DNA of 40,904 bases, from NCBI GenBank assembly GCA_040754315.1, contig JBFMCS010000006.1, positions 1 to 40,904 of the forward strand, read 5' to 3'. Shown here piece after piece: positions 1 through 40,904 of this stretch. The stretch comes from Bacillota bacterium. Lineage in GTDB: Bacteria > Bacillota > Sulfobacillia > DUSP01 > JBFMCS01. The position numbers and the translations under genes are program-made. Numbering within the stretch: position 1 is the stretch's first letter; each line of letters opens with the position of its first letter. Under the pieces are notes generated by a model, which ran no database searches, was not told where the DNA came from, and saw only the letters and a program-made list of their open reading frames with translations.

Positions 1-1
1 T

Positions 2-250
2 GCTGAAGAACAGATGGTTGTCCTCAATCGCATCAACGACGTGCTTAGGCTTTACACCAACTACTTTCAGCCTGTCATGGTCCTTCAACACAAGGAAAGA
101 CAGGGCTCAAAGACAAAGAAAACCTACCTTTCTACCTGATGCAACGTCTCCTCTTTCAAGTACCTTTTTGCTTGATGCAACACAGGGGGTGCGAGGTGGC
201 GCATGGGTCTCCCTGTTGTTATGAGTGCATTGAACAAGGCCCCCATTGGC
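2..250 (+). pseudogene. C-terminal remnant of an integrase-type transposase
   Basis: Frame 2 reads through the window edge with the pattern LNRINDVLRLYTNYFQPVM and stops at 137-139. This resembles the C-terminal region of rve-type transposases, where a block like LYTNFFQPVM is followed by a basic stretch and then TPYQRLL. The second block appears here only after a frame change (MQRLL at 139-153), and later similarity (YE..N near 221-235) needs another frame. It is therefore read as a degraded gene tail with at least one frameshift. The family is a pattern-based guess and the N-terminal part is not in the window. Confidence 0.4.
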
Positions 251-327
251 TTGAACGCAGGGGTATCTCTTTTTTTTTACTAGGCCGGTCATGGGCTGAC
301 CATAGCACAGCCGGCACCAATCCCCCC

Positions 328-355
328 TTGACTAGGGGGTTCACCTTGTGCTAAC
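328..355 (+). promoter_or_regulatory. Candidate trp operon promoter
   Basis: TTGACT (328-333) and a weak GCTAAC (350-355) are separated by 16 bases, which would start RNA near 362, just before the T-box specifier stem. The -35 is good and the -10 matches only three of six consensus bases, so this is tentative. It lies at the end of the IS remnant. Confidence 0.25.
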
Positions 356-623
356 GTTGTCTTCAACAACAGGATAACCTAGGGCGATGAATGGGAGTAG
401 TAGGGCGAACAATCAGCAGTCCAGAGAGCCGGGAAGGGTGCGAGCCGGTCTGACTGACCCGCCTGAATGGGCTCACGAGCCGCAAACCCGAACAGTGCCT
501 AAGTAGGGGTTGCCGGATCCCCACCGTTACAGGGGGCCGGTATCGTGAGGGGCTTCCGCCCTTCACCGTACCAGGAAAAGAGAGCCGTCTTTGTGCGGAA
601 CCTGGGTGGCACCACGAAAGTAA

Positions 624-653
624 CCTTTCGTCCCGATGGGCGAGGGTTTTTTT
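624..653 (+). terminator. First T-box terminator (trp leader)
   Basis: An imperfect hairpin CCTTTCGTCCC / GGGCGAGGG around the loop GAT is followed by seven T residues. It directly follows the first T-box bulge and is mutually exclusive with the antiterminator. Confidence 0.8.
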
Positions 654-675
654 GTTGCCCGCGGTGATGCCAGAG

Positions 676-734
676 GCGGAACTTGGGTGGCACCACGGTC
701 TGACTCCCGTCCCAGGACGGGAGTTACCTTTTTC
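676..734 (+). promoter_or_regulatory. Second antiterminator/terminator unit of the trp T-box
   Basis: Positions 676-697 repeat 595-616 with one mismatch in 22 bases, 81 bases further on. A perfect 10-bp hairpin follows (703-712 with 715-724) and then a T-rich run. This unit has no specifier stem of its own: only about 22 bases separate it from the T-run of the first terminator. It is a partial duplication of the decision module. Confidence 0.85.
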
Positions 735-752
735 CCCAGGAGGCGAGAATTC

Positions 753-2249
753 ATGCACCTAGACCAGGGCCAAGTGAGACAGGCAGTGCCGGAGGGATCA
801 CGTATCGTGAGCGCTTACACCGACGTCATCTTGGACACGGAGACACCCATTTCTGCGTATCTCAAGCTCTCGGCAGGCAGGGAGGGGTACCTGCTTGAGA
901 GTGTCGAGGGAGGAGAGCACGTAGCCCGCTATTCCTTCGTGGGGGTCGACCCGTTCCTCATGGTCAAGTTCAATGAGGGTCACACGAGTGTCACAGAATT
1001 GAACGGTTCCACACGGAACGAGCGTACACTGGAAGGAAGCCCCTGGCAGGTGCTCCGGGACTTATTGGAGGACCTGAGGATGCCCGGTGTGCCTAGTATT
1101 CCCAGGTTCTCCGGGGGGCTGGTAGGTTACCTCTCCTATGATCTGGTCCGTTACATAGAGAGACTGCCGGGTGGTCCCGTTGACGACCTAGGCCTTCCTG
1201 AGTCCTGGCTCATGGCCTGTAGGAAGATTGTAGTCTTCGATCACGTGACGCGCAGGGGAAAGATCGTGATCAACATCCCTTCCAAGGGTTCCGCTAACCC
1301 ATTCCGGGAAGCGGTGACTGAGATGGAGGACACCGTGGCTATTCTGGGACAAAGACCCCCTGCCCTTGGCCCTGAGTCAAGAGCAGCGTGTATGAGGGCA
1401 AGCCTCAGGTTCAACACCTCGAGGGAGGCCTACGTGAGTACTGTCAACCTTGCCAAGGAGTACATCCGGTCCGGGGATATCTTCCAGGTGGTGCTTTCCC
1501 AGCGGGCGGAAGCCCGGTTGTCCGTTCATCCCCTATCCATCTACAGGAGCCTCAGGGCCGTGAACCCATCCCCGTACATGTTCTACATGAACTTCGGGGA
1601 GACGCAGATGGCGGGTGCATCCCCAGAGATGCTGGTAAGGGTTGAAGGGGATGCGGTGAAGACCATGCCCATAGCTGGGACCCGGAGGCGGGGTGATTGC
1701 ATCGATGAGGATGCCCGGTTGGCTCAGGAGCTCCAAGACGACGAAAAAGAGAGGGCGGAGCACGTCATGCTGGTGGACCTGGGCAGGAATGACCTGGGAA
1801 GGGTGTGCCGGTACGGCTCGGTGAGGGTTCCCAGGTTCATGGAGGTGGAGCGATTCTCTCACGTGATGCACCTGGTGTCCGAGGTGACAGGCGTTCTCAG
1901 GCCCGGGATGGATGCCATCGATGCCTTGCTGGCCTGTTTCCCCGCGGGGACCCTGTCGGGAGCGCCTAAGGTCAGGGCCATGGAGATCATTGACGAACTG
2001 GAGACTTGCAGGAGGGGCCCTTACGGTGGCGCCGTCGGGTATTTGGGCTTCTCAGGGAACATGGACACGTGCATCACCATACGCACCGCTCTCATGCACA
2101 GGGGAAGGGTGCACATCCAGGCAGGCGCGGGGATAGTCTACGACTCAGACCCGGAACGGGAGTACGCCGAGTGCATGCAGAAGGCAGAGGCCCTGTTTTC
2201 TGCGCTGGAGGGTGCGGAGGAGGTCGAGAGCCAGTGCCAAGGGTATTGA
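753..2249 (+). CDS. trpE: Anthranilate synthase component I
   Basis: Converts chorismate with glutamine-derived ammonia to anthranilate, the first step of tryptophan synthesis, as a complex with TrpG. 498 residues, the normal size. The N-terminal LLES motif (residues 47-50) is part of the tryptophan feedback site. The catalytic C-terminal half contains PIAGTRRRG, LGRNDLGRV, FPAGTLSGAPK and GAGIVYDSDPE, all typical of the chorismate-binding family. The ATG at 753 is chosen because AGGAGG (738-743) lies 9 bases upstream; longer in-frame reading would run into the T-box. First gene of trpEGDCFBA, overlapping trpG. Both feedback inhibition and T-box attenuation are expected. Confidence 0.97.
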   Translation: MHLDQGQVRQAVPEGSRIVSAYTDVILDTETPISAYLKLSAGREGYLLESVEGGEHVARYSFVGVDPFLMVKFNEGHTSVTELNGSTRNERTLEGSPWQVLRDLLEDLRMPGVPSIPRFSGGLVGYLSYDLVRYIERLPGGPVDDLGLPESWLMACRKIVVFDHVTRRGKIVINIPSKGSANPFREAVTEMEDTVAILGQRPPALGPESRAACMRASLRFNTSREAYVSTVNLAKEYIRSGDIFQVVLSQRAEARLSVHPLSIYRSLRAVNPSPYMFYMNFGETQMAGASPEMLVRVEGDAVKTMPIAGTRRRGDCIDEDARLAQELQDDEKERAEHVMLVDLGRNDLGRVCRYGSVRVPRFMEVERFSHVMHLVSEVTGVLRPGMDAIDALLACFPAGTLSGAPKVRAMEIIDELETCRRGPYGGAVGYLGFSGNMDTCITIRTALMHRGRVHIQAGAGIVYDSDPEREYAECMQKAEALFSALEGAEEVESQCQGY

Positions 2250-2833
2250 TAGTCGACAACTACGATTCCTTCACATTTAACCTTGTGCAGCTCCTCGGGG
2301 AACTTGGGGCGGACCCGCTGGTATTCCGGAACGACCAGATAACTCTTGAGGGAATCGTCCATCTTGGACCCACACACATCGTTATCTCCCCCGGGCCCAA
2401 GGGGCCCGAGGAAGCCGGGGTGAGCCTGGAGATCATACGAGCGCTTGCCCGTGAAGGCATCCCCATCCTTGGGGTCTGCCTGGGGCACCAGGCCATCGCA
2501 GTGGGCCTTGGGGGCACCGTCGGGCGCTCCCCTGTTCCGGTCCATGGAAAGACCTCCCAGGTCTTCCACCATGGGGGCCCTCTCTATAGAGGGGTTCCCA
2601 GCCCATTCTCAGCCACGAGATACCACTCCTTGGAGGTGAAGACGCCGCTTCCACAGGGCTTGAAGGTTTCCGCCTGGACGGCGGAGGGTACGGTCATGGG
2701 GATCAGGCACAAGACCCGCCCTGTGGAGGGGGTCCAGTTTCACCCGGAATCCATCTTGACTGAACACGGCAGGCAAATCCTGTCTAACTTCCTTTCCCAG
2801 AGGAAGCGGCCTAGCGCGGGAGGACCCAAGTGA
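2234..2833 (+). CDS. trpG: Anthranilate synthase component II (glutamine amidotransferase)
   Basis: Class I glutamine amidotransferase that supplies ammonia to TrpE. 199 residues starting with GTG at 2234, 10 bases after GGAGGAGG (2216-2223), and overlapping the trpE end by 16 bases, which suggests translational coupling. The start gives the usual N-terminus with VDNYDSFTFN. The catalytic triad is visible: nucleophile Cys82 in GVCLGHQ, and His170 and Glu172 in QFHPES. In some bacteria this subunit is shared with folate synthesis (PabA); the location here argues for TrpG. Confidence 0.95.
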   Translation: MPRVLIVDNYDSFTFNLVQLLGELGADPLVFRNDQITLEGIVHLGPTHIVISPGPKGPEEAGVSLEIIRALAREGIPILGVCLGHQAIAVGLGGTVGRSPVPVHGKTSQVFHHGGPLYRGVPSPFSATRYHSLEVKTPLPQGLKVSAWTAEGTVMGIRHKTRPVEGVQFHPESILTEHGRQILSNFLSQRKRPSAGGPK

Positions 2834-3846
2834 TGCTCAAGGATGCCATAGCGAAGATGGCGGCTTCCGAGGACCTGGGTCCAGGGGAAGCCGAGGCGGC
2901 TATGATGGAGATCATGGAAGGCGTCGCCACGCCCGCCCAGGTAGGGGCGTTCCTTGTTGCCTCAAGGATGAAGGGCGAGACAATGGGGGAAATCCTGGGT
3001 TTTGCCCGGGCGATCCGTGCCAAGGCCATCCCCGTAGGATGGGGCGCTGGCGCCGTGGACGTGTGCGGCACGGGAGGGGATGGCGCCCAAACCCTCAACC
3101 TATCGACGGCCAGCGCTTTTGTGGTGGCCGGCGCGGGGGTGCCCGTTGTCAAGCATGGCAACCGCTCATTTTCCAGCCGGTGTGGAAGTGCGGATGTACT
3201 GGAGGAACTGGGCATTGACATAACAATGGAGCCTGAAACGGCCGGAAGATGCCTGGAAGAGACGGGCATGACGTTCCTGTTCGCTCCAGTCTATCACAGG
3301 GCTATGAGGTACGTCTCAGGGCCCAGGACGGAATTGGGCCTGCGCACTGTGTTCAATCTCCTGGGACCCCTGTGCAACCCCTCCGGGGTGAAGGCCCAAG
3401 TCGTGGGGGTCTACGCGCAGGATCTCACCGGACGTGTAGCGGAGGCCCTGGCGGCGCTGGGGACCACCCATGCCATGGTTGTTCATAGCCTGGACGGCCT
3501 GGACGAGATCTCCGCCGCCGCGCCGACCCAGGTGTCCGAGATCAAGGATGGCCGCATGAAAACCTACCTTATCGACCCGCGGGAACTGGGGCTTCAGGCT
3601 TCGAGGGATTCCGTGGCGGGTAAAGACGCCAAGGCCAACGCCGAGGCCCTCATGTCTATCCTGATGGGAGACCCATTGCCTGCCAGGGATTGGGTGCTCC
3701 TGAATGCTGCCGCCGGGCTTGTGGTTGGTGGCGCAGCCGGTGACCTCAGGGAAGGCATCGCCCTGGGGGAAAGGGCCATCGTCACTGGTGCGGCCCTGGA
3801 TACGCTTCTTGCCATGAGGCGGTTCTCCCAGGAGGTGGTCCGGTGA
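2833..3846 (+). CDS. trpD: Anthranilate phosphoribosyltransferase
   Basis: Transfers the phosphoribosyl group of PRPP to anthranilate. 337 residues. The glycine-rich PRPP loop CGTGGDG lies near residues 77-83, and the anthranilate/metal region KHGNRSFSSRCGSADVLE follows. The ATG at 2833 overlaps the trpG stop (TGATG) and lies about 8 bases after GGGAGGA; a GTG three bases upstream is an alternative start. Third gene of the operon, overlapping trpC by four bases. Confidence 0.95.
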   Translation: MLKDAIAKMAASEDLGPGEAEAAMMEIMEGVATPAQVGAFLVASRMKGETMGEILGFARAIRAKAIPVGWGAGAVDVCGTGGDGAQTLNLSTASAFVVAGAGVPVVKHGNRSFSSRCGSADVLEELGIDITMEPETAGRCLEETGMTFLFAPVYHRAMRYVSGPRTELGLRTVFNLLGPLCNPSGVKAQVVGVYAQDLTGRVAEALAALGTTHAMVVHSLDGLDEISAAAPTQVSEIKDGRMKTYLIDPRELGLQASRDSVAGKDAKANAEALMSILMGDPLPARDWVLLNAAAGLVVGGAAGDLREGIALGERAIVTGAALDTLLAMRRFSQEVVR

Positions 3847-4646
3847 GCGGCACGGGAATACTGGAAAGGATCACCCGGCGGAAACTGAAACGGGTGGAAG
3901 AGGCCATGAGAGGTATCCCCTGGGCAAGGATGGAAGAGATGGCACTGGCGGCCCCTGTTCCCCGGCGCTTCTTGGGCTCCCTTGAGGCGTCCCCTATGGC
4001 CATCATTGCCGAGGTCAAGAGGGCCTCACCTTCGAGAGGGGTTCTCATGCTAGACCCGGACCCCCTGGGGATGGCCCTGGCCTACGAGAGGGCGGGGGTG
4101 AACGCTGTGTCAGTGGTGACGGAAGAGGATTTCTTCCTAGGCACCCAGTCCGACCTCCGATTGGTGAAGGGAGGGATATCCCTGCCGGTCATGAGGAAAG
4201 ACTTCATCATCCACCCTTACCAGGTCTTAGAATCCCGTGCCATAGGCGCTGATGCCGTGTTGCTTATCGTCAAGTGCTTGCGGGAAAAGGGGTTGAAAGA
4301 GTTCCTCGGTCTTTGTGAGAGCATTGGGCTTGAGGCCTTGGTTGAGGTTCATGACCGGGAGGAGGCCCATATCGCAGTGAATGCCGGAGCTAGGATCATC
4401 GGGATCAATAACCGGGACCTTGTGACCTTCCATACAGACATAGGGGTTACTGAGGCGGTGTTACCCGTCATACCCCCCGATCGGTTCGTGGTGAGTGAAA
4501 GCGGTATCTGGGCACGGGAGGACGTGGTCAGGGTATGCCGGGCTGGGGCCAGGGGTGTGCTGGTGGGGGAGGCTCTGGTGAAGTCCGGGCCTGGTGGGGT
4601 CCAGGCCAAGATCCGGGAGTTCAGGGGCGAGGAGGATGGCTTCTGA
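3843..4646 (+). CDS. trpC: Indole-3-glycerol-phosphate synthase
   Basis: Closes the ring of the CdRP intermediate to indole-3-glycerol phosphate. 267 residues, a TIM barrel. Family signatures in order are AEVKRASPSRG, VVTEEDFFLG, PVMRKDFIIHPYQV, GINNRDL and VSESGI. The GTG start at 3843 overlaps the trpD stop (GTGA). It is a separate gene, not fused to trpF as in enterobacteria. Confidence 0.95.
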   Translation: MSGTGILERITRRKLKRVEEAMRGIPWARMEEMALAAPVPRRFLGSLEASPMAIIAEVKRASPSRGVLMLDPDPLGMALAYERAGVNAVSVVTEEDFFLGTQSDLRLVKGGISLPVMRKDFIIHPYQVLESRAIGADAVLLIVKCLREKGLKEFLGLCESIGLEALVEVHDREEAHIAVNAGARIIGINNRDLVTFHTDIGVTEAVLPVIPPDRFVVSESGIWAREDVVRVCRAGARGVLVGEALVKSGPGGVQAKIREFRGEEDGF

Positions 4647-5368
4647 TGGGCACCTTTGTAAAGATCTGCGGTATTACCTCCCTGGAGGCAGCCCTGGCCT
4701 GCGCAAGGGGCGGTGCCGATGCCATTGGTTTCGTGTTTGCCAAGAGCCGCCGGAGGGTCAGTGTAGCCGAGGCCAAGCGGATCTCCCTGGGCCTTCCCGG
4801 TGGCCTGTACAGGGTTGGGGTGTTTGTGGATATGAGACCTGACTACGTCCTGGAGGTGGCCGGCGAGGTGTGCCTCACTCACCTGCAACTTCACGGTTCG
4901 GAAAGCCCCGCGCAGTGTGAATACCTCAGAGACAGGAGGCTTCCCGTGATAAAGGCTCTCAGGGTCAGGAACACAGAGAGCCTGAAGAGGATGGCCTCGT
5001 ATGACGTGGATGCGTTCCTCTTAGACTCGTATGTCCCGGGAAGAGTGGGAGGCACAGGCACCATGATTGACCTGGATCTTCTAGGCAGACTGGGTACAGG
5101 CAGTCCCATCATCGTAGCGGGGGGCCTGGACTCCGGCAACGTCCCGCCGGTGATCAGGGCCGTTCGCCCCTACGGGGTGGACGTCAGTTCTGGAGTGGAA
5201 CGTAACGGGGTCAAGGCCGCCGATCTGATCCTCGACTTCATCCGGGCGGTGAGGGAGGCAGAAATGGAGACTGGCTCCCCAGAGGACTTGCCCGCCGACA
5301 GTGTGGTCCGGGCCCAGTGCCACCCACGCCAAAGCCATGACAGTACCAGGAAGGGAGAGAAGGCATAG
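4646..5368 (+). CDS. trpF: Phosphoribosylanthranilate isomerase
   Basis: Isomerises phosphoribosylanthranilate to CdRP, the step before TrpC, although the gene lies after trpC. The start ATG at 4646 overlaps the trpC stop (TGATG) and gives the family N-terminus FVKICGIT, with Cys7 as the expected catalytic base. Other family blocks are ADAIGFVFAKSRR, LHGSES and VDVSSGVE. At 240 residues it is longer than usual: about 30 polar residues follow the family end (RAVREAEMETGSPED onward). That tail is not recognised. Confidence 0.92.
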   Translation: MGTFVKICGITSLEAALACARGGADAIGFVFAKSRRRVSVAEAKRISLGLPGGLYRVGVFVDMRPDYVLEVAGEVCLTHLQLHGSESPAQCEYLRDRRLPVIKALRVRNTESLKRMASYDVDAFLLDSYVPGRVGGTGTMIDLDLLGRLGTGSPIIVAGGLDSGNVPPVIRAVRPYGVDVSSGVERNGVKAADLILDFIRAVREAEMETGSPEDLPADSVVRAQCHPRQSHDSTRKGEKA

Positions 5369-5383
5369 AGCCCTTCTAGGGCT
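5369..5383 (+). other. Small hairpin between trpF and trpB
   Basis: AGCCCT-TCT-AGGGCT followed by TTT lies in the 29-base trpF-trpB gap. It sits between a purine-rich AAGGGAGAGAAGG stretch (5351-5363) and the trpB ATG. It may be a weak attenuator or processing site, or it may bring the distant ribosome site nearer to the start. The function is inferred. Confidence 0.4.
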
Positions 5384-5397
5384 TTTGCCGCAAACCT

Positions 5398-6597
5398 ATG
5401 AACAATGTCACCCTGCCTGATGCATCAGGTTACTTCGGTGCCTACGGGGGCCGGTTCGTTCCCGAAGCCTTGATGCCCGCGTTGATGGAACTTGAAGAGG
5501 CCTATAACACCTATTCCATAGACCCGTCGTTTGCCTTGGAGTTGGAGGCCTGCTTGAGGGACTATGCGGGTAGGCCCACGCCCCTCTACTTCGCCCCTAG
5601 TCTTAGCGAGTCACTGCCAGCCCTCCAGGTCTACCTCAAACGTGAGGACCTGAACCACACGGGAGCCCACAAGATCAATAACGCGCTGGGACAGTGCCTC
5701 CTGGCCAGGCGGATGGGCAAGAAGCGGGTCATAGCGGAGACCGGAGCCGGGCAGCACGGTGTGGCTACCTCAACAGTGGCAGCCCTCCTGGGTCTACAGT
5801 GCCAGGTATACATGGGGGAAGAGGACATGCGCAGGCAGGCCGTAAATGTGCTCCGCATGAGGGTGCTGGGGGCCGAGGTGATCCCTGTGAAGACGGGCAC
5901 GAAAACCCTGAAGGAGGCTGTAAACGAGGCCATCAGGGACTGGGTTAGCAGTGTCAACGACACTCACTACGTCATAGGGTCCGTTGTGGGCCCCCATCCC
6001 TACCCCATGATGGTCAGGGACTTCCAGTCCGTCATCGGCCGCGAAGCCCGGGAACAGTTCCTGGCCCTTCGTGGCTGCCTCCCCGGCTACCTGGTGGCCT
6101 CGGTTGGCGGTGGCAGTAACGCTATTGGGCTGTTCCATCCCTTCCTGGGAGACCCTGTGAAGATGGTAGGGGTAGAGGCTGGTGGCTACGGTCTTACAAC
6201 CTCCATGCACGCGGCAACGCTGTCCTTGGGACGACCAGGGATCCTGCATGGTACCTTTAGCTACCTCTTGCAGGACAAGGATGGACAGGTCTTGACGGCC
6301 CACTCCATTTCGGCTGGGCTAGACTATCCTGGTGTGGGTCCGGAACACTCCTACCTCAAGGATGCCCACAGGGTGGAGTACCGTGCCATCACGGATACCA
6401 GAGCCCTGGCGGCCTTCCACAAGCTGGCACGCTTGGAGGGGATCATTCCCGCGCTGGAAAGCGCTCATGCCCTGGCCTTCCTGGAGGACCTTGCCCTGGT
6501 GTGTCCCCCGGGAACCAGTGTCATCGCCTGCCTCTCAGGCCGGGGGGACAAGGACATGGATCTGGTGTCAGGCCACGACCAGGTGCTGGAGGGATAG
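5398..6597 (+). CDS. trpB: Tryptophan synthase beta chain
   Basis: PLP enzyme that condenses indole with serine to tryptophan in the TrpA2B2 complex. 399 residues, normal for TrpB1. The N-terminus [12 protein letters not shown], the PLP lysine in [21 protein letters not shown] and the phosphate-binding [10 protein letters not shown] loop are all present. The ATG at 5398 gives the expected N-terminus but has no Shine-Dalgarno in the normal window; the nearest purine-rich site lies beyond the small hairpin at 5369-5383. trpA begins 3 bases downstream. Confidence 0.96.
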
Positions 6598-6599
6598 AT

Positions 6600-7430
6600 A
6601 TGAAGAGGAAGACTGCAAGCAAAGAGACGGCCATCAGTCGTGCCTTGTCCGGCCTTCGCCCGGGAGGACGCAAGGCGCTAATCTGCTACGTGTGCGCTGG
6701 CGATCCAGATCTCATGACCACAGGGCGGCTGGTAAGGGTCATGGCGGAGGCTGGCGCGGACATCATCGAGCTCGGGGTTCCCTTCTCGGATCCCCTGGCG
6801 GATGGACCCGTCATACAGCGTGCGTCAAACCGGGCTATTGGCGCGGGGGCCACCATTTCTCGGGTGCTTGGTCTTGTGAGGGACATCCGGAGGGATGTGG
6901 AGGTGCCCCTGGTCCTGATGACCTACGCCAACCCCATTTTTGCCTATGGGGTCTCCAGGTTCGTCCAGGAAGCAGGTACTTATGGTGTCGACGGGCTCAT
7001 AATCCCAGATCTTCCCGTTGAGGAATGGCCTGTTCTGGATGACCACGTCCAGGCGTCGTCCATGGAGATCATTCCTATGCTGGCCCCAAACAGCCCTGAT
7101 GCCCGCCTGAGGTTGGCGGTGGACCGGGCGACCAGCTTCGTCTACTGTGTATCTGTCCTCGGAACCAGCGGTACCAGGGGCCACCTGGACACTGCCAGGT
7201 CCCTGGTGGCCAGGGTGAGGCATTTCAGCGACATCCCGCTGGTGCTTGGGTTCGGCGTGGGAGAGCCGTCCGGGGCGCGCAGGTATGCCCAGGTGGCCGA
7301 CGGGGTGGTTGTGGGGAGCGCCATCGTCCGGCAGGTAGAGCGCTATGGAAGGGACAGCGTAAGGCCTGTGGCCCGGTTCGTGAGCCAGCTGAGAGCGGCG
7401 GTTGATGAGGCTTCTTCATCCCATGTATAG
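6600..7430 (+). CDS. trpA: Tryptophan synthase alpha chain
   Basis: Cleaves indole-3-glycerol phosphate and channels indole to TrpB. 276 residues. The catalytic glutamate and aspartate lie in ELGVPFSDPLADGP, and the phosphate-binding region is GFGVGEPSGAR. GGAGGG (6588-6593) precedes the ATG at 6600 by 6 bases and lies inside the end of trpB, so translation is probably coupled. Last gene of the trp run before a large hairpin and the aroF leader. Confidence 0.96.
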   Translation: MKRKTASKETAISRALSGLRPGGRKALICYVCAGDPDLMTTGRLVRVMAEAGADIIELGVPFSDPLADGPVIQRASNRAIGAGATISRVLGLVRDIRRDVEVPLVLMTYANPIFAYGVSRFVQEAGTYGVDGLIIPDLPVEEWPVLDDHVQASSMEIIPMLAPNSPDARLRLAVDRATSFVYCVSVLGTSGTRGHLDTARSLVARVRHFSDIPLVLGFGVGEPSGARRYAQVADGVVVGSAIVRQVERYGRDSVRPVARFVSQLRAAVDEASSSHV

Positions 7431-7442
7431 GTGGGGGACTTG

Positions 7443-7496
7443 CCAGGGTTCGCCCTTTGCTAGCCCAGGGGTTTGCCTGGGCCTGGCAAACCCTGG
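7443..7496 (+). terminator. Large hairpin after trpA
   Basis: Nested complementary arms: CCAGGGTT (7443-7450) with AACCCTGG (7489-7496), GCC with GGC, and GCCCAGG (7463-7469) with CCTGGGC (7476-7482). There is no T-run after it, so it may be a weak or factor-dependent terminator or an RNA-stabilising structure that separates the trp and aroF messages. Confidence 0.5.
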
Positions 7497-7548
7497 TCGT
7501 TGCCGGGCGGGGTCGCCACGATTTGGCAGGGTGCGGGGAATCTCGTTC

Positions 7549-7577
7549 TTGACCTCGGATCCCTCATGTGGTATGGT
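7549..7577 (+). promoter_or_regulatory. aroF promoter (sigma-A type)
   Basis: TTGACC (7549-7554), a 17-base spacer and TATGGT (7572-7577). It predicts a start near 7584, shortly before the T-box specifier stem. This gives aroF its own transcription start apart from the trp operon. Confidence 0.65.
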
Positions 7578-7602
7578 TATGCTCAAATCCAAGTCCAATC
7601 CG

Positions 7603-7861
7603 TTGAAGGGGAAAAGTAGGGCCCTAGGTAGCCACCAGCGAGCTGGGACGGTGAAAGCCAGCGGTGATCCGCGGCACCGAAGTTCTCCCCTGAGGAGCCA
7701 GCTGAAAGGGCGTGCCCGATTAGGTGAGGCCGGGGCCCCCGCCGTTACAAGGGGGCGGGTATCGGAGAGACCTCTCCCGTACCTAGGTTTGGAGCGGACC
7801 AGCGTGTCAATTAGGGTGGTACCGCGGGGTGAAGGCCCCGTCCCTTGGAGGGCGGGGTTTT
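7603..7861 (+). promoter_or_regulatory. T-box leader of aroF, probably Phe-specific
   Basis: The base of the specifier stem pairs GGGGA (7608-7612) with TCCCC (7686-7690). The loop holds AGTA on one side and GAAG-TTC on the other, so TTC (Phe, 7683-7685) is the best specifier; reading one base earlier would give GTT. The T-box GGGTGGTACCGCGG follows at 7814-7827. The variable base T (7820) fits the A discriminator base of tRNA-Phe. The terminator is at 7836-7861. The leader should increase DAHP synthase expression when phenylalanine is short. Confidence 0.9.
7836..7861 (+). terminator. T-box terminator (aroF leader)
   Basis: CCCCG-T-CCCT pairs with AGGG-CGGGG around the loop TGG, followed by TTTT. 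It competes with the antiterminator formed by the T-box bulge. Confidence 0.85.
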
Positions 7862-7890
7862 CGGATTCTCCAGGGAGGTGTCGACGGGAG

Positions 7891-8943
7891 ATGATCATCG
7901 TCATGAAGATGGGTGCGGGCCGAGAAGAAATCAAGGCTGTGGAGGGGCGTCTTGTGGAAATGGGTTACCAGACCCATCCCATCTACGGGCAGGAGAGAAC
8001 GGTGATCGGGGCAGTGGGTGACTCCAGCGTGGTGGGAAGGGAATCCATCCTCAACCTTCCAGGGGTGGAGAGAATAGTTCCCATACTCAAGCCCTACAAG
8101 CTAGTAAGCAGGGAGCTATACAGGGAGGACTCCAAGATAAGGGTGGGGCGGTCTGAGGTAGGCGGGCCTGGCGTGGTGGTGATTGCGGGCCCTTGCGTCG
8201 TTGAGGACGAGGAGCAGGTGACGGCGACCGCCCGGGCCGCCCGGAGCGCTGGCTGCCATGCCTTGAGGGGGGGGGCCTTCAAGCCTAGAACATCACCCTA
8301 CGCCTACCAGGGCCTAGGGGAGGAGGGACTCCGCCTCCTGTCAGAGGCAGGCAACAGTGTGGGTCTCCCTGTAGTGAGCGAGGTCATGGACACCCGGGAC
8401 GTGGAAATGGTACATCGCTACGTTGACGTGCTTCAAGTTGGCGCTAGGAACATGCAAAACTTCGCCCTCCTCAGGGAGGTTGGCATTCAGGACAAACCGG
8501 TCATCCTGAAGAGGGGCATCGCGGCAACTGTGGAGGAATGGCTGATGGCAGCGGAGTACATCATGTCCGCGGGCAATCCCGGGGTGATCTTGTGCGAAAG
8601 GGGTATCCGCACCTACGAGAACGGCACCAGGAACACCCTAGACCTTAGCGCAGTGCTTCAGGTCAAGGCCAATTCCCACCTACCGGTCATCGTCGATCCA
8701 AGCCACGGTACCGGGGTGGCATCCATGGTTGGACCCATGTCCCGGGCGGCGATAGCTGCGGGCGCCGACGGGGTAATGGTGGAGATACATCCTGATCCCT
8801 CCAGGGCTAAGTGTGACGGGCCACAGTCCCTGGATTTTCCCGCCCTCGATGTTCTCATGGGGGAGATCAGGGCGCTGGCTCCCATCGTGGGGCGGGAGGT
8901 CCGCCCGGTTAGAGAAACGCAACATGCGGCGACCGGTGCCTAA
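7891..8943 (+). CDS. aroF: 3-deoxy-7-phosphoheptulonate (DAHP) synthase, type I-beta
   Basis: Condenses phosphoenolpyruvate and erythrose 4-phosphate, the first step of the shikimate pathway. 350 residues. An N-terminal ferredoxin-like regulatory domain of about 90 residues (MIIVMKMGAGREEIKAVEG onward) is of the kind that binds aromatic amino acids in Thermotoga-type enzymes. The TIM barrel carries GPCVVE, RGGAFKPRTSPYAYQG, QVGARNMQNF, LKRGI and DPSHGTG, which contribute PEP and metal ligands. The ATG at 7891 follows GGGAGGTG (7873-7880) by 10 bases. Its placement after trpA ties shikimate entry to the aromatic block, but it has its own promoter and T-box. Confidence 0.94.
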   Translation: MIIVMKMGAGREEIKAVEGRLVEMGYQTHPIYGQERTVIGAVGDSSVVGRESILNLPGVERIVPILKPYKLVSRELYREDSKIRVGRSEVGGPGVVVIAGPCVVEDEEQVTATARAARSAGCHALRGGAFKPRTSPYAYQGLGEEGLRLLSEAGNSVGLPVVSEVMDTRDVEMVHRYVDVLQVGARNMQNFALLREVGIQDKPVILKRGIAATVEEWLMAAEYIMSAGNPGVILCERGIRTYENGTRNTLDLSAVLQVKANSHLPVIVDPSHGTGVASMVGPMSRAAIAAGADGVMVEIHPDPSRAKCDGPQSLDFPALDVLMGEIRALAPIVGREVRPVRETQHAATGA

Positions 8944-9016
8944 TCTGGCGGGAGGAATTGTCCGGAAGCCTAACCTGAACCGGTAAGTCGCGCAGTGCTT
9001 GCTAAAGAGGAAGATG

Positions 9017-9047
9017 TGGCTATCAAGTTAGGTCATAAATAAGCGAC
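9017..9047 (+). repeat. Direct repeat copy 1 (decayed region)
   Basis: TGGCTATCAAGTTAGGTCA followed by an ATAAG block. It matches the copy at 9503-9533 at nearly all of the first 19 bases and again at ATAAG with one gap. The copies lie 486 bases apart in the same orientation. Possibly the remnant of repeated element ends. Confidence 0.45.
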
Positions 9048-9502
9048 AATTGGGTCTCATATGCAGGCTGAGAGCAAATGGGCAAAGAGTTCAGGTGCCA
9101 CCACCTTCGATGTGTAAGACTGTAGGTAAGTCTTGTATAGCATAAACTACAGGCCCTGCCCAGAGGAAAACCGTCCTGAACAAGATTGCCATTAAGAGGA
9201 ATGTGGATCTGCGTGTGCGAGCTGCCACGGCACAAGGTGGGCCAGTGTAGTTGGCATTCCCCCAGGTGACAAGAAGTGCCTGGAGGCAGTGGTCTCAAGG
9301 AGTCGCAGGGTTGTCTTGACGAAGGGGTTCTGGATCGGTCTTGATGCACATGTCCTTGCCTGGATAGTCACCTACGAAAGTCAGCCGGCCCGTCCTTCCA
9401 CTATCTTTCTCGCCTAGGGGAGAATGGCGGCATTACTCCTTTATGGAGGCAACTCGCTCCACGCAGCATTTGACCTCGAGAACCGATCATTACCATGATT
9501 GA

Positions 9503-9533
9503 TGGCTATCAGGTTAGGCCAGCATAAGTGGAC
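9503..9533 (+). repeat. Direct repeat copy 2 (decayed region)
   Basis: TGGCTATCAGGTTAGGCCA followed by GCATAAGTGGAC. Differs from copy 1 by two substitutions in the first 19 bases. The downstream AAGTGGACTTCTGGG resembles, in my recollection, terminal repeats of IS21-like elements, but no transposase is visible nearby. Confidence 0.45.
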
Positions 9534-9831
9534 TTCTGGGAAAGTGCCGTTTGTGCTGGTGGACATATTGGTGACCCGCGACCGGAAGAGCGGGTTCGTG
9601 AATAGAACCCCCAAAGAGACCTCATGGGGATTGGTGGGAACCGGCCGACTGGCTGCCGGCATCTCTTACTTGAGTACCTGGAATGGCAGAAGCCCTCGGA
9701 CAGTACCTCCCGGGAAAACGCCAGTGTCACGTAGGCAGATTGACCCTTCCCTTCCTCCAGAGAGGACATACACCGGTTTATACAAGATACACTATTCTTG
9801 CCCTCAACTGATGAAGTAGGGATCCAGCAGG

Positions 9832-9858
9832 AGGAATTGTCAAAAATCCATAGAATAG
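9832..9858 (+). promoter_or_regulatory. Sigma-H-like promoter of the liv operon
   Basis: AGGAATT (9832-9838), 11 bases, then ATAGAATAG (9850-9858). This fits the known sigma-H consensus RnAGGAwWW-N11/12-RnnGAATww almost perfectly. The predicted RNA start near 9865 gives a leader of about 160 bases before livJ. Confidence 0.6.
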
Positions 9859-9881
9859 TACAAGAGCACATTAGATAAAAC

Positions 9882-9915
9882 GCGGTGCCTGAGAGCGCAA
9901 CATTCTCGACACCGC
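9882..9915 (+). other. Leader hairpin upstream of livJ
   Basis: GCGGTG (9882-9887) pairs with CACCGC (9910-9915), with an inner GAGA/TCTC pair. It lies just after the predicted sigma-H start. No known riboswitch pattern was recognised; it may be a 5' stabilising structure. Confidence 0.4.
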
Positions 9916-10024
9916 ATTCCCACGGGGGAGGTGGTAGTTCCGGGATCAGTGTGTTGATGATCTTACTAGAGAAGAGCACCGGATGGCTTTGTTACTCACA
10001 AGAGCCTAAGGAGGGGGAACCGCA

Positions 10025-11191
10025 TTGAAAAGGTTTGTAGTGTGGCTTTGTGTGGCGTTGTTGGTTGTGGCGCTTGCCGGTTGCGGTCAGCAGGCTGCCC
10101 CAGCCGAAGAGGAGGAGCCCGCGGAGACTTTGGAACCCATCAAGATCGGTGTCCAAGGCCCGATTTCCGGCCAGTGGGCATACGAGGGTGAGGGCTTCGT
10201 GGACGCCGTTTCCTTGCTGGCAGAGCAGCTGAATGCCGCCGGTGGCCTCTTGGGCCGCGAGATCGTGGTTATCCCTGGCGATGACAAGGGAGACCCGAAG
10301 GAGTCGGCGCTGGTGGCCCAGAAGATGGTGGCTGAGGGCGTCACCGCCGTCATCGGGTCGTACAGCTCCAGCTGCACCGAGCCCGCATCAGCCATCTATG
10401 ATGAGGCGGGCATTGTCCATATCACGCCTTCCTCCACCGCGACCCGCCTCACCGAGAAGGGATATCCAAGGTTCTTCCGCACCTGCTTCCTGGATGATAG
10501 GCAAGCCCTGTTCGTCTCTGAGTTCCTCAGGAATGAACTGAAGTTTTCGAAGCTGGCCCTGCTCCACGACAACACCACATATGCCAAGGGCCTGGCTGAC
10601 TGGACCAAGCTCTACTTCGAGGAGCGCGGAGGCGAGGTAGTGTTCTTCGACGCCATCACCCCAGGCGAGAAGGACTTCACACCGACCCTGACCAGCGTCA
10701 AGGCGACCAACCCTGAGGCCATCTACTTCAGCGGGTACTTCCCGGAGGGCGGTCTCCTGGCCAAGCAGGCCAAGGACCTTGGGATCGACGCCGTGTTCAT
10801 GGGAGGCGACGCCTGCAATAACCCCGAGTTCGTGCAGATCGCAGGGCTTGAGGCCGCCGAGGGCGCCATGATCAGCACGGCTCCACTCCCCCATGACCTG
10901 GAGTATCCTGAAGCTGCCAAGTTCATCCAGGACTTCAAAGACAAGTACAAGGAGGATCCAACCAGCGTCTACACAGTGATGGCCGCCGATGCCTTCCGCA
11001 TCATCGCGGAGGCAATTACCAAGACAGAGTCTATTGACCCCGAGAAGATAGCGGCTTACCTGCGCAACGATCTCAAGGATTTCCCAGGGATCACCGGGCC
11101 CATCAACTACGACGAGAAGGGTGACCGCCTGGGAAGCATCCACCTGTTCTACCGGATAGACGCTAACGGCCAGTTCGTGGCCTACGAGTAA
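10025..11191 (+). CDS. livJ: Branched-chain amino acid ABC transporter substrate-binding lipoprotein
   Basis: Extracellular receptor of a HAAT-family amino acid importer. 388 residues. A lipoprotein signal peptide with hydrophobic core WLCVALLVVALAGC gives lipobox LAGC with the modified Cys at residue 20, then a Glu/Pro-rich linker. The rest is a type I periplasmic-binding fold (IKIGVQGPISGQWAYEGEG, VIGSYSSSCTEPASAIYDE). TTG at 10025 is chosen because AAGGAGGGGG (10008-10017) lies 7 bases upstream and no better start precedes the signal peptide. First gene of livJHMGF behind a sigma-H-like promoter. The substrate is inferred from family and could be another amino acid or an amide. Confidence 0.9.
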   Translation: MKRFVVWLCVALLVVALAGCGQQAAPAEEEEPAETLEPIKIGVQGPISGQWAYEGEGFVDAVSLLAEQLNAAGGLLGREIVVIPGDDKGDPKESALVAQKMVAEGVTAVIGSYSSSCTEPASAIYDEAGIVHITPSSTATRLTEKGYPRFFRTCFLDDRQALFVSEFLRNELKFSKLALLHDNTTYAKGLADWTKLYFEERGGEVVFFDAITPGEKDFTPTLTSVKATNPEAIYFSGYFPEGGLLAKQAKDLGIDAVFMGGDACNNPEFVQIAGLEAAEGAMISTAPLPHDLEYPEAAKFIQDFKDKYKEDPTSVYTVMAADAFRIIAEAITKTESIDPEKIAAYLRNDLKDFPGITGPINYDEKGDRLGSIHLFYRIDANGQFVAYE

Positions 11192-11271
11192 CAAGAACCT
11201 TGAGGGAGAGGGACACAAGCCCTCTCCCTCTCTCATCCTTCTAAACCCAAACACCAGAAAGGTTGGACCTC

Positions 11272-12180
11272 ATGGAGTTCTTGCTGCAGCAGGTCATCAA
11301 CGGCCTGACCATCGGCTCAGTTTACGCTCTGGTGGCACTGGGCTACACCATGATCTACGGGATACTGAGGCTCATCAACTTCGCCCACGGAGAGCTGTTC
11401 ATGCTCGGCTCCTACCTGGCTTTCTCCTTCATCGCCTCAGTAGGCCTGGTCAATGTTATTCCCAACCTCTTCCTGGCGATAGTGGTAGTGTTCATCCTTT
11501 CCATGGGCCTGGTGGGTTTCACCGGAGTGGCCATCGAACGGATAGCGTACAAGCCCCTGAGGCACGCTGGCAGGCTCCCCGCCGTGGTGTCGGCCCTGGG
11601 TGTCTCCATATTCATGCAGAACGCTGTGATGCTCACCTACGGCACTCGCTACAAGGTGTACCCGGAGGGGATCATACCCACCATGGCATGGGAGATACTA
11701 GGCGTTGAAATCACGTTGATGCGACTGATCATCCTGGGTATAGCGATATCTCTCATGTTCACTCTGTACTTCTTCGTCCAGAAGACCATGGTGGGAACGG
11801 CCATCCGGGCCATAGCCCTCGACCATGACACCTCAAGGTTAATGGGCATCAACGTCGACAGCATCATCCGGCTCGTATTTGTCATTGGGCCTGCCCTCGG
11901 TGCCTCGGCAGGCATTATGGTTGGCCTGTACTACCGCCAGATCAACTTCACCATGGGGTGGGCGTACGGCCTCCGTGCGTTCACCGCGGCAATCCTCGGA
12001 GGCATTGGGAACATTCCAGGTGCGATGATAGGAGGGCTCCTCCTGGGGGTGGCTGAGGCCTTTGGTGCTGGATACGTCTCCCCTCAGTGGAAGGACGCTA
12101 TTGCTTTCACCATCCTCATCCTGGTGTTAATCTTCCGGCCTACTGGACTCCTGGGCGAAAGGGTGGCTGAGAAGGTATGA
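11272..12180 (+). CDS. livH: Branched-chain amino acid ABC transporter permease LivH
   Basis: Inner-membrane permease of the Liv importer. 302 residues, about eight hydrophobic segments. The N-terminal FLLQQVINGLTIGSVYALVA and the following INFAHGELFMLGSY block are LivH hallmarks, as is GGIGNIPGAMIGGLLLGV near the C-terminus. The ATG at 11272 has AAAGG 9 bases upstream; a TTG at 11263 is in frame but poorly placed. Overlaps livM by four bases. Confidence 0.93.
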   Translation: MEFLLQQVINGLTIGSVYALVALGYTMIYGILRLINFAHGELFMLGSYLAFSFIASVGLVNVIPNLFLAIVVVFILSMGLVGFTGVAIERIAYKPLRHAGRLPAVVSALGVSIFMQNAVMLTYGTRYKVYPEGIIPTMAWEILGVEITLMRLIILGIAISLMFTLYFFVQKTMVGTAIRAIALDHDTSRLMGINVDSIIRLVFVIGPALGASAGIMVGLYYRQINFTMGWAYGLRAFTAAILGGIGNIPGAMIGGLLLGVAEAFGAGYVSPQWKDAIAFTILILVLIFRPTGLLGERVAEKV

Positions 12181-13181
12181 TGGACATGAAGACCAAGAGA
12201 CCTCATGCCGCCGTCCCGCCCAAGGTGCTTTACGGACTTCTCTTAGCCGCAGTCTTAGTCTACCCCAATCTTACCAACCGGTACTGGCAGGACGTGGCCA
12301 ATTTCTTCTTCATCTACGTAATGCTGGGGCTCAGTCTCAACCTCATCGTTGGTTACGCAGGGATATTCAACCTGGGCCATGCGGCGTTCTACGCGGTGGG
12401 GGCCTACTCCACGGCCATTATCTCCACCCGCATGGGTGTGCCTACCCTGGTGCTCCTGCCCTTGGCCGGACTCCTGGCAGCGGGTTTCGCGGCGCTCATC
12501 TCCAAGCCCATCCTCCACCTCAGGGGCGACTACCTGTGCCTCGTTACCATAGGGTTCGGGGAGATCGTTCGTATCACCCTTTACAGTGACTTATTCGGGC
12601 TCACCGGCGGCCCCAACGGTATCCTGGGGATCCCCAGGCCAGCCCTGGCGGGATTCGCCATCAGGCAGCCCATCCACTACTACTACCTGTTCCTCGTGTT
12701 TGTGGTAGCGTACGTCTTCATTTCCAAGCGCCTGGAGGACTCCCGGCTTGGGCGGGCTTGGCTCTATATAAGAGAGGACCACCTGGCCGCTGAGGCCATG
12801 GGGATCGATACCAACAAGGCCAGGCTCCTGGCTATCGTCCTAGGAGCGGCAGGGGCTGGAATTGCAGGCAACCTGTATGCCGGGAAGATGACCATCATCG
12901 CCCCCGAGAGCTTCGTGTTCTGGGAGTCCGTGGTGATGTTCTGCATCATTATCCTGGGAGGCATCGGCTCTATTCCGGGTGTCATCGTGGGAGCCTTCGG
13001 CATGTCGGTATTGCCAGAGTTCTTCCGAGGCTTCATCCAGTGGCGCATGTTTGTGTTCGGGGCAGCCATGGTCGCGATGATGCTCTTCAGGCCCCAGGGC
13101 CTGTGGCCTAACCCCCGGTGGTTCAAGGCAGGCGGCGCAAAGGAAACTAAGCCCGAAGAGGTCGCCCCCAGTGCCTCTTGA
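12177..13181 (+). CDS. livM: Branched-chain amino acid ABC transporter permease LivM
   Basis: Second permease of the importer. 334 residues if the ATG at 12177 is used (ATGA overlap with livH); ATGs at 12180 and 12186 are alternatives, and the one at 12186 has the best spacing from AGAAGG. Typical blocks are [31 protein letters not shown] and [14 protein letters not shown]. The last 20 residues are charged and cytoplasmic. Partner of LivH, with LivG and LivF supplying ATPase activity. Confidence 0.93.
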
Positions 13182-13213
13182 CCGGAGAATAATTGGTGAA
13201 GGCAGGTACCCCT

Positions 13214-13984
13214 ATGAACGTTCTTGAAGTGGAGAATCTGACCAAGAGGTTCGGCGGCCTGGTAGCTGTGGACGACGTCACCTTTAACATGGCCGAGGGC
13301 GAGATCCTTGGCCTGATAGGACCCAACGGGGCTGGCAAGACTACCGTGTTCAACCTGATTACCGGCATCTACGCCCCGGATTCCGGAGACCTGCGCTTCT
13401 TCGGTGAAAGCGTCGTCGGCCTGAGGCCCCACCAGATAACCGAGAAGGGTGTAGCTCGCACCTTCCAGACCATCCGGCTGTTCCCCAACCTTACGGTACT
13501 GGAGAACGTCATGTCCGGGCAGCACTGCCGGGCCTCCACAGGTCTCCTGGACGCCATCGTCAGGACGCCCAAGCAGCGGGCGGAGGAGGCCGGTATCCTG
13601 GAGGAGTCCGAGCGCCAGCTGGAGCGCGTGGGTCTCCTGCACTTTGCGGGCGAACTGGCCAAGAACCTGCCCTACGGTGACCAGCGGCGCCTGGAGGTGG
13701 CTCGTGCCCTAGCCTCCTGTCCCAAGCTGCTGATCCTGGACGAACCCGCTGGAGGGCTGAACGAACACGAGAGCGCCGAGATGATGAGGTTCATATCAAG
13801 CCTTAGGGACACCGGCATTACGATACTCCTGATCGAGCACGACATGACGGTGGTCATGGGCATCTCCGACCAGGTGGTGGTCCTGGACAACGGGGCCAAG
13901 ATATCTGAGGGCACCCCGGCCCAGGTGCAGGCGGATCCCAGGGTGATCGAGGCCTATCTCGGAAGGGAAGAGGACGAGGAATGA
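13214..13984 (+). CDS. livG: Branched-chain amino acid ABC transporter ATP-binding protein LivG
   Basis: ATPase subunit, 256 residues. Walker [10 protein letters not shown], the LivG-type insertion after the Q-loop ([15 protein letters not shown]), signature [15 protein letters not shown] in place of LSGGQ, and Walker [13 protein letters not shown] are all present. The ATG at 13214 gives the common LivG N-terminus [14 protein letters not shown]. In-frame TTG (13193) and GTG (13196) starts exist upstream, the latter 7 bases after GGAGA. Overlaps livF by four bases. Confidence 0.93.
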
Positions 13985-14697
13985 GCCTTCTCAAAGTGGA
14001 GGATCTTCACATCTACTACGGGCACGTGTACGCTCTGAAAGGTATCTCCCTTGAGGTGAACGAGGGAGAGATCATCTCCCTGCTTGGAGCCAACGGGGCT
14101 GGCAAGTCAACAACCTTGAGAGCCATATCAGGCCTTCTTAGACCCCACCAGGGTTCCATAGCCTTTGGAGGGCAGAAGGTATCCGGTGTGCCGGCTCATG
14201 AGATAGTCAACAGGGGAATATCGCACGCCCCTGAAGGACGCAAGGTCTTTGCCACTCTCACCGTGGATGAGAACCTCAACCTGGGCGCCTACACCCGCCA
14301 GAAGGACAAGGCTGGCATAGAGGTCTCCCGCGAGCGGGTCTTCAACCTGTTTCCCAGGCTTAAGGAACGGAGGACCCAGCTTGCCGGAACCCTCTCAGGT
14401 GGTGAGCAGCAGATGCTTGCCATCGGGCGCGCCCTCATGGGGAGCCCCAAGATCCTGCTCCTTGACGAGCCTTCCCTAGGATTGGCACCCATCCTGGTCC
14501 AGGCCATCTTTCGCACCATCCGGGAGATCAACGAACAGGGCGTGACAGTCCTCCTCGTGGAACAGAACGCCAGGGCGGCGCTGAAGCTCTCCTCCAGGGC
14601 CTACGTGCTGGAGGTGGGTAAGGTGGCGTTGAGTGGCTCTGCGCAGGACCTGGTGAAGGACGAGAGGGTTAGGAAGGCCTACCTAGGCGAGAAGTAG
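13981..14697 (+). CDS. livF: Branched-chain amino acid ABC transporter ATP-binding protein LivF
   Basis: Second ATPase subunit, 238 residues. Walker A GANGAGKST, signature LSGGEQQMLAIGRAL, Walker B ILLLDEPSLGL and the switch His replaced by Gln in VEQNA, as usual in LivF. ATG overlaps the livG stop (ATGA). Last gene of the operon, followed after 12 bases by a 15-bp terminator stem. Confidence 0.94.
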   Translation: MSLLKVEDLHIYYGHVYALKGISLEVNEGEIISLLGANGAGKSTTLRAISGLLRPHQGSIAFGGQKVSGVPAHEIVNRGISHAPEGRKVFATLTVDENLNLGAYTRQKDKAGIEVSRERVFNLFPRLKERRTQLAGTLSGGEQQMLAIGRALMGSPKILLLDEPSLGLAPILVQAIFRTIREINEQGVTVLLVEQNARAALKLSSRAYVLEVGKVALSGSAQDLVKDERVRKAYLGEK

Positions 14698-14709
14698 AAA
14701 GCCCTTTGT

Positions 14710-14743
14710 GAAGTGGCCGGGCAGGTTACTGCCCGGCCACTTC
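14710..14743. terminator. Bidirectional terminator between livF and the LytM gene
   Basis: Perfect 15-bp stem (14710-14724 with 14729-14743) around the loop GTTA. The minus-strand LytM stop codon lies in the loop, so half the stem encodes that protein's last residues. T-runs on either side are poor. Confidence 0.75.
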
Positions 14744-15541
14744 CAGCAGCCTTTCTAGGGTCTTGCGCACCTGTTCCGGGTTCATCCCCTCAAAGAACAC
14801 TCGTCCATTCACGATTACTTCAAAGTGCAGGTGCGCCCCTTCGGATGTCCCCATCACGCCGTCACTGGTCCCAGAATTCCCCACGAAGCCAATGACCTCG
14901 CGGGACTTGACCCTGGTCCCGGTCTCAATGCCTGGAGCGATGGACTCAAGGTGGCTGTAGCGGGTAACGACCCCGTCCCGGTGCTGGATCCACACCTGCC
15001 GCCCGTTGAGGGAGTCGAGGATGTCATCGGGCGTCTCTCCTTCTATGATGGACGCATTCAGGTACTGCTCCCGTTGTTCCCAGGTCATTTCCCGAAACCC
15101 CGTGTCTGCCCTGGTGACCAGCCCGTCTCCGGCGGCCAGGGCCGGGGTGCCCACCTGCACGTCCACGCCACAGTAGCCTCCGTAGAAGTCCAGTCCCTGG
15201 TGAACCCCGTTCCGGTATGTCCTGGGTGCCCCAGGCAGCTGGCCGGCGGCGTCAGAAACCCGAGCCCCATCTATGGGAGTCACCAGGAAGTCCAGGCGAT
15301 GCCAGGTGCCTGCCATGGCCTCCTCATCCAGTCCCTTTCCCAGGGCTGCCCTCTCCACCTGGGCCTGGTGCACCGGGAAAGGCCCTCCAGGCATGGGTTC
15401 CTCAGAGACTACCGGTTCCTGGGGCGCAGGCTCTGGCGGGGGCGGGGCTGTTTCACTAGCCTGAAGGGTTCCATAGTGGTAGCCTCCCACGGCCACCAGG
15501 AGGGCAACGAGTATGAGCGTGACGGGCGCAGATCGTGACAT
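14726..15541 (-). CDS. Membrane-anchored M23 (LytM-type) metallopeptidase
   Basis: Probable cell-wall endopeptidase or LytM-domain protein. 271 residues from ATG at 15541. A signal anchor (VTLILVALLVAVGGYHYG) is followed by a Pro/Glu-rich linker and a C-terminal peptidase domain. The zinc motifs HQGLDF (HxxxD) and AHLHFE (HxH) are both present, plus YSHL and GNSGTSDG typical of M23. A segment between the two motifs (EQREQYLNASIIEGETPDD) is longer than in minimal LytM domains. A GGGGAGG site lies 12 bases upstream of the chosen start. Convergent with the liv operon; its stop is in the shared terminator. Confidence 0.85.
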   Translation of the reverse strand: MSRSAPVTLILVALLVAVGGYHYGTLQASETAPPPPEPAPQEPVVSEEPMPGGPFPVHQAQVERAALGKGLDEEAMAGTWHRLDFLVTPIDGARVSDAAGQLPGAPRTYRNGVHQGLDFYGGYCGVDVQVGTPALAAGDGLVTRADTGFREMTWEQREQYLNASIIEGETPDDILDSLNGRQVWIQHRDGVVTRYSHLESIAPGIETGTRVKSREVIGFVGNSGTSDGVMGTSEGAHLHFEVIVNGRVFFEGMNPEQVRKTLERLLEVAGQ

Positions 15542-15791
15542 GTTATGGCAGGGCCTCCCCACTTCCGGCGATACTGTCGTTTCCTGCAGCAATTCGGCGA
15601 AGCTTGTCCAATACCTCTAGCCACGCCGGGGTGTCCATGTGGGGTTGTGGGGCCAACCGGTATGCTGGGGGGGGGGTGTTGGCTGTAAGGGGGGAAGGTG
15701 GCCAGGATCGTGGGTCCCGTGTGCTACGGGTAAGGCAGGCGTGGTGCCATGGCTCCAGGGGGCGACTCCGGAGAGAGAAGAGCCCGTCCCG

Positions 15792-17144
15792 TCATATCAC
15801 TGTACGTTTCCAGGCTCCTCTCCTGAAGAACCACAGCAGGAGCACGGCCCTTGCCATCCATTCCACGGCGGTCCCGGCCCACACGTAGGGTATGGGGAGC
15901 GCGAGGACCTTGACGAACACTACGGTTAAGGGGAGCCGGATGCCCCATGAGGTGAGGGCGGAAATGTAAAGGGGTGGCTTCGTGTCCCCGGCCCCGCGGA
16001 GGGTTCCTGCCATGTTCTCCGCCACGGCAATGAAGGGCTGTGAGAACGCCGCCACCATAAGACACGCGGCGCTCAGGGAGATGACAGTGGGGTCACTGGT
16101 GAAGACCGAGGCAAGGGAACGGGGGAACAAGAGGAAGCACACGGCGAAGGCGCCCATGGACACCACCGCCAGCAGGGTTCCCTGGCGGGCGCTCTCGCTG
16201 GCAGCCTCGGGTTCGCCGGCTCCAAGGTTCTGCCCTACCAGGATGGTGGTGGCCACGGCAATGCCCCACCCAGGCATGAAGGAGAGGGACTCGGCGACGA
16301 CCGCCACTTGGTGGGCGGCCAGGGCGTGTGTGCCCAGGGAGGCGATGATGAGGCTCTGGACGGCTCGCGAGCCGTCCAGCAGGAACCATTCCAGGCCCGT
16401 TGGTATGCTCAGGGACACCAGGGAACGGGCTACGGCTGGCTTGGGGTTTCTAAGGTGTGATAGGCTTAGGCCCGGGGTCTTCCACCGGAAGAACAGATAC
16501 CAGCCTACGAGGATGAAGGCAAGGAAATGGGCTGCCAGGGAGGCTATGGCGGCCCCTGGCACTCCCATGGCGGGAAACCCCAGGTGACCGAATATAAGGA
16601 CGTAATCCAGCAGGAGATTGGTGGCGTTTGAGGCGCCCACGATGTAAAGGGGTGTCCGCGTGTCGCCCCAGCCCCTCAGGATGGCGGTTCCAGCCATGGC
16701 CGGGAGCACAAACACAGCTCCTATGCTCACTATCCTCATGTAGGCGGTGCCCTGGGCGGCGACGTCAGGCTCGGTGCCAGCGACCTTGAAGAGACCTGGT
16801 GCCAGGAGGAAGACGCCGAGGGCCACTGCCACAGAGGTGAAGGTCATGAGGGTGAGAGCCATCCCCCCGATCCTGAGGGCATCTTCGTGGTCTCCTGCCC
16901 CTACCCTGCGTGATACCAGTATCATGGTGCCGGTCCCAAGGGAGGCTACAATGAACAGAATGGTCCAGTAGAACTGGCCACCCAGGGATACAGCGCCCAG
17001 GGCAGCGGCGCCCAGTCGTCCCACCATCACGGTGTCCAGCGTCCATACTGAGGTGTGTAAGAACATTTCGAGTACAGCCGGCCAAGCCAGTTGCAGTAGT
17101 GCTTTACGCTGCGTGCGTCTCAGGTAGCCTATCTTGTCGTTCAA
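15792..17144 (-). CDS. MATE family efflux transporter
   Basis: Multidrug/cation antiporter of the MATE (MatE x2) family. 450 residues with about 12 hydrophobic segments in two related halves, for example WPAVLEMFLHTSVWTLDTVM in the first and IPTGLEWFLLDGSRAVQSL in the second. The TTG at 17144 is chosen because GAGGTG lies just upstream and the length then matches the family; the open frame extends further upstream without a membrane segment. Substrate unknown. Divergent from the sigma-54 activator. Confidence 0.87.
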   Translation of the reverse strand: MNDKIGYLRRTQRKALLQLAWPAVLEMFLHTSVWTLDTVMVGRLGAAALGAVSLGGQFYWTILFIVASLGTGTMILVSRRVGAGDHEDALRIGGMALTLMTFTSVAVALGVFLLAPGLFKVAGTEPDVAAQGTAYMRIVSIGAVFVLPAMAGTAILRGWGDTRTPLYIVGASNATNLLLDYVLIFGHLGFPAMGVPGAAIASLAAHFLAFILVGWYLFFRWKTPGLSLSHLRNPKPAVARSLVSLSIPTGLEWFLLDGSRAVQSLIIASLGTHALAAHQVAVVAESLSFMPGWGIAVATTILVGQNLGAGEPEAASESARQGTLLAVVSMGAFAVCFLLFPRSLASVFTSDPTVISLSAACLMVAAFSQPFIAVAENMAGTLRGAGDTKPPLYISALTSWGIRLPLTVVFVKVLALPIPYVWAGTAVEWMARAVLLLWFFRRGAWKRTVI

Positions 17145-17234
17145 AGCGCACCTCGCTGAGGCACAGGCTAGATCCACTATAACATTGAAGCCCTGCCAGG
17201 GCAACAGCCGCGAATAGGGGTAGTGGGGCTTAGC

Positions 17235-17262
17235 AGGAATCGCCATCCCCAGTGTTGAACAA
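17235..17262 (+). promoter_or_regulatory. Candidate sigma-H-like promoter of the activator gene
   Basis: AGGAATC (17235-17241), 12 bases, GTTGAACAA (17254-17262). One mismatch in each half against RnAGGAwWW / RnnGAATww. It is 37 bases before the GTG start. Confidence 0.35.
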
Positions 17263-17298
17263 GCTAATGCCGAAATCACGGCAGGGGGGGGCGAGGGT

Positions 17299-18705
17299 GT
17301 GCGGGGAAAAGCAGAACCTGGCCTGTGGGAGGCCTTGCTGGAGTACGGTCTTGACATGGTGGCCGACGGGATCCATGTGGTGGACGCTCAAGGCCACACT
17401 GTGCTCTACAATAGCGCCACTGCGCGCATGGAGGGTCTCAGGCCGGAGGAGGTCGTGGGGAAGCACCTTCTTGAGGTGTTCCCTTCCCTCAATGACGAGA
17501 CAAGCACCCTTCTTACCGTGCTCCGCACGGGTAAACCCATCCTTGAGCGCCAGCAGACCTACGCCAGTTTCAAAGGGCGGAAGATCACCACAGTTAACTC
17601 CAGCGTGCCCCTGACATTCAAAGGACGCGTGGTGGGGGCCATGGAGATCGTCAGGGACATCACCCGTGTGGTAGAGATGTCAGAGAGGATCGTTGATCTC
17701 CAATCCCGCCTGGCTCCCAGAGGGCCAGGCCGTGAGAGGTCTCCTGGATCCTGGGCCACCTACAGCCTGGAGGACATCGTTACGGTAAACCCGGCAATGA
17801 AAAGGCTCAAGTCGGTCACCCTTCGCGCGGCCCGGAGCGACGCACCGGTGATAGTCTACGGGGAGACGGGGACAGGCAAGGAGCTGTTCGCCCACTCCCT
17901 CCACAACTCAGGCCCCCGCATGGGTGCGCCTTTTGTTGCTCAGAACTGCTCTGCCATCCCTGCTACTCTCCTTGAGAGCATCCTCTTCGGGACGGTCAAG
18001 GGTTCCTTCACCGGGGCCCAGGACCGTCGCGGCCTGTTTGAGCTGGCCGATGGAGGGACCCTCTTCCTGGACGAGATTAACTCAATGCCCCTGGACCTCC
18101 AGCCTAAGATCCTCCGGGTGCTCCAGGATGGGAACGTCAGGAGAGTGGGAGACCTTGATGTCCGGCCGGTCAATGTACGGGTCATCGCCTCCACCAACCT
18201 GGACCCCATGGAGGCGGTGCGAAAGAAGAGCCTTCGCGAAGACCTCTACTACAGGATAGCAGTTATATCCCTGCGCATCGCGCCCCTTAGGGAGCGCCGG
18301 GATGATATCCCCAGCCTGGTCGGCCACTTTGTGGCCAAGTACAATAAGTCCCACGAGTTCCAGGTGCGCGGTGTGCGCCCAGGGGTCCTCGATCTCTTCC
18401 AGCGCTACCCCTGGCCGGGCAACGTCCGGGAGCTGGAACACGCCATCGAGGGTGCGATGAGTATCATGGACGGGGAGTTCATCGAGATCCATGACCTCCC
18501 GCCCCCGCTGCTGGTGTTCTCGATGAAACCGGCCGGCGCAATGGACAACCCGAAAAAGCCCCTGCACGAGTCCCTCCGGGAGTTGGAGAGGGGGATCTTG
18601 CAGGAAACCCTCAGAAGATGCCAGGGTAACATCTCCAGGGCGGCCAGAGCCCTGGGAGTGCCTCGCCAGACACTCCAATCCAAGATAAAACGCCTGGGAA
18701 TGTGA
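17299..18705 (+). CDS. Sigma-54-dependent enhancer-binding activator with PAS domain
   Basis: Activates sigma-54 RNA polymerase from an upstream site. 468 residues. An N-terminal PAS sensor (about 10-135, DMVADGIHVVDAQGHTVLYN) is followed by an AAA+ domain (about 155-390) with Walker A GETGTGKE, the sigma-54-contacting loop GSFTGA (a GAFTGA variant), Walker B GTLFLDEIN and an arginine-finger region. The C-terminal Fis-type helix-turn-helix is GNISRAARALGVPRQTLQSK. The architecture is that of RocR-like regulators of amino acid catabolism. It sits directly upstream of a consensus sigma-54 promoter and an aminotransferase gene, its likely target. GTG start at 17299; the ribosome site is G-rich and not decisive. 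Confidence 0.92.
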   Translation: MRGKAEPGLWEALLEYGLDMVADGIHVVDAQGHTVLYNSATARMEGLRPEEVVGKHLLEVFPSLNDETSTLLTVLRTGKPILERQQTYASFKGRKITTVNSSVPLTFKGRVVGAMEIVRDITRVVEMSERIVDLQSRLAPRGPGRERSPGSWATYSLEDIVTVNPAMKRLKSVTLRAARSDAPVIVYGETGTGKELFAHSLHNSGPRMGAPFVAQNCSAIPATLLESILFGTVKGSFTGAQDRRGLFELADGGTLFLDEINSMPLDLQPKILRVLQDGNVRRVGDLDVRPVNVRVIASTNLDPMEAVRKKSLREDLYYRIAVISLRIAPLRERRDDIPSLVGHFVAKYNKSHEFQVRGVRPGVLDLFQRYPWPGNVRELEHAIEGAMSIMDGEFIEIHDLPPPLLVFSMKPAGAMDNPKKPLHESLRELERGILQETLRRCQGNISRAARALGVPRQTLQSKIKRLGM

Positions 18706-18719
18706 TGATACTGCGGCAC

Positions 18720-18737
18720 ATGCCGAAAAGACGGCAT
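18720..18737. promoter_or_regulatory. Inverted repeat, possible activator binding site
   Basis: ATGCCG-AAAAGA-CGGCAT, a perfect 6-bp inverted repeat 86 bases upstream of the -24 element. The position is right for an upstream activating sequence bound by the Fis-type domain of the preceding gene. It could also be a short terminator stem, but the T-run is displaced by a G-rich stretch. Confidence 0.5.
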
Positions 18738-18822
18738 CCCTGGCGGCGGTTTTACCGTTAGGGGTGCCTGCGTTTTGCCTGTGGTTACTGGGTTTTCCGG
18801 GGCAAGACAGGCTCCCCGCGCC

Positions 18823-18838
18823 TGGCATGTCTCTTGCG
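18823..18838 (+). promoter_or_regulatory. Sigma-54 (-24/-12) promoter of the aminotransferase gene
   Basis: TGGCATGTCTCTTGCG fits TGGCAYG-N4-TTGC. GG (18824-18825) and GC (18836-18837) have exactly 10 bases between them, the spacing sigma-54 requires. RNA start is predicted near 18849, 35 bases before the ATG. Confidence 0.85.
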
Positions 18839-18883
18839 GGTACCGATTGTGACCAATAGCGGCAAAGCCGAGGAGGGTATTCC

Positions 18884-20224
18884 ATGAGAAGATTTGCCGG
18901 TGTGAAGACGGATATCCCAGGGCCCAAGTCCAGGGAACTGCTCGCCAGGATGAAGCGGTGTGTTGTCCGGGCATGGGATCCACACGCACCAATGTTCATC
19001 TCCAGTGGCAAGGGTGCCATTGTTAACGACATTGACGGCAACACATTCATTGACTTCACCGGAGGCATTGGGGCCCTGAACGTTGGCCATAGCCCCAGCG
19101 AGGTGGTTGATGCCCTGAAGGAACAGGTAGAGGCATTCATTCACACCGACTTCACCGTTGTGCCCTATGCTTCACTGGTGGAACTGGCGGAGAGGCTGTG
19201 CCAGGTTGCGCCAGGCAATTTCGAGAAGCGAGCGGTGTTCTTCAACTCCGGTGCCGAGGCTGTGGAGAATGCGGTGAAGATCGCCAAGTATGCCTCGGGC
19301 AGGCATGCTGTCATAGCCTTTGAGGGCGCCTTCCATGGCAGGACCCTGATGGCAATGTCACTGACGAGTAAGATAAAACCTTACAAGAAGCACTTCCCGC
19401 CCTTTGCCCCAGAGGTCTACCGGGTACCCTACGCCTACTGCTACCGTTGCTTTCACGGCCTTACCTATCCCTCCTGCGGCCTGCAGTGTGCCAAGAGCCT
19501 GGAGCGGGCGTTCCTGACCATGGTGGACCCGGACAACGTGGCGTGCGTTGTCATCGAGCCCATCCAGGGAGAGGGCGGTTTTGTGGTACCTCCGAAAGAG
19601 TACCTCCCCCTAATCCAAGAGATCTGCAGGAAGCACGGGATCTATCTTGTGGTTGATGAGGTCCAGACGGGTTTTGCCAGGACAGGCGCTATGTTCGCGT
19701 CCCAGCGTTTTGGGATAGAGCCCGACATGATCACCATAGCCAAGTCCATCGGCGCCGGGGTGCCCATCAGTGGTGTGGTAGGCCGGAAGGAGATCATGAA
19801 CGTACCGGAAGACAGCACCATCGGAGGCACGTACGTCGGGAGCCCGCTGGGTTGCGTGGCCGGGCTCAAGGTGCTGGAGATCATAGAGAAGCAGGACCTG
19901 TGCAAGAGGGCCCAAGAGCAGGGCCAGATCATGATGAAGCGCTTCACCGGCATGATGGACCGCTATGCGCTTGTCGGTGAAGTGAGAGGTCTTGGCGCCA
20001 TGGTAGGCGTGGAGATGGTGAAGGACCGGGCCACCAAGGAGCCCGCCGGGGAACAGTGCAGCGCCATCCTGAAGAAGGCCATGCAGAAGGGTGTCATATG
20101 CCTGAAGGCGGGCACCCATGGAAACGTCATCAGGATCCTCGCCACACTGGCCATAACCGATGAACAGCTGGAGGAAGGCCTGGATATCCTGGAGGAGGCC
20201 ATCCAGGAGGTAGCGTCCAGCTAA
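18884..20224 (+). CDS. gabT: 4-aminobutyrate-type aminotransferase (class III)
   Basis: PLP enzyme that moves an omega-amino group to 2-oxoglutarate; GABA, 5-aminovalerate or a related diamine product are possible substrates. 446 residues. Class III motifs: FNSGAEAVENAVK, AFEGAFHGRT, EPIQGEGG, VVDEVQTGFARTG and the PLP lysine in TIAKSIGAGVP. A Cys-rich insert CYRCFHGLTYPSCGLQC (about residues 186-202) is found in a subset of GabT-like enzymes. GAGGAGGG precedes the ATG by about 7 bases. Expression should depend on sigma-54 and the PAS-domain activator upstream. The agmatinase further on fits a polyamine or arginine route, but the exact substrate is not shown by sequence. Confidence 0.88.
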   Translation: MRRFAGVKTDIPGPKSRELLARMKRCVVRAWDPHAPMFISSGKGAIVNDIDGNTFIDFTGGIGALNVGHSPSEVVDALKEQVEAFIHTDFTVVPYASLVELAERLCQVAPGNFEKRAVFFNSGAEAVENAVKIAKYASGRHAVIAFEGAFHGRTLMAMSLTSKIKPYKKHFPPFAPEVYRVPYAYCYRCFHGLTYPSCGLQCAKSLERAFLTMVDPDNVACVVIEPIQGEGGFVVPPKEYLPLIQEICRKHGIYLVVDEVQTGFARTGAMFASQRFGIEPDMITIAKSIGAGVPISGVVGRKEIMNVPEDSTIGGTYVGSPLGCVAGLKVLEIIEKQDLCKRAQEQGQIMMKRFTGMMDRYALVGEVRGLGAMVGVEMVKDRATKEPAGEQCSAILKKAMQKGVICLKAGTHGNVIRILATLAITDEQLEEGLDILEEAIQEVASS

Positions 20225-20248
20225 GAGGCCCCCATAATCGAGTCCCCC

Positions 20249-20285
20249 TGCCAGCCAGGCCCTGTCAAATGGGGCCTGGCTGGCA
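20249..20285 (+). terminator. Terminator after the aminotransferase gene
   Basis: Perfect 14-bp stem TGCCAGCCAGGCCC / GGGCCTGGCTGGCA around a 9-base loop, starting 24 bases after the stop. The downstream run (TTAGAG) is weakly T-rich. Confidence 0.75.
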
Positions 20286-20383
20286 TTAGAGAGGGATGAC
20301 CCGGCCCGCCAGGGGAGAATGGGGGGAGCAGGGTAACCCCTGGCCCGTCGCATTATGTTGACAAGCGCCCTGGTGAAGCCTGG

Positions 20384-20411
20384 AGGAATGCGCGGTCTTG
20401 CCGTAGTATTA
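20384..20411 (+). promoter_or_regulatory. Candidate sigma-H-like promoter of sodA
   Basis: AGGAATG (20384-20390), 12 bases, GTAGTATTA (20403-20411). Each half has one mismatch to the sigma-H consensus. It lies about 68 bases before the sodA start. Confidence 0.35.
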
Positions 20412-20478
20412 GCATCATACCGGGGCGGATCCAGGGTGATACTGTCCGGGGAGAGTCAAGAAAGGAGATAGGAACACG

Positions 20479-21072
20479 GTGAAGACACTGCCGGACCTTC
20501 CTTACGCATATGACGCGCTGGAACCCTACTACGACGAAGAGACCCTTCATCTTCACCACGACCTTCACCACAAGGCCTACGTAGATGGACTGAATAACGC
20601 TGAAGCCAAGCTGCAAGAGGCTAGGGAAAAGGGGGACTGGGCCCTCATCAAGCACTGGGAGAGAGAGATCGCCTTTCACGGATCCGGTCACATCCTCCAC
20701 TCGCTGTTCTGGCAGAACATTGGGCCTGGCTGTGGGGGTCCCCCCACGGGTGCCGTCTCCGAGCAGATCACCAAGGACTTCGGAGGCTTCGAGGCCTTCA
20801 AGAAGGAGTTCTCCGCCGCCGCCGTGGCAGTGGAGGGGTCGGGCTGGGCAGTGCTTTGCTGGAACCCCTCCTTCGGCCACCTGGTCATCCTCACGGCGGA
20901 GAAGCACCAGGATCTCACCCAGTGGGGAGTCACACCCTTGCTCACCATTGACGTCTGGGAGCACGCGTACTACCTGAAGTACCGCAACAAGAGGGCAGCC
21001 TGGGTTGATGCCTGGTGGAACCTGGTGAACTGGGATGATGTTGACTCCAGGCTCGGCAAGGCCTTGAAGTAG
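20479..21072 (+). CDS. sodA: Superoxide dismutase (Fe/Mn type)
   Basis: Dismutates superoxide to oxygen and peroxide in the cytoplasm. 197 residues. Metal ligands are seen in the expected places: the first His in LHLHHDLHHKAYV, the second in GSGHILHSLFW, and Asp and His in DVWEHAYYL. The GTG at 20479 has AAAGGAG 11 bases upstream and gives the family N-terminus LPDLPYAYDALEPYYDEET. Separate transcription unit. Metal preference cannot be assigned safely. Its presence fits an anaerobe that meets oxygen now and then. Confidence 0.94.
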   Translation: MKTLPDLPYAYDALEPYYDEETLHLHHDLHHKAYVDGLNNAEAKLQEAREKGDWALIKHWEREIAFHGSGHILHSLFWQNIGPGCGGPPTGAVSEQITKDFGGFEAFKKEFSAAAVAVEGSGWAVLCWNPSFGHLVILTAEKHQDLTQWGVTPLLTIDVWEHAYYLKYRNKRAAWVDAWWNLVNWDDVDSRLGKALK

Positions 21073-21120
21073 GATCAGGGTTGCGGGGTTCACCTGCTGA
21101 ACACTGGGCTCTAGGGGGAC

Positions 21121-21148
21121 TCCTGGGGGGCCTTCACGCCCCCCAGGG
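21121..21148. terminator. Hairpin between convergent sodA and speB
   Basis: CCTGGGGGGC pairs with GCCCCCCAGG around a 6-base loop. It lies in the convergent gap and probably ends both transcripts; there is no long T-run. Confidence 0.6.
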
Positions 21149-21156
21149 GAATGACG

Positions 21157-22107
21157 TCACCCGGTGCGCTGCCTCTTCGCCGCCGCCAGGAGCCTGATAA
21201 ACTCGTACACCATGGTGGCGGCCGCCAGGGAGGTGATCTCTCCAGGGTCGAAGGGGGGGAGCACCTCCACCATGTCGAACCCCACGAATTCTAGGTCCTC
21301 CAACGCCCGGAGAAACGATATGGCCTCACGGGTGCCAAACCCGCCCACCTCAGGTGTGCCTGTGCCCGGTGCCACCGAAGGGTCCAGGAAGTCCACGTCG
21401 AAGGACAGGTAGACCTTGTGCCCCCGGGCCCTGGCCAAGGTGTCCCGGATTGCTGGCTTCCACCCGATCTCGTGGATCACTCCGGCGAAGAACTGCTTCA
21501 TGCCAGCCCTTTCAGCAGATTCCATCACGTCAGGCCCGTCCAGCCCGCCCCTGAGTCCTAGCTGGGTGGAGGCAGTGCCGTCAATGAGGCCCTCCTCCAC
21601 AGCCCTGGAGATGGGAGAGCCGTGCCAGTAGGGCTGGCCGAAGTAGTTGTCCCATGTGTCCAGGTGTGAATCCAGGTGGATCAGGGCAACAGGTCCGTGA
21701 ACGTTCGCCACGGCCCTGAGCACAGGCAGGGTTATGGAGTGATCGCCTCCCAGGAGGATGGGAACCACCCCTGCCTCCATAACGGGTCTTAGGGCTTGGG
21801 CTATCCGCTTGTTAGACTCCTCGTGATAACCCGGAACCACAGGGAGGTCGCCGTAGTCTGTGCCGGATACGTAGTCGAAGATGTCTGCGCGCCACTGGGC
21901 ATCGAAGGGCCACAGGAGCCTGGATATGGAACGGATGGCCGAAGGGCCGAACCGGCACCCCACCCGCCAGCTGCCCCCAGTGTCAAAGGGGACGCCCACA
22001 ACAGTGAAGTCCGCCCCCTCGAGGTCGGTGGTGGCAGGGAGTCGCATGAAGGTAGCTGGGCCGCTGAACTCGGGCTTATCGTAGGGCATGGGCCGGTACT
22101 TCCTCAT
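21157..22107 (-). CDS. speB: Agmatinase-like ureohydrolase
   Basis: Ureohydrolase-fold enzyme that hydrolyses a guanidino group to urea, most likely agmatine to putrescine. 316 residues. The dinuclear Mn site is complete: GGDHSIT, HLDSHLDTWD (usually DAHxD) and SFDVDFLDP. ATG at 22107 overlaps the stop of the upstream YbaK gene (ATGA), and AGAGG lies about 10 bases upstream. A longer reading is possible but would lie inside the YbaK gene. Other ureohydrolases such as guanidinobutyrase or formimidoylglutamase share these motifs; the adjacent GABA-type aminotransferase would suit a guanidinobutyrate or agmatine route. Confidence 0.85.
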   Translation of the reverse strand: MRKYRPMPYDKPEFSGPATFMRLPATTDLEGADFTVVGVPFDTGGSWRVGCRFGPSAIRSISRLLWPFDAQWRADIFDYVSGTDYGDLPVVPGYHEESNKRIAQALRPVMEAGVVPILLGGDHSITLPVLRAVANVHGPVALIHLDSHLDTWDNYFGQPYWHGSPISRAVEEGLIDGTASTQLGLRGGLDGPDVMESAERAGMKQFFAGVIHEIGWKPAIRDTLARARGHKVYLSFDVDFLDPSVAPGTGTPEVGGFGTREAISFLRALEDLEFVGFDMVEVLPPFDPGEITSLAAATMVYEFIRLLAAAKRQRTG

Positions 22108-22580
22108 TCCTTGCCATCCTCTTTCAGGTCCATTACTTCGGCCCCGCTGATCCTGGCCAGCTCCTGGGGTGTGATGGGGAACACGGCGTGAGGTGTTCCC
22201 GCCGCAGCCCACACCTGGTCGTAGTGGAACAAGTCTTCATCCATGAGGGTCCTCAGGGGGCTCTGGTGCCCCACAGGCGGTACTCCCCCGATGGGGAAGC
22301 CAGTGGCATCCCTAACCTCGCCAGCCTGCGCCCGGGCCAGGGCACACCCAAGGTGGCGACCCACCTTCTCCATGGATACACGGTTAGGACCTGAGGCGAT
22401 TACGAGTACTGGCTCATCGCCAGCCCGGAACACAAGGCTCTTGGCTATCTGGGCCACGGTGGTGCCAATGGCTGAAGCCGCCTCCACTGATGTCCGGGTG
22501 CTTTCGCTCAACTCCAGTACCCTTGAGGTGACGCCCAGCGCCTCAAGGGCCCTCTGGACCGCCTGTGCGTTGGGGTGCAT
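22104..22580 (-). CDS. YbaK/ProX-type aminoacyl-tRNA deacylase
   Basis: Small editing-domain protein of the YbaK/ProXp family, which removes mischarged amino acids from tRNA (Cys- or Ala-tRNA-Pro are known substrates of relatives). 158 residues from ATG at 22580, with GGAGGG about 8 bases upstream. Family features: IAKSLVFRAGDEPVLVIASG with the conserved Lys, and GFPIGGVPPVGH, the GxxxGG..P.GH loop. Cotranscribed with the agmatinase gene (4-base overlap). The proS gene lies 7.3 kb away, so it may assist ProRS proofreading in trans; that link is inferred. Confidence 0.82.
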   Translation of the reverse strand: MHPNAQAVQRALEALGVTSRVLELSESTRTSVEAASAIGTTVAQIAKSLVFRAGDEPVLVIASGPNRVSMEKVGRHLGCALARAQAGEVRDATGFPIGGVPPVGHQSPLRTLMDEDLFHYDQVWAAAGTPHAVFPITPQELARISGAEVMDLKEDGKE

Positions 22581-22713
22581 GGTAACACCCTCCTTCCAAG
22601 AGCACATCAACCCTTGTTGGCCCCATATTCGTTCCGGATATCCTGGATCCTCCCAGGGCCTTTCCCGGGGGCCAGGCAGATGCTCCCAAAGCCTCATTAT
22701 CCCTGTCACCAGC

Positions 22714-22740
22714 AGGAATAGATGCTTTCTTGGCGAAACA
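22714..22740 (+). promoter_or_regulatory. Candidate sigma-H-like promoter of the redox operon
   Basis: AGGAATA (22714-22720), 11 bases, GGCGAAACA (22732-22740). The -35 half is perfect; the -10 half has GAAA for GAAT and C for W at the next base. It lies 87 bases before the first gene of the HcnABC-like cluster. Confidence 0.4.
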
Positions 22741-22826
22741 TCTCCATGGACCTTTTTGCCCGGATCAAAAAGGAGGGGAGAGGGGAGAATCCGGGGGCTT
22801 CACCATGCAGAGAGGGGAGTGATCCC

Positions 22827-23141
22827 GTGAGAATCACCCACCACCCCATCCTGGAATTCCAGCGAGGCCGCAAGGTGAGGTTCACCTTCGATGGCCGGGA
22901 AATGGAGGGATACGAGGGCGAGCCAATTGCCGCTGCCTTGCACGCGGCCGGGGTGCGGGTGCTCCGTCACAGCCCCAAGCTGAACCGTCCGAGGGGCTTC
23001 TTCTGTGCCATAGGGAACTGTTCATCCTGCCTAATGAAGGTAGACGGAGTCCCCAATGTCAGGGTGTGTGTGGAGAGACTCCGGGAAGGGATGCAGGTCC
23101 AGACGCAAGTAGGGAAGGGTGATCTCCTTGAGAGCGTATGA
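22827..23141 (+). CDS. HcnA-like [2Fe-2S] protein
   Basis: Small plant-type ferredoxin-like subunit of a multi-subunit amino or imino acid dehydrogenase. 104 residues, the size of HcnA. Cysteines are arranged CAIGNCSSC near residues 61-69, with a fourth in VRVCVERL. The same domain forms the N-terminus of sarcosine oxidase alpha. GTG at 22827 follows GGGGAG by about 8 bases. First gene of a tightly overlapping run of six genes. It is expected to pass electrons between the flavoproteins. Confidence 0.85.
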   Translation: MRITHHPILEFQRGRKVRFTFDGREMEGYEGEPIAAALHAAGVRVLRHSPKLNRPRGFFCAIGNCSSCLMKVDGVPNVRVCVERLREGMQVQTQVGKGDLLESV

Positions 23142-24219
23142 TGCCATCGTTATAGGAGGAGGACCCGCAGGCCTTCCCGCGGCTATCGAACTGGCGTCCT
23201 GTGGCGCGAAGGTTGCCATGATTGACAGGGAGGACAGGCTTGGAGGACAGCTTACGAAGCAAACCCACATGTTCTTTGGATCTCAAAGTCAGAGAGCCGG
23301 CACTAGAGGTGTAGACATAGCCGGCATACTGGCCAAGGAAGCCCTGGAAAAGGGCGTAGAGGTATACCTAGGGGCTACAGTATTGGGTTACTACGACGAC
23401 CGCGTTATAGCCGTGGAAAAAGACGAGAGGTTCATCAAGATGAAGGCCACTGCCTACGTGGTGGCCACTGGAGCCTCCGAGAAGATGCTGGCTTTCCCCA
23501 ACAATGACTTGCCTGGGGTGTACGGTGCCGGTGCCATCCAGACACTCATGAACGTCCACGGTGTGATGCCCGGAAAACGGGCCCTCATGGTAGGCGCGGG
23601 GAACATCGGCCTGATCATCAGCTACCAGCTGGTGCAGGCCGGGGTAGAGGTTGCCGCAATAGTGGAGGCGGCCCCAAGGATCGGTGGCTACTGGGTCCAC
23701 GCGTCCAAGGTTAGACGCCTGGGCATCCCGGTACTTACCTCCCACACAGTCACGCAGGTCCACGGAACGGACGCGGTTGAGAGGGTTACCGTGGCCAGGG
23801 TGGATGACTCCTGGAGCCCTGTGCCAGGGACTGAGAGGGACTTCGATGTGGACGTGGTGGGCCTTGCGGTGGGACTTTCACCCCTGACGGAACTGCTGTG
23901 GCAGGCAGGGTGTGCCATGCGTTTTGTACCCGCCCTGGGCGGGCACGTCCCCGTGCGCAACGAGAACCTGGAGACCTCGGTGGACGGCCTGTTTGTCGCC
24001 GGGGACGTAGCCGGGGTGGAGGAGGCCTCCAGCGCCATGCTGGAGGGTCGCCTGGCGGGGCTTGCCGCAGCCCTGAAGCTAGGCCGGGGATCCGTGACCG
24101 GTGTCATGAAGGCCATGGAGGAAGCCCGGCTAGAGCTGGAGTCCCTGCGGGCGGGGCCTGTGGGTGACAAGATCAGGAAGGGCCTGGAAGCCCTGGCACG
24201 GGAGGCGATGGCTTCATGA
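23128..24219 (+). CDS. HcnB-like FAD/NAD(P) oxidoreductase subunit
   Basis: Flavoprotein of the HcnB / opine oxidase A / proline dehydrogenase alpha family. 363 residues from TTG at 23128; GTG at 23119 is an alternative start. The start was chosen because AAGGGTGATC, close to a full anti-anti-SD, lies immediately upstream. FAD site VIGGGPAGLPAAIELA at the N-terminus, second dinucleotide-binding motif VGAGNIGLIISYQL in the middle, and VDGLFVAGDVAGVEEASSA near the end. In HcnB a BFD-like [2Fe-2S] domain is fused to the C-terminus; here it is a separate gene two positions downstream. Overlaps its neighbours on both sides. Confidence 0.87.
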   Translation: MRAYDAIVIGGGPAGLPAAIELASCGAKVAMIDREDRLGGQLTKQTHMFFGSQSQRAGTRGVDIAGILAKEALEKGVEVYLGATVLGYYDDRVIAVEKDERFIKMKATAYVVATGASEKMLAFPNNDLPGVYGAGAIQTLMNVHGVMPGKRALMVGAGNIGLIISYQLVQAGVEVAAIVEAAPRIGGYWVHASKVRRLGIPVLTSHTVTQVHGTDAVERVTVARVDDSWSPVPGTERDFDVDVVGLAVGLSPLTELLWQAGCAMRFVPALGGHVPVRNENLETSVDGLFVAGDVAGVEEASSAMLEGRLAGLAAALKLGRGSVTGVMKAMEEARLELESLRAGPVGDKIRKGLEALAREAMAS

Positions 24220-24707
24220 TAGAGAATACAGGGGTGGCTACAAAAGAAGACCTTGCCCAGGTGGAGCCCAGCCTTGAGAGGCGCGAGAAGGGCCCCGTGG
24301 CGGTGTTCGAGTGCTTCCAGGAGATCCCCTGTAACCCGTGCTACACCTCTTGCAGGGTGGGGGCAGTTGAGGAGTTCAAGGACATTAACGACCTGCCCCA
24401 TGTAGACCACGATAGGTGCACAGGTTGCGGTGTGTGTATCAGTCACTGTCCCGGATTGGCCATCTTCGTGGTGGACCAGAGTCACCAGGACTACGCTGTA
24501 GTGAGGGTGCCCTACGAGTTCCTGCCGGTTCCCAGCGAGGGCCAGGAGGTGGATGCCCTGGACCGTGAGGGGAATGTGGTGTGCCGGGCAAGGGTGCGGA
24601 AGGTCCAGAACGCCAAGAGCCAGGACAAGACACTGGTGGTATGGCTTGAGGTTCCCCACGAGGCGGCAATGACTGCCAGGAACTTCAGGGTGGTGAAGGA
24701 CAGGTGA
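24216..24707 (+). CDS. [4Fe-4S] electron-transfer subunit of the dehydrogenase cluster
   Basis: Ferredoxin-type protein, 163 residues. Two Cys groups are visible: CFQEIPCNPCYTSC (about residues 33-46) and CTGCGVCISHCPG (about 68-80), so up to two clusters may bind, the first with unusual spacing. The C-terminal half, rich in beta strands, is not recognised. Overlaps the genes on each side by four bases, so it is almost certainly a subunit of the same complex. Comparable small subunits occur in four-subunit L-proline dehydrogenases of Thermococcales. Confidence 0.82.
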   Translation: MIENTGVATKEDLAQVEPSLERREKGPVAVFECFQEIPCNPCYTSCRVGAVEEFKDINDLPHVDHDRCTGCGVCISHCPGLAIFVVDQSHQDYAVVRVPYEFLPVPSEGQEVDALDREGNVVCRARVRKVQNAKSQDKTLVVWLEVPHEAAMTARNFRVVKDR

Positions 24708-24985
24708 GTGACAAGGACATTGTGATCTGCCGGTGTGAAGACATCACCCTGGGGGAGATCCGGTCCCTTCTGGATGAGGGTTTCCTCACCGTGGATGAGG
24801 TTAAGAGGATAAGCAGGTGCGGCATGGGTCCGTGCCAGGGCAAGACCTGCAGGGACCTGGTGCTGCAGGAGATATCCCTAAAGACGGGCAGGCCTGTCAA
24901 GGATCTGAGAATGCCCACCTTCAGGCCGCCGACGAAACCCGTGAAGCTGGGGGTAATTGCCAGGGGGGAAGAGGACGATGTCTAA
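24704..24985 (+). CDS. BFD-like [2Fe-2S] protein
   Basis: 93-residue protein of the bacterioferritin-associated-ferredoxin-like family. Four cysteines are arranged CRCEDIT (two) and CGMGPCQGKTC. The pattern matches the C-terminal domain of HcnB and related opine oxidases. Here it is a free-standing gene, so HcnB is split into separate polypeptides. GTG at 24704 overlaps the preceding stop (GTGA), and the 3' end overlaps the next gene by 8 bases. Confidence 0.85.
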   Translation: MSDKDIVICRCEDITLGEIRSLLDEGFLTVDEVKRISRCGMGPCQGKTCRDLVLQEISLKTGRPVKDLRMPTFRPPTKPVKLGVIARGEEDDV

Positions 24986-26120
24986 GTGCTGGGACGCCGT
25001 CATAATTGGTGGCGGCGTTCACGGGTGCTCCCTTGCGTATCACCTGGCCTCCCAGGGCCTGAGGCCCCTTGTGCTTGAAAGAAGCTACCTGGCCTCAGGG
25101 GGCACGGGCCGGTCGGCGGCGGGAGTGAGGCACCAGTTCGGCACAGAAGTCAACTGCCTTCTGGCTATTGAGAATATCAGGGCATTTGAGCGCATCCAGG
25201 AGGAACTGGACTACCCCTGGGACATCGAGTTCCAGCAAGGGGGGTACCTGCTCATCGCCTACAGCGAGGGGCAGCTCGGGCAGTTCCAGGAGAACGTCGC
25301 ACTGCAGCAGAGGCTGGGGATTGATTCGGTGATGCTGTCCCCCGAGGAAACGCTCCGGCTTGTGCCTGAGCTGAACCCCGAGGGGGTGCTGGGGGCGAGT
25401 TACTGTGCCAAGGACGGGCACGTTAACCCGTTTCACCTCACCTGGGCGTACGCCAGGGCGGCCGAGCGGCTTGGGGCCACCATACGCCAGTACTGCCCGG
25501 TCATCTCAATAACCGGGGACGACAGGGGGGTACGCGGGGTGGTGACCCCGGATGGTACCATCGAGTGCCCAAACGTGGTGGTGGCAGCGGGCCCCTGGGG
25601 TCCCTCCTTGGTGGAACCCCTGGGGCTGGAGGTGCCCCTTTACTCTGAACGCCACCAGATCATGGTCACGGAACCGGTGGAGCGCTTCCTCGACCCCATG
25701 ATCCTGTGCTTTGATGATGGCACCTACTGGAAGCAGACCCCCCACGGGAGCGTAATCATGGGCATTGGGGATCCCATGGAACTGAAAGGGCTTTTCATGT
25801 CGAGTTCCTGGTCGTTCCTGGAGGAGGCAGCCCTCCGGATATCGTCCCACATGCCATCTACGCTCGGGCTGCGAGTGGTGCGGCAGTGGGCGGGGCTCTA
25901 TGACATCACACCGGATTCCCAGGCCATCATAGGGCCCACCCCTGTTGAGGGTCTCTACCTGGACCTGGGGTGGAGCGGCCACGGCCTCCAGTTCGCGCCC
26001 AGCGTTGGGAGGATCCTGGCCCAGTTGATATCCGGGCAAGAGCCCTTCATTCCCGTGGACGCCTTGGGGCTTGACCGGTTCCAGACGGGAAGACTCATCC
26101 CAGAGCCTGCCTGCGTGTGA
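24978..26120 (+). CDS. DAO-family FAD-dependent amine/amino acid dehydrogenase (copy 1)
   Basis: Catalytic flavoprotein of the D-amino acid oxidase family, related to HcnC, sarcosine oxidase beta and proline dehydrogenase beta. 380 residues. FAD-binding AVIIGGGVHGCSLAYHLA at the N-terminus, RSAAGVRHQFG, QQGGYLL, SERHQIMVTE, MGIGDPMELKG, RQWAGLYDITPD and a C-terminal GWSGHGLQFAP loop. ATG at 24978 follows GGAAGAGG. The next gene is a clear paralogue, roughly half identical by eye. The substrate is not shown by sequence; proline, sarcosine, glycine or a D-amino acid are the family options. Confidence 0.87.
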   Translation: MSKCWDAVIIGGGVHGCSLAYHLASQGLRPLVLERSYLASGGTGRSAAGVRHQFGTEVNCLLAIENIRAFERIQEELDYPWDIEFQQGGYLLIAYSEGQLGQFQENVALQQRLGIDSVMLSPEETLRLVPELNPEGVLGASYCAKDGHVNPFHLTWAYARAAERLGATIRQYCPVISITGDDRGVRGVVTPDGTIECPNVVVAAGPWGPSLVEPLGLEVPLYSERHQIMVTEPVERFLDPMILCFDDGTYWKQTPHGSVIMGIGDPMELKGLFMSSSWSFLEEAALRISSHMPSTLGLRVVRQWAGLYDITPDSQAIIGPTPVEGLYLDLGWSGHGLQFAPSVGRILAQLISGQEPFIPVDALGLDRFQTGRLIPEPACV

Positions 26121-26139
26121 TGCAAGGGAGGACTGAACT

Positions 26140-27288
26140 TTGAGGGAAGCGGCGGATGCCGTCGTCATCGGCGGGGGCGTCGTCGGTTGCTCTATAGCCT
26201 ACAACCTGGCGAAGAAGGGCTATGGCAAGGTAGTGGTCCTGGAGAGAGGTTTCCTGGCCAGCGGTGCCACAGGTCGTTGCGGAGCCGGTGTCAGGGCACA
26301 GTGGGGGGCAAAGATCAACTGCCGCCTCGCCTATTCCAGCATCAAGATGTTCAGCCGGATGAACGAGATGCTGGAAACCAAGAGAGACATCGAGTTCAAG
26401 CAGGGGGGTTACCTGCTCCTTGCCTTCACCGAGAACCAGTGGAGGCAGTTCCAGGCCAACGTGACCCTGCAGAACAGCCTGGGGATCCCCTCGAGGTTGC
26501 TCACACCAAAGGAGGCCCAGGAGATCGTGCCCTTTCTCAACACGGAGGACCTCGTGGGAGCAACGTATTGCCATGAAGACGGGCACTGCAATCCCTTCCA
26601 GGTAACCCAGGCCTACGCTGACGCAGCCAGGAGGCATGGAGCCAAGATCAGGACGTATGTGGAGGCCACTGGAATACTCACGGAAGGGGGCAGGATTCGA
26701 GGGGTGCTCACGGAGGAGGGCGAGATATCCACGCCCATCACCGTGGTAGCGGCGGGGGGCCATTCGGTGGACCTCGCACGCATGGTAGGGGTGGAACTCC
26801 CCATTTACTCTGAGCGCCACCAGATCCTCGTGACCGAGCAGGTGGAGCCTGTGCTGGGTCCAATGGTGATGTCCTTCCACCACGGCCTGTACTGCCAGCA
26901 GACCCCTGATGGCAGTTTCATAATGGGTATAGGTGACCCCAACGAACTCAAGGGTTACGTGACTACCTCCTCCTGGCACTTCCTGGAGGAGATGGCGGGG
27001 AAGATAACGGGGCTGCTGCCGCCGGTGGCCAGCCTCAGGGTGGTGCGCCAGTGGGCGGGCCTCTATGACATCTCCCCGGATGCCCATCCCATCCTGGGCC
27101 AGGCCCCCGGTGTGGAGGGCTTCTACCTGGCCTGCGGTTTTAGCGGCCACGGCTTCATGATAGCGCCCATGGTTTCCCGGCTCCTGGCACAGGCCATCTG
27201 TGACGAGGAGCCAGATATACCCCTGGAGAGCCTGGGTTTAGCCAGGTTTGGCCGGGGCGAGCTTCTGCATGAGCCATCCGTTGTCTAG
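26140..27288 (+). CDS. DAO-family FAD-dependent amine/amino acid dehydrogenase (copy 2)
   Basis: Paralogue of the preceding gene, 382 residues. Shared blocks are KQGGYLL, SERHQILVTE, MGIGDPNELKG and RQWAGLYDISPD; FAD motif VVIGGGVVGCSIAYNLA. Differences include GATGRCGAGVRAQWG against GGTGRSAAGVRHQFG beside the flavin, and FSGHGFMIAP at the end. The pair may form a heteromer or serve two substrates with common electron-transfer subunits. TTG at 26140 has AGGGAGG 8 bases upstream. Confidence 0.87.
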   Translation: MREAADAVVIGGGVVGCSIAYNLAKKGYGKVVVLERGFLASGATGRCGAGVRAQWGAKINCRLAYSSIKMFSRMNEMLETKRDIEFKQGGYLLLAFTENQWRQFQANVTLQNSLGIPSRLLTPKEAQEIVPFLNTEDLVGATYCHEDGHCNPFQVTQAYADAARRHGAKIRTYVEATGILTEGGRIRGVLTEEGEISTPITVVAAGGHSVDLARMVGVELPIYSERHQILVTEQVEPVLGPMVMSFHHGLYCQQTPDGSFIMGIGDPNELKGYVTTSSWHFLEEMAGKITGLLPPVASLRVVRQWAGLYDISPDAHPILGQAPGVEGFYLACGFSGHGFMIAPMVSRLLAQAICDEEPDIPLESLGLARFGRGELLHEPSVV

Positions 27289-27307
27289 CGAACAGGAGGT
27301 GATGCCG

Positions 27308-27697
27308 GTGAAGATGGGAGTCAAGGAGGAGATCTGTTCAGGGTGCAGGGTGTGTGAGGTGTCTTGCTCTCTCAGCATCTTCAGGGAGAACAACCCCAAG
27401 AAGTCAGCAGTGAGGATCCGGGGCCATTTCCCTGTCCCCGGAAGGTACCAGATCTTCAGCTGCAACCAGTGCGGCACCTGTGCCGAGGTATGCCCGGTTG
27501 AGGCCATCCATGAGAAGGGCGGGGTCTACATCATCGACCCTGATGAATGTACAGGGTGCGGGGTGTGCGTGGAGGAGTGTCCCCAGGACGCCATGTTCAT
27601 GCACAAGGACAGCCACGTCCCCATAAAGTGCACACTCTGCGGTACCTGCCTGGCCTACTGCCCCACAGGGGCGCTCTTCGACGAGGACAAGGCTTGA
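27308..27697 (+). CDS. Four-cluster polyferredoxin, partner of the aldehyde oxidoreductase
   Basis: 129 residues with four Cys groups: CSGCRVCEVSC, CNQCGTCAEVCP, CTGCGVCVEECP and CTLCGTCLAYCP. Four [4Fe-4S] clusters are therefore possible. Related proteins are encoded next to tungsten oxidoreductases and carry electrons from the W-pterin subunit. GTG at 27308 is favoured because AGGAGG (27294-27299) lies 8 bases upstream; the ATG at 27302 is too close to it. The aor gene starts 16 bases downstream. Confidence 0.87.
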   Translation: MKMGVKEEICSGCRVCEVSCSLSIFRENNPKKSAVRIRGHFPVPGRYQIFSCNQCGTCAEVCPVEAIHEKGGVYIIDPDECTGCGVCVEECPQDAMFMHKDSHVPIKCTLCGTCLAYCPTGALFDEDKA

Positions 27698-27712
27698 GAG
27701 GGAGGTGAGAAA

Positions 27713-29557
27713 GTGCTGTACGGATACGCTGGCAAGGTACTCAGGATCAACCTGGGAGACAGGACATGGAAGACGGAGCCACTGGATCCCCAGGTGGCCA
27801 AGGATTTCCTCGGGGGACGGGGGTTTGTCTCGAAGACCCTCTACGATGAGGTGAAGCCTGGCACTGACCCGCTGGGGCCGGGCAACAAGCTGGTCATGGC
27901 GTCGGGCCCCCTGGCGGGCACCTTCTTCCCGTGCACCGGCAAGGTGGAGTTCGGGGCCAAGTCCCCGGCCACCGGAGGCTACGGTGACAGCAACATGGGT
28001 GGCCACCTGGCTCCGGAGATGAAGTACGCTGGCTACGACGCGGTGATCTTCGAGGGCATTGCCGATGGCCCCTGTTATGTCTATATCGATGATGATGTGG
28101 TGCAGGTCAGGGATGCCTCCGCCTACTGGGGCAAGGGAGCCATCGAGACCGAGAGGATACTCAAGGATGAGCTGGGAGAGGACTTCCAGATTGCCACCAT
28201 TGGCCCCGCCGGTGAGAAACTGGTGAAGTACGCCTGTATCTCCCATGACTTCGGTCGCCAGAGTGGGCGCACGGGCGTGGGTTGCGTCATGGGCTCCAAG
28301 AAGCTCAAGGCCATAGCGGTGAGGGGTTCCCATGCGGTTCCCCTGCCGGACCCGGAGAAGGCCCTGGATCTTGGCAAGAAGATGTTCGACGTGTGCTTCT
28401 CAAAACCAGGGTTCAAGGAGTGGACGCCCTTCGGCACCGCCGGGGTTACCGACTGGGTCAACGAGGTGGGCTCTTTCCCCACGAAGAACTTCCAGACGGG
28501 CTACTTTGAAAGGTACAAGGAGATCAACGGCAAGGCCCTCCGGGACAAGATCCACATACTGGACAAGGGCTGTTTCGGCTGCCCCATACCCTGCGGCAAG
28601 TACTCCAAGGCCAAGGTGCCCCAGGGTGAGATCCACGTGGAGGGTCCTGAGTACGAGACCATAGCCATGGTGGGCGGGGACTGCCTCATCGGCACCATCG
28701 AAGAGGTGGCCTACGCCAACTACATCATGGACGAGCTGGGCATCGACACCATCTCCGGCGGGAACACGGTGGCCTTTGCCCTGGAGTGTTTCGAGAAGGG
28801 CATCATCACCGAGAAGGACACAGGGAAGGACCTGGCCTTCGGCGACCTGGATTCCGTGGTGTACCTGCTGGAGAAGATCGCCAAGCGTGAGGGCGTCGGG
28901 GACATCCTGGCGGAAGGGGTCAGGGATGCCGCCGCCCGGTTCGGCCAGGGGTCAGAGAGGTTCGCCATCCACGTCAAGGGCCTGGAGCTCAGCGGCTACG
29001 AGCCCAGGAACGCCCCGGCCATGATGCTGGCCTACATGACGGCGGACATCGGCGCCCACCATAACAGGGCCTGGGCCATCACTTACGACATAGCCTCAGG
29101 ACGGGAAAGCCTTGAGGGCAAGGCTGAGAAGACCGTGGAACTCCAGCATGTAAGACCCCTCTTTGACATGATGGGGGCGTGCCGGTTCCCCTGGGTGGAG
29201 ATCTCCTTTGAGCTGGGCTACTACCCGGAGATCCTCAGCACCATCACGGGGCAGGACTACACCTGGGAGCACATGCTTTACCTCTCTGAGAGGGTCTGGA
29301 ACATGAACCGGGCCTTCAACATCCTGCACATCCCGGGATTCGGCCGGGGGTATGACTACCCGCCTGCCAGGTTCTACGAGGAGCCAATACCGTCGGGTCC
29401 CACCAAGGGCGGCAACATCAAGAAGGACCAGCTGGAGAGTCTCCTCGATAGGTACTACGAGATCCGGGGCTGGGACAACAACGGGATCCCCACCAGAGAG
29501 AGGCTGGAGGCACTGGGGCTTCCCAGTGTAGCGGCCGACCTGGAGAAGGCAAGGTAG
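27713..29557 (+). CDS. aor: Tungsten-containing aldehyde:ferredoxin oxidoreductase
   Basis: Oxidises aldehydes to acids with a W- (or Mo-) bispterin and one [4Fe-4S] cluster. 614 residues, the AOR family norm. The N-terminal domain shows GKVLRINL, FLGGRGFVSK and ATGGYGDSNMGGHLAPEMK, as expected for the pterin region. The cluster ligands are C-x2-C-x3-C in KGCFGCPIPCGKY, with a distal Cys in MMGACRFPW. GTG at 27713 has GGAGGTGA 4 bases upstream. Grouped with the four-cluster ferredoxin and the amino acid dehydrogenases, it may oxidise aldehydes formed from 2-oxo acids in amino acid fermentation. Metal and substrate are inferred. Confidence 0.93.
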   Translation: MLYGYAGKVLRINLGDRTWKTEPLDPQVAKDFLGGRGFVSKTLYDEVKPGTDPLGPGNKLVMASGPLAGTFFPCTGKVEFGAKSPATGGYGDSNMGGHLAPEMKYAGYDAVIFEGIADGPCYVYIDDDVVQVRDASAYWGKGAIETERILKDELGEDFQIATIGPAGEKLVKYACISHDFGRQSGRTGVGCVMGSKKLKAIAVRGSHAVPLPDPEKALDLGKKMFDVCFSKPGFKEWTPFGTAGVTDWVNEVGSFPTKNFQTGYFERYKEINGKALRDKIHILDKGCFGCPIPCGKYSKAKVPQGEIHVEGPEYETIAMVGGDCLIGTIEEVAYANYIMDELGIDTISGGNTVAFALECFEKGIITEKDTGKDLAFGDLDSVVYLLEKIAKREGVGDILAEGVRDAAARFGQGSERFAIHVKGLELSGYEPRNAPAMMLAYMTADIGAHHNRAWAITYDIASGRESLEGKAEKTVELQHVRPLFDMMGACRFPWVEISFELGYYPEILSTITGQDYTWEHMLYLSERVWNMNRAFNILHIPGFGRGYDYPPARFYEEPIPSGPTKGGNIKKDQLESLLDRYYEIRGWDNNGIPTRERLEALGLPSVAADLEKAR

Positions 29558-29582
29558 CGAGAAACGAGCCCGGAGGCTGTCC

Positions 29583-29611
29583 TTGACAGCCCTCCCGGGG
29601 GTTGGTAGAAT
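29583..29611 (+). promoter_or_regulatory. Consensus promoter of proS
   Basis: TTGACA (29583-29588), 17 bases, TAGAAT (29606-29611). Near-perfect sigma-A promoter with predicted start near 29618, at the foot of the T-box. Confidence 0.85.
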
Positions 29612-29619
29612 ACCCACAA

Positions 29620-29850
29620 AGGCAGTGAAGGGGAGCAGTAGCCTGTTTTGATCCGCCTAGAGAGTCCGGCTGGCCGGTGGCCGCTGCAAGGCCGGATGCG
29701 GGCAAGGGGTGAACCCGCCCTGGAGCTCCCGGCGATGAGCCGGGCCGAGACCCTCGGTTACAGGGGTACCAGAGAGGGCCTACCAGGGCCAACATGGGTG
29801 GTACCACGGAAGATCGGGTCTTCCGTCCCAACGGGGCGGAAGACCCACGT
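29620..29850 (+). promoter_or_regulatory. Proline T-box leader of proS
   Basis: Specifier stem with GGGGAGCAGTAG (29630-29641) and GAA-CCC at 29711-29716, so the specifier is CCC (Pro). T-box GGGTGGTACCACGG follows at 29796-29809. The variable base T (29802) matches the A discriminator base of tRNA-Pro. The terminator follows. It should raise prolyl-tRNA synthetase synthesis when tRNA-Pro is uncharged. Confidence 0.92.
29816..29846 (+). terminator. T-box terminator (proS leader)
   Basis: GGGTCTTCCG-TCCC pairs with GGGG-CGGAAGACCC around a short loop. The tail ACGTTTAT is only moderately T-rich. Confidence 0.75.
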
Positions 29851-29871
29851 TTATAGTGGAGGTGCCGTCTG

Positions 29872-31596
29872 ATGAGAATGTCGCAGGCATTCATGCCCAC
29901 GCTCCGTGAGAACCCGGCGGATGCGGAGATCCCCAGTCACCAGTTGATGGTCCGGGCCGGGCTCATACGGAAGGTTGCCCCGGGCATCTATAACCTCCTT
30001 CCCTTCGGGCTTCGAGCGGTGAGGAAGGTTGAGGCCATCGTGCGGGAGGAGATGGACCGGAAGGGTGGACAGGAGTGCCTGATGCCCCTCCTGCTCCCTG
30101 CGGAGCCCTGGATACAGACGGGCAGGTGGGGGGACTACGGTGATGAGATGTTCAGGCTGAAGGACCGTCACCAGCGACAGTTCTGCCTGGCCCCCACGCA
30201 CGAGGAGGTCATAACGCAGATCGCCCGGGATGACGTGACCAGCTACAGGCAGCTGCCCCAGCTCTTGTATCACATCGGCAACAAGTACCGGGATGAGATC
30301 AGGCCCAGGTTTGGGGTGATGCGGGGCAGGGAGTTCATCATGAAGGACCTCTACTCCTTTGATGTGGATCCCGAGGGCCTCGCGGTGAGCTATGATAAGA
30401 TGTACGATGCCTACGCCCGCATATTCACCCGGTGCGGCCTGGAGTTCCGGGTGGTGGAGGCTGACCCGGGTGCCATAGGCGGCTCGGGGACTCACGAGTT
30501 CACCGTCCTGGCGGAACATGGTGAATCCGAGATCGTTTACTGTGATGCCTGCGGGTTTGCCGCCAACGTGGAGAAGGCCGAGGCGGTGGCGCCGGAGGCC
30601 TCCAAAGAGCAAGAACTGCCCATGGGCAAGGTGGCCACGCCTGGCGTCCATACCATCCAGGAACTGGTGGGATGCCTGGGGGTGCCCGTGGAGAAGACCG
30701 CCAAGATACTGTTCTACTGGGCCGTATACCACGACGGCCGCGAGGAGATGGTCGCTGCCATGGTGCTCGGCCACAGGGAACTCAACGAGATCAAGATGAA
30801 GAACCTCACCGGAGCCATGCACGTCACCATGGCCCCGGCGGAGGACGTGACCCGGGTGACGGGGGCGCCCCCTGGCTCCGCGGGCCCTGTGGGCCTCCAG
30901 AACGCCCGGGTGATGGTGGACCGGGAGATAGCGGTGACAAGGAACATGGTCACCGGGGCCAACGACGATGGCTACCACCTCACCGGCGTGAACTTCAGCA
31001 GGGACTTCTCCGGGGAGGTATCTGACCTGCGGTACGTGAGGGAGGGGGACATTTGCCCCCGGTGCCGCCAGGTGCTCCGGGGAGGAAGGGGCATAGAGGT
31101 CGGCCAGCTCTTCAAGCTTTGGACCAAGTACAGTGAGTCCCTGGGGTGCCTGTTCACCGATGAGAGTGGCCAGCAGCACCCGATGGTCATGGGCTGCTAC
31201 GGCATTGGGATAACCCGGACCGTGGCGGCGGTAATCGAGCAGTGCCATGATGAGAACGGCATAATGTGGCCGGTGTCGGTGGCTCCCTATCATGCCACGG
31301 TGGTGTGCGTGAACTCTGCCGATGAAGTCCAGGCTAGCCTGGCGTCATCCGTGTATGAGGAACTGGGGAGACTGGGTGTTGAGGCAGTGCTGGATGACCG
31401 GGAGGAAAGGGCTGGTGTGAAGTTCAAGGACGCGGACCTCCTGGGCTTCCCCTTCAGGATAAATGTGGGCAAGAAGGCGCCTCAGGGCGTGGTGGAAGTG
31501 GTGGAGAGGAGAAGCGGGCAGGTTTGGGAGCACGGTGCCACGGAGGCTGCCCAGTACGTAGCCCAGCGGGTCAAGGAGGCGCTTTCACAGGGATAG
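29872..31596 (+). CDS. proS: Prolyl-tRNA synthetase (prokaryotic type)
   Basis: Charges tRNA-Pro. 574 residues, matching the bacterial form with an inserted editing domain between class II motifs 2 and 3 (about residues 225-400, containing KTAKILFYW-like and HRELNEIKM stretches). Class II signatures: LLPFGLRAVRKVEAIVREEM (motif 1 region), RPRFGVMRGREFIMKD (motif 2) and GCYGIGITRTVAAVIEQ (motif 3). The anticodon-binding domain is C-terminal. GGAGGTG lies 7 bases before the ATG. Controlled by the proline T-box upstream. Confidence 0.96.
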   Translation: MRMSQAFMPTLRENPADAEIPSHQLMVRAGLIRKVAPGIYNLLPFGLRAVRKVEAIVREEMDRKGGQECLMPLLLPAEPWIQTGRWGDYGDEMFRLKDRHQRQFCLAPTHEEVITQIARDDVTSYRQLPQLLYHIGNKYRDEIRPRFGVMRGREFIMKDLYSFDVDPEGLAVSYDKMYDAYARIFTRCGLEFRVVEADPGAIGGSGTHEFTVLAEHGESEIVYCDACGFAANVEKAEAVAPEASKEQELPMGKVATPGVHTIQELVGCLGVPVEKTAKILFYWAVYHDGREEMVAAMVLGHRELNEIKMKNLTGAMHVTMAPAEDVTRVTGAPPGSAGPVGLQNARVMVDREIAVTRNMVTGANDDGYHLTGVNFSRDFSGEVSDLRYVREGDICPRCRQVLRGGRGIEVGQLFKLWTKYSESLGCLFTDESGQQHPMVMGCYGIGITRTVAAVIEQCHDENGIMWPVSVAPYHATVVCVNSADEVQASLASSVYEELGRLGVEAVLDDREERAGVKFKDADLLGFPFRINVGKKAPQGVVEVVERRSGQVWEHGATEAAQYVAQRVKEALSQG

Positions 31597-31606
31597 GTTT
31601 GGGCCG

Positions 31607-31660
31607 CGGGCAAGGTTCCCCCTAGGTAACCGGTGCCCGTGGCCCTTTCTATTGAGGGCC
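31607..31660 (+). terminator. Two short hairpins after proS
   Basis: First hairpin: CGGGC (31607-31611) with GCCCG (31635-31639), inner GGTT/AACC. Second: GGCCCT (31641-31646) with AGGGCC (31655-31660). No long T-run follows, so terminator function is probable but unproven. Confidence 0.5.
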
Positions 31661-31730
31661 TAGCCCCCAATGTTCCGATCTGGTTTGCCACAAAGGGTAT
31701 AATACGACCTGGGTCCGCGGATTCCTTGTA

Positions 31731-31777
31731 TCGCCAGCGGCGGCACGCCGGTATGCCCCCTCAGTCCTCGCTGGCGA
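31731..31777. repeat. Inverted repeat at the 3' end of the PHP gene
   Basis: TCGCCAGCG (31731-31739) pairs with CGCTGGCGA (31769-31777), enclosing a smaller GGCGGC/GCCGG-type pair. It spans the stop region of the minus-strand PHP gene and may end both convergent transcripts. Confidence 0.45.
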
Positions 31778-33311
31778 ATATGGGGCTTGAGTAGACGTAG
31801 TCCGGCCCCCCTGCGTACATCCAGTAGACCTGGTGGCCGCCGGGAAACACGAGGCTATCCCTCCAGCGCTTCACATCCCCTACATCGCAGGGGAAGGCGC
31901 GGTAGAACACCGTCTCCTCCAGGTCGTTCCGGAAGATGTAGATGTGGGCGGTGCCCCTGGCCGAGGAGAGATACTCCACCTCAAATGGCAGGGTCTCCCC
32001 TGCGGCCAGGCCGCGAAGGAGGCCTCCCACGTGCTCGCCTGCCACCTTGAAGAATCCCAGGGAGCCCCGGGCGCTGGTAACCAACCTGCCTTCATATAAC
32101 CCGAGGTCCACCGCCCTCTTCCGCCCAGGGTAGTCCAGGCTTTCCCAGTCCGGCTCCACACGGACCCACGTGGTATAGCCGCGGAGGGGTTCGAACCAGT
32201 AGCCATGCCAGTCGGTCCCTGAATGTGGGGAGGGGAAGGTGCCGCCGTCAAGGGCGCCCCCGGCGTGGCGCATGATCTCCTGGCGCCAGAGCCTGGAGGG
32301 GGCGCTCACCAAGTCAAAACGGGTCTGGATAGCGCCGCTCATGACCTCCATGCCACTGTGGCCCAGTACCGTGAAGTCCATCCACCTGTAGAGGCCCATG
32401 GGGTGGGATATGGAGGCGGAGGAGGGTCCTGCTGGTTCGTTTGCCACGGCCTGGTCAATCATTCCCTGGGGGCCCAGGGTATGTTCCTCGAGACCCGCTA
32501 TTGTCTCATTGGTGCCATAGACCAGGAGGTGCCCCTCTTCAGTCTCAACGGGGCCCACGGCGGTCTCTACCCCCGGGAACATAGAGAATCCTTTGCTGGA
32601 GGCTGCGGCGGTCTCCTTCCTGTAGTCTTGCCAGCCCTCATCCAGCAGCTTCTTGGTATGGTGGCCGTCGGCCAGGTAAGCGAAGTCGTACCCTCGGTCC
32701 TCCAGAAGGGACCTTAGCTGGCCAAGGCTCCGACGCCCGTCGGAGGAGGTTGAGTGTACCTGGAGGTTTCCCGCGACCCAGTGGCGCTTCTTCCCGGGCA
32801 AGAGCGCGGGCACCCTAGACACCGAGGTCTCAAACCCACATGCCGTGCCCCACAGTGAAGACCCGAAGAGCACCTCAAGGTGAAGAACCCGGTTTTCCCA
32901 GGGCCTCCACTGGCTCCATGGTATGATTATCTCGTTGGAGTCCTCTGTTTCGGGGCTTCTCCCAGCGGCAAGGTGAATCTGGGTGCCCAGCGCCGTAAAG
33001 TGGGTGTTCTCGGCCAGGGTTGTAGGCTTCATGCCCTCCTCCAGCACAAAGAGGCGGTGCCATTCCAAGAGGTCTTGAGGGGGAAGGTACCACCCTGCAG
33101 AAACCACAGGGAGTTGACGGGCATCGCCATGCAGGAAGCGGATCTGACTGGTATCAAGTTGCCTCCCGTTCAGCCTCACGGATCGCAAGATGGTGCCAGG
33201 GCTTCTCGAGCTGGGTGATACCAGCGAAAAGGGAATCCTCCAGGCCCCGGCCTTCGAGGAGAAGCGCTCCTGGCCCGGGGCCACTGCCAGGAGCCTATCC
33301 TGCCGGGCCAT
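31761..33311 (-). CDS. PHP-domain metal-dependent hydrolase (CehA/McbA-like)
   Basis: 516 residues. An N-terminal beta-rich region of about 170 residues is not recognised. The PHP domain follows with GNLQVHSTSSDGRRS, LADGHHTKK and GTDWHGYWF. In this family the first motif is usually HxH; here Gln replaces the first His (LQVHS), a substitution seen in some relatives. A C-terminal beta-sandwich-like part (YLSSARGTAHIYIFR) completes it. The ATG at 33311 is preceded by an in-frame stop two codons upstream, lacks a good ribosome site, and no signal peptide is visible. The true start may be later. Substrate unknown. Confidence 0.7.
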   Translation of the reverse strand: MARQDRLLAVAPGQERFSSKAGAWRIPFSLVSPSSRSPGTILRSVRLNGRQLDTSQIRFLHGDARQLPVVSAGWYLPPQDLLEWHRLFVLEEGMKPTTLAENTHFTALGTQIHLAAGRSPETEDSNEIIIPWSQWRPWENRVLHLEVLFGSSLWGTACGFETSVSRVPALLPGKKRHWVAGNLQVHSTSSDGRRSLGQLRSLLEDRGYDFAYLADGHHTKKLLDEGWQDYRKETAAASSKGFSMFPGVETAVGPVETEEGHLLVYGTNETIAGLEEHTLGPQGMIDQAVANEPAGPSSASISHPMGLYRWMDFTVLGHSGMEVMSGAIQTRFDLVSAPSRLWRQEIMRHAGGALDGGTFPSPHSGTDWHGYWFEPLRGYTTWVRVEPDWESLDYPGRKRAVDLGLYEGRLVTSARGSLGFFKVAGEHVGGLLRGLAAGETLPFEVEYLSSARGTAHIYIFRNDLEETVFYRAFPCDVGDVKRWRDSLVFPGGHQVYWMYAGGPDYVYSSPIFASED

Positions 33312-33509
33312 GGCTCAACGCGACCCAGGTTACGGGCATGCCATGGGGGCGTGTGACAGGCCGCGAACACCGTCTTCCCAAAGGGGTCATGGAGAATTCC
33401 CCCCACTTAGCATTTGGGTCGGTTACCCAGGGCTGGGTGTCTAGTACAGTATACGTTGAGGGACTGGGGATGCCACCGGCACGGGTAGGATAGGGGAGGA
33501 GGGTCACCA

Positions 33510-35178
33510 TTGAGACGAAGGACCCGGCACCTTCTGGGCTGGAGCCTTGTAGCCGCCTTGATCCTAGGTGTTCTGGTCTGGGCGCGCGCCAGCGTGATCC
33601 CGGTGCCCCGGAACAACGTGCAGACACCAGGGACGAGATTGCCTTCTCGGGTCGGAGGGCCTACGAGCTCGCCACCGAGATGGCAACGGGATTCACGGGC
33701 AGGCACAGAGGTACCGAAGCGAACAGGCATAGTGCCTTGTGGATCATGCAGAAGCTGGAGGGAGTGGGGTACGAGACGGAGCAGGACGAGTTTGATGCCA
33801 CTCTCTATGGCGAGTTAACCCCTCTTCAGAACGTCGTTGGGAGGAAGCAGGGGAACCTGGAGGACGCCATAGCCATTGTACCCACCTGGACCAGGTGAGG
33901 ACAACACTCCAGAGCGCCGATAACGATGCCTCGGGCAACGGGATCATGCTGCACCTGGCTGAGGTGTTCCGGGATGTGGATACCGAGTACTCCTTGCTCT
34001 TCATAGCCACAGATGGAGAGGAGTACGGGATGCTCGGGGCCAAGCACTTCGCCGAGAACCACCCCCTCAACCGCCGGGTCTCCATGGCCATATCCCTGGA
34101 CAACGTTGGCAGGTACAACGGGGTCACCTCGCCCGGGGGATGGCTCTACTACCACACCCCCGAGGACACGATTGACCGGATATCGCCGTATCCCATGGAG
34201 CAGGTGGGTGTTCTGGTCGAGGCGCTGATCAGGGAAATGGACCGGAGCGGGGATACCTCCCAATCGCCCGAGCCCTTCCTGTACTTCGAGGCCAGCCGCA
34301 CCTTCCTGCCCAGTCTCCCGCTGAAGGCCGTGGTGCTTGCCCTGGTCGTGCCCCTTTGCTGGTGGATGTTCCTTGCCTGGAATGGGCGCTGGATGGGCCT
34401 CAGGCACCTCCTTGGCCAGTGCCTTAACCTCCTCGTCAACGCCCTGCCATTCCTCGGCGGGCTATTGAGCCTCTACCTTTCGGCTGCGGTGAATCTCATC
34501 CCCCGTTTCAGTTACTACCCTGCGCCGCCTAAGGACCCTGTCCTGTACGAGGTGAAGTGGGTTGCCCTGGCGATAATGCTGGGGATGATGGTGTTATCTG
34601 CAGCCCTCCTGCCCCGGCTGAAGAAGGGGATCCCCCTGGAACTGAAAACCAGGAGACCAGTGGCGCTAGCCGTTCTCTCCGCCCTGTCCATGGCCGTCTA
34701 CCTGTGGAACCCCTTCGCCCTCCTCTTCCTCTTGCCCGCCCTCTACCTGTGGCCGCTTATGGACCCTCGGCGGAGCCTGCCAGGGAGAGTGGCAAACCTC
34801 GGTCTCTTCCTCTGTGGGGACCTGGTGCTCTTCCTGGGCTTGCTCATGTATTCCTACGAGCTCTACCTGGGATGGTACATGTCGTGGTACTTCCTGCAGA
34901 TGCTGGCCTTTGGGATGATACCCCTTCACGCTGCTCTTGCGGGTATCACGGCCATCGCCTCAGGGATAACGATCCTGGCCTGGACAGGAACAGCAAGGAG
35001 GTGGGTAACGCCCGCCAAGGGGTGGATCCTCCGGGATGATCAGCCGCGAAGCCAGTCTTCCACGGCCTGCCTAGTGGAATATCCTGAGGGGGTCGCCTCC
35101 ATTGGCTTGGTTATGTCCTTACACCTCAGGCCCATTCCCTGTTCACCAGGAACCGAGGCCGTGACCCCCACGTGGTAG
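33510..35178 (+). pseudogene. M28-family membrane aminopeptidase, broken by two frameshifts
   Basis: Zn-peptidase with C-terminal membrane segments. Three consecutive frames are needed. Frame 1 from TTG 33510 gives a signal anchor (LLGWSLVAALILGVLVWA). Frame 2 (about 33600-33880) gives RRAYELATEMATGFTGRHRG and LEGVGYETEQDEF. Frame 3 (from about 33882) gives HLDQVRTTLQSADNDASGNG, DGEEYGMLGAKHF and YHTPEDT, which hold the expected metal ligands, then about seven membrane helices. Both changes fit single-base losses, each beside a run of C. GGGAGGAGGGT lies just upstream of the TTG. It could be a real pseudogene or a sequencing artefact. Confidence 0.8.
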
Positions 35179-35389
35179 TTGGAGAACCTCTGAAGCCATC
35201 ATCCCGGCTACGCCTGTGAGACTGAAGAATCTTAGCCAGGGGGCCTGCCCAAAAAGCACCAGGAGGTCAACGTGAGTCGCGATGCATGTACTGGCAAGGT
35301 CCGGGGCGTCCTCCTTGCTGGACAAGGGTGCCTGTGCTGGAGTGTACTGGCCCTGCCTCCTCTTCTTCCCTGAGTGCCGGAGTCCTGCT

Positions 35390-35713
35390 TCACGCTGCGA
35401 ACCGCCGCAAGGCCAGCATCACCAGGAGCCCCAGGGCCAAGGTGACAACAATGTTCCTGCTTTTATAGGCGACTACCCCAGCCACACATCCTGCCAAGAG
35501 GTAGTGGTTACCCACGCTTATGTCCAGGGCCCCGCCGGGTAGCAGGAGGGATGGCACTATCAGGGCTGTGAGTATAGAGGTGGGCATGTGCTTCAGCCAT
35601 CTTTCCAGACAGGCAGGAACCCCGCCACGCCGGAAAAGCGCCAGGCAAACGAAGCGGGTCAAGAACGTGACCACAGCCATTCCAACGATACCCAGCAGTA
35701 CTTCAACTCGCAT
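35390..35713 (-). CDS. azlD: AzlD-family branched-chain amino acid export protein
   Basis: Small membrane subunit of an AzlCD/BrnFE-type exporter for branched-chain amino acids. 107 residues with about four hydrophobic segments (VVTFLTRFVCLALF, PTSILTALIVPSLLL, LVMLAL). Its start overlaps the end of azlC by 11 bases. The motif FLTRFVCLALF fits the TRxxPL-like first helix of AzlD. The liv importer elsewhere in the window handles uptake of similar substrates. Confidence 0.87.
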   Translation of the reverse strand: MRVEVLLGIVGMAVVTFLTRFVCLALFRRGGVPACLERWLKHMPTSILTALIVPSLLLPGGALDISVGNHYLLAGCVAGVVAYKSRNIVVTLALGLLVMLALRRFAA

Positions 35714-36425
35714 CCGTCTTCCCCTCCATCAAGCCCCCGGCCAGACTTGCCACAAGGCAGGCAACTATTATGTACCATTTACCCGGCAGGTAGAGGGCCC
35801 CCGCGACGGACACCGCCCCTGCCAGGACGCAGACCAGCGCCGCGGTCTTGTCCACGAGGCGTGGCACCAGGAGGGCGAGGAAGGTGGCCGGCATGGCGAA
35901 GTCCAGCCCCCAGGCCAGAGGGTCAGCGATATGCCTGCCCATGTAGGCTCCGATCGCCGTGGAGGTCAGCCACACCACGTAGAAAGGCACATGGCAGCCA
36001 AGATGAAAACTGGGGTCGTAGGCATGCTGCCGCAACCGGTCCATGGTCAGCACATAGCTTTCGTCCACTATTCCGAAGGCAAGCAGGGCCTGGAGGGGCA
36101 TGGGCAGTCGTTTCATGTACGGTGCCAGGGAGGCCCCCATTAACAGGTGTCTTAGGTTAATAAGGAGGGTGGTCAGGACGATCATTCCCCACCCGGCCGG
36201 CCCTGACAGCATGGTCAGTGCCACGAATTGAGAGGCACCAGCGAAAACCAGGGCTGACATGAGGATGGTCTCCATGGGAGTCAATGCCACTGTGACCCCC
36301 ATTACTCCACAGGTCACCCCGAAGGGCACTACTCCAATTGTTACGGGAAGGCTGGCACGAATCCCTGACCAGAACTCCGACCTCGGGTCACCAGTCACCG
36401 CTGTTACGGTTCTTGCCTCGCTCAT
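35703..36425 (-). CDS. azlC: AzlC-family branched-chain amino acid export permease
   Basis: Large subunit of the exporter, 240 residues, seven or eight hydrophobic segments. Family features: GIRASLPVTIGVVPFGVTCG, FAGASQFVALTML, INLRHLLMGASLAPY and FGIVDESYVLT. The ATG at 36425 has GAGGGG about 8 bases upstream; a longer in-frame reading crosses the promoter and is rejected. Divergent from the MocR gene, whose product probably controls it. Confidence 0.92.
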   Translation of the reverse strand: MSEARTVTAVTGDPRSEFWSGIRASLPVTIGVVPFGVTCGVMGVTVALTPMETILMSALVFAGASQFVALTMLSGPAGWGMIVLTTLLINLRHLLMGASLAPYMKRLPMPLQALLAFGIVDESYVLTMDRLRQHAYDPSFHLGCHVPFYVVWLTSTAIGAYMGRHIADPLAWGLDFAMPATFLALLVPRLVDKTAALVCVLAGAVSVAGALYLPGKWYIIVACLVASLAGGLMEGKTDAS

Positions 36426-36452
36426 AGGACATCCCCTCGCTTGTGTTTTTCC

Positions 36453-36481
36453 ATCATACCCAGAAGGGAAAACAGCGTAAA
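36453..36481 (-). promoter_or_regulatory. azlCD promoter
   Basis: On the minus strand: TTTACG (36481-36476), 17 bases, TATGAT (36458-36453). The inverted repeat bound by the regulator directly abuts the upstream side of the -35, a normal position for an activator. Confidence 0.6.
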
Positions 36482-36516
36482 TATCCAATTAGCGATTTAG
36501 TGGCCCAAATTGGATA
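36482..36516. promoter_or_regulatory. Operator-like inverted repeat in the azlC-mocR gap
   Basis: TATCCAATT (36482-36490) and AATTGGATA (36508-36516) form a 9-bp inverted repeat with a 17-base gap. A third half site AATTGGAT lies at 36570-36577 inside the regulator gene. Probable MocR binding sites. Confidence 0.65.
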
Positions 36517-36538
36517 CCTAGGGATTGTGAGGGGGCAT

Positions 36539-38065
36539 ATGGACACATCCAAAATCCTATCGGACGCTAAATTGGATCCACATTCCCGGCAGCCGATGTA
36601 CAGGCAAGTGGCGGACATCATCTGCGAAAGGATAAGGGGCTCTGTCTTCCCTGGCGGGTGCAAGCTACCGCCAGAGAGGGAGCTGGCTGTACTGTTTGGG
36701 GTTAGCCGCACTACTGCCATAAACGCCTATCGCCACCTGGAGAAGCAAGGTATGGTAGTTACAAGGGTAGGCAGCGGTACCTACGTGGCCCAGGCCCCTG
36801 CCGCCCAGCCCCGGGACGAGCTTGGGGTTCCCTGGATGCAGGTGATGACCCCAATTCCCCAAATCCCGCTTCCCACAGTACTGAGGGACATACTTGAGGC
36901 GAGCACCTCCGGAGGGGGCATTTCTCTGGCGGCGGGGATGCCTGATCCCCAGCTGTACCCGGTGGATTCCCTCCCGCAGTTCTTCACCGCGACTCACGGG
37001 GGAGTCAACCCCCAGGATCTAGGTCACATCGCCACCCAGGGGTACGGGCCCCTGCGCCAGACTCTGGGCAAGGTGCTGGCGGACCGGGGCGTCACAACCA
37101 CGCCTGACGACGTTATGATCACCGCAGGCTCACAGCAGGGCCTGTACCTTCTTGGTAAGGCATTGCTGGAACCGGGGGACTACGTGGTGGTGGAATCCCC
37201 AACCTACATCGGAGCTCACCAGGTGTTCAACGCATCCGGGGCGAGGATCCTGGGCCTGCCTGCAACGGGGCAGTTTCCCTTTGGTCTTCTTGAGGATTAC
37301 CTGATCCGCTACCGGCCCAAGATCCTCTACGTAATACCCACATACCATAACCCCACTGGCAGGGTAATGTCCCAGGCCGAGAGAATGGAGGTTCTCAGGC
37401 TGGCCGCCCGGCACAGGCTGGTGGTGGTGGAGGATGACCCCTACAGCGAGCTGCACTACGGAGCGAAACCTCCTCCTCCCCTCAAGGCTATGGATACGTA
37501 CGGCTGTGTGGTATACCTGAGCACGTTCTCCAAGGTCCTCTTTCCGGGACTGCGCACCGGTTACGTGGTGGCTCATCCAGCCCTACTCAACCGCATGGCC
37601 CTGGAGAAACAATTTGTCGACCTGCATACCAACAACATGGTCCAGTGGCTGCTTTGTGAACTGCTCGAGGGCGGGGGCCTGGAGAGCCACCTGGCGATGA
37701 TACGCGGGGAGTACAGGAGCCGCCGGGACGCCCTGGCCAAGGCTCTCCGGAGGTACTTGGGGGACGACCTGTCCTTTAGTACCCCTGAGGGAGGCTTCTA
37801 CCTCTGGTGCAGGATCAACCGACCGGTCTCCGCCAGCCGGTTGCTCCAGGAGGCCAGCGGCGAAGGGGTTTCCTTCGTACCAGGCGAGGCCTTCTACGTT
37901 AGCCCACCTGAGGGAGAAAGGGAGCTGCGACTGTGCTTCGCTGCCAATTCGGAAGGGCGACTCCGGGAGGGCGCCCGCCGGCTTGGCAGGGCCCTTGCTT
38001 CCGTTTCAGCGACGAGCAAGACGTCGAAGGCTGCGGGGGACAAGGGGACAAGACCGATCGTATAG
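36539..38065 (+). CDS. MocR-type GntR/aminotransferase-fold transcription regulator
   Basis: 508 residues. The N-terminal winged helix of the GntR family (about 15-85: QPMYRQVADIICERIR, LPPERELAVLFGVSRTTAINAYRHLE) is joined to a PLP-dependent fold type I domain with GSQQGLYLLGKALLEPGD, PTYHNPTG, EDDPYSELHY and the PLP lysine in YLSTFSKVLFPGLRTGY. MocR proteins sense PLP or amino-acid-PLP adducts. ATG at 36539 with GAGGGGG upstream; an earlier ATG in frame (36443) would cross the operator. The likely target is the divergent azlCD pair, with autoregulation. Confidence 0.92.
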   Translation: MDTSKILSDAKLDPHSRQPMYRQVADIICERIRGSVFPGGCKLPPERELAVLFGVSRTTAINAYRHLEKQGMVVTRVGSGTYVAQAPAAQPRDELGVPWMQVMTPIPQIPLPTVLRDILEASTSGGGISLAAGMPDPQLYPVDSLPQFFTATHGGVNPQDLGHIATQGYGPLRQTLGKVLADRGVTTTPDDVMITAGSQQGLYLLGKALLEPGDYVVVESPTYIGAHQVFNASGARILGLPATGQFPFGLLEDYLIRYRPKILYVIPTYHNPTGRVMSQAERMEVLRLAARHRLVVVEDDPYSELHYGAKPPPPLKAMDTYGCVVYLSTFSKVLFPGLRTGYVVAHPALLNRMALEKQFVDLHTNNMVQWLLCELLEGGGLESHLAMIRGEYRSRRDALAKALRRYLGDDLSFSTPEGGFYLWCRINRPVSASRLLQEASGEGVSFVPGEAFYVSPPEGERELRLCFAANSEGRLREGARRLGRALASVSATSKTSKAAGDKGTRPIV

Positions 38066-38118
38066 GGAGACTAGTGTCGAAGATGCCCTGCGACGTAATG
38101 GGTTGCGAGGGCCAGGTT

Positions 38119-38163
38119 ATCCGTAATCAGCAGGCCAAGGGTTCAAATCCCTTCATAACTCCG
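38119..38163 (+). other. 3' half of a tRNA-Thr-like sequence, possible attachment site
   Basis: Reads as anticodon loop TCCGTAA (anticodon CGT, Thr), stem TCAGC, variable AGGCC, T-arm AAGGG-TTCAAAT-CCCTT and an acceptor-like CATAACT. The T-arm is perfect. The 5' half upstream does not fold: the anticodon stem pairs only 3 of 5 and there is no D-arm. Loss of only the 5' half is what an integrative element's distal attachment site looks like. It marks the start of the low-GC island. Confidence 0.5.
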
Positions 38164-38324
38164 GGATAATCAGGGTTTTGGCTTCACCCCCAGCTTTTCC
38201 ATACGCTCAAGCGTGCAGCACGTAACCTTTCGGCATTTTGGGAAGCCTTATCGTTTCTTAGGGCTAGTGCCATGTCCTTGGGGATAGGTATCGTCCGTCT
38301 TGACCGAATAACAGCCGCCGCAGG
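38164..38324 (+). other. Short gene-free stretch before the IS200 element
   Basis: About 160 bases between the tRNA-like fragment and the IS200 left-end hairpin. No gene, promoter or terminator was recognised. Confidence 0.4.
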
Positions 38325-38835
38325 CCCCGCCCTTCAGGGCTGGGGATAGGCGGTCCTTGGTTTCAGACTGCTGTCATTATATGGTATGATTGGGCGTAAG
38401 GCGCGAATCCAGGTCCAACAACAACATAGTCTACTGCTGCAAGTACCACGTGGTATGGTGCCCGAAGTACCGCCCTCCCGTCCTGAAGGACGGGGTGGAC
38501 TCCCGGCTCAAGGAAATCCTCGGCGATGTGGCGCGGGAGAGAGGATCATCGAGCTGGAGGTCATGCCGGACCACGTCCACCTGCTGGTGGAGGTGGATCC
38601 CCGGTTCGGCATCCACCGGCTGGTGAAGCTCATGAAGGGCCGCTCCTCCCGCATCCTGAGCCAGGAGTTCTCCTGGCTCAGGTCGAGGCTTTTAACCCTC
38701 TGGACCAACAGATACTTCGTGGCCACCGTGGGAATGGCTCCCCTTGCGACCCTGCGTGAGTACATCGAGAGACAGAAGTACGTCTGAGACGCCCAGTTTC
38801 GTGTGTGAGGTTCCCCTCCGGGGCTCCCCACCTCA
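38325..38835 (+). mobile_element. IS200-type element (TnpA only)
   Basis: The left-end hairpin CCCC-GCCCT/AGGGC-GGGG (38325-38345) precedes the transposase. At the right end, TGAGGT (38806-38811) pairs with ACCTCA (38830-38835) around a CCCC/GGGG-rich inner stem. Subterminal hairpins and a lone Y1 transposase without inverted terminal repeats are the mark of IS200. The exact cut sites were not determined and may lie a few tens of bases outside. Confidence 0.75.
38390..38787 (+). pseudogene. tnpA: IS200 Y1 transposase TnpA, frameshifted
   Basis: HUH-family single-strand transposase. Frame 1 from TTG 38390 gives RRESRSNNNIVY and YHVVWCPKYRPPVLKDGV. The frame is lost at 38543-38545 and continues one base out as IIELEVMPDHVHLLVEVD, with the HUH motif HVHLL, then TLWTNRYFVATVG and the catalytic-Tyr region YIERQK. 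A single-base loss after ARERG accounts for it. Intact homologues are about 130-150 residues. The element cannot move itself unless a helper is present or the reading is corrected. Confidence 0.85.
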
Positions 38836-39076
38836 GGAGAAACAGGGCGGTGGACTCCGAAGCTTAACTCAGGCTGCCTGAACAAACATTCCAATTCCCT
38901 GTCCCAACGTGGGGCGTAAGAACCATTTGCCATAGAGCACCTGATCCTCTACAATCCCCATACACCGCCGCCAACTACCCCTTCATGACCGCCTTGAAGC
39001 CCATAAAAGGATGCCTCCTGCACCATGACAATCCGCTGATGTACGTGCAACGCAAATGCCTCAAGGCTGATTCCAC
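38836..39076 (+). other. Gene-free stretch between IS200 and the TAC-like operon
   Basis: About 240 bases with no recognisable gene. It contains no clear hairpin or repeat beyond those listed. Confidence 0.4.
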
Positions 39077-39105
39077 TTGACGAAGAGCCTTGACCATTAT
39101 AGTAT
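39077..39105 (+). promoter_or_regulatory. Promoter of the HicA-HicB-SecB-like operon
   Basis: TTGACG (39077-39082), 17 bases, TAGTAT (39100-39105). Predicted RNA start near 39112, at the edge of the palindrome. Confidence 0.65.
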
Positions 39106-39112
39106 TGTATGC

Positions 39113-39128
39113 GCACCACATGTGGTGC
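39113..39128. promoter_or_regulatory. Perfect palindromic operator
   Basis: GCACCACATGTGGTGC is a perfect 16-bp palindrome starting 8 bases after the -10. This placement suits repression by the ribbon-helix-helix domain of the HicB-like protein, as in other toxin-antitoxin operons. Confidence 0.65.
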
Positions 39129-39177
39129 TCGGAGGAATACGTATAGCCCACCAGCGAATAATAAGGGTGGTGAATCC

Positions 39178-39450
39178 GTGGCTACCGCGACTAAGACCTT
39201 ACTGCGATTTCTTGACGCTCCACAGAATTCAAAGTGGAGCAAGTTGGTTCCTGCGCTTAGGGCTTTCGGATTCGAGGTTGAGCAGTGCTCTGATGATCCA
39301 AATAACTGGATGGTGCTTCACCCGGCAGATGAGCGCATTATCACGGTCTCGGTAAAAGATAATTTACTGAAGAAACCCGTTTACCGCACAAAGCTTACGA
39401 AATACGTTCGAAGTGTGCTGGATGAGTTGAATGAGGAAGAGGAGGATTGA
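39178..39450 (+). CDS. hicA: HicA-like toxin candidate
   Basis: 90 residues from GTG 39178, with AAGGGTGGTGA ending 4 bases upstream. The predicted order helix (SKLVPALRAFGFEVEQ), strands (NWMVLHP, RIITVSVKD), helix (LTKYVRSVLDEL) follows the HicA double-stranded-RNA-binding fold. HicA toxins are ribosome-independent mRNA interferases. The canonical GSHxxY motif with the catalytic His is absent; SDDPNNW stands in its place and the only His is in VLHP. The protein is also longer than usual HicA (about 60 residues), with an N-terminal extension and an acidic tail. The family call rests on fold pattern and the adjacent HicB. Base composition is lower in G+C than the rest of the window. Confidence 0.6.
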   Translation: MATATKTLLRFLDAPQNSKWSKLVPALRAFGFEVEQCSDDPNNWMVLHPADERIITVSVKDNLLKKPVYRTKLTKYVRSVLDELNEEEED

Positions 39451-39451
39451 C

Positions 39452-40048
39452 ATGGTTAGCCGAGACTTGGAGTTCTACATGAGCCAAAACTATCCTATAA
39501 CCTTAAGGGCATTGACCCAAGAAGAAGGAGGCGGATGGTTTGCGGAGATAAAGGAACTTCCAGGCTGCATGGCTGATGGAGAGACAGAACAGGAAGCCTT
39601 GGCCAATATTCAGGCATCCAAGAAACTATGGCTCAGCGCAGCGTTGAAGCGCGGAAGAAGGGTCCCCATGCCCCAGGTCGATGATCAGGAGGAGTACTCT
39701 GGTAGGTTGACTGTTCGGATGCCCAAGAGCCTGCATCGCAAGATTGCAGCGTTGGCGAGGAAAGAGGGAAGCAGTCTCAATCAGTTCATACTTGCGGCAT
39801 TAGCTTTTGATACGGGCGTTTTTGAATCAGCAAAGAAGGCCCCTCAAGAGGTACACATAATTGTTGAGGAGCGGCCAATCGACTTGCGTACAGCCTATCT
39901 GAGTCATCTTTCAATGGGTTCATGGAATAGGTGTATGCCTTATGACAGAGGGGTGATACCAAGTGGAGAAGAAGCTGGAACTCATGTTCGACAAGGTCCG
40001 GCTGGAGTCTTTGGTCTTAAAGACGGTTACTGCCAAACCAGGAGCTGA
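39452..40048 (+). CDS. hicB: HicB-family antitoxin with C-terminal extension
   Basis: 198 residues. The HicB RNase-H-like domain is at about 14-75 (GGGWFAEIKELPGCMADGET, EALANI). A ribbon-helix-helix domain is at about 84-120 (YSGRLTVRMPKSLHRKIAA, SSLNQFILAALAF), which should bind DNA and repress the operon. A further 80 residues follow; about 130-170 contain hydrophobic and aromatic residues (VHIIVEE, LRTAYLSHLSMGSW, CMPYDRG). ATG at 39452 follows GGAGG (39441-39445) by 6 bases and lies one base after the hicA stop. The 3' end overlaps the SecB-like gene by 86 bases. In TAC systems an antitoxin extension of this kind is the chaperone addiction region, a natural reading here. Confidence 0.85.
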   Translation: MVSRDLEFYMSQNYPITLRALTQEEGGGWFAEIKELPGCMADGETEQEALANIQASKKLWLSAALKRGRRVPMPQVDDQEEYSGRLTVRMPKSLHRKIAALARKEGSSLNQFILAALAFDTGVFESAKKAPQEVHIIVEERPIDLRTAYLSHLSMGSWNRCMPYDRGVIPSGEEAGTHVRQGPAGVFGLKDGYCQTRS

Positions 40049-40397
40049 GTCATTTGCTTTTCAAGAAGAATCCAGGTTAGAGGTTAAAAGAGAGAAAGGA
40101 GACGAAGTAATACTTCGTCTGATTGAACAGTATTGTTTCGAGCCCCTGGGTCACCTAGAAATGGAGATAGTCGTGGTTGGACAGGTCAAAGTGGACCCGG
40201 AGTTTACTGAGGGCGAAATAGCCGCGGCTGTTGAAGCCGGCGGATATCCTTTGTACAGTACACGCAGTCTACTCGTTGGATACCTTACTAACATGGCTTT
40301 GGGTTTCCCAATAGTACTGCCCCCATTCCCAACTGAGGACGGACTAGCGGAACCAGAGGATCAATCAGAAAAGATTCAGTTCGATGTGGATGTTTAG
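39963..40397 (+). CDS. SecB-like chaperone candidate (TAC-type)
   Basis: 144 residues from GTG 39963, 9 bases after GAGGGG (39948-39953). Strand-rich N-terminal half (ESFAFQEESRLEVKRE, EMEIVVVGQVKVDPEF). The C-terminal helix pattern PLYSTRSLLVGYLTNMALG and the tail FPIVLPPFP match the layout of SecB and SecB-like proteins, where a helix rich in small and hydrophobic residues is followed by a P-rich segment. SecB is not a normal part of Firmicute secretion, so a solitary copy within a hicAB operon points to a toxin-antitoxin-chaperone role. The call is from pattern reading, not a search. Confidence 0.6.
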   Translation: MEKKLELMFDKVRLESLVLKTVTAKPGAESFAFQEESRLEVKREKGDEVILRLIEQYCFEPLGHLEMEIVVVGQVKVDPEFTEGEIAAAVEAGGYPLYSTRSLLVGYLTNMALGFPIVLPPFPTEDGLAEPEDQSEKIQFDVDV

Positions 40398-40415
40398 CTC
40401 GGAAGAAATGCATCA

Positions 40416-40445
40416 ATGGCCCTTGGGTTTCCCTTGGGCCATTTT
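40416..40445 (+). terminator. Terminator of the TAC-like operon
   Basis: ATGGCCC (40416-40422) pairs with GGGCCAT (40436-40442), with an inner GGG/CCC pair, followed by TTTT (40442-40445). It lies 18 bases after the SecB-like stop. Confidence 0.85.
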
Positions 40446-40448
40446 CAC

Positions 40449-40720
40449 GTGCGCCGGCATGGGCGAGTGCTAGCGGTTGGAAGTCCCGTGAGGAGGGTGG
40501 TCCCGTACAACCTCTAGCCGAAGGCGAGGGGCGACACGGGATCTGAAGGAAGCCCTAGGCAAAACCGTGGCCCGACGAGCACGAGCCCCGGAGGAGGCAG
40601 CAACGTCTGGGCGAGCCTGCATGAAGGGAAGAAAGATATGGGCTCCCATGCCTGTTACTGCTACGGGGTAAGACCCAAGGGATATAAGCAGAACGGTGAA
40701 GAAAGCCTGGGATGCGAAAT
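40449..40720 (+). ncRNA. 5' domain I of a group IIC intron
   Basis: Begins with the group II 5' consensus GTGCG (40449-40453) and reads CCGGCATGGG, GGGCGACACGG, ATCTGAAGGAAGC (40541-40553), AGGCAAA and CGACGAGCACGAGC in the same order as the Oceanobacillus iheyensis IIC intron, as I recall its sequence. It lies three bases after the T-run of the preceding terminator, the usual IIC target. No maturase frame and no domain V/VI were found before the window ends, so the intron is truncated, lacks an ORF or continues outside. Confidence 0.8.
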
Positions 40721-40800
40721 CACGAGCATTGAGGCTTCAGACTTGATCCTTCATCTTACGTTCAATCCATGCTATAACCCGAGTTTAACAGATAAAAGGG

Positions 40801-40841
40801 GCAAAATCTCCCGAAACCGTTGCGGTTACAGGAGATTTTGC
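40801..40841. repeat. Strong inverted repeat near the right edge
   Basis: GCAAAATCTCC (40801-40811) pairs with GGAGATTTTGC (40831-40841); inside it AACCG pairs with CGGTT around TTG. It lies beyond recognisable intron sequence and before a possible start of another frame (ATG near 40873) that runs off the window. It could be a terminator, an element end or intron structure. Confidence 0.6.
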
Positions 40842-40904
40842 GGTACTGCTGAGGTATTAAAACGTAGTCACATGGCCGTAGTCTTGTCGAAGCTGTATTT
40901 GATC

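Follow-up and report, generated by a model that had tools for sequence, protein, structure and literature searches.

A probable HicAB-type toxin–antitoxin–chaperone operon of Bacillota with a putatively chaperone-dependent HicB tail and a HicA that lacks two active-site residues

A hicA-like gene, a hicB gene and a gene for a SecB-like protein lie side by side near the 3′ end of a contig from a Bacillota bacterium. Do the three form a toxin–antitoxin–chaperone (TAC) system, and can its toxin still act? The window, that is, the whole stretch of DNA that was analysed (40,904 nucleotides), is this complete contig (labelled G000:C6). We consider it probable (about 0.82) that the locus is a HicAB-type TAC operon in which the C-terminal tail of HicB depends on the chaperone and HicA has lost Gly and His of its active site. 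The central idea of a HicAB-type TAC is not new. The first-pass annotation took such systems to have been merely mentioned, whereas experiments in E. coli have already shown that Mmet-TAC, the HicAB-SecB system of Methylomonas methanica MC09, depends on its chaperone (Bordes et al. 2016, PMC5105189).

Inspection of open reading frames confirmed three adjacent, co-directional genes within 39178-40397 of the plus strand, as described in the first pass, in the toxin–antitoxin–SecB-like chaperone order of TAC systems. None of the three frames is broken, and their ribosome-binding sites look plausible. The hicA-like gene and hicB are separated by 1 nt, and hicB and the secB-like gene overlap by 86 nt, which implies coupled synthesis of their products. 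A frameshift hidden in the overlap was considered and rejected, as the overlaps of relatives span about 4-110 nt. The genes had been placed behind one promoter and before one terminator. A promoter-like sequence is indeed present, but such sites are no commoner in the region than chance predicts (2 observed vs. 1.7 expected in the scan); the hairpin 3′ of the operon is stable (z -2.4), but its T-run is weak and the terminator scan gave no call. The palindrome beside the -10 box is a plausible candidate for the HicB operator. Its sequence occurs in perfect form nowhere else in the genome, and the 40.9-kb window has three perfect 16-mer palindromes in all. A conserved operator upstream of the relatives' hicA genes was sought and none was found; the palindromes differ among relatives and prove nothing. 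Upstream of the operon, an IS200-type transposase gene (38386-38787) is frameshifted, with profile positions 2-40 in one frame and positions 42-121 in another. Downstream, near the contig end, 40525-40713 matches group II intron D1-D4 (RF02001, 33.8 bits).

Table 1. Features of the hicA-like–hicB–secB-like locus, in window coordinates.
Feature	Position	Strand	Basis
Candidate sigma-70 promoter, TTGACG-17-TAGTAT	39077-39105	+	scan
Perfect 16-bp palindrome GCACCACATGTGGTGC, candidate HicB operator beside -10 box	39113-39128	.	palindrome search
hicA-like gene, 90 aa, GTG start	39178-39450	+	ORF, orthologues, fold model, alignment
hicB, 198 aa, ATG start	39452-40048	+	ORF, Pfam
ChAD-like stretch of HicB, residues 157-167 (SWNRCMPYDRG), directly before the secB overlap	39920-39952	+	comparison with Mtb ChAD
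secB-like chaperone gene, 144 aa, GTG start, first 86 nt within the hicB end	39963-40397	+	ORF, fold model
Hairpin 3′ of the operon, candidate terminator with weak T-run	40415-40443	+	folding, z -2.4

The 144-residue product of the third gene had no significant match in Pfam, NCBIfam or PADLOC, and none of 19 relatives matched Pfam SecB (PF02556) or NCBIfam SecB. PDB sequence profiles did not reach SecB, and in hhalign a 19-member profile aligned with E. coli SecB no better than with an unrelated control protein. A fold model was built from four sequences, namely the window protein and three relatives (two from Candidatus Fermentithermobacillaceae genomes and one from a Bacillota MAG). It consists of four strands followed by two helices, at moderate confidence (pLDDT 72.8). 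In a Foldseek search of the PDB, this model matched 22 chains at E <= 0.001; apart from two functionally uncharacterised streptococcal proteins (2o2a, 2hng), these were SecB and SecB-TA. Chains of 5mtw, the M. tuberculosis (Mtb) SecB-TA with its chaperone-addiction (ChAD) peptide (E 3e-6, prob 1.00), ranked first, ahead of the H. influenzae and E. coli SecB structures (top matches: 5mtw, 1fx3, 1ozb, 1qyn). There are also matches to phage proteins that carry a SecB annotation. The predicted model places the third protein within, not outside, the SecB fold and so bears out its first-pass description as SecB-like, a link to which the sequence methods were blind. The protein lies outside the canonical SecB profile family PF02556 despite the shared predicted fold, and the assignment rests on fold, not on sequence. 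Canonical SecB (PF02556) was absent from the source genome in a search that, as a control, does find E. coli SecB. New here, as judged from the profile searches, is a chaperone clade that no Pfam or NCBIfam model recognises (0/19).

The search for relatives covered 154 genomes of the class and 398 sampled Bacillota genomes, with neighbourhoods examined by ORF checks. Seven of the 154 class genomes encode a SecB-like protein, always behind hicA and hicB. The Bacillota sample yielded it in 20 of 398; in 14 of these it sits in a hicAB operon, in one it follows an MqsA-like gene (by eye) and in five it lies elsewhere. After merging of one near-identical pair, the hicA-hicB-secB order was found at 19 distinct Bacillota loci. 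A Bacillota host is not unusual, because the chaperone clade occurs in about 4-5% of the sampled Bacillota genomes. The remark in the first-pass annotation that a GC-rich Firmicute is an unusual host is thus not upheld (operon in 7/154 class and 14/398 Bacillota genomes), and SecB-like genes in Firmicutes are already in the literature (PMC4257090). Relatives were found neither in scans of viral contigs nor in a single-protein scan of genome contigs; plasmids and phages gave no tblastn match, and two genomes of the same order had no homologue. The operons at loci L010 and L012 adjoin what look by eye like tyrosine integrase genes, with a repressor-like gene as well at L012, which suggests carriage on integrated elements. 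At L028 (1480-2682), a SecB-like gene follows a gene for an MqsA-like antitoxin, which by eye combines a zinc-finger with an HTH and bears a long extension containing Trp; this may be another TAC type in Bacillota. At L027 (1471-2604) and L029 (1471-2907), SecB-like genes adjoin a class I glutamine amidotransferase-like gene, with no toxin–antitoxin pair by eye.

By its sequence the second gene is certainly hicB, with Pfam matches to HicB RHH (PF05534, 3e-13), UPF0150 (PF21748, 2e-6) and HicB_lk_antitox (PF15919, 3e-6). As first described, the protein combines a UPF0150/RNase-H-like N-terminus, the degenerate domain of HicB antitoxins, with a DNA-binding ribbon-helix-helix (RHH) domain at about residues 76-121 and a C-terminal extension of ~77 residues. 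Across the 19 loci, the HicB tails extend 46-88 residues past the RHH (median ~57), and 18 of the 19 contain Trp, where about 10 would be expected (p about 1e-4; the statistic assumes independence and a Trp rate of 1.25%, and at 2% p weakens to about 0.01). The one Trp-free tail is that of L031. Five related HicBs from genomes in which no SecB-like protein was found stop after the DNA-binding domain or bear shorter tails (4-43 residues), none with Trp. The extension is absent from two-component homologues, and among the HicBs examined the long Trp-bearing tail occurs only alongside the chaperone. The chaperone contacts of the Mtb ChAD EVPTWHRLSSYRG are W108, R110 and Y114 (PMC6377645). The window SWNRCMPYDRG matches Mtb WHRLSSYRG over a short motif, with W, R(+2) and Y(+6) at the same spacing. 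The residues around and after the tail W differ among relatives, in line with reports that ChADs are variable and specific (PMC5105189). At L021 (960-1715), the HicB tail repeats KSNQWRH, which recalls the Mtb-HigA1 ChAD, where two similar stretches have been reported.

Could a plain hicAB pair simply have come to lie next to an unrelated chaperone-like gene? The lack of any sequence-library match for the third gene would fit, but the same gene order and tight spacing are conserved in 19 distinct Bacillota loci, which excludes a chance grouping, and the restriction of the long Trp-bearing tail to HicBs with a chaperone also argues against it; we give this reading practically no weight. The SecB-like protein might instead be chiefly an export chaperone whose co-transcription is incidental, as TAC SecB proteins can substitute for E. 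coli SecB (PMC5105189). However, the genome has no other SecB and 147 of the 154 class genomes have no SecB-like protein, so that export seemingly does not need it, and the HicB tail co-occurs with the SecB-like protein; this makes an export role very improbable. The TAC reading proposed in the first pass was right, given the gene order, the SecB fold model and the Trp-bearing tails.

The product of the first gene had no significant match in Pfam, NCBIfam or PADLOC, PF07927 included. Three of five orthologues in the same type of operon match PF07927 (best 7e-9). The predicted model has a helix-strands-helix layout with 6g26, 4c26 and 4p78 among the top Foldseek matches; HicA structures rank first, yet below significance (best E 0.07). 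The HicA-like identity of this 90-residue protein is supported by its orthologues and weakly by its fold, and sequence and model together indicate a diverged HicA homologue with a dsRBD-like fold. We aligned 19 HicAs (18 from hicAB-secB operons and one from a two-gene pair; L017 was excluded, as its HicA frame looks truncated). In gonococcal HicA, Gly22, His24 and His29 are each needed for toxicity (PMC12297915), and these correspond to positions 41, 43 and 48 of the window protein. In the alignment the window protein has Asn43 at the catalytic His position and Pro41 at the active-site Gly position and keeps His48, along with other residues common to the relatives, including W20, L27, G31, P49, T56 and Y69. 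The catalytic His, required for HicA RNase activity according to a review (PMC7180214), is kept in the other 18 HicAs, and the window protein alone is without it, a loss that the first-pass annotation overlooked. We therefore class the protein as homologous to HicA rather than as an active HicA toxin. A sequencing error behind the missing His was rejected, as the Gly and His positions both differ and several base changes are involved. The loss makes toxicity of the window copy doubtful; judging from the alignment, the toxin is probably disarmed, with its toxic output reduced or absent, though its frame is intact. When the whole genome is searched with Pfam HicA, the window gene is missed and two others come up, in ordinary HicA-HicB pairs on contigs C53 (L071, about 1500-2085) and C23 (L072, about 1500-2085), whose HicBs (134 and 141 aa) are without a long tail. 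At L017 (1936-2661), the HicA remainder and HicB form one open frame with no stop between, either a fusion or a broken hicA.

What, then, does the altered HicA say about the state of the operon? It may be a decaying remnant that arrived by a mobile element and lost its toxin to drift or selection, with hicB and secB persisting for lack of time. The frameshifted transposase and the group II intron match that flank the operon at the contig end, the patchy distribution with two homologue-free genomes of the same order, and the integrase neighbours of two relatives' operons all favour this account; three intact frames, credible ribosome-binding sites and a complete ChAD-like segment speak against it, since a drifting locus would be expected to gain stops. 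We hold it to be a serious contender, at somewhat below even odds. A fully active TAC, in which the window HicA tolerates Asn43 and cuts RNA or blocks translation via other residues (e.g. His48 and a basic residue), appears rather unlikely. The three intact frames and the retention of His48, the equivalent of gonococcal His29, with the other common residues would suit it, but the catalytic His is reported to be required (PMC7180214, PMC12297915) and is kept in every other aligned HicA, and the position of gonococcal Gly22 is replaced too. More speculatively, and with distinctly lower probability, the RNase-dead toxin may be retained, the HicA-HicB-SecB complex serving without RNA cutting as a chaperone-gated transcription switch or a sensor of phage or unfolded proteins; a dead toxin would remove the toxin–antitoxin function.

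For the HicAB-type TAC operon that we favour, we infer chaperone binding, HicB protection, operon repression and the trigger from the example of Mtb-TAC, Mmet-TAC and CmdTAC (PMC6377645, PMC5105189, PMC11618068). The additional C-terminal tail of HicB would depend on the adjacent SecB-like chaperone, which would bind its tryptophan-centred segment at about residues 157-167. Binding would prevent aggregation and let HicB fold and escape proteolysis. Chaperone-bound HicB would then bind HicA, keeping it neutralised, and would repress the operon through its RHH, probably at the palindrome. Titration of the chaperone by unfolded host or phage proteins would lead to loss of HicB and release of HicA; with the active site gone, this release may have no toxic result in this genome.

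The nearest known system, compared by description, is Mmet-TAC (hicA Metme_2813, hicB and SecB-TA), which has the same families, namely HicA, HicB with a C-terminal extension and a SecB-like chaperone; unlike the window locus, it is proteobacterial, its toxin is active and its chaperone dependence is shown by experiment. M. tuberculosis HigB1-HigA1-SecB-TA (Rv1955-Rv1957) shares the toxin–antitoxin–chaperone order and the W..R...Y ChAD pattern, and its 5mtw is the solved structure closest to the predicted model of the window chaperone, at 15-17% identity in the structural alignment; its toxin and antitoxin are of the HigB/HigA, not the HicA/HicB, families. CmdTAC of E. coli, with its tested model of triggering by a phage capsid protein (PMC11618068), likewise has a labile antitoxin guarded by a SecB-like chaperone, but its toxin is an ADP-ribosyltransferase and its antitoxin is different. 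Ordinary two-gene HicAB systems have the same HicA and HicB domains but neither the long Trp-bearing tail nor a chaperone gene.

These results extend chaperone-addicted HicAB to a Bacillota branch with SecB-like proteins that escape every Pfam and NCBIfam model. The roughly 19 natural HicB tail–chaperone pairs, together with tail-less HicBs as controls, provide material for reading the rules of chaperone recognition, and the window copy is a toxin variant with a naturally altered active site.
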